Assembly: GCA_002104985.1 (NCBI GenBank)
Contig: MCGO01000008.1
Location: 620,001-684,000, forward strand
DNA: 64,000 nt
Reading direction: 5' to 3'
From: Rhizoclosmatium globosum
Taxonomy: Eukaryota > Chytridiomycota > Chytridiomycetes > Chytridiales > Chytriomycetaceae
Of the stretch, positions 1 through 64,000 are shown piece by piece. Every line of letters starts with the position of its first letter. Position 1 is the stretch's first letter. The position numbers and the translations under genes are program-made. Below the pieces are notes generated by a model. That model saw nothing but the letters and a program-made list of their open reading frames with translations. It did no database searches and had not been told where the DNA came from.

Positions 1-2498
1 GACAATTGAAAATGCATGCAAGCCTGGATTCTTTTGTCCTTTCCTTGACATTTCCAATCCCGCGACTTATCCTGTTCAATGCCCACCATCGCCAACTTGT
101 TTTTACACAAGATCACTCGGATATCACTGTTGGGAGCCTCAGGGCGTATTTGAGCCAATGCCTTGTCCACCTGGATTTTACTGCCCTGACTACAAGACTA
201 CCGTAGTCTGGTAAGTAATACCTATGGAAATTCAACAAAAATTAATTGTGTTCCAGCCCAACAGGATCGTACTGCCTCACGGGACAATCTGCGCCAACGC
301 CTTGCGAGTTCCTGAGCTTGTGTTCTGCGGGAACTATCATCCAGCAGCACTATGGATTTCTCATCATTATTGCAGTTGTCGACATCATTCTCGTTCTCGT
401 GTACTTTATTCTACGTCGCCTAGAGTCGCGTCGCCTTAATAAACAAGAAACGGAGCACGAGGATAAGAAGGCTTTAGGTGCTGATGATATTCAACGCAAC
501 ATCTTGGCGTTGACTGCTGGGTTCCACAAGGGCCTTGATGGTCGCACCGACTTGCAAATGAACTATGAATTCGATGATTTGAGTTTGACTCTTCCAGATG
601 GGAAGGCTATCTTGCAGAGCGTATCAGGTTCAATCAATGCTGGAAAAATGACGGCTATCATGGGGCCTTCTGGTAATTATCTTGTTCAATTGATATTGAC
701 TTCTGGGCGTCAATTATTAATTTCTCATATTGTTACAATAGGCGCTGGAAAGACAACATTCATGAACGTTTTGATGGGTAAAGCTGCCAGAACTGCGGGT
801 ACCTTGAAGATCAACGGCACTGTTGCCGAAATGGCCTCATTCAAGAAATTGATTGGTTACGTTCCGTAAGACGACACTATGATTGAAGAACTCTCTGTCC
901 GTGAAAACATTCGCTACTCTGCTCGAGTCCGTCTTCCAAACTCTTGGACGAATGCCGAAGTTGACGCACACGTCGAAGCCATTTTACAAGCACTCAAGTG
1001 AGTTATGCATGTTTAAAAGTACTAGGTCTCATGTTTTATTCAACAGTTTGTCCCATGTTGCTGACAAAAGAATCGGAAACGTTCTGCAGAGAGGAATCTC
1101 TGGAGGTCAGAGAAAGCGTGTCAACATTGGTATGGAACTTGCTGCTGCTCCACTCTCTGTTTTCTTGGATGAACCCACTTCTGGTCTTGATTCCACTGCA
1201 GCTATGGATGCAGTGAACATCTTGCACTCCATCTCGCGTCTTGGTCTCACGATTGTTGCAGTTGTTCACCAGCCACGCGTTGAAATCTTTGAAACGTTCG
1301 ATGATGTCCTCATGATTGCACCAGGAGGGAGAACTGCCTACTTTGGACCAGTTTCAGGCGCCAAGCCATACTTTGAATCCCTCGGTTTCTACTTCCGTCT
1401 AACCATCAATGTCGCAGATACTCTGATGGATATTCTTGCCGGGCGTGGCGAATTGAACAACGGCATTCCAGCAACGATTCTTGGTGTGACTCAAATTTCC
1501 AATACATGGAAGGAATACGCTGCTACTGTTCTCAAAGGTCCAGAATTGCCAGTGTCAAAGGCGTCCATAGAATCCATGAATGATCTTGCCACACAACGCA
1601 GTGCCTCTTATATTCGTCAAGTTGGCCTCGCTTGCAACCGTTCATTGGCCCAACAGTCGCGATTGGTTGGAGGCTTTGTTCTTGAATGTTTGAACGGTCT
1701 CGCCGCAGGAGCTATTATGGGAGTCGCTGCTTCTGGAGGCGAAAACTTTACTTCGCATTTGGTTTTCCCGTACCTTGGACTTTCACCAGCGTCCAGAGCT
1801 TGGTTCATTGCGATGTATGGAATGCTTATCGGCATTGCGATTTCTTTGGCTGCTGCACCAGCAGGTGTCAATGTGTTTAGTGGCGAGAAGGCTGTGTATT
1901 TGCGAGAGGCTGAGGCTGGACATAGCACCACAGCTTATTTTATCGGAAAGAATCTCAGCGTAATTCCAAGAATTGTTTTTTCGTCGGCGCACTTCTTTGC
2001 ATTGTACTACTACTTGGCACAGCCTCCGATTGCAATTGGAATCCAGTTTGCGTTGTTGTTCCTCAATTTCTTTGGAATCTATGGAATGGGAATGTTTATT
2101 TCGATGATCATCAGCCAGCAGAATGCACCTCTTATTGCAGTCACTGTTGGATTGATATCTGAAGTTTGTGTGGATTTGGTCCATCCCTCGAAAATGCAAC
2201 TGATGATGGTTATGTCTTCATTTTGGATATTGGGTTGAACAGATGGGCTTCTGAGGCACAGTTTTGGGAATGGGCCAAGCCTTACAAAGGGATTCTCAGT
2301 ATTAGTTTGTTGACTGACTCCTTTGGTTACGAAGATGGAAATACTTTCACCAACATGGGTGTCATGCTTGGCCTGGGATTCGGATACCGCTTGATTGCAT
2401 ACATTTGTTTGTTGTTTGTGTTGAAGGCAGGATACTTCCGCAGATTGATGGCTGGGTTCAGGGCTAAGGGAAAGAAAAGCGAAACGTCTCTTTCTTAG
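1..2498 (+). CDS. ABCG-type (Adp1-like) ABC transporter, copy 1, 5' truncated by window edge
   Basis: Half-transporter of the ABCG family in NBD-then-TMD order, expected to export a hydrophobic substrate across the plasma or an internal membrane. Seen: the end of a Cys-rich lumenal N-terminal module (CPSGFYCPDYK-like), one membrane helix (about 345-420), then the ATPase with Walker A GPSG/GAGKTT split by an intron (about 676-741), signature GISGGQRKRVNIG (about 1093-1131), Walker B VFLDEPTSGLDS (about 1159-1194), and a C-terminal membrane domain to the TAG at 2496-2498. Introns at about 212-256, 676-741 and 1000-1047 match the other copies. A TAA at 867-869 replaces the CAA glutamine of copies 3 and 5, and one base is missing near 2166 compared with copy 2, so as written it cannot make a full protein. 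Substrate unknown. Confidence 0.85.
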
Positions 2499-2730
2499 CG
2501 CAGAATTACACTTTACAAATTTTATTATCTCATTCTTAAATAAAGTTTACCTTTTCCTGAAAATCTATTATCAAACGTCTGATCACAGGAGTAATATTCT
2601 ATGTTTGCCCAAATTCCATTCTCGCTGTCCTTATTCCAGCGTATTGATAGAAAGGAAGATAGTCATCATTTGTTACTTTTGTTCATTCTTGTTTTTTCTC
2701 AACACAACCAGAAAAGCCGAAGCCGAAGCA

Positions 2731-5700
2731 ATGCCACCACGCCGCGGACGCAGCAGCGGAAAAGAGTCAGGCAGCGAAAGCGCGACGGAAGAACGCCACG
2801 TGAAGAAAAGTGGATCGCCAAAGAGAACGGGGCGGTCGTCCAAAGCGTCCGAGAACACAGCGACCACAGCAACCACAGCGACTTCGGATGCAACGTCGCC
2901 AACACGCGCCTCAAAAGCACACTCGGATTCAGAAGAACAAGAACTCAAAAAGAAGTCAAAGTCAAGGACGCCCTCGCCGCGAAAGAAGGACTCAGAAACA
3001 ACCTCCGCAGTCGGAGTCGACAAACCTCCTCTTGCTGAGAAGAAACCACCCCCGCCACCTCCTCCTCCGAAACACAAACTAAAGAAGCCGCTGCAATTCA
3101 CTCCTCAGCCGGTGGTGCCCGTCATCAGTCAGAAGAAGGAGGATCTGCTCATGTTCATTGCTGACGACGATATCCGTAAGCACATCCCTCGTCCGTGTTT
3201 TCTGTCGTGTGCTCACTGTTTCATATACAGCGTTTGAAGAAGAATGCATCCGTCAGCCTCACTACTTGAAAGCGTGGATCTTTTACCTCGACCACAAAGC
3301 AACTGCCTCCCTCCCTGCTCGCTCCTTCCTCTTTGAACGAGCCCTCCTCTCCCTTCCAGGCTCTTACAAACTTTGGAAGGCATACACTGACTTGCACCTC
3401 TCCCAAATCCTTGACATGAAATCCACAAATCCTGCTACTCAACTCTCAAAGCGCCTTCTTCCCATCCATGATTCTGCCTACGAATCTCTCAATAGCATGT
3501 ACGAACGGTCTCTGATTCTCTGCAACAAGCATATTGTACTCTGGTTAAATTATTGTCGTTTCTTGATGCACCAACCATGCCCCACAAAAACTCGAAGAAC
3601 GTTTGACCGGGCCTTAAAATCTCTGCCCATTACACAACATCCACGAGTGTGGGATCTATACCTCAAATTTGCAACTCAATGTGGTGGTGAAACGGCCGTG
3701 CGAATCTGGAGACGTTATTTGAAGCTTCAGGGCCTTGAAGCTGCAGAAGAGTATGTTGATCTTTTGCTCATTGGACTTGAAGAAGAGGAAGAAGATGAGA
3801 ACCAAGAAAATGATGATGCGGACGACGAAGATGCCCCTTCACGTCGCATTAAACCATCTTCAAGACGTTATGCTGAAGCCGCTCGCGTACTTTCCCTGAT
3901 AATGTCCGATCCAACTTATGTCTCTCCCCATGGAAAGACCTCGTTCCAACTGTGGACTCAATTCTGCGACCTTGTCTGCACACACGCAGACGCAATCCTC
4001 CTCCCCACAACAGACGCCCTCTTTGGCACAGTCGCAGACTCAACAGCTCGCGCCGATGCCGGTGTCCTCTCTACAGCCTCAAACGGAAAAGGCTTAGGCC
4101 TTGTGGAAGTCTTGAACGTTGAGAAAATGATTCGTGCGGGACTCACAAAATTCACGGACCAAGTGGGACGGTTGTGGAACTCGTTGGCGCGGTGGCATGT
4201 TTCGCTTGGGAAGTTCGAACGGGCTCGTGATGTGTACGAGGAGGCTATCACGAAAGTCTCAACTGTTCGTGACTTTACGATGGTGTTTGACGCATATGCT
4301 GAACTAGAGGAAAGTGTAATAAGTGCTCGTATGGAGGAAATCGCGGAAGTGGAAGGGAACCCGGATGTTGCTCCTGAAGACAAGAAGGAACTTGAAGTGG
4401 ATGTGGACATGCGTCTCGCACGACTGGAGAAACTTATGGAACGCCGTCCGTTCCTCGTTAATGACGTCTTGCTGCGCCAGAACCCACACAATGTGAACGA
4501 ATGGGACCAGCGTGCCAACTTGTACCGGGAGCGCGGACAACTGGAAAAAGTTATTGAAACGTATTCAGAAGCTGTGGCTACAATCGTTCCCAAGAAGGCA
4601 TCTGGGAAGCTGCATTTGCTTTGGACTCGATTCGCCACCTTCTATGAGGACCATGAACAGCTTTCTGAGGCAAGACAGGTGTTTGAGCGGGCTGTCAACG
4701 TCGTGTACAAGAGTGTGGATGATTTGGCCGAAGTGTGGTGTCAATGGGCTGAGATGGAGCTTCGTAACAAGCAGTTCCAACGTGCCCTGGATGTGATGGG
4801 ACGAGCCACTGTTCCTCCACCTCTGTCGAAGAAATTCCTTCTTTGAACTTGTTGCGGTACAATGACGAGGATTTGTCGCCACAGATGCGTGTGTTCAAGA
4901 GTTTGAAGCTTTGGTCGTTCTATGTTGACTTGGAAGAGTCAATTGGAACTGTTGAGAGTACCAAGTTGGTGTATGAACGTATTATGGAGCTCAAGATTGC
5001 GACTCCGCAGATTATTATTAACTGTGCAAACTTTTTGGAGGAGAACAAGTGGTTTGAGGAGGTTTGTTATTTGATCACTTCATTGATCTCATCTAACTCA
5101 CGTTTCAAAAATAGTCTTACAAAGCATATGAACGTGGTATTGAGTTGTTTGGATATCCTATCGCCTTCGAACTCTGGAACTTGTACCTCCAGAAATTTGT
5201 CGACCGTCACGGAGCCGACAAACTCGAAAGAGCCCGCGATCTCTTTGAACATGCGCTCGACAAGTGTCCCGCCAAGTTTGCCAAAACCCTCTACCTCCTC
5301 TACGCCAAACTCGAGGAAGACCATGGACTCACTCGTCATGCCATGAAAATCTATGACCGCGCCACACGCGCCGTATCCGACGCCGACAGATTCCCCGTCT
5401 TTGAACTGTACATTGCAAAGTCCGTCAGTTTCTTTGGCCGCACGTCATCCCGTGAGATTTACCAGCGCGCATTGGAAGTCTTACCTGATAAGACGGCTCG
5501 TACTATGGCAATGCGGTTCGCGCAAATGGAAGCGAGTCTGTTTGAGGTGGACCGCGCTCGTGCGATTTGGAGTTATGGATCGCAGTTTGCGGACCCGAGA
5601 ATGGATCCTGAGTATTGGAAGGGATGGCAGGAGTTTGAAACCAAGCATGGTAATGAAGATACGTTCAAGGAGATGCTGAGGTAACGTTTTTGTGAATCTT

Positions 5701-6357
5701 GCGATTGTAGTTGTAAACTCATACTCCACCGTGTTTAGATTGAAACGTTCTGTGCAAGCCAAGTTCAACACTGACGTTACTTTCATCTCGTCACAATTGA
5801 TTGCTCAACGTGCTGCGGCTGCTGGACTCCAACAAACCCAACAGGAAGCTGAACTGAATGCTCAACTCGACGAAGAAGACCGCAAAGCCGGCCGCCCAGT
5901 CCCAAGCGAAGCCCCAAAACAAGCCCCTGGCGCCTCCCGAATTGTTGGTTTCGTTCCAGCCAAATCTAGAACCACTTTGAGTGAAGTCACGCACTATCAT
6001 GGTGACGAAGAAGATGGCGATGAAACTAAGAAAGCTGCTCCATCTGCTGCAAATCCTGACGCGATTGATATTAGTGATGACGACGATGACGAAGAGGAAG
6101 AAGAAAAAGATCCAATGGAGTTGGACTTGGAAGAGAAGGAGGAGGTGCAGGATGTGGATGAGGAAGGGAAACGAGAGTTTGCGAATTTGCAGAAACGGGC
6201 TATTCCTGACGGCGTGTTTGGTGGATTGGCCAAATTGGGAGGTGGATCTGGTGAGAAGGAGGAGGAGAAGAAGAAGGATTTGGGGCAAAGGAGAGGTTCA
6301 AGAGGAAGCGATGATGGCTCGATGTACTCGAAAAGGGGTTATTACTGTGCAGATTGA
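2731..6357 (+). CDS. SYF1: Pre-mRNA-splicing factor SYF1/XAB2 (HAT-repeat protein)
   Basis: Core subunit of the Prp19-associated (NTC) complex that stabilises the catalytic spliceosome; nuclear. The product begins with a Ser/Lys/Pro-rich tail of about 140 residues, then runs through tandem HAT (half-TPR) repeats with the family pattern of W-x-x-Y and RARDLFEHAL-type helices, and ends in an acidic tract followed by the IPDGVFGGL-like segment near the C-terminus. Introns fit at 3176-3230, 5062-5114 and 5681-5738, each restoring family-conserved sequence (for example FEE joined to SYKAYERG). A single base is missing near 4818, between the VPPP and SVEEIP codons, forcing a frame change with no splice sites. 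An acidic insert (about 3780-3830) lies between HAT repeats. Recognition rests on the continuous match to XAB2/SYF1 across the whole length. Confidence 0.92.
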
Positions 6358-6434
6358 TTAGGATGTGTTATTTTTGGGATTGTTCTCTAATGAACTGTTT
6401 TTTTTGTTCTATTTATTTGTGTTTTCAAGGAAGG

Positions 6435-7805
6435 ATGCGCATCAGCAGTGTGATCCGCATCTTATTTGCCGCCACTGTGACGTTCGCCGTTCTCTGGATG
6501 CTGTCGACAACGTCCTTTGTTGACGTCGAGGGCCACGCGGGCGAAGCGGCGGCGGCGGCATTCGAAAGCGGCGAGTTCAACGCCAACGACCTCTCGCTGA
6601 ACCATTCGCAATGCCTTGTCCACTTTCCGAATCTCTTTTCTCAAATCGAAGAAACGGCCTCGTTCTGCCGAAAGATTGGCGGCATCTACGCAAAGACATT
6701 CGACTTTCTCTATTCGCTCAACAAGGACAACAAGCACCAGCGCGGCGGTTTCCAAATCCACATTGTCCTCAAAAACAACAAACTATTCATCAAAGAATAC
6801 ATACATGACCACCCGAACATCAACCGTGCAATGCTCCTGCTTGAACACTTGGACAGAATCATTCAAGCCTCTCCGGAACCAATCAGCGACGCTGAGTTTG
6901 TCATTGATATTACAGACCAAGGCGCTGGAGACGTTGTTGGGCCTGTCTTCTCGTTGGCGCGGAAACATGGGAATCAAAGAGGCTGGTTAATACCTGATTT
7001 CGGATTCAACGCATGGCCAGAAGTCGGCGTCCTCTCCTACGAAACACTTCGAAATGAAATTGAAGACTTTGAAAGGCGAGTCAGAAGTGGGAAGACAAAG
7101 AAGGTGGATAAACTGTTTTGGAGGGGTGCACCTATGCATTTCAAGGAACGGAAGGTATGTAAGCCAATAGATAGTTTAGGAAACTGTAGTAACGCCTGTT
7201 TTTCAGGAATCTTTGGATCTTGCGAATGAGAAATGGGCTGACATCAAAGAATTGAAGTGGTCTTGCATGTCAACACCAAACAAGGAAGAGTGTAAAGGGT
7301 TGACGGACCATAAAACGATTCCCGAACACTGTGGATACAAGTATTTGCTCCAAACAGAGGGTTACTCATATTCTGGGCGGTTCAAATATCTGCTGAATTG
7401 TAACTCTATCGTGGTCACAGGAAAGCTGGATTGGGACCAACACTTCCACCACCTTCTCGACGCAAAAGATGGATCTCCCGACCAAAACATTGTCCAAGTA
7501 CTCCTCCATTCAAAGTCAACTTACCATTAGTAATGGAATCTCTCATGAAGAATGTGACGCAACAAAAGATTGTACGAAACAATAGTTGGAGCCTTCTACG
7601 GAATCGATATTTGACACCCGCTGCGAATGCATGCTATTGGCGGCATTTGATCAACCAATACGCTGCATTGATGCAATTTGAACCTAGTCTTGAACTAAGG
7701 GAACTTGAGGCTGGGAAAAAGAGGTTGGGAGCTGCGGGGACAGGGTTGGCGCCACCATATGAAAGTTTCATCTTGATGCGGAAAGTAGATTGGGAACTGA
7801 ATTAA
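6435..7805 (+). CDS. CAP10-family (GT90) glycosyltransferase, type II membrane protein
   Basis: Likely Golgi or ER lumenal glycosyltransferase of the CAP10/Glyco_transf_90 family (relatives add xylose or glucose to glycans or proteins). The N-terminus has a short basic start and one membrane anchor (residues about 5-27), then a lumenal domain. Family motifs seen: LFWRGAP (about residue 235) and the block HCGYKYLLQTEGYSYSGR...LLNCNSIVV, typical of the CAP10 nucleotide-sugar fold. One intron at 7155-7206. The downstream half is in another frame after about 7495, where one base is missing (VQV to PPFKVNLP); the frame then continues to TAA at 7803-7805. It starts only 77 bases after the SYF1 stop on the same strand, so its promoter is very short or lies within SYF1. 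Exact sugar and acceptor cannot be told. Confidence 0.82.
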
Positions 7806-8232
7806 AATGTTTCATCCTTTATTTTCCAGATTCAGTGGCAATCAAACGGGAAAAGGCCGAGCCGAAACTAAAATTTTCCTGCAAAATTTTGGCAGCTCCA
7901 ACAAAGTCAGGAACAAAGGTAAGCTCAACCTTATACTCAGAAGCACGCTGTTGTTTGTTTGAAAACCAGAAAGTTGCTGAATCCACGCCCGAACTTCTTT
8001 GCAAGATCTTCTTCCACCTCAAAGGCTTAAACGGCCTGATTCACGGTTTCTGATTAACGCTCAGGTACCGGTCGTCAATACAATGGTTGCATCACACTCA
8101 CCGCTCGATGCGCTGAAGCAAGTGGCGTTTGTGGGGCTTTCTTTTCACGTGCATGTGAAGAATCGTGGGACTGTCTTCTAAAAGTCGACCGTTTTTTCAG
8201 GGCCTCCCACAATTAACAAGTCCACCCAAAAA
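7806..8232. other. Spacer with possible small unrecognised gene or remnant
   Basis: About 430 bases between the glycosyltransferase stop and ABCG copy 2. A plus-strand reading frame stays open from about 7790 to 8053 and another from 7999 to 8181; an opposite-strand frame (7819-8022) is also open. A GTAAGC donor-like site at about 7919 followed by CTCAG is present but the implied intron (about 22 nt) is too short. None of the translations matched a family I recognise. It may be a small two-exon gene with a missing base, or a decayed remnant. The last ~50 bases serve as the copy 2 leader. Confidence 0.3.
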
Positions 8233-10949
8233 ATGGCAACAACCTCTCCGCTGAGCCTTGAGTCGTTTGCGGCACAGTACAATATCACTCTGCCCAAGAT
8301 CTTCCCGAATCCATTTTACTCAGAAGGGGAACGGACCCTTGGCCAACCTTGGACATTGGGAAAGTTGCCAATCTCCGTTCCAAAAGAGCTCGGACCAGGT
8401 TTTGGATGCTTTGAGGCTCCGTATGTCCCTGTCGGTTTCGAGCTGGATATCACTGACAACAACACGTTGCCGTTGACGATTGGCAACGCCTGCAAGCCTG
8501 GATTCTTTTGTCCCTTCCTTGACATTACGAATCCTGCAACGTATCCTGTTCAATGCCCACCATCTGGTGATTGCTTCTACTATAGATCCATTGGATTTCC
8601 ATGCTGGGAGCCGCAAGGAGTGTTCGAGCCCATGCTCTGCCAAGTGGATTCTATTGCCCTGACTATAAGACTGTAACAGTCTGGTAAGTTGTGCTGACTT
8701 ATTCGCTGCTGTTATTAATGGTTGACGCAGTCCGGAGGGTCACTACTGTCTCAGTGGGCAAACAGCCCCAACACCTTGCGAATTCCTGAGTTTCTGTTCT
8801 GCTGGTACCATTATTCAGCAACACTACGGCTTTGCCATCCTTGTTGCCGTAGTGGACGTCTTCCTTGTTGCGATCTTCCTTGTTTTACGTCAGCGTGAAA
8901 AGCGCCGCATCAATAAGCTCGAAGAGAGCCAAGAGAACAAGAAAGCTTTGACTACGGAGGACATTCAGCGCAATATTTCGGCATTGACTGCTGGATTCCA
9001 CAAAGGTCTTGAAGGACTTGCGGACTTGCAAATGAACTACGACTTTGATGATTTGAGTTTGACCCTTCCTGATGGGAAATCCATCTTGCAGGGTGTTTCT
9101 GGATCTATCAACGCTGGTAAAATGACTGCTATTATGGGACCTTCTGGTAATTTTTTCATACTCACTTGTAATTGGTTTCTTGGCATCTCATATTTTGCAC
9201 CCAGGCGCTGGTAAAACAACATTCATGAACGTTTTGATGGGTAAAGCTGCCAGAACTGCGGGAACTCTGAAGATCAACGGCACTGTTGCCGAAATGGCCT
9301 CATTCAAGAAATTGATTGGTTATGTTCCCAAGACGACACTATGATTGAAGAACTCTCTGTGCGTGAAAATATTCGCTACTCTGCCAGAGTCCGTCTTCCA
9401 AACTCTTGGACGAATGCCGAAGTCGATGCACACGTTGAAGCAATTTTACAAGCACTCAAGTGAGTTATACATGTTTAAAAGCACTAGGTCTCATGTTTTG
9501 TCAACAGCTTGTCCCATGTGCTGACAAACGTATTGGAAACGTTCTGCAAAGAGGAATCTCTGGAGGTCAAAGAAAGCGTGTCAACATTGGTATGGAACTT
9601 GCTGCGCTCCACTTTCTGTTTTCCTCGACGAACCACTTCGGTCTTGATTCCACCGCTGCCATGGACGCTGTGAACATTTTACACTCTATTTCGCGTCTTG
9701 GTCTCACATTGTTGCGGTTGTTCACCAACCCGCGTTGAAATCTTTGAAACGTTCGACGATGTCCTCATGATTGCACCAGGTGGAAGAACTGCCTTCTTTG
9801 GACCAGTTTCCGGTGCCAAGCCATACTTTGAATCCCTCGGTTTCTATTTCCGTCCAACCACCAATGTCGCGGATACTCTCATGGATATTCTTGCTGGACG
9901 TGGTGAATTGAACGATGGTATTCCAGAGACCCTCCTTGGCGTTTCTGAAATTACTGCCAAATGGAAAGTCCATGCTTCGTTGTTGACAACCAACAATACC
10001 AAGGCATCCAACTCCTCAATTGATTCGATGAACACTCTTGTTAAGCATCGCGGCGCCGCAATTATCCGTCAAGTTGGACTTGCCCATAACCGCTACCTCG
10101 CTCAACAGTCCCGTTTGGTTGGAGGTTTTGTTCTTGAATGCTTGAACGGTCTCGCGGCTGGAGCAATTATGGGAGTCGCGTCGTTGGAGGTGAAAACTTG
10201 TCTGCCCATTTGATTTATCCATACATGGGTCTGTCCACGGCATCAAAGGCTTGGTTCATTGCAATGTATGGAATGTTGATTGGTATTGCGATTTCTCTTG
10301 CTGCTGCACCGGCTGGTGTTAACGTGTTAGTGGCGAGAAGGCTGTGTACTTGCGAGAGGCTGAGGCCGGACACAGCACCACAGCTTACTTTATTGGAAAG
10401 AATCTCAGCGTGATTCCAAGAATTGTTTTTTCGTCGGCGCACTTCTTTGCACTGTACTACTACTTGGCACAGCCTCCAATTGCAATTGGAATCCAGTTTG
10501 CATTGTTGTTCCTCAATTTTTTTGGAATCTATGGAATGGGAATGTTTATTTCCATGATCATCAGCCAGCAGAATGCACCTCTTATTGCAGTCACTGTTGG
10601 ATTGATATCTGAAGTGTTGTGTGGATTTGGTCCATCTCTCAGCACTGCTACGGCTGATGGATATGTCTTTATTTTGAATATTGGGTTGAACAGATGGGCT
10701 GCAGAGGCACAGTTTTGGGAATGGGCCAAGCCCTACGAGAAAGTATTTGATGAATATTTGTTATCGTACTCGTATGGATACCAGAAAGGAAACACGGTCA
10801 AGAACATGATCATCATGTTTGCTCTTGGATTCGCATACCGCTTGATTGCGTATGTATTCTTGTTGTTTGTGTTGAAGGCAGGATATTTTCGTGGGTTGTT
10901 GGCAGTATTTAGGCCCAAGTCTGGAAAGAAGACTGACGTTGCTGTCTGA
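8233..10949 (+). CDS. ABCG-type (Adp1-like) ABC transporter, copy 2
   Basis: Complete-length paralogue of copies 1 and 3. N-terminal module of about 150 residues with regularly spaced Cys (GFGCFEAPY, CKPGFFCP, CPPSGDCFYY), then a membrane helix (FAILVAVVDVFLVAIFLVL), NBD with GPSG/GAGKTT split by an intron, GISGGQRKRVNIG, then a multi-helix membrane domain ending in a short basic tail. Introns near 8683-8730, 9149-9204 and 9461-9508. Compared with copies 1 and 3 at least eight single bases are missing (near 8638, 9330, 9518, 9605, 9632, 9641, 9709, 9731, 10180 and 10327), so no single frame survives; all are deletions, often in runs such as CCC or TTT. Either an assembly-error-rich copy or a recent pseudogene. 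No signal peptide is evident before the Cys-rich module. Confidence 0.85.
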
Positions 10950-11404
10950 ACCCGAACACTTTTTCTTCTTCCTCTTCTCTTACTCTTAAGTCTTAAAATT
11001 AGAATTGTTTGATAAATGATGATAAATCATCTAGTGGAGTAACTCGTAATTCGAATGAAGGCTTTACAAAAACAGGAGATGAAAGAATAGACGAAGATTC
11101 CCATGTCGCGGTACGACTTTCATCAGCTTTTTGCCTGACAGTTATTCTCAGCTGTATTTATAGAAAAGCTCCAATACCAAGATAATTCAGAGAAAATTAT
11201 GGCTCTTCCAATGTGTGCAATCATCAGGTTTTTATGCTCGCTGAGATTTATGGTAAGAAACAAGTTTCCATTATTCCACAAAAATGCTTGATTGGCCGAA
11301 AAACACGTTTCTGAGGCTTTCTTTTTTCAAGGAATTGTGGAGATTCGTTGGACTTGTTGCTTGGAAATCAGCCGTTTCTTGCTCCCCACTCAATCCACCC
11401 AAAA
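10950..11404. other. Intergenic spacer between ABCG copies 2 and 3
   Basis: About 455 bases, AT-rich, without a convincing reading frame, RNA gene or repeat. The last stretch before 11405 (CCAC..AAAAATGTCAAC) resembles the copy 2 leader, consistent with tandem duplication that carried a little upstream sequence. No AATAAA was found just after the copy 2 stop; promoter elements could not be identified. Confidence 0.5.
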
Positions 11405-14118
11405 ATGTCAACCATCTCTCCGTTGAGCCTTGAGTCGTTTGCTGCACAGTACAATATCACTCTGCCCAAGATCTTCCCAAATCCTTTCAACTCGGAAGGA
11501 GAACGGGTCCTCGGAAAACCATGGATACTTGGCAAGCTTCCAGTTGCCGTCCCAAAAGAGCTTGGAGCAGGATTCGGATGCTTCCAGGCTCCATATGTTC
11601 CGGTTGGTTTTGAGTTGGATATCACTGATAACAACACGTTGCCGTTGACGATTGGCAACGCCTGCAAGCCTGGATTCTTTTGTCCCTTCCTTGATATTAC
11701 GAATCCTGCAACGTATCCTGTTCAATGCCCACCATCTGGTGATTGCTTCTACTATAGATCCATTGGATTTCCATGCTGGGAGCCGCAAGGAGTGTTCGAG
11801 CCAATGCTCTGCCCAAGTGGATTCTATTGCCCTGACTATAAGACTGTCACTGTTTGGTAAGTTGCGATCATTTCTTCGCTTGTTGTTCTTAACGGTTGAT
11901 GCAGTCCAGAGGGTCACTACTGCCTCAGTGGGCAAACAGCCCCAACACCTTGCGAATTCCTGAGCTTTGTTCTGCTGGTACCATTATTCAGCAACACTAC
12001 GGCTTTGCCATCCTTGTTGCCGTGGTAGACGTCATTCTTATTGTGATCTACCTTGTCTTACGTCAGCGCGAAAAACACCGCATCAATAAGCTTGAAGAGA
12101 GCCAAGAGAACAAGAAAGCTTTGACCACCGAAGACATTCAGCGCAATATTTCGGCATTGACTGCTGGATTCCACAAAGGTCTTGAAGGACTTGCGGACTT
12201 GCAAATGAACTACGACTTTGATGATTTGAGTTTGACACTTCCAGATGGGAAATCCATCTTGCAGGGTGTTTCTGGATCTATCAATGCTGGTAGAATGACT
12301 GCTATTATGGGACCTTCCGGTAATTTTTACACAATCGCTTGTAATTGGTTTCTTGGCATCTCATATTTTGCAACAGGCGCTGGAAAGACAACATTCATGA
12401 ACGTTTTGATGGGTAAGGCCGCTAGAACTGCGGGTACTTTGAAGATCACGGCACTATTGCCGAAATGGCCTCATTCAAAAAATTGATTGGTTACGTTCCG
12501 CAAGACGACACTATGATTGAAGAACTCTCTGTGCGTGAAAATATTCGCTACTCTGCCAGAGTCCGTCTTCCAAACTCTTGGACGAATGTCGAAGTCGATG
12601 CACACGTTGAAGCAATTTTACAAGCACTCAAGTGAGTTATGCATGTTTAAAAGCACTAGGTCTCATGTTTTGTCTAACAGCTTGTCCCATGTTGCTGACA
12701 AACGTATTGGCAACGTTCTGCAGAGAGGAATCTCTGGAGGTCAGAGAAAGCGTGTCAACATTGGGATGGAGCTTGCTGCTGCTCCACTCTCTGTTTTTTT
12801 GGATGAACCCACTTCAGGTCTTGACTCTACAGCTGCCATGGACGCTGTGAACATCTTGCACTCCATCTCGCGTCTTGGTCTCACAATTGTTGCGGTGTTC
12901 ACCAGCCACGCATTGAAATCTTTGAAACTTTCGATGACGTCCTCATGATTGCACCAGGAGGTAGAACTGCCTACTTTGGACCAGTTTCAGGCGCCAAGCC
13001 ATACTTTGAATCCCTCGGTTTCTACTTCCGTCCAACCACCAACGTCACGGATACTCTCATGGATATTCTTGCTGGACGTGGTGAATTGAACGATGGTATT
13101 CCAGAGACCCTCCTTGGCGTTTCTGAAATTACTGCCAAATGGAAACCATGCTTCGTTGTTGACCACTAACAATTCGAAACATCCAACTCCTCCATTGATT
13201 CAATGAACACTCTTGTAAGCATCGCGGCGCCGCAATTATCCGTCAAGTTGGTCTTGCCCACAACCGCTACCTCGCTCAACAGTCCCGTTTGGTTGGAGGT
13301 TTTGTTCTTGAATGCTTGAACGGTCTCGCGGCTGGAGCAATTATGGGAGTCGCGTCGTTTGGAGGTGAAAACTTGTCTGCCCATTTGATTTATCCATATA
13401 TGGGTCTGTCCACGGCATCTAAGGCTTGGTTCATTGGTATGTATGGAATGTTGATTGGTATTGCGATTTCGCTTGCTGCTGCACCGGCTGGTGTTAACGT
13501 GTTTAGTGGCGAGAAGGCTGTGTACTTGCGAGAGGCTGAGGCGGACACAGCACCACAGCTTACTTTATCGGAAAGAACTCAGCGTAATTCCAAGAATTGG
13601 TTTTCGTCGCACACTTTTTTGCACTGTACTACTACTTGGCACAGCCTCCGATTGCAATTGGAATTCAGTTTGCGTTGTTGTTCCTCAATTTCTTTGGAAT
13701 CTATGGAATGGGAATGTTTATTTCCATGATCATCAGCCAGCAGAATGCACCACTTATTGCCGTTACTGTGGATTGATTTCTGAGGTTTTGTGTGGGTTTG
13801 GTCCATCCCTCGAAAATGCAACGGATGATGGTTATGTCTTCATTTTGAATTGGGTTGAACAGATGGGCAGCTGAGGCACAGTTTTGGGAATGGGCCAAAC
13901 CTTACGACAGTGTGTTTGACGAATACCTGTTGTCCATTTCGTTTGGTTACCAGAAAGGCAACACGGTCAAGAACATGATCATCATGTTTTGTCTGGGTCT
14001 TGTATACCGCTTAATTGCATATGTATTTTTGTTGTTTGTGTTGAAGGCAGGATACTTCCGTGGATTGGTAGCTGGATTCAGATCCAAGTCAAAAAAGAAC
14101 ACTGACGTTACTGCATAA
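11405..14118 (+). CDS. ABCG-type (Adp1-like) ABC transporter, copy 3
   Basis: Closest relative of copy 2, with near-identical first exon. The ATG at 11405 follows an A-rich leader and opens a 150-residue Cys-rich, N-glycosylatable (NIT, NNT) extracytosolic module. A membrane helix, the ATPase (Walker A, signature GISGGQRKRVNIG, VFLDEPTSGLDS) and a C-terminal membrane domain follow, ending at TAA 14116-14118. Introns at about 11860-11905, 12321-12377 and 12631-12680 share position and phase with all other copies. Single bases are missing versus copies 1 and 2 at about 11966, 12448, 12896, 13146, 13216, 13541, 13579, 13607 and 13770. Here the glutamine codon that is TAA in copy 1 is CAA, so the Q-loop region is intact. 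Substrate unknown. Confidence 0.85.
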
Positions 14119-14300
14119 GTTCGGCCGGTAATTTTTTTCTTTCTCTTTCCTATGTCTTCTAAGTCCATAAAGATTTTTTCGCGCTTTTATTTGCGGAACT
14201 AGAAGGATTAAGCACTTTCTTCGCTCAGAAACTCCACAAATATGCCACAATTGATTCTGCTCAATAGCTCGAAAAAAGAACCACTCCCACATACTATAAG

Positions 14301-15263
14301 TACACAGTTTTGATCCCTGAGTTTCCCTCTTTCTCTCTATGTAATAATATTCAAAAGGAAAGAAAAAACAAAAAGCGCAAAAAAGGCAGCCAATCAGACT
14401 GCGCGTGGAGATGCAGAATTGTCAGTTGGTCAAAACAAAGGCAAAAAATCTTTCCCTCCCTCCAAATTCAGATATAAAACAGAGCCTCCGTCTCTCAAAA
14501 CATGACAAAAAACTAACGAGCTTCCAGTCCCCACCAGATCACAACCAGGGTCTCCTGCAAATGGGCGCTTGCATGCATGAAGCCTCAGTGCTTCCCCCGC
14601 CCCTGCTGATACGTATCTCGTTCGAAAGAACAAGACTCCAATGCCCTCGGGACGCAGGAGACAAAAGCCTTGCCCTTCAATGACGGATGGGGGCCTGCGC
14701 TGAAGTCCGGGAGGAGGGGGTATCGAGGTGGGACTTCGATAACAGAGGAATCTTTCGAGATTTCCTCTCGAAGCTGTCCCACATTCTCTGGATACCCTAC
14801 ACATGCCTCCAAATTATAAGCCACACCTTCTTTCAGACGGCGCGAGTTGAAACGAGTGAGTGAGATATCTTAGGCCAACGGGATAGTCTCACTCGGCCTG
14901 TCAAAGGGCAAACTCGCCCTGATTCACGGGTTCGTGGGTGAGGGTCGCGCTGAAATGCCTCTAGCCTTTCCTTGTACCAGCCGGAGTTATGTGGTATCTC
15001 AAGCCACTAGCTGGTTGCAATGGATATGTGATGTGTGATGTGCGCAACCTGTTTATTGTTGATCTGTATGAGCTCCTCTGTCCCTTATTATTTTGGTAGA
15101 CTTTGTTTGGAGCCTTCACGTGGCGTCTGCTGTGAGTAGGAGGTTGACACCTCTGAAACCAATCCCAAACACCTCGATCAAGCTCCTCGATTCGATTCTT
15201 CCCGCGTCTTTTCAACTTATTTTTTACCGTTTGACTTTTTATTCAATAAAGCCTATATATCAT
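14301..15263 (+). repeat. Dispersed ~0.9 kb direct repeat, copy A
   Basis: Matches 20,803-21,715 over almost its full length, beginning at AGTACACAGTTTTGATCCCT. Contents in order: a CCAATCA box (about 14,388), a TATA-like TATAAA at 14,473-14,478, about 770 bases with no long conserved plus-strand reading frame, then AATAAA at 15,245-15,250. This promoter-body-polyadenylation order is what a solo LTR or a transcribed non-coding element would show. Near its end it carries a 13-base local duplication (TCAAGCTCCTCGA) absent from copy B. I see no clear terminal inverted repeats or target-site duplication. The minus-strand reading frames shared by both copies are not recognisable proteins. Confidence 0.75.
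14473..14478 (+). promoter_or_regulatory. TATA-like box in repeat copy A
   Basis: TATAAA in a conserved setting (AAATTCAGATATAAAACAGAG), with the equivalent site at 20,972-20,978 in copy B. Preceded in both copies by a CCAATCA motif about 85 bases upstream. Promoter function is inferred from the motif order only. Confidence 0.4.
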
Positions 15264-15436
15264 ACACAAACCTTACTCTGAAATAGTTCGCAAAGACTTG
15301 ATCAAAATTTAAACCACAATGCACGTTTGGATCATGGAAAACAAATTCCATAAAATAAACCTCATAACTAAGGTTATCAGTTTTTTCAGTGTAAATAACA
15401 AAGTTCAATTCCTCAGTATTTTTCTTGACTGAGTGA

Positions 15437-18123
15437 ATGAATGCCATGCCCAATTGTTAATACTCCTCAGTGTTGGGGCAGCCGTGGGTATTGCGGCACT
15501 GCTTCTCCACGGTTTCGCAAGAAGACCGAGGTAGTAACAGCGGATGCATCTGATGTAGAGTGAGTGGGTGGTTGATGAGCAGTGGGGTATTAACCCACGC
15601 ACGCGCTCAACAGAAAGCTCTTTCTCGCAGCCTCTGACGCCAGCCAAATGCAGAATTCAAGCGACTGTACATCAAGACATCGCGGTTCGGCGTTGTTGAC
15701 GCCCGTGGACGCAGCGTGTTTTCCGTTGCGGTGTCGTCGCTGAATTCTGCGGCGTTCCGATTTGTTCTTTCAGTTTCAGTGACGCCGGACCAGCGCGTGG
15801 CGTTGTTCGAAGCGGCGGATGCGGACGGCGCGGCGGCGGTCGAGGCGCTCGTCACTTCGGCGACCGAGGCGAACGCGGGCCAGTGCGTCGCCGCCTTGAA
15901 GGACCTGCTCGCCTCAGACACGATTCTGTGTCTTTATTTGGCGAGGCTGCGCAATCCGGTCTCGGGTCGCACGGCTTTGATGGCGGCGGTTGACCAGTGC
16001 CGCGCTGTTCCGACCGCACTCGACATTGTGAAGCTGCTCGTCAAGTTGCAGGCCGATCTAGATGCGCAGGACTTGGACGGCTCCTCGGCCCTCATGCTTG
16101 CGTGTGCATGTGAGTGGATCCAATTGGTCAGCGCATCTAACTGTTAAAATAGCACCCAATACGCGTGATGTGGCCCTCTTTCTCCTTCAGTCGACAGCCT
16201 GTGACGTCAAATCGTTTGATCGGCTTCTCGCTCAGCCCTCTACTTTGCTGCTCAACAAGGATTCTTGGATTGCGTCAAACTCATTCTCGCAAAACGATTG
16301 CCACCTCCTCTTAAATCCCCTCCTTCTCTCTCTTCTCTCAACTCGCTAAAGAAAAGGTGAGCTCTGAATGAACACGAAGTGAGCGAGAAAGTGGATTTTG
16401 AACTCTATGCATGCACATTAGGCCCGCGTCTTCAGCTACATCCTCACTTGATCGCGCCAGTACAAGAGATGCAACAAAGTACCTGCTGTAGATTCTCTGT
16501 TTGTTCCAGATGATGAGTTGGGAATGACACCATTTTTGGCTGCAATTCGTGGTGGCCATTTGAATGTGGCACAGGTATTGTTGGAATCTATGATGGATTC
16601 GCAATCAAAGTTGGAGCAATCTGGTTCTTCACCAGCGGCTGAATTTTCAGGCGTCAAGCTCTCTGCGTTCTGCGGCGTTTCTTGTTTACATCTGGCAGTC
16701 TTTCGGGAAGCCTTAGTATTGTGAAATGGGTCATAGGCAAGCGGCTCTGTGTGGATTTTTCGTTAGCAGATGGTATTACCCTAAATTATGAAACCAATTT
16801 TGATACTGAAATGAATCTGCATAGAATCCGGCATAACGCCCTTTCATTTGGCTGCGAACTTGCATCACGCAGATATACTCTCCTTCTTCCTTGCGCAATC
16901 GAGTAGTTTGAAAGCATCAGCATCAACAAATTCACTCCAAACTCCCCTCCATTTAGCCTGTACACCAACAAAACTTGTCCCCAGAAGCGTTCGCAATTCA
17001 TCATCTCTATCGCGCCTTGAAACTATACGAATCCTCATGAAACAGTTGGAGGCATCGTCCGTATTATCCATGAGAGATGAATACGGACAGACCCCTCTTG
17101 CCTATTATTTGGAGAACCCTGGCAAGGATGAGGAAGGACATTTGAATATCCTCAAAATGCTGACCCCACCTCCTGGACAAGCGACTATAACTGTTCCGAA
17201 AGAAATACACTTACGGAGGACAAAACTTTGTATGATGTTGCCATGTTGTTTGAACGTATTGCACAGGAGAAAGGAGAAGGAAGAGGAGGCGGAGGTGTTG
17301 CTGTAATTCTCGGAGAGAGAGCGTTGCCTCCTCGAACAGATAATGCAAGGTATGCAGCCGGAGTTGTTAACTATAATGACGCGTTTGAGGTGAGTAACGT
17401 ACTAGTTGATTCCGATCAGCTAACATTCTCTCAACAGAACCCACAGAATTCTACCACACTCTCACAAAAGCGTACACTCCCATTGCTACAACCAAATTCT
17501 CAACTCCACTCGCCCACCATATCCTCCTCAAACTCGAATCTCTCCACATCCTAACGAAAACATACACCACAACCGTCGACGGATCCATCCTCGGTCTTTC
17601 ACTTATACCAGCACCCATCGAAGTCTACGGAAACCTTCTCACTCTGCTCCAAGATGTCTCCGCTGCGGAACACCCATAAAACAAGAACCAACCGGCGAGA
17701 ACACAGAATTCTGGGAAAAGACTCTCCCAGCACACTTAAAAACCCTTACATCACGACGCAGAAAGACAAGCGTGATCCCATGTCCCGTGCAGGGTGTGTT
17801 CACGGCGCCGTTTCCCCACACGTGTTCTATTCGGGGCAATCGCTTGACACGTGGGTTTCGCGCGTGCATAAGGGGTGGGGTGCGTTGATGAAGGGGGTTG
17901 AGACGTGGGAGTGTTTGGTGATTATTGGGGCTACGCGGGCGGAAGATGGTTTGTGAGGAAGGTTTTGGGGAGGATTGGGAAGGATTGTGTTGTACTTCGG
18001 ATTGATACGAAGGTGGATGGTGAGAGTAATGGGCGAGGTGTTGAAGTTGTTGTTGGGAATGAGGAGGGTGGTGTACAAGAAGGAGTTCAGAGGCTTTGTG
18101 ATGTTACTGCGTGGCTGTTTTGA
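15437..18123 (+). CDS. Membrane-anchored ankyrin-repeat protein
   Basis: Predicted signal-anchor protein with ankyrin repeats. The likely start at 15437 leads into a hydrophobic stretch (LLILLSVGAAVGIAALLLHG) followed by basic ARRPR, then ankyrin units: KLFLAASDA, RGRSVFSVAVSS, GRTALMAAVDQ...DIVKLLVKLQADLDAQDLDGSSALMLACA, GMTPFLAAIRGGHLNVAQVLLE, LQTPLHLACTP, YGQTPLAYYLE. Introns are likely at about 15,526-15,611, after 16,106, near 16,350-16,510 and 17,391-17,437. The C-terminal half (after about 17,200) matches nothing I recognise. Several frame changes, for example after the ASDA codons near 15,643, again imply single missing bases. Function unknown; ankyrin repeats usually bind proteins. 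Exon boundaries and the exact end are tentative. Confidence 0.6.
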
Positions 18124-18291
18124 TTTTATCCAAGTTGAAGAATATTATGTGTATAGCTGAAGCTCATTTTTTTCCCCTCATTACAGTTCCCTGAACTACA
18201 TCTCAACCTTTAATTGGGCCTATAATGGCTATTAAACTGTAAAAAAAAATTATCAATTCTTAAAGTCCAACCTAAAATCCAACAAATTCTT

Positions 18292-19546
18292 TCACACTTT
18301 CAAATCCCATCCAAATACACGCTTCACGAGACCGGTCATACTCATCATTTCCTTGAATTTGGCTGCGAGTTCTTCTGCCGAGACTGATGCTTTACTTCCA
18401 TCACCATAGAACATGATCAGATTTTCCGCAGATTCCTTTGCAGCGCTTTTGGCGCGTGGCCACATGTACTTTCTCTCAAACTTGTCAACCACAAGCTGCA
18501 GCAATGAATCCAACTTGGTTTCAAAGGCAGGGTCCAATGGTGGCATGATCTTGTCCAGGGCATGAATCGATTGCATCAAGTTGATAGCGAGGTCGGCCGC
18601 GTCTGACAAGGCCATGTTGACACCTTCACCCGCAAAGGAGACATGACGTGAGCGGCATCACCAATAAGAGCGAGTCTCCATTTCCAGTGATCAGAAGAGC
18701 CTCACGCGTCCAAGTAAACCAGTGGGTAGAGCTACGAGATCACGGCGAACAAAACAATTATCGTCCTTCACCAAGAGTATAAACAGGCGACCATCCATGC
18801 AACGCATCCCATGGTGACTTACTTTCTTGAATTCTTCAGGACTTGAACACTTTACGCCCACGTAAATGTGTGATATTCGAAACATGGGCCGCTGACACTT
18901 GTACCCTTTCCATCCACGGAAAAAATCCACCAATAGGTAGAGAATGGACAGTTGTCTTGGGCAGAGTGATGTCGAAGAAGGAGACTCCGGTATAAGCTGG
19001 AGACACTGATGACAAATGGGGACGGACTTTAGACCATGCACCATCGGCACCAACGACAAAGTCAACTGTTTCCGATACTCCGTTTGCAAAAGACAGCACT
19101 ACTTTGGTTCCTGTTTTCGATGGCTGCAAAGAAACAAGTTTGTGGTTCCACGCACAGTACCCTCCTTCAACGAGTCCAGCAAGAGACTCCACAGATCGGC
19201 CCTCTCGATCTCGGGCCTCGAACCATCGCCCTTGTCGCTGTAAAGCACGTCTGCGTTGCTGTTGAGAATCGTTGTCGCGTCGCCGCCAACGACTTCGAAT
19301 TTCTTGAACTCGGCCATAAGACCCGCGGAACCAAGGGCGCGGAGTCCAGTTCCGGCGTGCAGATCGAGCGATCCACCGTGGGCGGCGCGGAAGACCGCGA
19401 GGCGTCGCCTTCAAATACTTTGACTTGCACTTGAACACTGCCCTTGATTCCAACCTGTCGTTGGACAATCCGCGCGAAACAGAGCCTGCTGGTCCTCCAC
19501 CTACTACTCCTATCACAAACACTGGACGCGCTTCGTTGGTTGCCAT
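18292..19546 (-). CDS. FAD-dependent monooxygenase (PF01494 family)
   Basis: Group A flavoprotein hydroxylase expected to use FAD and NAD(P)H to hydroxylate an aromatic or polycyclic compound. Motifs in order: dinucleotide-binding VVGGGPAG near the N-terminus, a GGSLDLHAGTGLRAL-like block and the DATTILN...ADLWSLLLDSL segment (recoverable across frames), the FAD motif VVGADGAWSKVR (about 19,040-19,075), and the second FAD motif IGDAAHVMSP followed, after one missing T at about 18,632, by AGEGVN. The C-terminal helical part ends at 18292. The GG-LDLH-TG-AL block and overall layout are closest to the TetX-like subgroup as I know it. At least three frame breaks occur; each preserves family motifs on both sides. 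Substrate unknown. An in-frame ATG 18 bases upstream is an alternative start. Confidence 0.8.
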
Positions 19547-19881
19547 AAGATGTGAACTTTCGAACATATTTTTTGGGTTGATTCGATTTTTATTACACAT
19601 TTCTTTTTTTGGTTGACAATCCAAAATAATTACATAACATTTTTTTTTGGTTGATAATCCAAAATTACTACATTATATCATTAATATTAATTATTAACTC
19701 TCAGACGCGACTAACATTGCCAACAATTGTCCTGGCTATTTAAAGTCATCTCTCGCTCTTTTTCCCGGAGACAAAGGCATTTACTAAGCTGGAAGGAACC
19801 TTGCAACAGATGCATTATGTTTCTGACTTTTATGCAGTTTTGCATGTCTACAAGTTGTGCTTTCGGGAAAAATTACCATCA
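19547..19881. other. Divergent intergenic region, AT-rich
   Basis: About 335 bases between the minus-strand monooxygenase and the plus-strand secreted protein, including two near-identical T-rich segments (TTTTTTTGGTTGA-AATCCAAAAT-A-TACAT) at about 19,604-19,635 and 19,641-19,672, a local tandem duplication of ~35 bases. Presumably holds both promoters; no specific site recognised. Confidence 0.45.
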
Positions 19882-20766
19882 ATGTTTGCACAGTATCTTC
19901 TCGCTGCTCTCACTATCGACCAAGCCGTCTTAGCATATTCATTCCTAAGCTGTACACAAGCGTCGGTTGATCACTCGTCCTGCCTCGGTTTCACTCGCAA
20001 CGCCTCGTTCCTCAATGCATACGTCTACCACACATGGAACTGGGCTTCTGACCGTGGTTCCGTTATTGATCCCGTAGCCTCACTGATTCACCAGGAAAGA
20101 AGGCAGCCCCTGTCATCATCATACAGCTCGTCCCGCCAATGGCTGCCACCCAACAGGGAACACCAATCAACATTCTCTGGCCCCGCGTTGACTTGAATGA
20201 CGGAACAATCAACGGAACTCAGCGTACTTGGGTCTACTGCGATAAGAATAGCCCGCTAAGAAACACTCCAAATGCGAACGCCGCCTTTGATTCAGACGGG
20301 AACCTGGTGGACCTTACCCCTGTGAACTCCAGTTGGTACAGCACTCCTGAAGATGCTCCAGGGGCCTTACATCCCGCAACGGCGTATACACTTCTCAACT
20401 CACACTCATTCTGCAACTCTAAATCTGGAAATCCCGATGACTTGAATCCATCTGATTGTAACTGCTTCACAAAAGACACGGACCAGATTCTCGACTGTCA
20501 ATCAATACAAAGTACCGGAGCATTGTTCTGGGTCAGTCTCGATTCCTTCTACTTGGGGTACAGGTGTTTTCACCTGTGTCTGGCTCTATCAATCAATAAG
20601 CCTGGCTACTTCACCTATCCATTATCTTGAAGTGAACGTAACAGAACCTGTAGCAGGCTCGCAGAAATCTGAGTCTCGGCGGTCTTTACATTCTTCGTCT
20701 GCGTTACTCTTTCTTCTGACAACCTTATGCTTGGATCCTTACCCCCAACTAAATACAAATCAGTAG
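19882..20766 (+). CDS. Predicted secreted Cys-containing protein, possibly cell-surface
   Basis: Unrecognised protein. From the ATG at 19882 the first ~18 residues are hydrophobic (a plausible signal peptide ending near AVLA), followed by a domain with paired Cys (SCTQ, SSCLGF) and later CDKN, FCNS, CNCF, LDCQ, and N-glycosylation sites (NAS, NGT, NSS). One base is missing near 20,087 (frame of VASLI to that of SPGKKAAPV). After about 20,550 the frame is uncertain: one frame stops at 20,630, another runs on through NVTEP to a hydrophobic segment SALLFLLTTLCL and stops at 20,764-20,766, resembling a GPI-attachment tail. No family assigned; the neighbourhood gives no functional clue. Confidence 0.5.
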
Positions 20767-20802
20767 ATTTCTTTTTTCATATTTGACCTGAATACTCGCA
20801 AG

Positions 20803-21715
20803 TACACAGTTTTGATCCCTGAGTTTCCTCTTTCTCTCTAGTTATAATATCCAAAAGGAAAGAAAAAGCAAAAAGCGCAAAAAAGGCAGCCAATCAGACT
20901 GCGCGTGGAGATGCAGAATTGTCAGTTGGTCAAAACAAAGACAAAAAATCTTTCCCTCCCTCCAAATTCAGTATAAAAGAGAGCCATCCGTCTCTCAAAA
21001 CATGACAAAAAACAACGAGCTTCCTTGTCCCACAATGAGCTTCCAGTCCCACCAGATCACAACCAGGGTCTCCTGCAAATGGGCGTTACATGCCTGAACC
21101 CTCTGTTCCGCCCGCATTATACGTATCTGTTCGAAGAATAAGACTCCAATGCCCTCGGGACGCAGGAGACAAAAGCCTTGCCCTTCAATGACGGATGGGG
21201 GCCTGCGCTGAAGTCCAGGAGGAGGGGGCATCGAGGTGGGATGCGATAACGGATGGGAGTCTCGAGAGACCCGCACCGAAGCATCTTAGATTCTCTGGTT
21301 GCCCCCAATACTCCATATAGCCACACCTTCTTTTGATGGCACGTGTTAATACGAGTGACGAGATATCTTAGGCCCATGGGATAGTCTCGCTCGCCTGTCA
21401 AAGGGCAAACTGCTCTGACCCGGGTCAGGGTCGTGCGTAAAATCTCTAGCCTTCTCTGTCCAGTCCAGTTATGTAGTATCTCAAGCTGCTGGCTGGCGGC
21501 ATGAAATATGATGTGTGATGTGCGCAACCTGTTTATTGTTGATCTGTATGAGCTCCTCTGTCCCTATTATTTTGGTAGACTTTGTTTGGAGCCTTCACGT
21601 GGCGTCTACTGTGAGTAGGAGGTTGAAACCTCTGAAACCAATCCCAAACACCTCGATTCGATCTTCTTTATTCGTTTTTTGATTATACTCAATGTCTTTA
21701 TTTAATAAAGTTTTC
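20803..21715 (+). repeat. Dispersed ~0.9 kb direct repeat, copy B
   Basis: Second copy of the element at 14,301-15,263, same orientation, 6.5 kb downstream. Shares the CCAATCA box, TATAAAA at 20,972-20,978 and AATAAA at 21,704-21,709, and lacks the 13-base tandem duplication of copy A. The two copies differ by scattered substitutions and small indels, more than would be expected of a very recent insertion, so they are not fresh LTR twins of one element. The DNA between them holds ordinary host genes, not a retrotransposon body. Confidence 0.75.
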
Positions 21716-22004
21716 AATCTGAATCATACCTACGCATAAAGTCTGAGATTCTCTCCTTCACCAAAGTTTTATTCCAAAGAAGTTGTCACATACTCAAAAT
21801 GGTTTTTTAATCACCCATGACTCCGATAGAGGTTAGCACGTTTACGCTGATTCTTCTGCTACTTCATTCTATGACGTGACAAAAATGGATTAAAGCCCCC
21901 AGATCAATCGTGCGTTATTTCAGGAAGGTGGTAGCTGAACGACTTGCTTCTAAGTTTAAAATGCCTTTATCTCATAGGTATTACTGTGTATTTCAGCTTT
22001 ATTC
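21716..22004. other. Spacer between repeat B and COX18
   Basis: About 290 bases of AT-rich sequence lying downstream of the COX18 stop. No gene, repeat or RNA recognised; it should contain the COX18 3' end. Confidence 0.4.
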
Positions 22005-23183
22005 TTATAGTTTCGCCCGAAGTGTATCGACAGCATCTTTGGGAATTGTAAGTGTTTTTGGCTTCGTGTATATTTTTTGAAGCACGTAATTTTGAACCAA
22101 ACTGTATCCAGCTGATGAAGCCCAGTACAATGCAACACCCTAATATTGAAAAGAAAGAGTGGTGAGCTACGAGGGGATACAGCAAAACTTAGAACTAAAC
22201 TGCAGGCACTTGAGTGGCAACAGGGACCATCAATACAGCAATAGATTGAAACAGCAGTTTAAATGCACGTTGTCGCGGTGTGGGAGACGTTACAGAAGAC
22301 GTATGACTCTGATATGGACACATTAACACCAATAATAACCACAAAAGAGCTCGAAGATCCAATACAATTCAAAAACTGTGCGAACCTCAATGTTTGCTAA
22401 ATGCAGTCCGCCCACAATCAGAGGTAATAGTACTGTGGGATCTGGCACGAGAGGTCTAGGAACCACAAGAAACCTTCCGTTGTGAAACCGTCAGCAGGAG
22501 GATATAGAGGATTTATCGGTACGGGTCTATAGTATTTGTTGTGATAGAGGTTGTATCCGACGCTGATAATGGTGATGATGCAATGTCTGATGTGACTCCA
22601 GTGCTGTCAGATGCAACAGCTGCAGCTGCACTCCCTCCAAACGCCCAAGGCGGCAGACCGCCAGCTTCCTCACCGCCAATGATACAGACAGAAAGAGGGG
22701 AACTTGCACCCAGGGTAGCAAGAAAGTGTGAGTTGGATGGCAGCTGTTTAGCTTGTAGAGCTGGTTCGCCTTTTCCTTGAACTGGGTCTGCAGCTTCTTT
22801 GCATAACCGTCAGGATCGTTCAACGGCCCCTGTTTGAGCACGACAGAGCGCTTGAGCGTTGTTTCCCAGGCCCGGAGCTGTTTCAATGGACAGTCTTAGA
22901 ACCAACCAACCCACGCAGAACACGCAACACACGCACCACTGGCTGAATCGCAGCAAGCCGTTCAACGCGGCGTCGCTGAACAACGGCAATTGGCGCCGTG
23001 AACGCGACTCGGAACGCGATGGTTCCAACGATGACGGCAGTGCCCCACGGCAGCCCCGCCGAGTGCAGCATCGTAAACACCTGCGCAAACCCGTCAATCA
23101 CTGATACGAACGACCGTTGCGGAACGTGGTGGAACATCGGCCGCCGTGTTCGGGCGCTCAGTGTTGTGCGACAGAGGAGCATT
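22005..23183 (-). CDS. COX18: Mitochondrial inner-membrane insertase COX18 (OXA1/YidC family)
   Basis: Inserts the C-terminal part of Cox2 into the mitochondrial inner membrane. The start at 23183 gives an Arg/Ser-rich presequence, then GLPWGTAVIVGTIAFR and the PIAVVQRRR loop, the family signature CHPTHTFLLPWVQVPLFLSV with LAVRKL, a GFLWFLDL segment followed by VPDPTVLLPLIVGG, then SIAVLMVPVATQVPAGVALYW and a final hydrophobic stretch ending at TAA 22005-22007. The order PW..T, QRRR, HP...Q.P, FLWF-DL, P-GVALYW is that of COX18. Introns lie at about 22,265-22,390 (after HLANIE) and about 22,140-22,200. Three frame breaks (near 22,880, 22,680 and 22,450) each need one missing base. Identification is firm although no single frame spans it. 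Confidence 0.85.
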
Positions 23184-23288
23184 TCCAACAGTTCTCGTTT
23201 TGATAAGTATCAAATCGAAGAAAGAAATAAGTGAGTAAGAGGACGTTATATATTGCAATAATATAGATATTCAAATAATATAGCAGAA

Positions 23289-26070
23289 TTAAGCAACAAG
23301 GAATTTGTCTTCGCCCTTCTTGGCGCCGAGTTTCTTTCGCCATGCCCCTGTCTTGACTGTTGCAGAATTGGTTGATTGCTCCACTATTCAGGACATCACA
23401 AACAAAATTCCGGCGATGGCTCGGTATGCAAGCCCAATTCCAATCATGGCTCCAATATTTCGGTTGGTGTTTCCAAACTGGTATCCAAACTGGTTGGTGG
23501 CTTCCTCGAAACTGTACACATTCTGGTATGGCTGCAACCACAATGCAAATTGTGCCTCACACATCCATCGGTTCACTCCAATATCCATGATAAAGTCGAA
23601 TTTCTCCTTCACGGCTTGTTTCAAGGTTGGTCCAAATCCACAGAGAACTTCAGTAATCAATGCAGTGGTGACAGCTAAGATTGGTGCATTTTCACGACGA
23701 ACGATCATGGAAATGATCATGCCGAGACCATAAATTCCAAAGAAGTTCAGGAAGATAAGAACGTATTGAAGTCCCAACGAAATTGGTGGTTGAGCCAAGA
23801 AGTAGTATAACGCAACAAAGTGAGCAGACGCAAGAGCAATGCGGTAGATGACACTCAAATTTTTCCAAGGAAGTAAGCTAATCCATTGTGTCCAGCCGCA
23901 ACTTCTCTGATGTAAATTGCCTTCTCTTCACTGAAGACTTTCACACCGGAAGTAGCAGCCGCCAAGGAAATCGAAATGCCAATAAGCATTCCATACATGG
24001 CCAAGAACCAGTAGTTTGGACCAGGAGACAAAGCGGTGTATGGATAGTTCATCATACCGTACACACTTTCACCTCCATTACAAGCGAAACCCATGATTCC
24101 ACCACAAAGCATACCAACAAGCAACTCCATAACGAACCCAGAAATTAATCGAATTTGTTGGGCAATAGAACGGTTGTGCGACAAACCAACTTGACGAATA
24201 AAAGAAGCACCACGAGCCTTGGCAATTTCATCCAACTGCGTGGTACCTCCAACATAAGCAGCAGAATTTGTCTCAGGCACCTCCAAGTCTGCTTTTTCAT
24301 ATAAGAGGTCCATTGATCAACAATTCTATCAGGTGATTTGATTTCAGTAGCGTATCCAGACCGGATTTCTCCACGCCCCGCGAGAATATCCATGAGCGTG
24401 TCAGCGTCGTTTGCAGTTGGTTTGAACTCGAATCCAAGGTCTTCAAAGTACGGCTTGGCGCCGCGACAGGGCCAAAGTACGAGGTGCGGCCTCCCGGGGC
24501 GATCATGAGGACGTCGTCGAAGGCTTCAAAGATTTCTACGCGGGGTGGTGAATAACGGCGACGATTGTGAGGCCGAGACGGGAGATTGAGTGCAGGATGT
24601 TGACTGCGTCGAGGGCTCCAGTGGAATCGAGACCGGAGGTGGGTTCATCAGGAAAACTGTTAAGGGGGCGGCGGCAAGTTCAAGACCGATGTTGACACGC
24701 TTTCTTTGACCACCGGAGATTCCACGTTCAAGAACGTTACCAATACGCTTGTGAGCAACGTGTGCCAAGCTGTAGAAGCTTAGTATTGGAAAGAAAAGGT
24801 TTAGAAAGAACTCACTTGAGAGCCTTCAAGATAGCGTCAACGTGGTTCTCAACCTCAGCATTGTCCACGAGTTTGGCAAACGAGTTCTGGCAGAGTAGCG
24901 AATGTTCTCACGAACAGTAAGCTCCTCAATCATAGTGTCTTCTTGTGGAACATAACCGATAATCTTCTTGAACGAGGCCATTTCCGCAACAGTTCCATTG
25001 ATCTTGAGAGTACCAGCAGTTCTCGCAACTTTGCCCATCAACACGTTCATAAAAGTAGTCTTACCGGCACCTAAATATGCGCAATTTAGTAAATGAGTTG
25101 AAACGTGATCAGAATTAGCATACCAGAAGGTCCCATAATGGCAGTCATTCTTCCCGCCTTGACAGCACCAGTAACACCCTGGAGAATCATCTTTCCATCT
25201 GGAAGCTTCAAACTGAGTCCTTCAAAGTCATACGTCATTTGCAAGTTATCCTGTCCATTCAACGACTTGTGCACGCTCGCCGTCAAAGCGGAAATGTTCT
25301 CGCTCTGGGAATGATTCGCACTGGAAACAAGTTTCTCAGGAATCGTAGTTGCAGTCAAATCAGATGGCGTGGAGAAGGTGGTGGGGCTGGATTCGCTTCC
25401 TTCTTGGGAGGACTGGCGGGGTTAGCGAGCTTGGCTTCACGGTACTTGAGGAAGGCAAAACCACCAAGCAAAATGACATCGATGATGACGACGATAATTA
25501 GGAGACCATAGTGAGCTTGGATCACTGTTCCGATTTTACAGGCACTCAAGAATTCGCACGTTGTGGGGGCAGTTTGACCTGACAAGCAGTAAGATCCTTC
25601 GGGACTAAATGTAGTTGTTAATACATATTACAAGAGAAGTGGTTAATGGTTACCATGGAATAACGGTCTTGTAGTCGGGGCAGTAGAATCCAGGTGGACA
25701 GATCATGGGCTCAAAACTCCTTGTGGGTACATGCAGTTTCTTCCAAAAGCGCGAACACCAAAGCAGTAATAATCAGGTTGGCAAACGACTGGCCAAGTGG
25801 CTGGGTCGTTGATGTTCAGATACGGGCAGAACATTCCTGGCCCGCAAGCGTTTTCGATCGTGACTGCCTTAGTGTTGTTCCAAGTGATGTCAAGGGGGTT
25901 TCCGACTGGTTGTGTTGGGTTGCTGAAACAGCCGTATCCAGGGCCAGCGCCTTGCGGGAGGGTGATGTTGGCTCGAGAGGTGGGAGGATCCATGGTTTGC
26001 CCTTTAGGCGTTGGCCGTTGACTACGAAGGGGTTGCCAGGAAGCGCAGTGTAGTCCCAGACTCCGCTCAT
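23289..26070 (-). CDS. ABCG-type (Adp1-like) ABC transporter, copy 4 (divergent, inverted)
   Basis: Same architecture as the plus-strand copies but clearly diverged. The ATG at 26070 opens a Cys-rich module (GYGCFSNP, CGPGMFCPY, CQPDYYCFG), then a TM helix (IIVVIIDVILLGGFAFL), an NBD with GPSG split by an intron from GAGKTT, GISGGQRKRVNIG, FL-NPP-VSIP in place of FLDEPTSGLDS because of a frame break near 24,650, and a membrane domain. It ends with a basic tail (KKLGAKKGEDK) at TAA 23289-23291. Introns near 25,620-25,665, 25,070-25,125 and 24,780-24,815 sit at the same positions as in copies 1-3, proving common ancestry. Several single-base gaps (about 24,460, 24,650, 24,870, 23,860, 23,390). 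Probably an older duplicate. Confidence 0.85.
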
Positions 26071-26237
26071 TGTTCTGGGTAGTTTTCACATGTTGTTTCA
26101 TTCAAGTTTGTCTTTATATAGTGCGAATCATGGGGCTGGCGATTTTGATACACTCTTCTGGGCAAAACTCCAGGCAAACTACACTTTCATTCCAATTGGT
26201 CAACAAAAAGGTTCGACCATCCCATTGTTCAACACAC

Positions 26238-28261
26238 TCAACACTTTAACATCACATTGTCATAGAACCTTAGTCCTTCAACGCTATCATCTCGACAAAC
26301 CAATCCATACTTTTCAGTAATCTGAAAAACAAGGACATTAAAAATACAAACAGATTTTCTAAAACACTCACCAGCAACAATTCCTTTGCCAATACGATTG
26401 AAACCCCCTCTCTCGCTGCAACATCAAGCGCCGTAATTCCACCTCCACCCCACCCTCCCATTCCCGCCTGTTCCTGCACAATCGCAACCACCCGTGTCGC
26501 AATCGCATCATCCCCAAACGCACTAGAATGCACGACCGTCAATCCACTATCAAACTTGCGAACCCGGAACGGCAGCCCCAGCGTCTCAAACAACCCAACG
26601 CTCTTTTGCAGATCCTGCGGGGAAATCAGGGCAACCCCGCGCGCCCGGTTAAAGAGACAATACAAGTCCGTGAGAGGTAAGATTCCGGAGTAGCGGGGAA
26701 GGACGCGGTGTAAGAAGTCTGAAAGCTCTTTGGCGAGTTCTTGGGTATATGCGTCGCCTGTCATTTCTCTATTCATATGGGAGCCATCCGTTAGAATTAG
26801 ATAAAATAATAAGGGAGCTGGTTGCTTTAGATTGGGAGGCTCACTTTGTGACAGGGCTGGGTATCCCAAGGTCCACCAAGAAGCTGCGAAAAGCAACGAG
26901 TTCTGGTGCATCAAGAGACGAGGAAGAGGCCGCTCCGCCAGTAGAAGAAGCAGTTGCCAGTCTCGAGTTGATTGATTCAGCAAGTTTGACCTGATTTTGG
27001 TTAAATATTTTAAGTGATAAAAGGATGGATCACAACAATTACCATTTCTGATGCCTTAGACATGAGCGCATCCAGGTCTTGAAATGAACTGGATAATGTT
27101 TGATCCAAAACTTGATTCGTATGGTCAACTTTTTTGATAATCCCGGCTTTCGAAACAATGTCAGTTTTGATGGTGAATGGACTTGATTTACATACATATC
27201 CCCCCTCCAGTTACTCCTACACTAAGAGCTTTTGTTGCGTCTTCCAAACTCGTTCCTTGAGCCGATGAAGTTTTCTAATTCCTTCTTTGAGCTATTATTG
27301 CAGCCATTTCACACAGTCTCACCTCCCATTCCTTAGCCGCCAAAGCTCCCTTTAGAACCTTAACAAACTCAATGATTCCTCCCGCCCTAAAGCTTATTTT
27401 TACTGTCAAATCTTCATTCAATGCTGCAAGACTCGTCTGAGACGTAGTTGTATTGATTTGTTGTAAAATATTCGGTGTTGCATTCTCCGGAAAACGCGAT
27501 TCACAGGCTTCACAGAATACCACATCGATGTGGTTTATGAATGTACAAGCAGGGCAAGCCTTTTCCGAGACTGACGCACGTTCGATATTGGAGGCGATTG
27601 CGCTGCAGGGGCTTCAGGAAGGATGGTGAGAATGAGGAGTGCGATAGTTGGGTATTAAAGCATACTTGAAGAAGATTCCCGTTTCACACCACATTCATTG
27701 CAGATAGTCACAATGCCCACATTGATTGAATTGCATATTGAGCAAGTCCATGGCGATGCGTTTGTTTGAGGCAGTATTGATTGAGCCGAGTGTTTGAGGC
27801 TGGTCTAGTTGTTTCAACGAGAGAGTGATCTTTGGCGACGAGGACATTGACGCCGGCAGCATTTTCTGTGATTCGGTCGATGAGTCATTCGCGCCAAAGT
27901 CCGAAACCGAAAACGAAGCAAACCGCCGAGAAGCCGCCCGAGGAAGAAACAGCGGAAATGCGCGAAAGAGACAGCGCGGCCGAGGGATTGGCGGGCGCCG
28001 AGTTGAGGAAGACGAGGCGGTGCGTCGTGGCCCAGAGAACACCGCGTTCGAATGTTGTCGATCGATTCGGTCTTTTTGGTTGGTTCGTTGGTTGGTTGTT
28101 CAGTGAGTTGCTCAACTACCCAACTCACTCTCACTCTCACCCGTCATACAGCCCTACTCCGTCCTGTCGCATCAATAGTGCTTCCCCGGAAGAAGCTCCG
28201 GTCGTTGCGATGCTTCCCCGACCACGCTGCGATTCACTGGTGTCCAATGCTTGGCACTCAT
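26238..28261 (-). CDS. VPS36: ESCRT-II subunit VPS36 with GLUE domain and two NZF fingers
   Basis: Ubiquitin- and lipid-binding subunit of ESCRT-II in multivesicular body sorting. From ATG 28261: LLPGE...LLMRQDGVGLYDG and GVLWATTHRLVFL (start of the GLUE split-PH fold), ITLSLKQL, then two NZF zinc fingers inserted in GLUE as in budding yeast: WTCSICN...CNECG (about 27,680-27,755) and CPACTFIN...CEACE (about 27,490-27,570). GLUE resumes with KISFRAGGIIEFVKVL. The C-terminal winged-helix part reads LYCLFNRARGVALISPQDL, RVRKFDSGLTVV, and REGVSIVLAKELLL joined over an intron (about 26,325-26,375) to ITEKYGLVCRDDSVEG. Other introns lie about 28,110-28,150 and between the fingers. Missing bases near 28,195 and within GLUE. 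Family length and domain order are complete. Confidence 0.88.
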
Positions 28262-29038
28262 TCTTCTCACAAATTATTTATAAAATCCTGAGTAAAATAG
28301 ATGATGATTTTCTCTTTGCCATTCGACTTACCGTACGTGAACAAAATAATAAAGCGGGGAAGTAAAGAGGATAAAAGAAAGGTTATCAAAGATAAAATCG
28401 TGGGCAGCGGCAAGGAGTTGAACCCTCAAAACCTTAAGAACGTCACCAGCGCCTGCAGCGCCAACCAGCACTGTCGGACATTATGCTTAAATTTGTGTTT
28501 AGAGCTGTAATAAATTGCATACATCTCCTGCTTTTTACAGTGACTAGATTATTAAACAAACTCGGTATCTAGTTTACCAAGAATATAAAATTTACAGTGA
28601 ATTATAATAGATGGGAAGTAAAATGCAAATGCGTGGAAGTTAAGTTTGAGTGTGAACTTTGACAAATGGGCTTGTGGCTTGAGAAGTTCACTCAAAACCA
28701 TTTTCTTGACCTTTAGCACGATGGGTCAAAATATAATACGGTGAAGCAAACAAGGGAAATTTACTTTTTGAAATACCTATCTTCTCCATGAATGCTTCAG
28801 GTGTGCCTGTGAAGTGATGGAAAGAGGCCAAAGGTCCGCCACCACCAAGTCACAGTTTGGCGTTAATTGCTTTGAGAATCGTGGGAAGTCCGAAGCGGTA
28901 TTAATTGCATGGTGATTGAATGCTTTACCTCGATAAGGAGGGAATCATAAATATCGTGGGAATTGGTGGAGATTGAAATTTCACGAAAGGGGCATCATCC
29001 TTCCCCATTTAATACTCAAACTTCTTCCAAAAAAAACA
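28262..29038. other. Long divergent intergenic region
   Basis: About 780 bases between VPS36 and ABCG copy 5, AT-rich, with no convincing gene. A GGTTCAACTCC box identical to a Pol III B-box lies on the minus strand near 28,415-28,425, but the surrounding bases do not fold as a tRNA (see rejected list). Presumably contains the promoters of both flanking genes. Confidence 0.5.
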
Positions 29039-31703
29039 ATGAGTTTGACAACGCAATTCAACGCTTCGCTCCTCCCATTGAGTAACCCTTTCCTCTCTGT
29101 TGCCGGTCCAAGAAAGGTTGGATCTCCTTGGCAATTGGCTAAAATTCCTGCCATTCCCAAGGAGTTGGGGCCTGGTTACGGGTGTTTCCAGGATCCATAC
29201 GTTCCAGTTGGCTATCGCTTGGACTTCACCTTCAACGGTTCGTTGCCAGTTACTGCTGAGAATGCATGCAGACCTGGTTTCTTTTGTCCTTACCTTGACA
29301 TTGCGAACCCTGCAACGTACCCGGTTCAATGTCCGCCATCAACTCTTTGTTTCCTCTTGCGCTCGTACGGCCGTTACTGTGATGAACCGCAAGGAGTTTT
29401 TGAGCCGATGGTGTGTCCAAAAGGGTTCTACTGCCCTGACTACAAGACTGTCACTGTTTGGTACAGTTTTATTTAACTTCTACATTTTTCCATGTTAACT
29501 TTCGAACAGTCCTGCTGGCATTATTGCCTGTCTGGTCAAACTTCTCCAACTCCCTGTGAGTTCCTCAGTATTTGCCCGGCTGGAACCGTTGTCCAACAAC
29601 ACTATGGCTTCTTGGCTGTTCTTGTTGCCGTTGACGTGATTCTTGTGACAATCTACTGGGTTCTTCGTTTTCTTGAACGCCGCCGTATCAAGAGACAAGA
29701 AAACAGCTTTGAAATGAAGAAGGTTATGAACTCCACCGATATCCAGCGCAACATTTCGGCCTTGACTGCTGGTTCCACAAGGGCCTTGATGGTCGTACTG
29801 ACTTGCAAATGAATTACGAATTTGATGACTTGAGCTTGACACTCCCGGATGGAAATCCATATTGCAAGGAGTTACTGGATCCATCAACGCTGGTAGAATG
29901 ACTGCTATCATGGGACCGTCGGGTAACTTGTTCACTTATAATTGACTTCTTGGTATCTAGTACTAATTCTCGTATTGCCACAAAGGTGCTGGTAAAACAA
30001 CTTTCATGAATGTGTTGATGGGTAAGGCCGCAGAACTGCGGGTACTTGAAGATCAACGGCACTATTGCCGAAATGGCCTCATTCAAAAATTGATTGGTTA
30101 CGTTCCACAAGACGACACTATGATTGAAGAACTCTCTGTCCGTGAAAACATTCGCTACTCTGCTCGAGTCCGTCTTCCAAACTCTTGGACTAATGCTGAA
30201 GTCAATGCTCACGTTGAGGCATTTACAAGCCTCAAGTGAGTTTGGTTTTCATATTAGATGGCTACATATTTTGCACAGTTTGTCTCATGTTGCTGACAAA
30301 CGCATTGGAAACGTTCTCCAAAGAGGAATCTCGGTGGTCAAGAAAGCGTGTCAACATTGGGATGGAACTTGCCGCGCCCACTTCTGTTTTCTTGGATGAA
30401 CCACTTCTGGTCTGATTCCACTGCTGCATGGATGCAGTGAACATCTTGCACTCCATTTCGCGTCTGGGTCTCACGATTGTTGCCGTCGTTCACCAACCAC
30501 GCGTTGAAATCTTTGAAACGTTCGATGATGTCCTCATGATTGCACCAGGGGAAGAACTGCCTACTTTGGACCAGTTCCGGGCCAAACCATATTTGAATCC
30601 CTTGGTTTCTACTTCCATCCAGCCACTAATGTGCTGATACTCTTATGGATATTCTTGCTGGACGTGGTGAATTGCAGAACGGTGTTCCACAAACCCAACT
30701 TAACATCGGCAACATTGCTGATCAGTGGACTTCTCGCGATACAAGCAAAAAGAGGCCTTCTTCAATTTCTGCTGCAGAAACGTCCATCGCGTCCATGTAC
30801 GAAATTGCAAAGAAACGTGGCGCGTCGTACATTCGCCAAATTGGTCTTTCTCATAACCGTGGTATCACCCAGCAAACTCGTATGGTTGGTGGATTTATTG
30901 TCGAGAGTATGAACGGTCTTGCTGCTGGTGCCGTTATGGGTGTTTCCGCACTTGGCGGTGAAACGTTTGCAGCTCACCTTATCCACCGTATTTTGCTCTT
31001 TCTCCTGCCACCAATCCTGGTTTATTGCAATGTACGGAATGCTCATGGGTATTTCGATTTCTCTTGCTGCTGGTCCAGCTGGTGTCAACGTCTTTGGTCC
31101 AGAAAAGGCTGTATACTTGAGAGAAGCCGAAGCAGGCCACAGTGCATCCGCTTATTACATTGGAAAGAACTTGAGCGCTATTCCTCGTATTCTGTTTGCA
31201 TCAGCTCACTTCTTTTCGCTCTACTACTTTTTGGCTCAACCACCTATCGCAATCGGAATCCAATTCGCCTTCATTTTCCTCAACTTCTTTGGTGTCTACG
31301 GATTTGGAATGATCATGTCCATGTTCATTAGTCAGCAAAATGCTCCATTGATTGCTGTCTGCGTTGGTTTGATTTCTGAGGTGTTGTGTGGCTTTGGACC
31401 CAGTCTTACTGACGCTACTGATTATGGAATCATATTCTTCTTGAACATTGGATTGAACAGATGGGCCTCTGAGGCTCAGTTCTGGGAATGGGCCAAACCG
31501 TACAAGGCATCATTGATGCCACGTATTACACAGATCGTATGGATTTGAAGACGGAAACACGTCAAAGAACATGCTGGTAATGCTTGCTCTTGGATTTGGA
31601 TATCGTTTGATTGCCTACACGTTGTTCTTGGTGGCCTTGAATTCTGGTTTCTTCCGTTCTCGGCATCACAAGCAAGTCCAAAAAGAGTGCCCAAACTGCC
31701 TAA
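29039..31703 (+). CDS. ABCG-type (Adp1-like) ABC transporter, copy 5
   Basis: Fifth paralogue. The ATG at 29039 begins a Cys-rich module (GYGCFQDPY, CRPGFFCPYLD, CPPSTLCFLLR, CPKGFYCPDYK), TM helix (GFLAVLVAVDVILVTIYWVL), NBD and membrane domain, ending SKKSAQTA at TAA 31701-31703. Introns at about 29,462-29,511, 29,924-29,985 and 30,238-30,279 match the other copies. The N-terminal and membrane parts differ strongly from copies 1-3, but the NBD stretch 30,090-30,560 is nearly identical in DNA to copies 1 and 3, silent sites included. Many single-base gaps cluster in this tract (for example near 29,775, 30,034, 30,088, 30,222, 30,335, 30,382 and 30,548). Confidence 0.85.
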
Positions 31704-31845
31704 CGCTCCTGCCTCTTACATGATTTTTTTAAACTCATTCATCTTATATCGCGACGGTGCGAATTCGCCCAAATATGTTCGCTCACCAATAAATCGTTCT
31801 TTTAGAGGTTACTTGCCTTTAATTTCTATGCCATGAAAGTAATAA

Positions 31846-34800
31846 CTATTGAACGCTATTGTTTAACAAACGTCCTCGATTCAAGTTCGGACATAACGCC
31901 TTGAATCTTTTCGCAACCACCAACGTAATGAGAGACACCACCTGGAATATCTCTGCATTCATTCGTGCCCTCCTTACAACAACACCATCAGCCACCCAGT
32001 TCCAGTAACCAGCCCAGAACACATCTCGCTCGAGTTCATCAAGCCATTCAATGATTGGCTGACTTCGTTGCGAGCTTCTGTTGCAGCTCCATGAATGCAT
32101 GAAGCGTGAGTAAACACTTTTTGTTTCTTCACTTTGGTAGACAGGTGGTGGGAAATGGGAAATTCGATGAATTGACGCACGCCAAGGAGATATTACTGAC
32201 GAATTGCAGTTTTCTGGATTCCATTCTGGTAGTGAGACGCCAAGTATCCCAGAATACTATAAAACTAAGTTTAGAATATGGAAGAAATACGGTGCTAACA
32301 AACCTTTTTTCACTGGTTTTACCCATTTTACTCGAGGACAAGATTTCGAGCCTCCAATCCAAAGATCCAGGATGAGCCAAATGACAAGTTGCAGTTGCAA
32401 TTCTCTTAAGCTGGAAGATGTGCTTGGGTTGCCTTTGAACCACCTCTGAACAAGCTCAGAAGATTCAGAAGCAGTGAAAGACCTAAAAGTCCAACCATTC
32501 CCCACTGCCACATGTACGATTGAGAGAGTCCAAACGGAAGAATGCTCTCTGCTTTGTTTCCAGATCTGAAGAAGGTGTAGTTGATGCTGCGTTGTAGAAA
32601 CCTCGCCACAACTGCTTCAGCAGGTGCACCTGCACCAGCCGCTTTGGATTTCTCGAGCCAAAATTGAATTGACTTCGGCTTCACAAACTTGCCAGATCTT
32701 TTGCAAATTGCTCACTTCCTGTCATAGCCTGTTGTCGAATGATACTCTTTACCATAGGACTCTTGATGAATTTTACTCCGGTAAACATCATCACTTTGCA
32801 GCTATTCTTTCCGGTCCATGTGATACAGTACTTCACAATTGGTACAAAACTATCACTATAAGGAAGGGCTGGAGTGAACTTCGCTTTTCGATAACGTATA
32901 CGCTGGAATTGTGTTAATAAGCATCCTAAACTCACGGAGATACTCACAAGTGCTCCACTTTCTTATCAAGTATGCAATACTCTCAACGCCAGCCTCTTTC
33001 ACCATCACTGCAATCAACGATGTCAGTATATTATGACACAGTAGTCATGACTAACCCATTGGTGCATTACAGGCATAGTGTAGTTCAGCACTTTACTTGC
33101 CAGTGCATTCGCTGGCGCCTCGCCCAAAATAGTACCAGTTGCAGGTTCAACCCAGTCCCCTGAAACCACATCTTCTCACCACGAGAGGCAAAGAATTTGG
33201 CGTACATGGCTTTAGTCTCTGGTGAGCTTCCGAACATAATGTCAAACGCCCGTTTTGCAGGAACATTCAGAGTAAATTCTTCATCCTTGTGTCCAAGTGA
33301 TCCGCGCATTCACATGTTGGATTCGTGCTGGCAGGGAATACTATCTGGAAGGTCAAATTCGGTGTTTCGTGGGACAGCTGGTCCGTCTGGAACGTCGTCC
33401 ACAACGGTTCCTTCTTCCACGTCTGCAGCTAAAGCTTTAGCTTTGCTGTTTCATCAGCCTTTTCTTCAAGCTTCTTTGAGGACGCAGACATTTTGTCGAA
33501 AAGTTCTTGAGCATTCAAGCGCTATGATTAGCAATTAATTAATACTTTGTGCAGTGTTGGCAACCAAAATTACCCCATTTTGTCTTCGTGAGTTCTCCCA
33601 CGCTCCAACAATTACAGCATGGGTTTTACCATCGTCCTTCATGAAAGTCTTAATTGATGCTGTTTTCAGATAATTAGTCCTGTTTTTATCGTATCATTGT
33701 TTAACATACTGGCGCTTTAGTCGTTTCAATGTTGATACATTTATAGAGACCATGCTTGGCACGCGTAATGTTTGTAATTTCCTTCAAGTGAATAACCAAG
33801 ACGCTGATGATACCCATAATGTTTGAATAGAAACAAATACGATTTTGAGTGACGTAAATCTTTCCCTGAATCAAGTTTGCACGTTGGAGGAAAATGGCAA
33901 ACGCTGAGAAAGAAATCAGCTGAAGTCAGAAAGGTCCACAATTTACCATCAATGACAAAGTCTGACGGTGGAACAGACTTTAAAAGTTTGTGCAACTCCT
34001 TATTCTTTTGTTCAAACGTCTTGTCTGGGTAGTTAACGTTGACATCAGCAAATACTGCAACGGCCTTTCCACTCTCAGTTGCAGCCGTGTCTCCTCCAAC
34101 CTCTTCCATATGAATAGCCGATTCATCTTGTTCATCATCGTCATCATCCTCTGGTTCATGCTCGTCGTCGTCACTGTTCTCATGAATTACATGGGTCTTA
34201 TTCTCACTCATAATTTCGTCGACTTCCTCTTCGCCCGCGAGGGCAGATGGACCGGTTGAGCCTTAATTTGTTTGACCAATGTTGTCATACTTGCTTGAGA
34301 AGCATTTGCATTTGCCAGCTTTATTTCTGCTGGTAAAGGCAATGACACAGCGGAAGGCTTCAAGGCAGCTGCTTTTGCGGCTTCGAATACATTGATCCAG
34401 TCATGCATGTCCCGTTCACTTTCAGCTGCAAATTCGTCGTTAGAATTCCATCAAAGAAAAACGTTGTAGTCCACCAACCTTGCAACTTGTAGCTCTTTTT
34501 ACCCGCGTAGACTTCAAACACAAATCGTCGATCTTCTACAGTGTCTACTCTGACGGAAAAGAGAGCCAGGTTCAACGAATCCGTGGACAAGACCACACCT
34601 CGCATCTTTCCCGTTGGATATGTGTTTGCATAGAACATGGATCCCTTCTTGATCATAAAGTAACGCCGAATCCACACCTTCTTCTCGTTCTTTTTGAAAA
34701 GGTACCCTTCAATTTCAATCGGTTGTTGTGGAGACAAAGCGGCGCCAGGAAGTGTCAACGAACTGGGTAACACGGTGGCTTCTTTCAGCGGTGGAACCCT

Positions 34801-35980
34801 CCCGTTTCCACTTCCAGCTTTATTCGGTGGTGATTCTTTCAAGTTGGCGTTGGGAGACTCAGACCGTGATCCTGGAGCTTTATCTTCAAGCCGCGGCCTT
34901 GCAATACTTAAAGCTTCTTCCTCCAACGCATTTTTATACGAAATAATTTCGTCTTGTGTTGGGAGGCACGCTTTCGTTCTTCGATTCGGATTTTCAGGTT
35001 GTCCATGGAGCTTTCATTCCATGAAAGACTTCATAGTTTTTTCAAAATATCCATGTGTGTAACATTCCAAGCATAACTATTCAAATACATCAGCTAACCA
35101 TGAATCAAAAACATAGGTTCTTACCTGCTGTACGAAAAAGTAAATCATCTTGTTCTTGAATGAAATAACGTGGTCCGCATAATTCAAGTTCGAATGGATG
35201 TACGCTTTTTCGCCTCAAACAAATGAACGAGTCTTCAGTAAGAGCCGAAGATTCCTTATTCTTTGGAAGCTGCGAGTACTTCACAAGCGCAGCATCATAG
35301 TTTGCAGTCACACGGTCATGATTTTTGCGATGTTCTCGAAGCTCTTTGATTTCTTCACGGAGGTAATGTTGAAGTGGGTAGGTCAGATTCTCTGTCAAGT
35401 CTTCAGCCTAATTTGTACAAGTCAGTTCCTCCTCGTCGAACACAGAGAGTAGACTGAACCATTTGAGCATTTAACGAACAAACAGTCTTCAATGCATCTG
35501 CGAACGAGTCCAAGACAGATGTGTCTCCTATTGTCACATATCAACAAGTCATCCAATAAAGCTGCGGACACGTACCCAATATACTCAAACGACGATGTGC
35601 AGTAAACGATGCGACAAGATTCAAAGAGAAGTCGTTCATTTCTAGTTGAGGTGGGAGGCATATGTATTTGTAAGTGAGTGCAATTTGATCATCAGGGATG
35701 ATCTTCAACCAGTCCTCAGGATGGACCCTTCATATACATACTTAGATATGCTTCTGAATAACTCTTTCCTGCTTTAATCAAACCATCGACCCTGTTCGTT
35801 GTTTGGTAAGGTTGGTTGTCGCTGAGACTTGTCTACTGCACCATTTGAGAAGCTCATCAAGCTCGTCTTCAAAGTGATTCAAATTCGCTCGGAGAAAGGG
35901 CGAGTCTCGGGCCGCCATTTGGAGGGAGACATGGTGGCTCCGTGTGTGCGTCTTGTGGGGATCAGTGAGGGCGACTTCAT
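31846..35980 (-). CDS. SIP3/LAM-type BAR-PH-VASt membrane contact-site protein
   Basis: Predicted ER-anchored sterol-transfer protein of the yeast Lam/Sip3 group acting at membrane contact sites. From the 5' end: a BAR-like helical region beginning DSPFLRANLNHFEDELDELL, a coiled region, a PH domain (EIEGYLFKKNEKKVWIRRYF...RDMHDWINVFEAAK, about 34,370-34,730), an acidic linker (about 34,110-34,190), the VASt domain (FTLNVPAKRAFDIMF, WVEPATGTILGEAP, VLNYTMPV, VKFIKSPMVKSIIRQQA), and a membrane helix (WGMVGLLGLSLLLNLLSLF, about 32,430-32,500). The C-terminal segment ELERDVFWAGYWNWV resembles the conserved end of SIP3. At least eight introns and several missing bases make exon limits approximate. 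The start may be 35980 or the downstream ATG near 35,920. Confidence 0.75.
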
Positions 35981-36131
35981 GTTTTGCGATAAAGTAAGGA
36001 ATAAAAAGTAAGGAAAGGATACATTTACCAAAAAAGGATGGTTAGATGGACAAGATGCCACTCTGAAATATACATATCATAAATAAAAAGGGCGAACTCT
36101 GAACAGAGCTAGCCAACACAGCTTCCAAAAC

Positions 36132-38144
36132 TTATTTCATCTTCCATCCACTGTCCTCAGATCCCCTGCAAACACAAATGCGGTCATCGTCGTCAATATG
36201 CAGAATTCCCATAAATGGATGATCCAAAATTGCTTCCAAGTCGGAAACTTTGTATGTACTGCCTGTGCTAATTTCGTCGGGTCAGGATGATGAGGGCGTG
36301 GAAGCTGCAGATGATTCTGACTATGAGGATTGATGATGCATATTGCTACGTGATAGACTTGGTATTCCGGTGGGAGGCCTCGAAAGCGATTCATCTTTGG
36401 AAGAAGCGGTGAGGCTGAAGTCGCGGCGAGACAAGGGGTATGATTTGATCGCGAATTAATTTTGCCAGTGTCTTTGGAAGTATTCTTAGTTGTTTGGTTA
36501 AGACTCAGCGCATACCTTATGAGCGTTCAGTTCCTTTTCATATCCGACTTTCAGAGAATTATGGGAAGCTTCGAGAGATTCATGACGGCGTGTTAAAGAC
36601 AATATTTGAGTTCCAAATCGCTTGGGTTGGGATTAACAGCTGGCGGTATGACTTCAAGAGCACGTTGTTCGAGCTTCAATTCCTATTTTTTCAAGATATC
36701 AGTCATAATTATGAAGGGTTTTAATCTTACCTCTTCTCGTTCCCGTCTTGCTTCTTCAATCATATCATGAACCTCCTCGCTTGGAATCATTTGTCGCTTC
36801 TCAGCCCTCAACCGGTCATTTCCTTGTACAAACGGTCCACTTCAGCTTTCCAAACTGCAACGCCTTCTTTGACTTTTCCCGACAGACATCCAACTTCTCT
36901 CCGTGCCTCTTGAATCATTTCCTGAACCCTATCGGATGGCACCATTGACTGCATAGTTTTTTGTTGCTCCTGGACTTGTGATCGCAGCGAATCAACTTGA
37001 GATTTCAGTTCATGCTCCGTTCGCGAGAAAGTCGTAGTTCGTTCATAGTCATATCCAAATTGAGTCTCAGTTGCTGATGCTCTTGTTGATTGCAGTTCGA
37101 GTTCACACCTCCAATTTCTCCCAAATTATTACCGCCAACGATACCAGCTCGCATCCGCCAACGTTCACTCACTTGAACTAATTCAAAGTTTTGAACTCGT
37201 AGATCCGTGACAAGAGATGATAGGTACGAAACGTGTTCAAAAGAGGCTTCCAGTTTCCGCATCAAAGCTGTTTTCGACTCTTTCTCCTTTTCCAGTGACG
37301 CTTTTAATTTGTGGATCGTAACGTTTTGGGCGAGGTGGAATCGAATATTGGGTTGAGGAAGACTGGGATCTATTTGACAATCGACATCTGGTTCTGATTC
37401 TTCATCTGAAGTGGCAGACGATAGAGATGAATGTGATTCAGGAGTGTTGGGGCAAGAATACGGAGATATTGGAACTGGTTTCGATTTTGGCGCCAGTGCG
37501 GGATCATTAACAAGATCTGTAAGACTCTTGACGACATTATGATATGAGAATGGGTGCTGCCGGCGTTGTCTATGCGGGACTGCATGCGTTGTTGGAGTGA
37601 CTGTGTTGATGCAGTGGCTGGTATAGCAGAAGTAAAAGAAACAGGATTGGAAGGAGGAGCGACCGATATGGTTACGCGACGCAAAGCACGAGGAGGAATT
37701 CTGGAGAGAGCGAGGGAATGATTGGTGATACAGAGTGAGTTTGTTGTTGTAATTGTGTCTGCTTCGCAAGTGCGGCCTCCATCGCCTCCCGCCACTGAAC
37801 CACTTTCTGGTTCACGCGATGACGCATCAGCAACGGCGCCGGTTCGTTTGCACAGAAAACTTTGAGGGTTTCGACTTGGCGGCCGGAGGATGACAGCGTC
37901 GCACAGGCCGCGACCCGTTCGATGCGGAACACTTTTGCGTCGAGTTGATTTTGATTGGTTGGGACGGTGTCTTCGTCGGCGGCGGAGACAACCAATTCGC
38001 ATTCGGCGGATCGAAGTGTCACCCGCACGCGCCGCCACTCGCCCTCGTCATCGCCGCCGCTCATTCCAAGCCGAACTCGCACGCGCCCGCTCTTGTCGCT
38101 TCCTGTTGGTGATGTTGGTGATGCTGGTGGTGGGAGGTGGACAT
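36132..38144 (-). CDS. PH-domain coiled-coil protein
   Basis: Unrecognised protein. The N-terminal part shows a PH-like fold: a charged beta strand region (EWRRVRVTLRSAECELVV), DAKVFRIERVAACATLSS, LKVFCANE and a closing helix KVVQWREAMEAALAKQ. A Ser/Pro-rich linker follows, then long heptad-rich coiled coil (HKLKASLEKEKESKTALMRK onward). Two copies of a short module, VPSDRVQEMIQEARRE and IPSEEVHDMIEEARRE, sit about 50 residues apart. The last exon reads YKVSDLEAILDHPFMGILHI and ends KM-K at TAA 36132-36134. Introns near 36,730, 36,510 and 36,170. The start is uncertain: the ATG at 38144 needs a missing base to join, whereas the ATG at 38064 is in frame. Possibly a cytoskeletal or membrane-linked scaffold; that is inference from domain type only. 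Confidence 0.6.
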
Positions 38145-38233
38145 GTGTTTTGCTTTGGAGAATGTAATTTGACAAGCACTTGGACAATCGTGCATCCAAG
38201 CAAACATTATTCGGACTTTTCTTCTTTTTATTC

Positions 38234-40215
38234 TTAATTTCCTCCACCTTGCTGCAATGTCTGCACCTTTTCAGCCCAGTACGTGGCAATCGTCTGATCC
38301 AGCAAATCCCTCAAACGATCCACACTCATTCCCTGAACTTGCACTCCCCAATCTTCCACTCCACTCTTACAGCGCAACATTACCAAGTACGCATCCTCAG
38401 GAGACTGTTGACCCAAATCTCCAAGACCAGAATACAAATATCCTCTCACACTCTTGAATGGCTTGGAACGATCCATCACCTCATTCGTTTTGATAAACTT
38501 GCGATGCGCAAATACAATGTTCCACTTGGCGTTTCTTCTCCCTTGATTTCGATTCCAACAACATCGCTGAAGTGCATTGTTTTGTATTGGACAGGGTAAG
38601 TCAATGGAATCGCAACTAGCTTGTCTTTGTACAGTCTCAAACGTACACGTGGTGCAAACAATGGCGGAATGGCAATCTTGAACAAGAACAAGAGCAAGAT
38701 GAAGGCAGTTGCGGGTAACGGGTACTCTGGTATCCATTCTCTCGTTATTGGAGGAGGACGCATTGCCCAGTGGTGTGGAGTTGTCGTCTTTGTGCCCTTG
38801 AAGGTAATGTTCTTGTCGATTGACCCTTTCTCCTTAGTCATGCCAGTCTTCTCATCCACAACTGCTGCATCGACTGCCTTATCCATCTCCTTTATATCAG
38901 GAGGTGTATAATCATCGGGAACCGTTCCTAAATCTACCACCATGATCATATTGGGGCTCTTCATTTTGCCGCTCGCAATCCGACTCTTCATATCCGAGAT
39001 GGTCCATACTTGCGAGAGATCCAAAAACAAGAAGATAAGCGCAATCACTAAGAAAACACGCTTCGTCATTTTTCGTTGAAAGTCACGTCTCTGCTTGAGC
39101 TGATCTCCAATCGCAATCTGAGACTCATTCGGGTCCTTGATGGGGAAGATTGTCAATGGAGTTTCCGCCTTTGGAACTTCCACAGACGCCATATTGATAC
39201 TGAATCCTCCTTCAACATCTGTGTCATTTGGTTGTTGCTGCAGATTCAGCAATCTAGCCTTCTCCATTTTGGCACTATATTGATCCGCGAGTGACAAAGC
39301 CGCAGGATCCAAATCCGGGTTGTCAACAAGTGTATCCCACGTGTCATTCTGTTCGTTTCTTCTGGGTCTGGGTACCGTTTGACGAAACGCATACGTCCGT
39401 TCTGAGACCAATGGATTGAATACCGATGACGGAGGGAAGACGCAAGAAGAAGAGTCAAGAAAAGTGAGAGGAAAGACCATGGGAAGGTGAAGTAGTAGTC
39501 TGGCATCATAAACATGACAGGGTAGTTTACCCGACGCATGGCATGCAGCCAATCATGATCTGTTGCGTTCTCAGCTTCCGCAATGGCTCTAGCCTCTGCA
39601 ATACGAGTAAGGATAGCGTTTCCAACCTGTGTATTTTGTGAGTTAGTTAAGTGATTGTGTGGGGTTGGTACTCCTGAGTACCTCGACAGGCAGGATAGTT
39701 TCCGCATGGTGCTGAGCATACTGGTACATGTGATCAGAGTCAGTGTGCTGGTTGAAGGTTGTCGCCGCCGCGTAGATGCCTTGAATGTCCTACATATTTG
39801 AAGCAAGTGAGTGATCAGACCGACCAATCCCTTGACACCACCCACCTTCGCAACCCATCGAAGCAACAGAATCCCGGTCCCAATCGCAACGGCGTAACGC
39901 ACAATTCCACGTCTTCGCGCACTCTGAAGCACTGCCAACAACGCCGCAACGAGCACAATCGCCCACGGCTCAAACAGTGTGTTGACCTTGAGCGTCTCAA
40001 CGTGGAATGTCTTCAGTCTCCATCTAACAATGAAGCATTAGACGGCAGCCATGGTAACACACCCAATATGCGGAAGCAAACCTGAGGAACAGCTGGTAGC
40101 GGGTCACACTGCCCCCAAGGCTCACCACCGTCAGCTGCCAGATATCACGGAGAGCTAGAAGTCCAAGTAAGCTTCCGCAAACGGCATAAGCGATTCGTCG
40201 TTGGAACTCGTCCAT
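38234..40215 (-). CDS. Unknown multipass membrane protein
   Basis: Conserved-looking protein I do not recognise. The N-terminus has hydrophobic segments (IAYAVCGSLLGLLALRDIW; VLVAALLAVLQSA; IGTGILLLRWVAKVG), followed by FMMPDYYFTFPWSFLSLFLTLLLASS, a cytosolic charged stretch with acidic and Gln-rich parts, VFLVIALIFLFLDLSQVW, then LPATAFILLLFLFKIAIPPLF. The C-terminus is soluble (FSDVVGIEIKGEE..., YLYSGLGDLGQQSPEDAYLVML, DRLRDLLDQTIATYW) and ends GGGN at 38234-38236. About five or six membrane helices. The C-terminal region looks like a small PH-like or membrane-associated domain, but I cannot name it. Introns near 40,025-40,080, 39,795-39,840 and 39,630-39,690; frame breaks near 39,360 and 38,530. 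It sits tail-to-head with the PH/coiled-coil gene. Confidence 0.6.
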
Positions 40216-40314
40216 CACAAATCGGAAACGTCAAAGGTTGTTTGCAGGCACAAAAAATCATAAGTTCGAAAACGCCACCGCCCAATATCCCCCCAATTTT
40301 TATTTGCATATTTC

Positions 40315-41474
40315 TCACATTTTGATTTCGCCTTGTGAGACTTTGAAGTAGATGACGACGGCCACGATGCCGAGTGAGAGAACGGTTGCAAAGATTCCCC
40401 ACCAAATCCAACATGTTCTGCGTGAGCGATGGCGCTGCTCTGTCGCTTTTGTGATCTCAATCACAGCTGTCTTCATGTTGGTTTCCGTGCTTTCGAGAGA
40501 TGTACAGATGGTTGTAAATTGGTGGTCTTGGATCTGCGGAACGTTTTAACAGAAGTCACATCCAACGAGACAAACTTGCCTCCACGATGCACCTCATTTC
40601 TCCGAATAAATCAACAAGCTCAGTCATTCCGTCTTCTAATTTTTTCCATTCCCTCTCCCTATCCAATTCCAGATCCAATTCATCTCGCGATTGCACCAGT
40701 CTCTCCAATGTTGTATTTGCTTCATCTACTCTAATTCCACTCGATGTTTGAAAGCTCTTGTCACTCGTAATCCATTCACATCCCCAACTTGGACTTGACG
40801 CTCAACTCCAAAACCCCATTCTCTCGCTTCACCATCCTTCCACAACACCTCTAAACTCATCACTCAGCCGCGCAACTTCTTTCGCCATTTTACATTTCTG
40901 AAACTGAACCATCTGTCCACACCCCTCCACACCGACACCCAACGCCAAAATCTCTCGCTTGACAGTCCGCAACGCGTCTCGAAACACGTCTACTTTTTCG
41001 GCGATTATTGTTTGGCAAAGGATGTTGGGGAGTCAGGCGATGCGGGGGAGTTCCACATTCCGTGTGTTGGATCTGTTTCAAATTCCGCGATGGAGTGGGT
41101 GAGACGAGTTAGTTGGATTTGGAGTGAATGAAGTGATGTTTGGAGGTTGTCGATGCGGGTGCAGAGTATATCGGTTGGATCGTCTGGTGGAAGATATGTT
41201 TGGGAATTGGATTCCATAGCTGGACAGATTTTATCGGGGCCGTCATCTTCGTAAAGAGTGGAAGACGACGATCTCTTTGCTTTTTTGGATATGTATCGTT
41301 TGATGGTTTGGTTTTGGTTCTTAAACGGTGTTGGCGGAGTGACGTCGATTGATTGTGGAGAGGCTTCTGTCGATTCTGATGTTGGTTGGTACTACCACAG
41401 GTTATTAGGTCTAGTTTTCGTACTCAATGGTGTCATATTCATACATTCTTGAGCTCCTGGAGACGGTCACGCAT
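40315..41474 (-). CDS. Syntaxin-type Qa-SNARE
   Basis: Membrane-fusion t-SNARE. It begins MRDRLQELKN, the classic N-peptide of plasma-membrane syntaxins, followed by an intron (about 41,397-41,445). After a Ser/Pro/Gln-rich region (about 70 residues) comes a helical region (CTRIDNLQTSLHSLQIQLT; KVDVFRDALRTVKREIL; KMAKEVARLSDEFRG) matching an Habc-like bundle. The SNARE motif follows: LEDGMTELVDLFGEMRCIVE then, across an intron (about 40,536-40,580), IQDHQFTTICTSLESTETNM. The zero-layer Gln fits the IVE-IQ-D segment. A single C-terminal anchor (CWIWWGIFATVLSLGIVAVV) ends near the stop 40315-40317. Missing bases near 41,030 and 40,830 break the frame. The disordered insert directly after the N-peptide is unusual. 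Confidence 0.8.
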
Positions 41475-41575
41475 GCTGTTTCGACGGAGTCTGAAATCTG
41501 ACAATTCTTTTGTTGACTCAATCGTTTTGAATCCGCGCAACTCTTCAGCATATTATTAAAATGATATTAAATAAT

Positions 41576-42787
41576 TCAAACTTCATGAAGCAAAGCCCCA
41601 AAACTTGTAGCCGTCACATCCTTCCTCCCCAGGTTTCCAAGAAACCAGTTTTCCTCCACCGTCTTCAATATACTAAAGTGATCAAATTTCCCTTTATCAG
41701 TATAGCCTTTTTCTGCAATCGGGGTCTTGAATGCACTTCCCAACAAGGAAATCAATTGAACTGCACCCGAGTCGTTCGCAGTTGCACTCGTATCCACCGG
41801 TGGGTGCCTTGGCGCATGGGACTTAACGGAGTTCAGAGATACAATGGATTGAGTTCGCTGGGAGCTCTTCAGGTGGGACGGCAAAGGATTCGAGTTGACT
41901 GCTGTTCCAAGTAACCATGTCGCAACCCTGTTCTTTCCAACCCAGAACGCAGTTTCATCAAAGTCAATACAAAAACCGAGCGCTGATTTGTAAAATGCGG
42001 ATGCGACAGAAGGGGTACAGGAATTCGGAAATATACTGTCCCGCGTAACGGATATTTGTGTCGTGGGCATTATTATCTTGGTCTGGAGTATAATAAATGT
42101 ACTGTGGAAGAGTGCCAGCTTGTAAGTCTCGTTGGAACGCCTCGCCAGACTTGATATTACGAGCACGTTCGGGGTTCTCTTGAATCGAAGTTATAGAGAC
42201 CAAAGGCACATGCCGTCTCACGTATTTTCCATTTGGAGTGTGTTCGTTCAGATATGGTTTGTCATCGGACCAGTTGTCAGGGTAGCCCTCCTTTTCAAAT
42301 TGGGGGTTGAGTTTCAGCTTTCAGAGCCTCGTCGCAGACTTACTGCATATGATGCCCACGATATACCCTTTTCTTCCAGTAGATCCACAATACAGCGGGT
42401 GTTGATGGTTGCTATGTCATCACTTGTCACAATGCCATCACCCACAACTTGAGCAAAGTAATTGGGCTGGCTTGGGTGAGTAAGAGCTCGGTAGTTTGTA
42501 AGCAAAGTTCCATTGTACGGTGCATAGTTCAGGGTGGAGAAGGGAGGGTGAGAAATAGCATCGCCATAGTCAATGTTTTCAAGATTGATGATCTGGGGGA
42601 GTGATTAATGCACGTCCAGCATGAATCATTCTAACCATTATGGTATCAAACCATTTCCTTGGAGGGTGGTTGTCTTGCAAAGGCGGGGAGTGAACTGTCA
42701 TCCTTGGTTGGAAATCTTTTTCGGAACTTTGGTGAGGCACACTCCTTGGTACACACCCAAAAGGAACAAGAATATTCGAAAACGCAT
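41576..42787 (-). CDS. Secreted phosphoesterase/acid phosphatase (PF04185 family)
   Basis: Likely secreted phosphatase releasing phosphate outside the cell. The ATG at 42787 gives a signal peptide (MRFRIFLFLLGVYQGVCL), then WFDTIM joined over an intron (about 42,598-42,640) to IINLENIDYGDA, the conserved first metal-site region of the family. Next come TNYRALTHPSQPNYFAQVVG, with the family N-Y/HPSQPNY-G pattern, a segment with an NAHDT core (equivalent to the GHDT metal motif), and FDHFSILKTVEENWFLGNLG-RKD near the end, which is the family's HxS-LKT-E pattern. The stop is at 41576-41578. Frame breaks near 42,700 and between 42,230 and 42,310 again imply small indels. The precise substrate (phosphomonoester, phospholipid or other) cannot be told. 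Confidence 0.8.
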
Positions 42788-42947
42788 TTGGATTCTGACT
42801 TGATATTTAAAGAACCATATAGAATCAATTCTAAAAATCGAAAACTCGAGAATCCAACCAAAAAACACAAAATTCGTTATACATGTCTCAGACAATCAAA
42901 GAAAGAACGTTCATCGAAGGTACCATCACAATTGAATAAGGTTTAGT

Positions 42948-44567
42948 TTAGAAACACGCGAATAAGGCGAAAAGAACGAAAACGGTCATGTGGGCAGTAT
43001 TAGCTTTGCTGTCGACAAGCCCGGAGTTGTTCGCTTGATTCTGAGACTGAGCAGTAGTTTGAGTGGCAGTAGTGTTCTGAACCGGAACCCATCCAAAAGG
43101 ATCTGTAGGATCGGTTGAAACATATCCACCAAGCTTGGAGTTGTCGAGAGTAACCTCAAGAAGACGGACAAAAACGTCTGTAAAGTATTTATAGAAGTAT
43201 TCCTTGTCTACGCTGAAAGCCAGGAATTTCTGGTCAGCGTTGGGACCAAAAGCTCCTGGCTTTGGGGCATTGGCGCGTCAGTAATGCCCATCACAACCTC
43301 AAGATCCGATGGTAACTCCATCACAGAAGCTCCGTTCACAGGACCTACAATATAGGTTAAGGATACAATTACAAATGACAAGCATTTTTACTTACTGATC
43401 GAATTCATTTGCCAACTGTTGATGTTGGGAAGTGACTCATTAACTCCTGGTACAGAGCGGTCAGACAATGTGGCGTAGAAGGTAGAGAACGTGTTCTCCT
43501 CTCCAGTCCAAGGACCATGGTATCCTGAATATTCTCTGTGGCATCTACCCACACCATGGCCACCGTGAATAAGAGCCGCCAAGTCTGTACGATTCATTCC
43601 AAACTTGGCAAACTTGTCCAACTGAGTCTTCCACGAATCTTTGGCGGATGGGATGCGGTTTGCCTCCCCAAGTCTTGCTTGCTTAATGTCAGTGATGTCG
43701 TTTCTGCCGGGTCTCCATGGAATCACAGGACCTAGATGCATGGTTAGTAAGCGGCCGAACCTTAACAACGACAACAACCTCCCATTACACGCACAGCAAG
43801 GACTCCAGCGTAAGACCATAAGTCAGCGTTTGAAATCTTGTCAGCGTAGATATCATAGAGTGGGGCCAGTGCATCAATTGCACGCTGAAGCCCTTTGTTT
43901 TGAGGGTCTTCTGGATCTTGGAGCAACATCGTTGCATGTGGACCACCAGAACCATCAAAAATGTTTCCAGTGGATGCGTCATGCCAGGCAAGACGCAAGA
44001 ACACAGGACCGTACTGCTTGACCTGAATCAAAGTCTTGATCCCTTCACGCAAATTAATCCAGTCGTAATTGGTCATGGTAGTAGTGTAGTACTTGGACCA
44101 GTCGCCGGTGGTTGCATTTGGTTTGGCAATTTTGATGTCAATCTTGTCTTGAGCAAGTGCAGCAGCGCAAATGGATGTTGCAGGAGCCTTTGCAAATACA
44201 ATAGAATCCTGCCAAGAGTTTGATCAGAAAATGCGAAAAACACTGGTTAACAACGAAAGCTTACCCATCGGTTTGAGAAGGAAGGATCATTTTGGGGGCA
44301 ACTCTTGTTGATACAATCGGTGATTCCCTTTTGACTATCAGGATCTTGGCAAAAGTAAATCACGTCATCAAGTGTCAAAACGCCAGCTTTCAAGTTGGCA
44401 GATCCAAGTGTGACTTGGAACTGGGATGAGACGCATTGCTTTGCACACTTTGGAAATTGTGAGTAGACCGTGAGAAATTGAGTTGGGACATCGGTAGCAA
44501 CGATCGTAGCATCTGCCTTCACCAAAGTGAGACTTGCAAGGAAGGCCAAGGATATCAACGGAGCCAT
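42948..44567 (-). CDS. GPI-anchored class I haem peroxidase with N-terminal CFEM-like domain
   Basis: Cell-surface peroxidase. The ATG at 44567 opens a signal peptide (MAPLISLAFLASLTLVKA). Then comes a small Cys-rich domain resembling CFEM: PKCAKQC, DDVIYFC, TDCINKSC and SICAAA, six Cys where canonical CFEM has eight. The peroxidase domain follows: distal-site RLAWHDASTGN (Arg, Trp, His of class I enzymes), IPWRPGRNDI, AALIHGGHGVGRCHREYSGY with proximal His, HGPWT with the class I tryptophan, and ELPSDLEVV. The C-terminus is Thr/Gln/Asn-rich, then NNSG and a terminal hydrophobic stretch (MTVFVLFALFACF), a GPI-attachment signal, ending 42948-42950. Introns at about 44,211-44,265, 43,732-43,785 and 43,345-43,398. 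One break near 43,245. Class I peroxidases are normally intracellular, so this layout is unusual. Confidence 0.8.
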
Positions 44568-44996
44568 TCTTGTTTGAGAGTTAATTTCCAATCTTCTTAG
44601 GGTTTTTTCCACTGTTCACTGACATTGAGACACCCATTTCCCCTTATATTTGAGAATATTAATGAAAAGAACAACGAGGTATAAGTAATAAAATATCAAA
44701 GATCACTAGTGACAACGGAAATACTTGATTCGATCAGCTGCTTGTGCAGAACAGATACTTTGAAAAATTATAGCGTGTTTTATTATGACAAAGAATTTTT
44801 CTGGGATATATTCGTGATAGTAAATACTTCTTCGAAAGTACAATTTTAATATTATTAATTTGATCAGCCCCATCCTTTAAGGCTCATTCCAAACATCTTA
44901 AAGGAAAACATCTTAATATTCAAAGCGTTCCCTTAAACAAAGTGTCTGATATCTGAATAACCGAAACTGGTACCTTGATTTTAAATCACGCCACCA
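44568..44996. other. Divergent intergenic region, AT-rich
   Basis: About 430 bases separating the minus-strand peroxidase from the plus-strand acetyltransferase. Strongly AT-rich from 44,640 to 44,960. No gene, repeat or RNA recognised; it should hold both promoters. Confidence 0.5.
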
Positions 44997-45638
44997 ATGA
45001 GCACCCCAGCAAAAACAGGAGCATACGGCCACATTGCCCCTCCCCAACTCACAAACCAACACCCTTTACCCCTCCCCCTCAAAGACACACTCAAAGACGG
45101 CACAAAAGTCCAAATCCTCCAAGTCCCTCCAACCCCGTCCCCATCCCTCCTCAACTCCCTCCACACCCTCCTCAACGCCGAAATCGAGGCGGGAAACACG
45201 TACCCACATGAATGGCAGATGCAGGAAGACGAATTCAAGGCGTATTTCTTGAGTGCTACTGCGTTCTATGTTGTGGAGGAGGGGAAGGACGGGGAGGGAG
45301 ACGGGGTGGAGGAGGTGTTGGGGACTTTTTATGTGAAGCCGAATTATCCGGGGCGGTGTTCGCATATTTGTAATGGTGGGTTTATTACGGCGGGTGGGGC
45401 GAGGGGGAGAGGGGTTGGGAAGGTTATGGGGAGGGCGTTTACGGTTTTGGCGCCTTTGTTGGGGTATCGCGCTAGTATCTTTAATTTGGTGTTTGTGACG
45501 AATGTGGCGAGTGTGCAGTTGTGGAGAGGGCTTGGGTTTTCGGAGGTGGGTAGGATTCCAGGAGCAGGTCGGTTGAAGGGACAGGAAGGGTATGTGGATG
45601 CGATCGTCTTCCACTATGACTTTATGAAGGGGAAGTAA
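44997..45638 (+). CDS. GNAT-family N-acetyltransferase
   Basis: Single-exon, unbroken gene of 213 residues. Predicted acetyl-CoA-dependent N-acetyltransferase. The core motifs are strand 4/5 with NGGFITAGGARGRGVGKVMG, matching the acetyl-CoA pyrophosphate-binding loop R/Q-x-x-G-x-G/A, followed by NVASVQLWRGLGFSEVGR, the usual C-terminal N-x-x-A-x-x-x-Y/W-x-x-x-GF motif. The N-terminal third is Pro-rich. The substrate is unknown; similar fungal proteins are annotated only as GNAT acetyltransferases. It is notably high in GC and free of indels, in contrast to most genes nearby. Confidence 0.85.
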   Translation: MSTPAKTGAYGHIAPPQLTNQHPLPLPLKDTLKDGTKVQILQVPPTPSPSLLNSLHTLLNAEIEAGNTYPHEWQMQEDEFKAYFLSATAFYVVEEGKDGEGDGVEEVLGTFYVKPNYPGRCSHICNGGFITAGGARGRGVGKVMGRAFTVLAPLLGYRASIFNLVFVTNVASVQLWRGLGFSEVGRIPGAGRLKGQEGYVDAIVFHYDFMKGK

Positions 45639-45877
45639 GAAAGAACGTGATGAATACCAACTCAACTCTAGAGCTCGTATTTTAGTCTTCAGTTGAATAT
45701 GGACGAAGAGAATAATCAATATATTATGATACAAAATCAATTAACCAAGGGAAAAAACCAAAAACCAAACCACAGGGGAATAACGATAATCAAAAATCAA
45801 ATAGAACAAGAAACAAGTGAGGAAATCGTCCACAGACCGAAACCAGTAAAACCAGAAGCAAAACCAAATAACAAGTT

Positions 45878-45917
45878 TTAGCCCATCCAACCATTTTGAT
45901 GCTGCTGCTGCTGCTGC

Positions 45918-45949
<32 letters not shown>

Positions 45950-48085
45950 ATGATGATGCATCAACATTGTCTGATAATTCTGCATTGCAGCAGGTGAATA
46001 CCCATATCCAGGAACCATTCCTGGAGGGTACCCGGCCCCCATCATCATCATCTGCTGCTGCATGTACATTTGCTGGCGCATATCCATTTGTGGGTATACC
46101 ATCCCTGGTGCAACTGGGACGACTGGACCGACGGCAGTTCCGGGTGGTGCATCTTCAACGGGGAGGATTGCACGTGGGACGGATGTTGCTGCGACTGCGA
46201 GAGTTGTAACGATGGGTGTTGTTGAAGTGCTTCCAAGGAGTTTCGTTTGGCCTGTGCTTGTGAATGCGGAGAGTTGAGGTGGGAACTGCATGACTGCGTC
46301 TTGGCCGTCGTTGATGGCGTGGTCGCGTTTTCGGAGGACAAGGTATTCTTCCATGATTTGGGAAACGTTTTCGGGACAGGTGACGGAGGGGTGGGCGTTT
46401 CCGCAATTTCCACATTCATGGGGGCGGATGCAGTCGGACATTTTGCAGAAGCCAGAGGAGTTCCTGTGTTTTTGAGGGAATCGTGGTTTATGTTGTATTG
46501 ATGCATAAATGGAGTGGAAACAGGGATTTCAGGGAAAGGACAAAGAGATACGGAGAGAACACGATCGCTTCACTTCACTAGGAGTTAACATGAAACGGTA
46601 CTAAAAAGACATACCACGCAAAACAAGCAGGAGCACTCGCTCGACTCTTTACAGGGCAGCCCATAATACGATGACTCAAGCTAAAACACCGTAAACACCG
46701 ATGCTCCCTCCCACAGTCCGGCAACACGTTACAATTATCCAAATTATACTTTACACAAACACTTCGTGGTTTATCGCAGTTCATACAAGAGTGCTGCGTC
46801 GATCCACAAAGAATGCAAAGGTGTGGGCGGCGACACGTTGCTGCGGATTCCGGGCATTGGTTGTGCTGATACAACTCACATGCAGGGAGCTTTGTGGTGT
46901 AGATTGAGAGTTGTGTCGGGGTTGAAAGAGACGATGGGGAGTGAGATGCAGGGGAAGTTCCATGATGGTTTTGGTTGTTGTGCGCATTTGTGGATTGACG
47001 AAGGCGGTGAACAAGAGATGACATTTGGGAGGCAGGAGACGCGTTTTGTGATGAGGGGTGAGAGTTGGATTGGGCCTGGAAAGTGTGAGTGGTGGCAGGG
47101 GCTGGAGAAGTTGTACGCTCGCGTTTCGCTGGAGGTGGTGTACATTGCTTTTCGGTTTCTTCAATACAAGGCGAAGTAGTGCGTTCACGACGACGACGTT
47201 TTGGTGGCTCAACGGTTTCCCGCCGTTGTTCTTCAGCGGGTGGTTGCTGCTGAGTGGTATCTACGGATTCGGGTGCTTTATCACCTCGACGGTCTAATTG
47301 AAACAGAGGTTCAGTGCCATTGTTGGTACTAGAGCCCTGTTCCTGTTCCGCTTTAGCAGTAACAGTTGTAGGCTCAGCAGAAGCAACAGGCAGGTTAAGT
47401 GAGCTCAAAAAGACATCAGCAGCAGACGGTGGTGGCAGCGGAGCAACAGAATCCTTGCGTGGACGCGTTGGAGGAGGCGGCATTTGCGCAGCATCACTCG
47501 AGTCGGGCGTGTTCGTATTCAAAGTGCGGTCGATCGCAGCAATTCGAGTCTCCAGAAAAGAAATGACGGCTCTGTCAGCCGCAGCTTTAGCGGACACGTG
47601 TCTGAGATGGGCACGGCGGGCGGCAAGCTTTGAGTGGTTGTTTTAATTACGAGGTTGAATATGCAGGAAATACAAAGCCAACCTCGTCCTCTGCCGCTCG
47701 AACAGCCTCACGCGCAGCAGCATCGTCCTGAGTTGCGGCACTTAGTTGGTCGTTGTGGTGGCGGAGAAGGGCGTCGAGTTGGGCGCGTTCGGTTGATTGA
47801 AGTTGTCTCAGGGCGGCATCGACTGAGGCAGCGACTGAGAATCGACTGGTTGTTGTTGTTGTGTGTTGGTGCCAAAGACGGTCGGCGAGAAGATGGTTCA
47901 AGTTGGGCTCGACACAGAGCCACGTCGTCCGAGTCGTCGGAAACAACCGAATCGCCTGGCTCCGCGGCGGGCGCAAAGTGCACTGGAACTGCACTTGCCG
48001 CAGTGGTCGTGTTCACAAGTGGCGCTGCACTCGGTCGTGCCGCAAGTGTCGAGGCAAGCAGCGAGAGCAGCTGTGCTTGCAACAT
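45878..48085 (-). CDS. Tandem zinc-knuckle protein with polyglutamine C-terminus
   Basis: Nuclear or RNA-linked protein by composition; family not recognised. The ATG at 48085 starts a helical region (SVDAALRQLQSTERAQLDALL, AAREAVRAAEDE), then after an intron (about 47,632-47,690) SKLAARRAHLRHVSAKAAADRAVISFLE, and a long Ser/Thr/Pro/Gln-rich linker with basic clusters (KRRRRER). Three tandem metal-binding units follow: CELYQHNQC...CRRPHLCILC-x4-H-x4-C, CVKYNLDNC...CGREHRCLRC-x4-H-x4-C, and CFAW-NSSGFC...CIRPHECGNC-x4-H-x4-C, the third assembled across an intron at about 46,468-46,616. The C-terminus holds Met/Gln-rich repeats and about 17 Gln encoded by CAG/CAA (45,900-45,950). The CxxC plus H and C spacing indicates zinc binding, possibly nucleic acid. 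Confidence 0.7.
45900..45951. repeat. CTG/TTG trinucleotide tract encoding polyglutamine
   Basis: Eight to nine CTG units followed by alternating CTG and TTG on the plus strand, read as glutamine on the minus strand in the zinc-knuckle gene. The uninterrupted part is prone to length change. CAA interruptions occupy the N-terminal-encoding half. Confidence 0.9.
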
Positions 48086-48153
48086 TGACAAAGATTTCTG
48101 GACAAAAGGAAAAGAAATCAAATACATGCTTTTTCTATTGTTACAGCACATTT

Positions 48154-49758
48154 CATCCCCATGGATTGTCCAACACGTCATCAATCGTGTGAAACTGTGC
48201 AACTGGCTGCGAAACAGAAACAGGAACTGCCAGCACTTCTTCTTCTTCTTCTTCATCCTCATCAACTCCCCATCCACCACTCAGAACTTGATCTTCTCTC
48301 AAAGCCTTCTGCTCTCTCTTTTCAATAACCTCATTTCCTTTCTCGACTTCTTGTTGTGCCGGCTCAGAAATATCAATCAATCCACCTCCCAAGGCAAGAC
48401 TCTTCAAATCCCCCATCACGTCTTCATGCGTAGATTGAACTCCTTGTAGGGCAAGTTCCAACAAGCTTCCCATTCCACTACCTTGTCCTACTTCAGTCTC
48501 TGGCTTCACAAGGTCCAATAAATCGGATAAGTTGTCCTGTTTCTTGACTGGAGTAGGATTGGCATTGGTGACTGCGGTAAATTGAAGAGGGTGAATATCG
48601 AGTGGCTTTTCTGAGGAAAGGGTTTCGGGTGGGGGAGAGTCCATAAATAAGTCTTGTTGTTGTTGTTGGATGGATTGTGTAGCACTTGTGGATGCAATTG
48701 GCTCGTTGAATGAAAATGGGTCGTCCGAGGTGGGCGTGTTAGGAAATGGATTCACAGAAACTGGTGGAGAGCTTCGGGTTGGTGTTGTAATATCTGCTGA
48801 TTTTGTTGTGGTTTGAGGAGCCGGTTCTGCAGCTGCTGCAATCGTGGGGACTACAATAGTTTCGTTTGAATTGATGGAGTTGATTCAGATACAACAGATG
48901 CGACTTGTTTTGAATCTGATGGAATACCAGATTTGGGTTCAACTGAGTCCACTTTGATCGATGATTTTGATGATTCATTTACGGACCTTTCTGAATTAGA
49001 AACGGAGTTGTTTGTAACTTCAGATGCAATCGAAGTTGATACAGGAGCAGCAGTGAAATCAGCACCAAAGTCGATTCCAAGCAAATCGTCCACGGAATGG
49101 GTTGGAGCAACGACTGCTCTCGATGAAATAGGTCTTGAATGGGAGGGAGGTGGAGGGAGTGCGAAAGCCTAGGTTTAATTGGGAGGTTTAAGGGGGTGGA
49201 GAATAGGTTTCAGATTTGTCATGGTTACAGTACACAACTTCAAAGAGAGGGGGTGAACATACCGGCGCACTAGGCTTTGTAATAAACGAGTCAGCCATAA
49301 CAACGCCCAGCTTCTTTGGAGCCGCCGTCACAGTAACACCGTCCACAACCACTGGCACATCCCTGAACCAGGTTTGTGAACATACTTCTCCTTCATGAAT
49401 TCAAGCAGTCTCGTATCGTCGTTCTGGCGGGAATCGGAAACAGGCGTGGATCGTGAGTGGCAAGGTAACGGCGCTTTGCGACATCGTTTCCGGCAGCGGC
49501 AAGGGCGGATACCTCCATCAGCGAGAAGTCGAAGCTGAAAGAGACTTGATTCGAAGTTGAGAATGCGGAGAAGGCCTGCGCATCGACCGCAGACAAAGGT
49601 TGATGTGTTCAGGCAGACCATTGACGGCATTCGGGCACCGCAGTCAGCGCATGTCTTGTTTAACAGTTGGTTAGGTGTTATTCAATAGAGGTAGAGTGGG
49701 TTACCTTGTTCTCCTCCCGGTTGATGACGCTCTTGAGAAGGACAAGGTTGGACGACAT
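48154..49758 (-). CDS. AGFG-type ArfGAP protein
   Basis: Predicted GTPase-activating protein for Arf in vesicle traffic. The start MSSNLVLLKSVINREENK at 49758 joins over an intron (about 49,657-49,705) to TCADCGARMPSMVCLNTSTFVCGRCAG, the CxxCx16CxxC zinc finger of ArfGAPs with the FVC-CAG form seen in AGFG/HRB proteins. Then follow RIKSLSAST, SLMEVSALAAAGNDVAKRRYL and EFMKEKYVH, all standard ArfGAP helices. In place of the usual catalytic Arg the motif here reads LLRILN/LRIKS, so activity is uncertain. The C-terminus is long, disordered and Ser/Gln/Asp/Pro-rich with an acidic cluster (DEDEEEEEE) and ends VLDNPWG at 48154-48156. Introns near 49,200-49,262 and 48,840. Frame breaks near 49,560, 49,530, 49,440 and 49,370. 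Confidence 0.8.
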
Positions 49759-49896
49759 TGGATTTGGGGAACAACAAAAACAACCCCCCAAAACAGGTGT
49801 GTGTTATCAACCAACTCTCCCAGAGCAACACACGCGCTCTTTCTTCCAAAAACAGTTCTAACAACTCTCTAACTTGCACCACCTGCAACAGTCACA

Positions 49897-52045
49897 ATGG
49901 TCTCAGCCTGGCTCTTCAACGACGACAAGTCTGATCAACGCAACCCACACCAATTCAGCCCAAACCAGCCAATCTCTCTTGCTGAGCTTGCTGAGGTTCG
50001 CTTTAGTCTTGTTCCGAATGTGTGGTATACTAGGTGCTGATCAAACAATCATCCAGTTCGGAGTGCTCTACTTCTTCATCGACGCCGCACGCGGAGAAGC
50101 CTACTACCAGAGCGAAATCGACAAGTTCGCTAAGGCAAGAAACTACAAAAACAGAGACATTGTACGTGGATCCTTCCCCTTTAACCCCCTGAATCTGCTA
50201 GCACCCAACACACGCCAAGCAACCACGTTTTTCTCCTTCTCATTCAAACCCACTTTCAACTTCCAATACTCATATTTACATGTCCTAGATCAACATCCAC
50301 AAGGACACCTTCCCAAACTACGACGAGAAGATCAAAATCTTCTTTGAGGAGCATTTGCACGAGGATGAGGAGATCCGTTTCGTTTTGGACGGAAGCGGTT
50401 ACTTTGACGTTCGTGACAAGAAGGACAGATGGATTCGTATTGCTGTTAAGCAGGGAGACTTGTTGATCTTGGTGAGTCTCCTTCAACAGGGCTTGTACTT
50501 CAAATATGACGTATACTGACGTCACTGCCCTCCAACATCCAGCCAGCTGGTATCTACCACCGTTTCACTCTCGACACCAACAACTACATCAAGCCAATGC
50601 GTCTCTTCAAGGAAGTCCCCAATGGACTCCAATCAACCGTGACCTCCCAGACACAGACGCGAACGCCCACCGTAAGGAGTACATCCAACAACTCAAGTCT
50701 GTCGGAAAGATCCATACCTATCCAAACAACCCACGCGTTGCTAAGGCGCTTGTTGCGGCTGAATTCAACAAGGTTCATGTTGAGGTTGTGGAAATTGAGG
50801 TTGGAAAGACCAACACTAGTGAGGAGTATTTGCACAAGTTCCCTACTGGTGATATTCCTGCTTTTGAGACGCTCGATGGATTCTACTTGACGGGTGGGAA
50901 TGCTATTGCTCAGTACAGTTGAGTTGTTTCTTGACCTTGATTTTAAGCTTACCCTTTCTTCATTTTTAAGTCGCTTCCGCTGTTCCTGGATCAAAGCTTT
51001 GCGGAACTTCTACCAAGGAAGCCGCATTGATCCAACAGTTCATCGCTGTCGTTGACACGAGCTTGCTCCAGCTCAGGCTGCTTGGCTTTTCCCAATCCTC
51101 GGATGGACTCCAAAGAACCCAGACGTGTGTTTGTCACCCCCTTTGAATTCTCCCGATTTCTGTGGTTTTAACAGCTTCTTTTTAAAATCAGGCCACCAAG
51201 AAGGCTATCGACGACACCAAGCGCGTCTTGACTCTCCTCAACACCCACCTCCGCGACCACACCTACCTCGTCGGCGAAGACATCACTTTGGCTGATATCA
51301 CCGTCTCGTTGACGCTCCTAACTTCTACCGTATGGTCTTTGACGCCAAGTTCCGTGCCGCTTTCAAGAACGTTGACCGTTGGTTCTTGACTCTCGTGAAC
51401 CAGCCTGAATTCGTGAACGTGATTGGAAAGGTTGAGTTGCTTGGTGCTGCTGCTGCCACTCCTGTGCTGCTAAGCCTGGTGAGGAGCCATTACCACCAAT
51501 ATGGCTGATACTAATAGTTCACTTTTCACAGCGACTCCAGCTGCCGCTGTCTCCCCGCAAAGAAGGCGCCCCGCTCCAGCCCCAGCCAAAAAGGCCGCCG
51601 ATGAAGACGAAGACTTTGATCTCTTCGCCGACGATGACGAAGAGGAAGACGCTGAAAAGGCCGCCCTCGTTGCGAAGCGTCTTGAAGAATACAACGCCAA
51701 AAAAGCGCTCAAGCCAAAGACGATCGCCAAGTCCATGGTTATTCTTGACGTGAAGCCATGGGACGATGAAACTGACATGAAGGCTCTTGAAGCGGATGTT
51801 CGTTCTATTGCCATGGATGGATTGGTTTGGGGTACTTCCAAGCTTGTTGCTATTGGATACGGAATCAAGAAGCTTCAGATTACTGCTGTTGTTGAGGATG
51901 ACAAGGTAATGATGGTGCTTTTGGCATTTTTAATGTGGAGTTCTGATTTCTTACATAGGTTGGAGTTGATGATTTGTCTGACCAGATCACTGGATTTGAG
52001 GACTACGTTCAGTCCGTTGATGTTGCTTCGTTCAACAAGTTGTAA
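49897..52045 (+). CDS. Fusion: acireductone dioxygenase + eEF1B-gamma GST region + eEF1B-beta GEF domain
   Basis: Eight exons (49897-49995, 50057-50161, 50289-50471, 50543-50917, 50971-51124, 51192-51478, 51532-51905, 51959-52045) give about 555 residues. Residues 1-180 are a full acireductone dioxygenase (methionine salvage) with metal ligands in HLHEDEE and PAGIYHRF, and C-terminal WTPINRD...[10 protein letters not shown]. Exon 4 runs straight on, without stop or ATG, into [19 protein letters not shown], the start of the eEF1B-gamma GST-N fold, then GST-C ([28 protein letters not shown]). After an acidic linker ([17 protein letters not shown]) comes the eEF1B-beta nucleotide-exchange domain: [45 protein letters not shown], and ends VASFNKL. 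Four single bases are missing (near 50,617, 51,056, 51,318, 51,464), none at the junction. Confidence 0.85.
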
Positions 52046-52249
52046 GAAGGGTTACAGTGAAGAGAATAAACAGCATTTGTGTCCTGCTATGGTACACATT
52101 TAAACTTTATCATGATTTGTTCTCATACTTGATGACTTATAGCAAATTTAAAAGGTATCGCATTGATAAACTAGTTCAACGTCTTCATATATAACTGTCC
52201 AGTACTTTCGTGTTGGTGTTTATTTTGTTGTACCATCTGAATTTACAGA

Positions 52250-55200
52250 TTAAAATCTCATTCCTTCTACCAAAGGATTCGCCTTTTCTACATAATATCC
52301 GTGAAGAACAATTCGCGGAGGACTCCAAACTGTGATCATCGCCCCTTCTGCCACCTTCAACTGCCGTCGAGTCAAATCCTTCATTCCAATCCTACTATAA
52401 AGATCCGTCAGATTGATATTTTCCAGATCATATTCTTCATCATCATCCAATCTTCCTCATTGTCGTTTCCATGAAACCATGCGACGAAACCTGTCGGCAA
52501 CACGCAATATAGTCCGTCGCCAACGAAACAGAAGCTATCGCGTCAAATAATATCCGCTTGGCAGTTTCAATCCCTCCCACATCGTCATTATCATAACTCT
52601 CAATAACAGTATCAGCCTTCACCCAACTCTCCTCTCCAACCCACGGTGGATTTCAAAATACTCCACCTCCCTCAAAACACGACATCCAAGAACAGCGTCC
52701 TCCAATTTCCTCTGCGTCGCGGGGAATAACCCCACAACAGACTCAAACGACTCCAACAACAACATCGCCTCACAACTCCCATCATCTATAAACAATTTCG
52801 CTGACGCTTGCACTTTCAACGACGGCGAATCACTACGTCTACATGTGCACTTGATTTCAGAAGACGTGAGTTTCACACCACATCCACTGCATTCACACCA
52901 GAGCAAGACTTGTTCAATATGATTAACTGTGAACAAGATGGTGAACGGGGAGGTTTTAAGGGTCGGTGGGATGGAATACACGTTCAATAAGTGGATTCTG
53001 GGTAACGTGTGCATTGTATCCGCGAAATGCTGAGCGATCGACATTTTCACGGTTGAGTCGACTGTATTTTGGGGACCGCTGGGTGCAAGGATTTCTATCC
53101 ACGTGTCACATACGGACTCTCCGTATAAGGTTCTGCTGGATGCAGCTCGTTTGATTCCAAGCTTGTGGATTCGGATTGTTGTGCCTGGTAACAGGCCAGG
53201 TTGGAATACAGAGTTCCGGACGTCAAGGTATATTGTAGGGTTGAGTCGGCTGGGTTGTGGAATCCATTTGCGTGGCGAGGGTCTGTCAGTTTGAGGACTA
53301 GGACGCGGTCGTATCGACCCAAGCCGATGTTATGAACTTGGAAGAGAGTGTGGGCAGGAAGACGCTCGTGCATATCCCAAGTTGCTTTTGCAGTAAATGA
53401 TTTGGAGACTATTGTTCCTTGCACCGTGACAAGGGTTGTGTGGAAGGACTTAGGAGGTATGGGTGCAGATACAGTGAACTTAAAAGTGATTGAACAGTTT
53501 GAGGATCTGGAAGAGGAGAAAAGTCCAGATATAGGATTGGATTTTGATGGCCAAAGTCAAAGGTTCCATTTTGTTCAACTGCTGGGGCCGATTGTATGTT
53601 TACTGTTGTAATCTCCGATTCTGAAGTGAGTTGGCAATAGAGGGATGCATTTCTTCCCCCATCTTGATCTTCGAAAATATGAATTTGACGCTCGTGATGA
53701 GATAGCATTCTGTTACTCAATCAGTGAATGGTCGCAAAACAGAACAAACACACCTCCTCGTTGCAAAACAGGCCAATATGCATGACTTCTTGAAATAATT
53801 CACATACGCAGTTCTCAAAAGTTTCGTTGATTTGAACTGACCCGTCTTGGGCAATAACACGACCAACAATTCCAAACACGCGAGCTTTTACTCCCACCAC
53901 CCCATCCATCCCAATATCAAGTGTCGGCATACTCTTTTCTTCAACCTTGAGGAGTATAGTTTCAAGCGAATCGCGTTCATTCGCCCTTCGGCGATTTGAG
54001 TCACAGCTTCACCACAGTTCACATCCATAGATTCCAAAAACCACTGTCGAAACAACAAATCTTTCTTGAAGCAACGAAGGTACACTTTCAAAAGCGGCTG
54101 AGCACTTCCTTGTTCGCCAGTGTAACAAACACCGAGTACTTCCACAACGACTTCAAAATCGAGTATTATCACGCAAGTTCCTAGAATTTCTGCACTGATT
54201 TTCCATTCGGTTTCATTGGGGGAGTCTAACAAGACAATCAACACTGGTGAAGAACCTGATGAATCCGTGAATTTCAGACCCCCATCCTCCCATTCAATTT
54301 TCCCCATCAAGAAGCAACCATCCATTCCAAGTTCCTCTTGAGAAAACACTCGAAACGCGTATTCTCGCCCGCCAGGCTTCTCTGAAACGTCCTCGTTTGA
54401 TAGGTTTATAATGTATTCTTGCACTATCCCAGGCTCTGAATCATTATTATCTTCTTGGCCCAATATCATATCCAATGAAACCAAGAACGGCTGTAGATAC
54501 CGTAACTCCGCAACAGTACATTCAGTGTCATGAGCGAGTACAGCACTTAACCGAGGATCACCGGCTCCACAGGCCAATCCATAAACCCTTTACTCCTCTG
54601 TAGAATCTTTTCGAGAGCTGGAAGCAGGATGATGCGAAATCATGAGATGTTGAAGGGTCGTAGGAGAGAAGGGTTGAGTAAATGTCATCCAGGAGGAGAA
54701 GGTCTGAGATGTTGAGACCTTGCCATTTTTGTTTGATGGCTGCGCGTGAGCGGTGGAGGGATGGAGTTATTGGCGCAAGTTCAATTGAGTATGAGGGTTG
54801 TGTTTCGATTGAAGTTGTAGGACGTTGTGACTCAGTTGGAATCGGAGGAAGGTGTGTTATTTCAACCGTAGTGTTGAAACAAGCAACAAAGACAGCTCGG
54901 TTTGGCAATGAGTGAGGTAGATTGATGGGGGTATACAGAATTGTATGCACATTATGAAGAGTAATTTTTGTTCCAGGTATTAACAATTGTTCTGTTTGTA
55001 GTGGAAGTGGATGGTAAGACAGATAGAGGTCGTGTTTGTTATCGAGTTGATATTTGCCGATTTCAAGCTCAAGAATTTTCGTGATTGTGCCGGTATAAGA
55101 TATTATTTTGTTTTTGATAAGTTGCTTGAGCAATCGGGAAGGGGGAGTAGGGGTGAGTTTGAAGGTAAACTCCTATGCTGAACCATAAATTGAGATGCAG

Positions 55201-56170
55201 CTGATTCGTCAAGTGGGTATAATTTTGATTCATTGGGAATAAATGCTAGCAGTCTCATGATATTGCTTTTTGGATCTGATGGATCTGGTAATTTTGATGT
55301 AAACTTGATTTGCTTTGGTTCCAAATCCTGAAAGATATAAACACGATTGACGAGCAAATCCTCAAAAATCTTGGTGATTCTGTTGCTAAAAGGTAGTGCA
55401 GTTGACGTTTTTTGCTCGAACAATAAATGAGCTGTCATCAATCTGTTTTATGTTGAGTTGGTGAATTGCATTAACATCTAAGTACCTGATAGTCTTGGGG
55501 CAACATTCATTCGATGATCCAAACTGGAGAATAGAATCACCACAAGCAATATGAATTACAAAGAAGAATGAGCCTTGTATTGTAAGGATTGCCGACTTTT
55601 CAATAATTCTTCCAAAGAGGGAAACGCGTTTCAAGCGTCTCAATTCAGTAGCCATAGACGATGAATTGTTTCCAGTAGGCGAGTTTAATATTGCGCTAAA
55701 TTCAAACGGCGGAGTCGGGGTGAGACAGTTGAGCAGAGTTGCAGAAGCCTGACGAAACAGACGGTCGTTAAACCGCACCGTTGCGTCAAAGTCAAAGTCC
55801 TTTTCAAACGATTCTCCGTTGAATTCCACAAGATTCATTTCGAGATTGGCAGCGCTTTGAGGATTCAGAGGAAGCAGGGATTCGACCAAGAGGGTATCTG
55901 CGACCTTTGTCCATTTGATCAGAACAAATGCTGAAGCCGAGGCGTGTTTGAGGAACGAGATTCGCGCGTTTGGAAGAAGGTTGGCGATGAGTTGGAGTTG
56001 AGACGAGTCGCTGAAGACAAGGCCATTTGCGGCGATTGAAAACTGGCCAATCAGAATTGCGTGGCCTTTTGGTCGTTGCTGCTTCTTTGGCGAGAGCGCG
56101 GCAAGGCGGCGGATGTGGTAGTGGTCGTCGTTGGGTGCGAGAAGGTGGTGGTGGTGGTCGCTGGCTCATG
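52250..56170 (-). CDS. CTC1-like telomere-maintenance (CST complex) protein, multi-OB-fold
   Basis: Large protein of roughly 1,250 residues, likely several OB folds. It begins near 56,170 with an N-terminal OB-like segment (HAILIGQFSIAANGLVFSDSSQLQLI in two frames), followed by many beta-rich blocks. The C-terminal OB fold carries a zinc-binding pattern CECSGCGVKL...IKCTC (about 52,850-52,900) and KLFIDDGSCEAMLLLESFESVVGLF, which resembles the C-terminal OB of CTC1 and, more distantly, RPA1. The last exon is acidic then basic (DDDEEYDLENINLTDLYSRI), ending 52250-52252. Introns are likely near 55,440, 55,130, 53,720 and 53,080. Several frame breaks. CTC1 is the best fit by size and C-terminal motif; an RPA1 paralogue is the alternative. 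Confidence 0.5.
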
Positions 56171-56474
56171 CTCCAATACTCAGCATCAATCACACCAGTT
56201 TACTTTACTTTAATGCACTCGATTCTATGGCTTTCAGTTGGTTGCGTTAGTTGTGCATCACTTAATAAAGCGGGAAGTGCCGAGGCCTAACCTCACTATC
56301 TCCAATTCGAAAGAACAAAAGCGGACAATTCATTCAAAATCCATACTAAATTCCTCTTCATGTCAAGTAATAGAGCAAGGAAAAGAAAGGAGAGAAAGAG
56401 TTCTGGATTGCTTTCGGATCGCCAATTTCTTAACCCAATTTGCACATACACCCAACACACCAACCGCTTTTGCA
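56171..56474. other. Divergent promoter region between CTC1-like gene and carrier
   Basis: About 300 bases between the two divergent genes. A long plus-strand frame (56,238 onward) is continuous with the carrier start and may be its untranslated leader. No repeat or RNA recognised. Confidence 0.4.
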
Positions 56475-57777
56475 ATGGTCAATTGGTTTGCCCCGGTGAT
56501 TGTCGCACTCTCTGACGCCGTTGCTCTGTGGGAACTAAGTCCCGACACGAGCCACGCCACCGACCACATGCAAACTGTCCTGCATTCGTCAATGGGCATC
56601 TCACCACCCGTTGAGCCCAGGGCCTCGGTTCTGACTCCGAACCAGCCGCTGCACAGGTGGCGGGATCCCTCCTACCACCCGCATGCCGATGCTGCGGCTA
56701 AAATAACCATCGTTGAGGTGCAGCTCTCTGCTAACCACAAGTCAAATGCAGACATGGTTGCTCTGGTTGCTGCGGCGATTGCCTCTCGTACTGCCACTGC
56801 CCCGCTCGAGCGTATCAAGGTTATGCTTCAGACGGGTGCCTTTTCGAACCCACAAAGGGTCTTCGATATGGAGAGCGTCCTTTGCGTCTTGGACTTGGAG
56901 TAGTCTTTTCTCTCCTGGTTCGACTCGATGGAGGTACAGTGATTATCTCGTTTATTTGTGATTGAAATAGTTGGTTTAATTGCCTTGCATTGGTTTAGTT
57001 CGTCTGGCGTTATTCAGAGGAAACGGTATCAACACACTGCGTGCCATTCCTGTCGCTGTCAGCCAGTTTGGAGCATACAACTTTTTCCTCGATCGATTGA
57101 AAGAGAACAAGGAGCAGCTTGACTTTCTCCGCCAATGAATGTGGCTGTCGCTGCAGGTAATACGAAAACTGCACTTACCTCTTTTGAACTCCATCTTTAC
57201 TAATGAAACCCATCATAGGACTGGCTGGTATCGTATCAACTACCCTCACGCATCCACTTGAAGTCTTGCGAGCACGTGTGTCTTTGATGCACTCACGACC
57301 AGATTCAACACTCAACATCTCCACGGCACAACTTCGACCTGCCGCGTCAATTATCGATACTGCAAACGATATTATTATCAAGAAGGTGGAGTCCGTGCTC
57401 TCTACCGCGGCCTCGGACTTTCCCTCCTTGGAATCGTTCCTTACCTGCGACAAGCTTTGTCCTTATGATTCCCTGAAACCACGTACCTCCGACGCTTCTT
57501 TGGAAAGCATTGCAATTGCCTCGTTCTCAGCGGGCTTGGCACAGACTGCCACATATCCTTTCGATTTGCTTCGACGACGACTTATGGTCGAAGGTCTGTA
57601 TATGCGGGATAATGACTTGAAAAGGCAAGATCGGCATTCAGGATAATGACGGATATTTTCAGGTTGGAGGGAACTGCGGGAGCTTTCCGTGGTTTGCTTC
57701 CAAACCTCTTGAAGGTGGCGCCAGCAACTGGTATCACTCTTTACATTCACGATCAGTGGAGAAACTTCTCCGCGTAG
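56475..57777 (+). CDS. Mitochondrial carrier family (SLC25) transporter
   Basis: Inner mitochondrial membrane transporter with three carrier repeats. First repeat: VAAAIASRTATAPLERIKVMLQ (PxE/DxxK motif). Second: LALFRGNGINTLRAIPVAVSQFGAYNF closing repeat one, then GLAGIVSTTLTHPLEVLRAR. Third: SFSAGLAQTATYPFDLLRRRLMVEG, then LEGTAGAFRGLLPNLLKVAPATGITLYIHD. Stop at 57,775-57,777. Introns near 56,930-57,000, 57,156-57,218 and 57,625-57,660. One or two missing bases (for example near 56,860, 57,135 and 57,440) break the frame. The YPFDLLRRR form and GNG motif fit the ADP/ATP-like, CoA or ATP-Mg/phosphate subgroup; the start at 56475 gives an N-terminal extension of about 90 residues without EF hands. 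The substrate cannot be assigned. Confidence 0.8.
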
Positions 57778-57999
57778 AATTGATCGTGTTTTTGTGGCTT
57801 TTGTAATTTTGCATCTTTCTCTTTGTTTTTTTCCTCTTTCCCCCTCTTACTTTGCTTGACGGACCTCATACACAATTGTTTGCACTCTAGATTCTATCGT
57901 TCTTCTCGAATAAACCTCATAGCTGATGGCGAAATTTTAGTTTGTAAATCTCTGTCGGAAAAAAACACCCCCTCAACTCCTGTCACCTCGCTCAAAATA

Positions 58000-58206
58000 A
58001 TGAAGCTCACGATCATATCTGCTATTTTACTCAGTACTGTTTCGTTTGTCGCCGCTCAAGGTGTTCAAGGACTCGGAATTAATGGAGGTTACGGCGGCGA
58101 AGTTGCACAGATTGGAATCCAACGTGCAGCTCAAGCAGCTCGCGCGGGCGTTTATCACGGTGGAATCCAAGGAGGTCCAAACGGAGGTCCTGATCGTCGT
58201 CGTTGA
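58000..58206 (+). CDS. Small secreted Gly-rich protein
   Basis: An intact single-exon gene of 68 residues. It has a clear signal peptide (MKLTIISAILLSTVSFVAA, cleavage near VAAQ) and a mature part of about 49 residues rich in Gly, Ala and Gln with repeats GLGINGGYGGE, AAQAARAG and GGIQGGPNGGPDRRR. No Cys. It has an AATAAAG polyadenylation-type signal at about 58,242. Nothing further can be said about its role; such proteins are often wall-associated or secreted effectors, but that is speculation. Confidence 0.6.
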   Translation: MKLTIISAILLSTVSFVAAQGVQGLGINGGYGGEVAQIGIQRAAQAARAGVYHGGIQGGPNGGPDRRR

Positions 58207-58506
58207 GGTTCTCTGATTGCAATCATCCGCAGTGTATAAAAATAAAGTGTTCTATTCTTCCTCTCTGTGGTAATATTTCACTGAATATGAAATATTAGTA
58301 ATACTCACACTGAGTTTCCGGCAGATCGCATCGTTTAATCTCTGTTGGGATTCCACCCTCCGCCTGAAAATCAGGTTTTCAATGGCTGTGCCGAAAAAAA
58401 AGGGCCGCCAACAAATCCCAGCTTTTCGAAGCTGTCGTATCAAAGAATTTGAGTCTACATTAATCATCTTGTCAATTAACCTCTATATCACTGAAACCCA
58501 GTCGGA
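58207..58506. other. Intergenic spacer upstream of TIR-ankyrin gene
   Basis: About 300 bases, AT-rich, including an AATAAAG signal for the preceding gene near 58,242. No RNA gene, repeat or other coding region recognised. The promoter of the TIR gene must lie here. Confidence 0.4.
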
Positions 58507-61500
58507 ATGTCCGACATTACATCAGTTCAAAGTGTGGTGATGTTGGGTGTTGGCACAAGGAAACTTTCGACAAAAGCTTTCAACAAGAAAATCATCCCAA
58601 ACTTGGCTCTGATGTTTACAGCACTGTCCAAAGCTTTGGACCGCCGGTCTGTATCATCCATGAGTGATGTGGCCCTGATCACCTCGGGTACTCATGAGGA
58701 TGATGAGGTATTAGCACTAATGAAGCAATACGTGAGTGATGGATGCGGACTGCACCCAATTTGGAACACTTAATCTCAACTTTCTCCTTCGCCTTCTTCG
58801 CATCCTTTCTCTCAACAGGTGGAACTTCAAAAGGAGCAGCTTGCGCTCGAGAAAAACAAGTTTGAGCAGACGTTGGCGTTTGAGAAGGACAAGTTTGCCC
58901 AAGAAATCCAAGTCCGTCGGAGGAGCTTGAGTTCCGCAAGGCCGAGCTTGAATGGCGGAAGCATATGGATGAATCTCTTTTGGCGTTGAAACAGTCGAGT
59001 GGCTTTGGCGGGTTTGTTGAAGAAGTGAGGAGCGCCCCCGCTGTCAGGCCGCCTGTTGCCCAGATTGCCGATCAGCCTCACCAAGCTGCGGATGTTGAGA
59101 TCGTGGCCAGGTATGTTACTTTGTTTAGCTCCCTCGGACTTACAAGGGTGTACTTTAGTGCTGGAAGAGAGGTAGACACCACAGTGCACAAGCCGAAAAA
59201 GATCTTCATTAGTTATTGTTGGAGAAACTCGAGAACTCAAAAAATGCAAGATTTCCAGGCCAAGAAGTGTGACAAGACTGAGGTTGAAAAGGCTGGAGCG
59301 TGAGTTATTCTCTGTGCATTTAATTCTATTTTCCGATTACTCATACCCTATAACAGGTGGGATCCGCGAGTCATACCAAGGAGATTATTACTGCCTTAAA
59401 CTTAGATCCATGGCTTGATGTCGACCAATTGAACGTCGGGAACGGATTGGAAGGATCTCTTGCTGATGTTTTATCCGATGAAGGTTACCACGTTGATTGA
59501 CGACCATTCTCATCCTAACACTCTTTATAGTTGATATCGTGATAGTACATGCCTCTGATGAATACGCCGCGTCCGTTAATTGCAGAAAGGAGTTCGAATT
59601 CGCATCCTCTCTTGATTTGAAAATCATCCCTCTTGTGATTGGTGATAATGCACCTGCACCAATCAAAGATGTCAAAGACAACAAAACTGATGAGAAACAA
59701 AAAGCGTCGTGAGTACATGTCGCTCGTCTGTCTAAGCTAGTTTATTTATGTTTGAGATAGGGCTGCTTCGGCCACGATAAAACCATGGAATAAGAGTTGG
59801 TTAGGATTTTCCATCAATCATACCCTGTAAGTCTGTTTTGGAATGACAATAACTCTTATCTGTGAATCATCAGATACGTCGACGCGAGAAATCCAAATGA
59901 ACTTGATACAAACGTGAAAAGAGTGAAAGAAGTCTTCAAAAGACTGTAAAATCGATCCTTCCTGTGGAGACGGCTTCTCCTTCTGGTGGTTTCAAATCTC
60001 TTCGTGAAGCACTACAAGCCAAGAGCGAGACCGAAGTAGTCTCCATGGTAAAGTCTGCTAAACCTGAGGAATTAAATGCTATCGTGGAAGACGGAGAAAA
60101 TGTGTTTGATTTGGCTGTTGGCTTCTGTTCATTGGAAACTGTGAAGCTTTTTGTTGAACGAGGTGTGAAGCCGACCGAGAACTCGGTCATCATTGCGGCA
60201 AAGCGCACAGGCTCTAAAGAAGCTGCGGAAAGGTTGGCCGGAAAAGAATTGTCGAATTCTTCTTAGAGAAAGGTTGTGATGTCAATGCTTATGACTCAAA
60301 GATGTCAACAGCCCTTCATATTGCCGCATGTAAGTAAGATTCAGTGATGCATTTTTTTTGACTTTTCTAAAACAGCTGTTGGTTCTTCGGAATGCTGTGA
60401 CGTTCTATTGGATCATAAGGCTGATACCGAACTGGTTAACACGTTTGGATTCACTCCTCTTCTTTCTGCTGTTTCCTCGTTGAACGTAGAAAATGTTCGC
60501 CTGTTACTGAGACGTGGTGCCAATGCAAACGCAATCGACGAACATTCGGAAGGAAATGCCATAAACATGGTGGTTCATCAGAACAAAACGAAACAATGGA
60601 ATTCGAAATTTTCAAAGCACTTTTGGAAGCAATGTTCCTATTGATGTTGTGGACCATCAAGGATATTCGGTTCTTGAGAGCGCCGTTTACCACGGCAAGA
60701 CTTCCGTTGTCAAGACTCTTGCAAGCTTGCCAAACTGCAAAGAAATATTTTCAGCCAAGAACTTTGCATCATTGGCTGCAAGTAACGGTCACATTGAAGT
60801 CTTGAAATTCCTCACCAGTACTGAAAGTCCTGTCAAATACAATCTTCACGAAGAAAATGGCGACGGTTATAATAGTCTCAGTGGTGCTATCTCCACTGGA
60901 AACCTTGAAGTCATCAAACATCTTGTCAATACGGATTCAACTCTCTTGGCCTCTGTAATGAATTACACAAAGTCTATCTTAATGATGGCTGCAGAAGAAG
61001 ACAAGTATGACATTGTTAAATACTTGGCGTTTGAGTCAGGGTATAATTTCGACCTGAAAGAAATGGACGACGATAGATTTACTATTTTGGCACACGTTGT
61101 CAGTGGAAATGATGTCGACCTGGTGAAGCAGTTAATTGAACGTGAACCTTCTTTGTTGAGTGTGAAGACCAAGGCAAACGAAACTGTGTTTCACATCGCT
61201 GCGAAGGAGGGTGGAAGTAACGTGGATGTCGTCAATTATCTCTTGACTCTCGATGCACAAGCTCTTGGTCTTACGGAAATTACATCAGATGCAGGGGAAA
61301 CAGCCTTAACAGGGGCGGTTTCGTCAGGACTTCCACGACAGTGTTGAAGACATTGCTCGAGCGCGAACCAGTGGCATTATTGCAACCAAATCCGATTGAT
61401 TTTAGAACTCCACTCCATGAGTGCGCAGAATTCAATCAGATTGAACCACTGAAGTTCCTTATTAATTGGCCTCAATACAAGCATGACTTAACGCTTTGGA

Positions 61501-64000
61501 CATCTACGGCTATTCAGTGTTTTCAATTGCAGTCACAGCTGATAACCCGGAGATGTTGGAATATTTGCTTTCTGTGGACGAAAATTTAATCAACATTACC
61601 GTGGAAGACTCTCATATGGTCTTTTACGGAGCGACAAATGAGAAGTGGGATTCTGTTCATTTTTGATAAAACAAAAGGCCGCTCGGGGCTTTGATTACAC
61701 AATCACGGATGACTCCGGTAACACACTTGCATTATGGCTGCACAAGACGGAAAAGTTGAAGTGCTGAAGTTTTTGATGGAGCTGGACAGCGAATTAATCA
61801 ACGTGTTGAACTCTTCAGACGAATCTGTTCTTATCAAAGCCAGCTATTATGGTCACATGGACGTTGTAAAATACTTGTTGAGTCTTCCAAATTTGAAATA
61901 TGGCGTCGAGCACAAGGACAATGATGGCTGGACTGCTATAGCATGCGCCGTACACACTAATTCGGTGGAGATGATTAAAGAGTTGCACAATGCAGCGAAA
62001 AATCCTGAGCTGTTCACAGTTACGGTGGATGGAAAGAATTTGTTGCGGTTGGCGGTCGAAAATGGTGATGATGCCATTGAAATGGTGAAGTACTTGGTTG
62101 CAACAGGGAAGATCGATATCAAAGCAACCGACGACTCCGATCAAACCGCGTTTACGTACGCGTGCTACTATGGACGCCTCGAATGTGTCCGTTACCTCAT
62201 GTCCGTTGATTCGTCACAATTACAGATGCGGCGACCATATGATTCTGCCACTGTTTTGCATCTGGCGGCAACGAACGATAATGTGGAGCTGGTTAAACTG
62301 TTAACTTCCACAAAGAAATTCGACTTGACTGAGTTGGATGGCAGCGGAAACACACCACTTGCGAATGCAATCAATGGAGATTACTGGGACTGTGTTAAGT
62401 ATCTTCTTACGCAGAGCCAGCCGCAGCTCACCAAGGTCCAAACAAGAGCGGTTACACTCTTGCACATTTAGCAGTATACAGTGGCGATAATTTGGGACTC
62501 TTGAAACTTGTACTGGAACATGGCAATATTAATCTTGCCGAGAAAGACCATTGGAATTATACTGTTCTTGCCACGGCGCTCAATTACGGACGTAACCAAC
62601 AAGCTCTTCATCTCATCTCTCTGGATCCTGCGCAATTTAGTCTCCTGGAACCGAGTGACGACGCCACAAATTTGGTTCACCTTGCCATTCAAAATGGAGA
62701 CTTCAATGTTTTCAAGTCCTTGATGCAGGCTCATAAATTTGACGTACATCAAGTTAACTCTTCCGGTTATTCCCCTCTTGCTCAGGCCGTTTCGTTGGTA
62801 TGTTTGTTTCTCCAAGACTGATTCAGCTTAAACGCATTTTGTACAGGGTGACAGGGATAAGATTGGGCAATACCTTATCGACTTAGATCCAACTACTGTT
62901 GACTTCAAGTACATCTCTGAAAATAGAACAATTTTGCAAATCTTTGTATCAGAGGGGGGTGGCGATCATTTGCCTTTCTTCAAGAAACTCGTCGAAAGTG
63001 GCAAATTTGATTTGCATAACAAGGATAAAGGGGGCCACACTGTCTTTTCAAAAGCAGTCGAACGTGGGTACTTGAAAATTGTAAAGTACTTGTATGGAAT
63101 AGATGAAACACTGCTGAACTGGGGCGAGACCAAGACTCAGTTGGTATTCTCCACAATCAAGGAGGGAGACTCTGTTGAAACCTTGAAATTCTTACTGTCT
63201 GTTGGTCATTTCGATCTGAACGAAATTGATGATGAAGAGCGAACTCCTTTAGCTGTTGCAATGAATTTGGACAGACCAAAATGTGCAAAGTATCTGATTG
63301 GTTTTGATGGGTCGTTGGTTTCGTTCAAGTCCTCCACAAATGAGACAATGGACATTTAGCTGTCAGTGCCCAAAATATGGATCTCTTTGACCTTTGTTTC
63401 AAGACAGGAAACCTTGATTTGACGGTAGCCAACTCTGACGGACTCACTCCTCTTGCTCTGGCTGCTCAAAACGGTCTTTACGAGTTCGTGACGCGATTAT
63501 TGGCGATTGACTCCACTCTGGTTTCTTGTGGCGATGAACCGAATAAGAAGACATTGTTGCAACTGGCAATCAATAGCGGAGATAATCATCGCTTGTTGAA
63601 ATTCTTGTTAGACCATACGTCTGTGGACCTTTCAAATGTCGACACGGATGGCCACACCGTTTTATCTCGTTGCATTGCAAATGACTACATTCAATGTTCT
63701 AAGCTGTTAATTAAGCAGAAGCCAGAGTTGTTGAACTTCATATTTGAAGACGAAAAGCAGAATATGGCACAATTGGCAGCACCTAAAAGCTACCAACTGC
63801 TGAAAATTGTCATGTCGGCGGGTTCTTTTGATCTCAGTAACGTTGACAAGGACGGAAAAACTGCAATTGTCAATGCCATTCAAAGCTGCAATACAAAAAG
63901 TGTTATTTTATTAATCAAGCAAGATCAATCTCAGCTCAAGTATGTCTCTGAAGATGGCAGCAATCTACTTCATTTTGCGGTGAGTAGTATATCACTTTAC
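58507..64000 (+). CDS. TIR-domain protein with long ankyrin array, 3' truncated by window
   Basis: Modular intracellular protein. From the ATG at 58507: a short N-terminal helical domain, a coiled coil (LQKEQLALEKNKFEQTLAFE, RKAELEWRKHMDE), then a TIR domain: KKIFISYCWRNS (strand A/box 1), LDPWLDVDQLNVGNGLEGSL, VDIVIVHASDEYAASVNC then RKEFEFA (helix with the Glu that is catalytic in NAD-cleaving TIRs such as SARM1) and LKIIPLVIG. After about 59,940 come ankyrin repeats, at least 30 (IDVVKYLLSL, TALTGAVSSG, DGLTPLALAAQNG types), continuing past the window end. Introns near 58,731-58,817, 59,110-59,155, 59,300-59,357, 59,482-59,532 and 59,708-59,762. Missing bases occur near 58,920, 59,946, 60,260, 60,640, 61,330 and 61,660. 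The layout suggests an NADase-type effector with a ligand-sensing ankyrin arm. Confidence 0.75.

Follow-up and report, generated by a model that had tools for sequence, protein, structure and literature searches.

Positions 49,897 to 52,045 of the window, the 64,000-nucleotide stretch of Rhizoclosmatium globosum DNA that was analysed, hold one eight-exon gene on the forward strand, in which an acireductone dioxygenase (ARD) is followed by a GST fold from eEF1Bgamma, an acidic linker and the nucleotide-exchange (GEF) domain of eEF1Bbeta. The exons were placed by word mapping of the Rhizoclosmatium sp. JEL0117 protein P0001 onto the window DNA. The gene runs from an ATG at 49,897 to a TAA at 52,043-52,045, exactly the limits given by an earlier sequence-only reading, and its seven introns, 53 to 127 bases long, are all of the GT-AG type (7/7). 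The ARD N-terminus (MVSAWLF...LAELAE, P0001 residues 1-33) is encoded by exon 1 (49,897-49,995), with a GT-AG intron after it, and the domain continues through exon 2 (50,057-50,161; FGVLYFF...KNRDI, residues 34-68) into exon 3 (50,289-50,471; residues 69-129), which carries the metal-binding core with HLHEDEE and matches Pfam ARD (E=4.2e-26). Exon 4 (50,543-50,917; residues 130-155 and 157-254) holds both the end of the ARD (YHRF, WTPINR) and the N-terminal half of an eEF1Bgamma-type GST (YPNNPRV...NAIAQY), GST_N being matched on 50,623-50,919 (E=2.3e-10). The middle part of the GST lies in exon 5 (50,971-51,124; residues 256-278 and 284-306) and its C-terminal domain in exon 6 (51,192-51,478; residues 307-349 and 350-398), the first part of which matches GST_C (E=3.9e-7), the second part being without a Pfam match. 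An Ala/Pro/Lys linker, the acidic region and the first part of the GEF domain (EF-1_beta_acid, EF1_GNE) follow in exon 7 (51,532-51,905; residues 403-411 and 417-528), and exon 8 (51,959-52,045; residues 529-556) encodes the GEF end (...SFNKL) and the TAA stop codon. The sole AATAAA/ATTAAA hexamer between 49,897 and about 52,200 is found at 52,065-52,070. Four of the five window pieces thus have Pfam matches (ARD; GST_N; GST_C; EF-1_beta_acid with EF1_GNE), the GST end piece (64 aa) having none, and the metal ligands that had been read in the dioxygenase, HLHEDEE and YHRF, are present in the window frames. A DNA search of the genome assembly (56.9 Mb, 420 contigs) found the whole fusion gene in a single copy.

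The assembled sequence of the gene contains at least three clear one-base slips, at about 50,621 (exon 4), between 51,042 and 51,055 (exon 5) and at 51,320 (exon 6), and probably further ones between 51,466 and 51,570. As a result of the first, exon 4 has the ARD body (up to KEVP) in one frame and the stretch from WTPINR into the GST in another, whereas the two are continuous in the relatives. The slips had escaped the sequence-only reading.

Homologues and distribution

The fusion is intact in P0001 of Rhizoclosmatium sp. JEL0117 (556 aa, 98% identity over 100%) and in P0002 of Obelidium mucronatum (559 aa, 76% identity over 100%). These two proteins, together with the Pfam pieces of the window, bear out the proposed three-way fusion of ARD, eEF1Bgamma GST and eEF1Bbeta GEF, and a comparison with relatives, as the sequence-only reading had recommended, shows that it is conserved in other genomes. 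P0003 of Chytriomyces confervae (5 member sequences) combines ARD and GST and ends after the GST, without GEF; the partial proteins P0010 (C. hyalinus) and P0218 (Siphonaria, labelled UNVERIFIED_CONTAM by its source) join ARD to GST across the same junction, and GST and GEF are found in P0004, an incomplete record from R. hyalinum. P0219 of Chytriomyces sp. MP71 is a stand-alone GST of the fusion-GST clade with its own Met and the same end point as P0003.

The first homologue search scored 7996 candidates, of which 562 passed, and a profile search with three fusions scored 7993, of which 1035 passed, the results being the best 120 of 562 and the best 120 of 1035, respectively. In a domain scan of 270 of the 271 collected proteins (P0029 left out), ARD and GST occurred together in five (P0001, P0002, P0003, P0010, P0218), GST and GEF in three (P0001, P0002 and the partial P0004) and all three parts in two. 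Among the matches listed, ARD-GST is thus known from five species of four genera, and the GEF part only from the Rhizoclosmatium and Obelidium fusions; C. confervae and C. hyalinus count almost as one because they are near-identical (99%, tree rows). Even within the family some members depart from the three-way form: the C. confervae fusion has no GEF, and the MP71 GST no ARD. Obelidium, Physocladia, Chytriomyces, Siphonaria, Entophlyctis and Podochytrium, the genera besides Rhizoclosmatium that carry these or the other eEF1B fusions described below and whose lineage was looked up, all belong to the Chytriomycetaceae (6/6).

The ARD/GST junction

The frame of the ARD motif WTPINR continues into YPNNPRV and NAIAQY for 98 codons (50,623-50,916) with 0 stops and 0 ATG, an opening reached in the same frame by 104 of 20,000 base shuffles of this segment. 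The joint itself (L-K-S-V-G-K-I-H-T, 50,692-50,718) contains neither stop nor ATG nor intron. All five junction-crossing records (P0001, P0002, P0003, P0010, P0218) place 32 residues between WTPINR and YPNNPRV, have K, N or Q where canonical gammas have their start Met, and are devoid of Met from the ARD end through the N-terminal half of the GST. The absence of stop and ATG from the junction, as originally noted, therefore holds for the window and for the relatives, and the stop with an ATG near 50,690-50,705, which would have separated two genes, occurs in none of the five records. Downstream of WTPINR, Met does not occur until residue 279 in P0001, 354 in P0002 and 266 in P0003; an internal AUG start cannot yield an intact GST, because Met is absent through the GST N-half, and was rejected. 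A fusion made by splicing was likewise rejected, the joint lying inside exon 4. In both structure models the last ARD helix (168-180 or 171-180) directly abuts the GST strand 182-188, so that ARD and GST appear to be joined without a linker.

Competence and fold of the three parts

Two structure models were computed, the second of which (mean pLDDT 74.4, pTM 0.56) is better for the GEF domain and still weak there. The ARD is a full domain of the MtnD/Adi1 type (PF03079): HLHEDEE and YHRF, which form the three-His one-Glu site of HxHx3E plus a distal His, are kept in 5/5 fusion ARDs, and in the second model the cupin fold matches mouse 1vr3 and 4qgn with TM 0.93. The fusion differs from ordinary ARDs by the addition of about 375 C-terminal residues derived from eEF1B subunits.

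Tree and fold both identify the second part as a gamma-type GST domain. Its fold matches human eEF1Bgamma 5jpo/5dqs, which by their titles are complexes with alpha or delta domains, at TM 0.82-0.87 in the second model and 0.86-0.92 in the first, with 42% identity to 5jpo in the model alignment. Unlike eEF1Bgamma, the fusion has an ARD in front and a GEF domain in place of the EF1G C-terminal domain (PF00647), which Pfam does not list for P0001, P0002 or P0003. It has also lost ESNAI, an example of the ESxAI-type motif that we take to be the glutathione motif of GST: the motif is intact in the five canonical gammas compared and has become TGxNAI in all five rows that reach it (four fusions and P0219). 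Glutathione chemistry is therefore unlikely.

The third part shares with eEF1Bbeta (yeast EFB1; named eEF1Balpha in yeast and animals) the acidic region (PF10587) and the GEF domain (PF00736) up to the last residues. The GEF sequence can be aligned over its whole length with those of human 2n51 and 1b64 and of yeast 1f60 chain B, including the penultimate Lys, presumably the catalytic residue. The acidic region reads FADDDEEE against FGSDNEEE in human delta, the Ser of which is, we assume, a CK2 site. The short GST-C-like N-terminal domain, by which eEF1Bbeta binds gamma, is missing, its place being taken in the three-way fusions by the ARD and a complete gamma-type GST. In the second model a stretch of low confidence (393-442) connects the GEF to the rest of the chain, the GEF's pLDDT is mostly 52-64, and it superposes on 2n51 at only TM 0.47 (rmsd 14.3) in spite of 66% identity; because the model is poor here, the assignment of the GEF fold relies on the alignment.

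Other ARD and eEF1B genes of the genome

A search of the genome found PF00647, and hence canonical eEF1Bgamma, only on contig C361. Canonical eEF1Bbeta is L004 on C377, with the usual N-terminal part (compared by eye with P0228), and a double ARD is encoded by L009/L011 (C399:319.9-321.0 kb), a letter-for-letter identical stretch being found on C185. The separate copies that the sequence-only reading had proposed to look for thus exist, and because of them the fusion is an extra copy and not the sole source of any part. The genome also contains a short GEF gene (L001) with a similar second copy (L002), a gene in which a motif described below precedes the GEF (L003 on C235, hereafter the motif-GEF gene) and a gene for a histidyl-tRNA synthetase fused to GEF (L005, HisRS-GEF).

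Some of these loci have features of their own. In proteins with two ARDs in tandem (L009, P0005-P0009), the metal ligands are kept in 10/10 halves of P0005-P0009. Three introns of the canonical eEF1Bgamma gene (L016, C361:22,379-24,044) hold, as we read them, copies of one element of ~76 bases whose identity to the query copy is 91-100%; C373 has three further copies (83%), and the element is introner-like. L004 seems to adjoin an FYRN/FYRC-type gene, here and in Chytriomyces hyalinus, and P0039 appears to be a gene model in which eEF1Bbeta and such a gene were merged.

History of the parts

The fusion ARDs form one clade (support 99/96), to which the double-ARD proteins of the Chytriomycetaceae do not belong. 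The fusion GSTs and P0219 form a clade (100/100) on a long stem beside the canonical chytrid gammas; the tree fits a position of P0219 inside or outside the fusion GSTs, and a grouping of the fusions alone is not rejected (p=0.602). Together, the two trees suggest that a second, shortened gamma-type GST arose in the Chytriomycetaceae and became joined to an ARD.

The GEF domains group partly by species and not by the part in front of them. The ARD-GST, HisRS and beta GEFs of Obelidium group with the Siphonaria HisRS and the Rhizoclosmatium motif-GEF (99/95), and HisRS and beta GEFs group together in Chytriomyces (97/86) and in Podochytrium (99/95). The Rhizoclosmatium fusion GEF groups with the Chytriomyces/Podochytrium set (96/88), its motif-GEF with Obelidium, and its three others have no resolved position. 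That all HisRS-linked GEFs form a single clade was rejected (AU test, p=0.002); a single clade for the ARD-GST GEFs was not rejected (p=0.159) in a test of three rows, the window row, identical to P0001, being left out. That the five GEF copies of this genome do not group together counts against gene conversion. The fusion GEF differs from the four other copies compared by dN 0.064-0.075 and dS 0.83-1.12. Its longest run of identical codons is 17 with the short GEF gene L001 (reached in 24 of 5000 shuffles) and 13 with the motif-GEF gene L003 (92 of 5000), and three of the ten GEF pairs are at 0.02 or below, these being per-pair values. Such runs are suggestive only: they would fit occasional gene conversion or repeated fusion, and codon bias could contribute.

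GEF domains in other fusions

L005 (C399:83,614-86,868) encodes, on the minus strand (1498-2994), a 498-aa open frame with the C-terminal part of HisRS, an acidic linker and GEF, and the same HisRS-GEF fusion is found in six proteins of relatives (P0038, P0041, P0042, P0044, P0045 and P0048; P0042 is labelled UNVERIFIED_CONTAM). L005 may be the sole HisRS of the genome, because the only other PF13393 match, L022, looks like a GCN2-type HisRS-like domain. A flavin amine-oxidase-type enzyme precedes the GEF in P0040 (Physocladia obscura) and in P0046 and P0122 (Entophlyctis luteolus); it matches Pfam Amino_oxidase, and we read it as UDP-galactopyranose-mutase-like. Metagenome proteins add NDP kinase (PF00334) followed by the eEF1B acidic region and GEF (P0123, P0131, P0143, P0168) and, for the ARD, a combination with a PF01042 (RidA-type) domain (P0047, P0049, P0050, P0054 and others). 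A motif of ~35 aa without Pfam match (FSYESI..QQ.LV..G.RA..RNGGY) occurs twice before the GEF in L003/P0233, at the N-termini of the HisRS-GEF proteins and, weakly, in P0046; a genome search found it in L003 and L005 only. It is possibly a docking module.

Discussion

Since related fungi have conserved this junction, the product looks like a real protein, and we are nearly certain that the ARD, GST and GEF parts form a genuine single-chain fusion. We consider it reasonably probable that this fusion tethers the ARD to the eEF1B/eEF1A elongation complex; judged from sequence, a link between methionine salvage and translation would be the most economical reading. The gene would yield one chain of ~556 aa with an intact ARD, a GST attached without linker, a flexible acidic linker and an intact GEF. 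The GST fold would serve as a scaffold, docking on eEF1B partners like the canonical gamma GST, and the GEF domain would bind and reload eEF1A. In sum, the ARD, whose product KMTB is a precursor of methionine, would be kept at the elongation complex. The GEF is attached covalently in Rhizoclosmatium and Obelidium; in Chytriomyces, with a fusion lacking GEF, the ARD-GST could dock non-covalently on eEF1Bbeta and reach the same end. According to PMC5851275, the N-terminal region of eEF1Bgamma binds other eEF1B subunits, and the likely role of eEF1Bgamma is that of a scaffold.

Four other explanations have to be weighed. The one that fares best, though we find it unlikely, accepts the single-chain fusion and supposes that GST and GEF lend the ARD only oligomerisation, solubility or localisation, with no link to translation. 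This would suit a C. confervae fusion that ends after the GST, the loss of the ESNAI motif and the presence of canonical eEF1B subunits, owing to which the fusion need not serve translation; it sits poorly with a GEF that is conserved to its last residues and whose dN to the four other copies is so low against dS, and with the grouping of the Obelidium fusion GEF with its own beta and HisRS GEFs, which the Rhizoclosmatium fusion GEF does not share. An improbable alternative is that a joint mRNA gives a protein in two pieces, by cleavage or by internal initiation, both of which the sequence-only reading had considered. The canonical gamma N-terminus (MAPIGKI) does start almost exactly at the joint, and in MP71 the GST part is a separate model with its own Met. 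However, (i), Met is absent from WTPINR through the GST N-half in all five records, with 0 ATG in the 98 window codons, so that an internal start would cost the whole N-terminal half of the GST and is disfavoured and, (ii), in both models the ARD helix is predicted to end at 180 and the GST strand to start at 182, with no linker visible for a protease, which speaks against cleavage.

It is very improbable that the window copy once encoded a working fusion and is now decaying as a pseudogene. In favour of decay, at least three single-base slips fall within 2.1 kb, and no clear slip was seen in four other loci of the same genome mapped in the same way (L009, L003, L016 and L005; cross-matches between the internal repeat copies of L009 and L003 were excluded from the count). 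The 98% protein identity to the JEL0117 protein, the seven GT-AG introns and the final stop in place argue otherwise. Moreover, the divergent ArfGap-like gene beside it (49,328-49,681, minus strand), of which only the first part has a Pfam ArfGap match, also seems by eye to change frame, which suggests errors in the local sequence; we provisionally regard the slips as such errors and not as decay. Finally, the chance that an assembly or gene-model artefact merged two neighbours is next to negligible and this was rejected: the slips may betray poor local sequence quality, but the joint lies within one exon without intergenic DNA and is crossed, with the same 32 residues, by the records of five species in four genera, two of them near-identical and one with a contamination label, so that only an error common to these assemblies could still account for it.

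Natural ARD fusions within methionine salvage are known, namely MtnBD (PMC2759508, PMC6302742). MtnBD of Tetrahymena thermophila (PMC2759508; PMC3698126 by its search listing) is likewise a natural ARD-containing fusion, but it joins two steps of one pathway, whereas the chytrid protein joins ARD to parts of the translation elongation machinery; the MtnB dehydratase (PF00596) is absent from the Pfam lists of P0001-P0003. The chytrid HisRS-GEF is closer in that it carries the same acidic linker and GEF module, also C-terminal and in the same genome; it differs by its aminoacyl-tRNA synthetase front part and by having no GST fold. No publication that deals with a fusion of ARD or HisRS to eEF1B, or with a chytrid eEF1B fusion, appeared among the matches listed, which covered titles and abstract openings outside subscription journals and preprints. 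P0001-P0003 are public and named as ARD: the sequences are thus known, and the architecture seems undescribed.

GEF looks like a reusable module in the Chytriomycetaceae, because it is also fused to HisRS and to a flavin enzyme. It is tempting, if on balance doubtful, to speculate that the eEF1B exchange module is a reusable plug that couples ARD-GST, HisRS and the flavin amine-oxidase-type enzyme to eEF1A, that gene conversion within genomes helps to keep the modules alike, and that the ARD version lets elongation sense or feed on methionine salvage; the scattered positions of this genome's own GEF copies in the tree make us slightly less inclined to this view than at first.

In the protein encoded here, an enzyme of methionine salvage and parts of a translation elongation factor are covalently linked, and the link is conserved. 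Together with HisRS-GEF, this protein provides a natural system in which to test whether the supply of amino acids and the charging of tRNAs are physically coupled to the loading of eEF1A. The relatives are named culture strains, so a direct test should be feasible.
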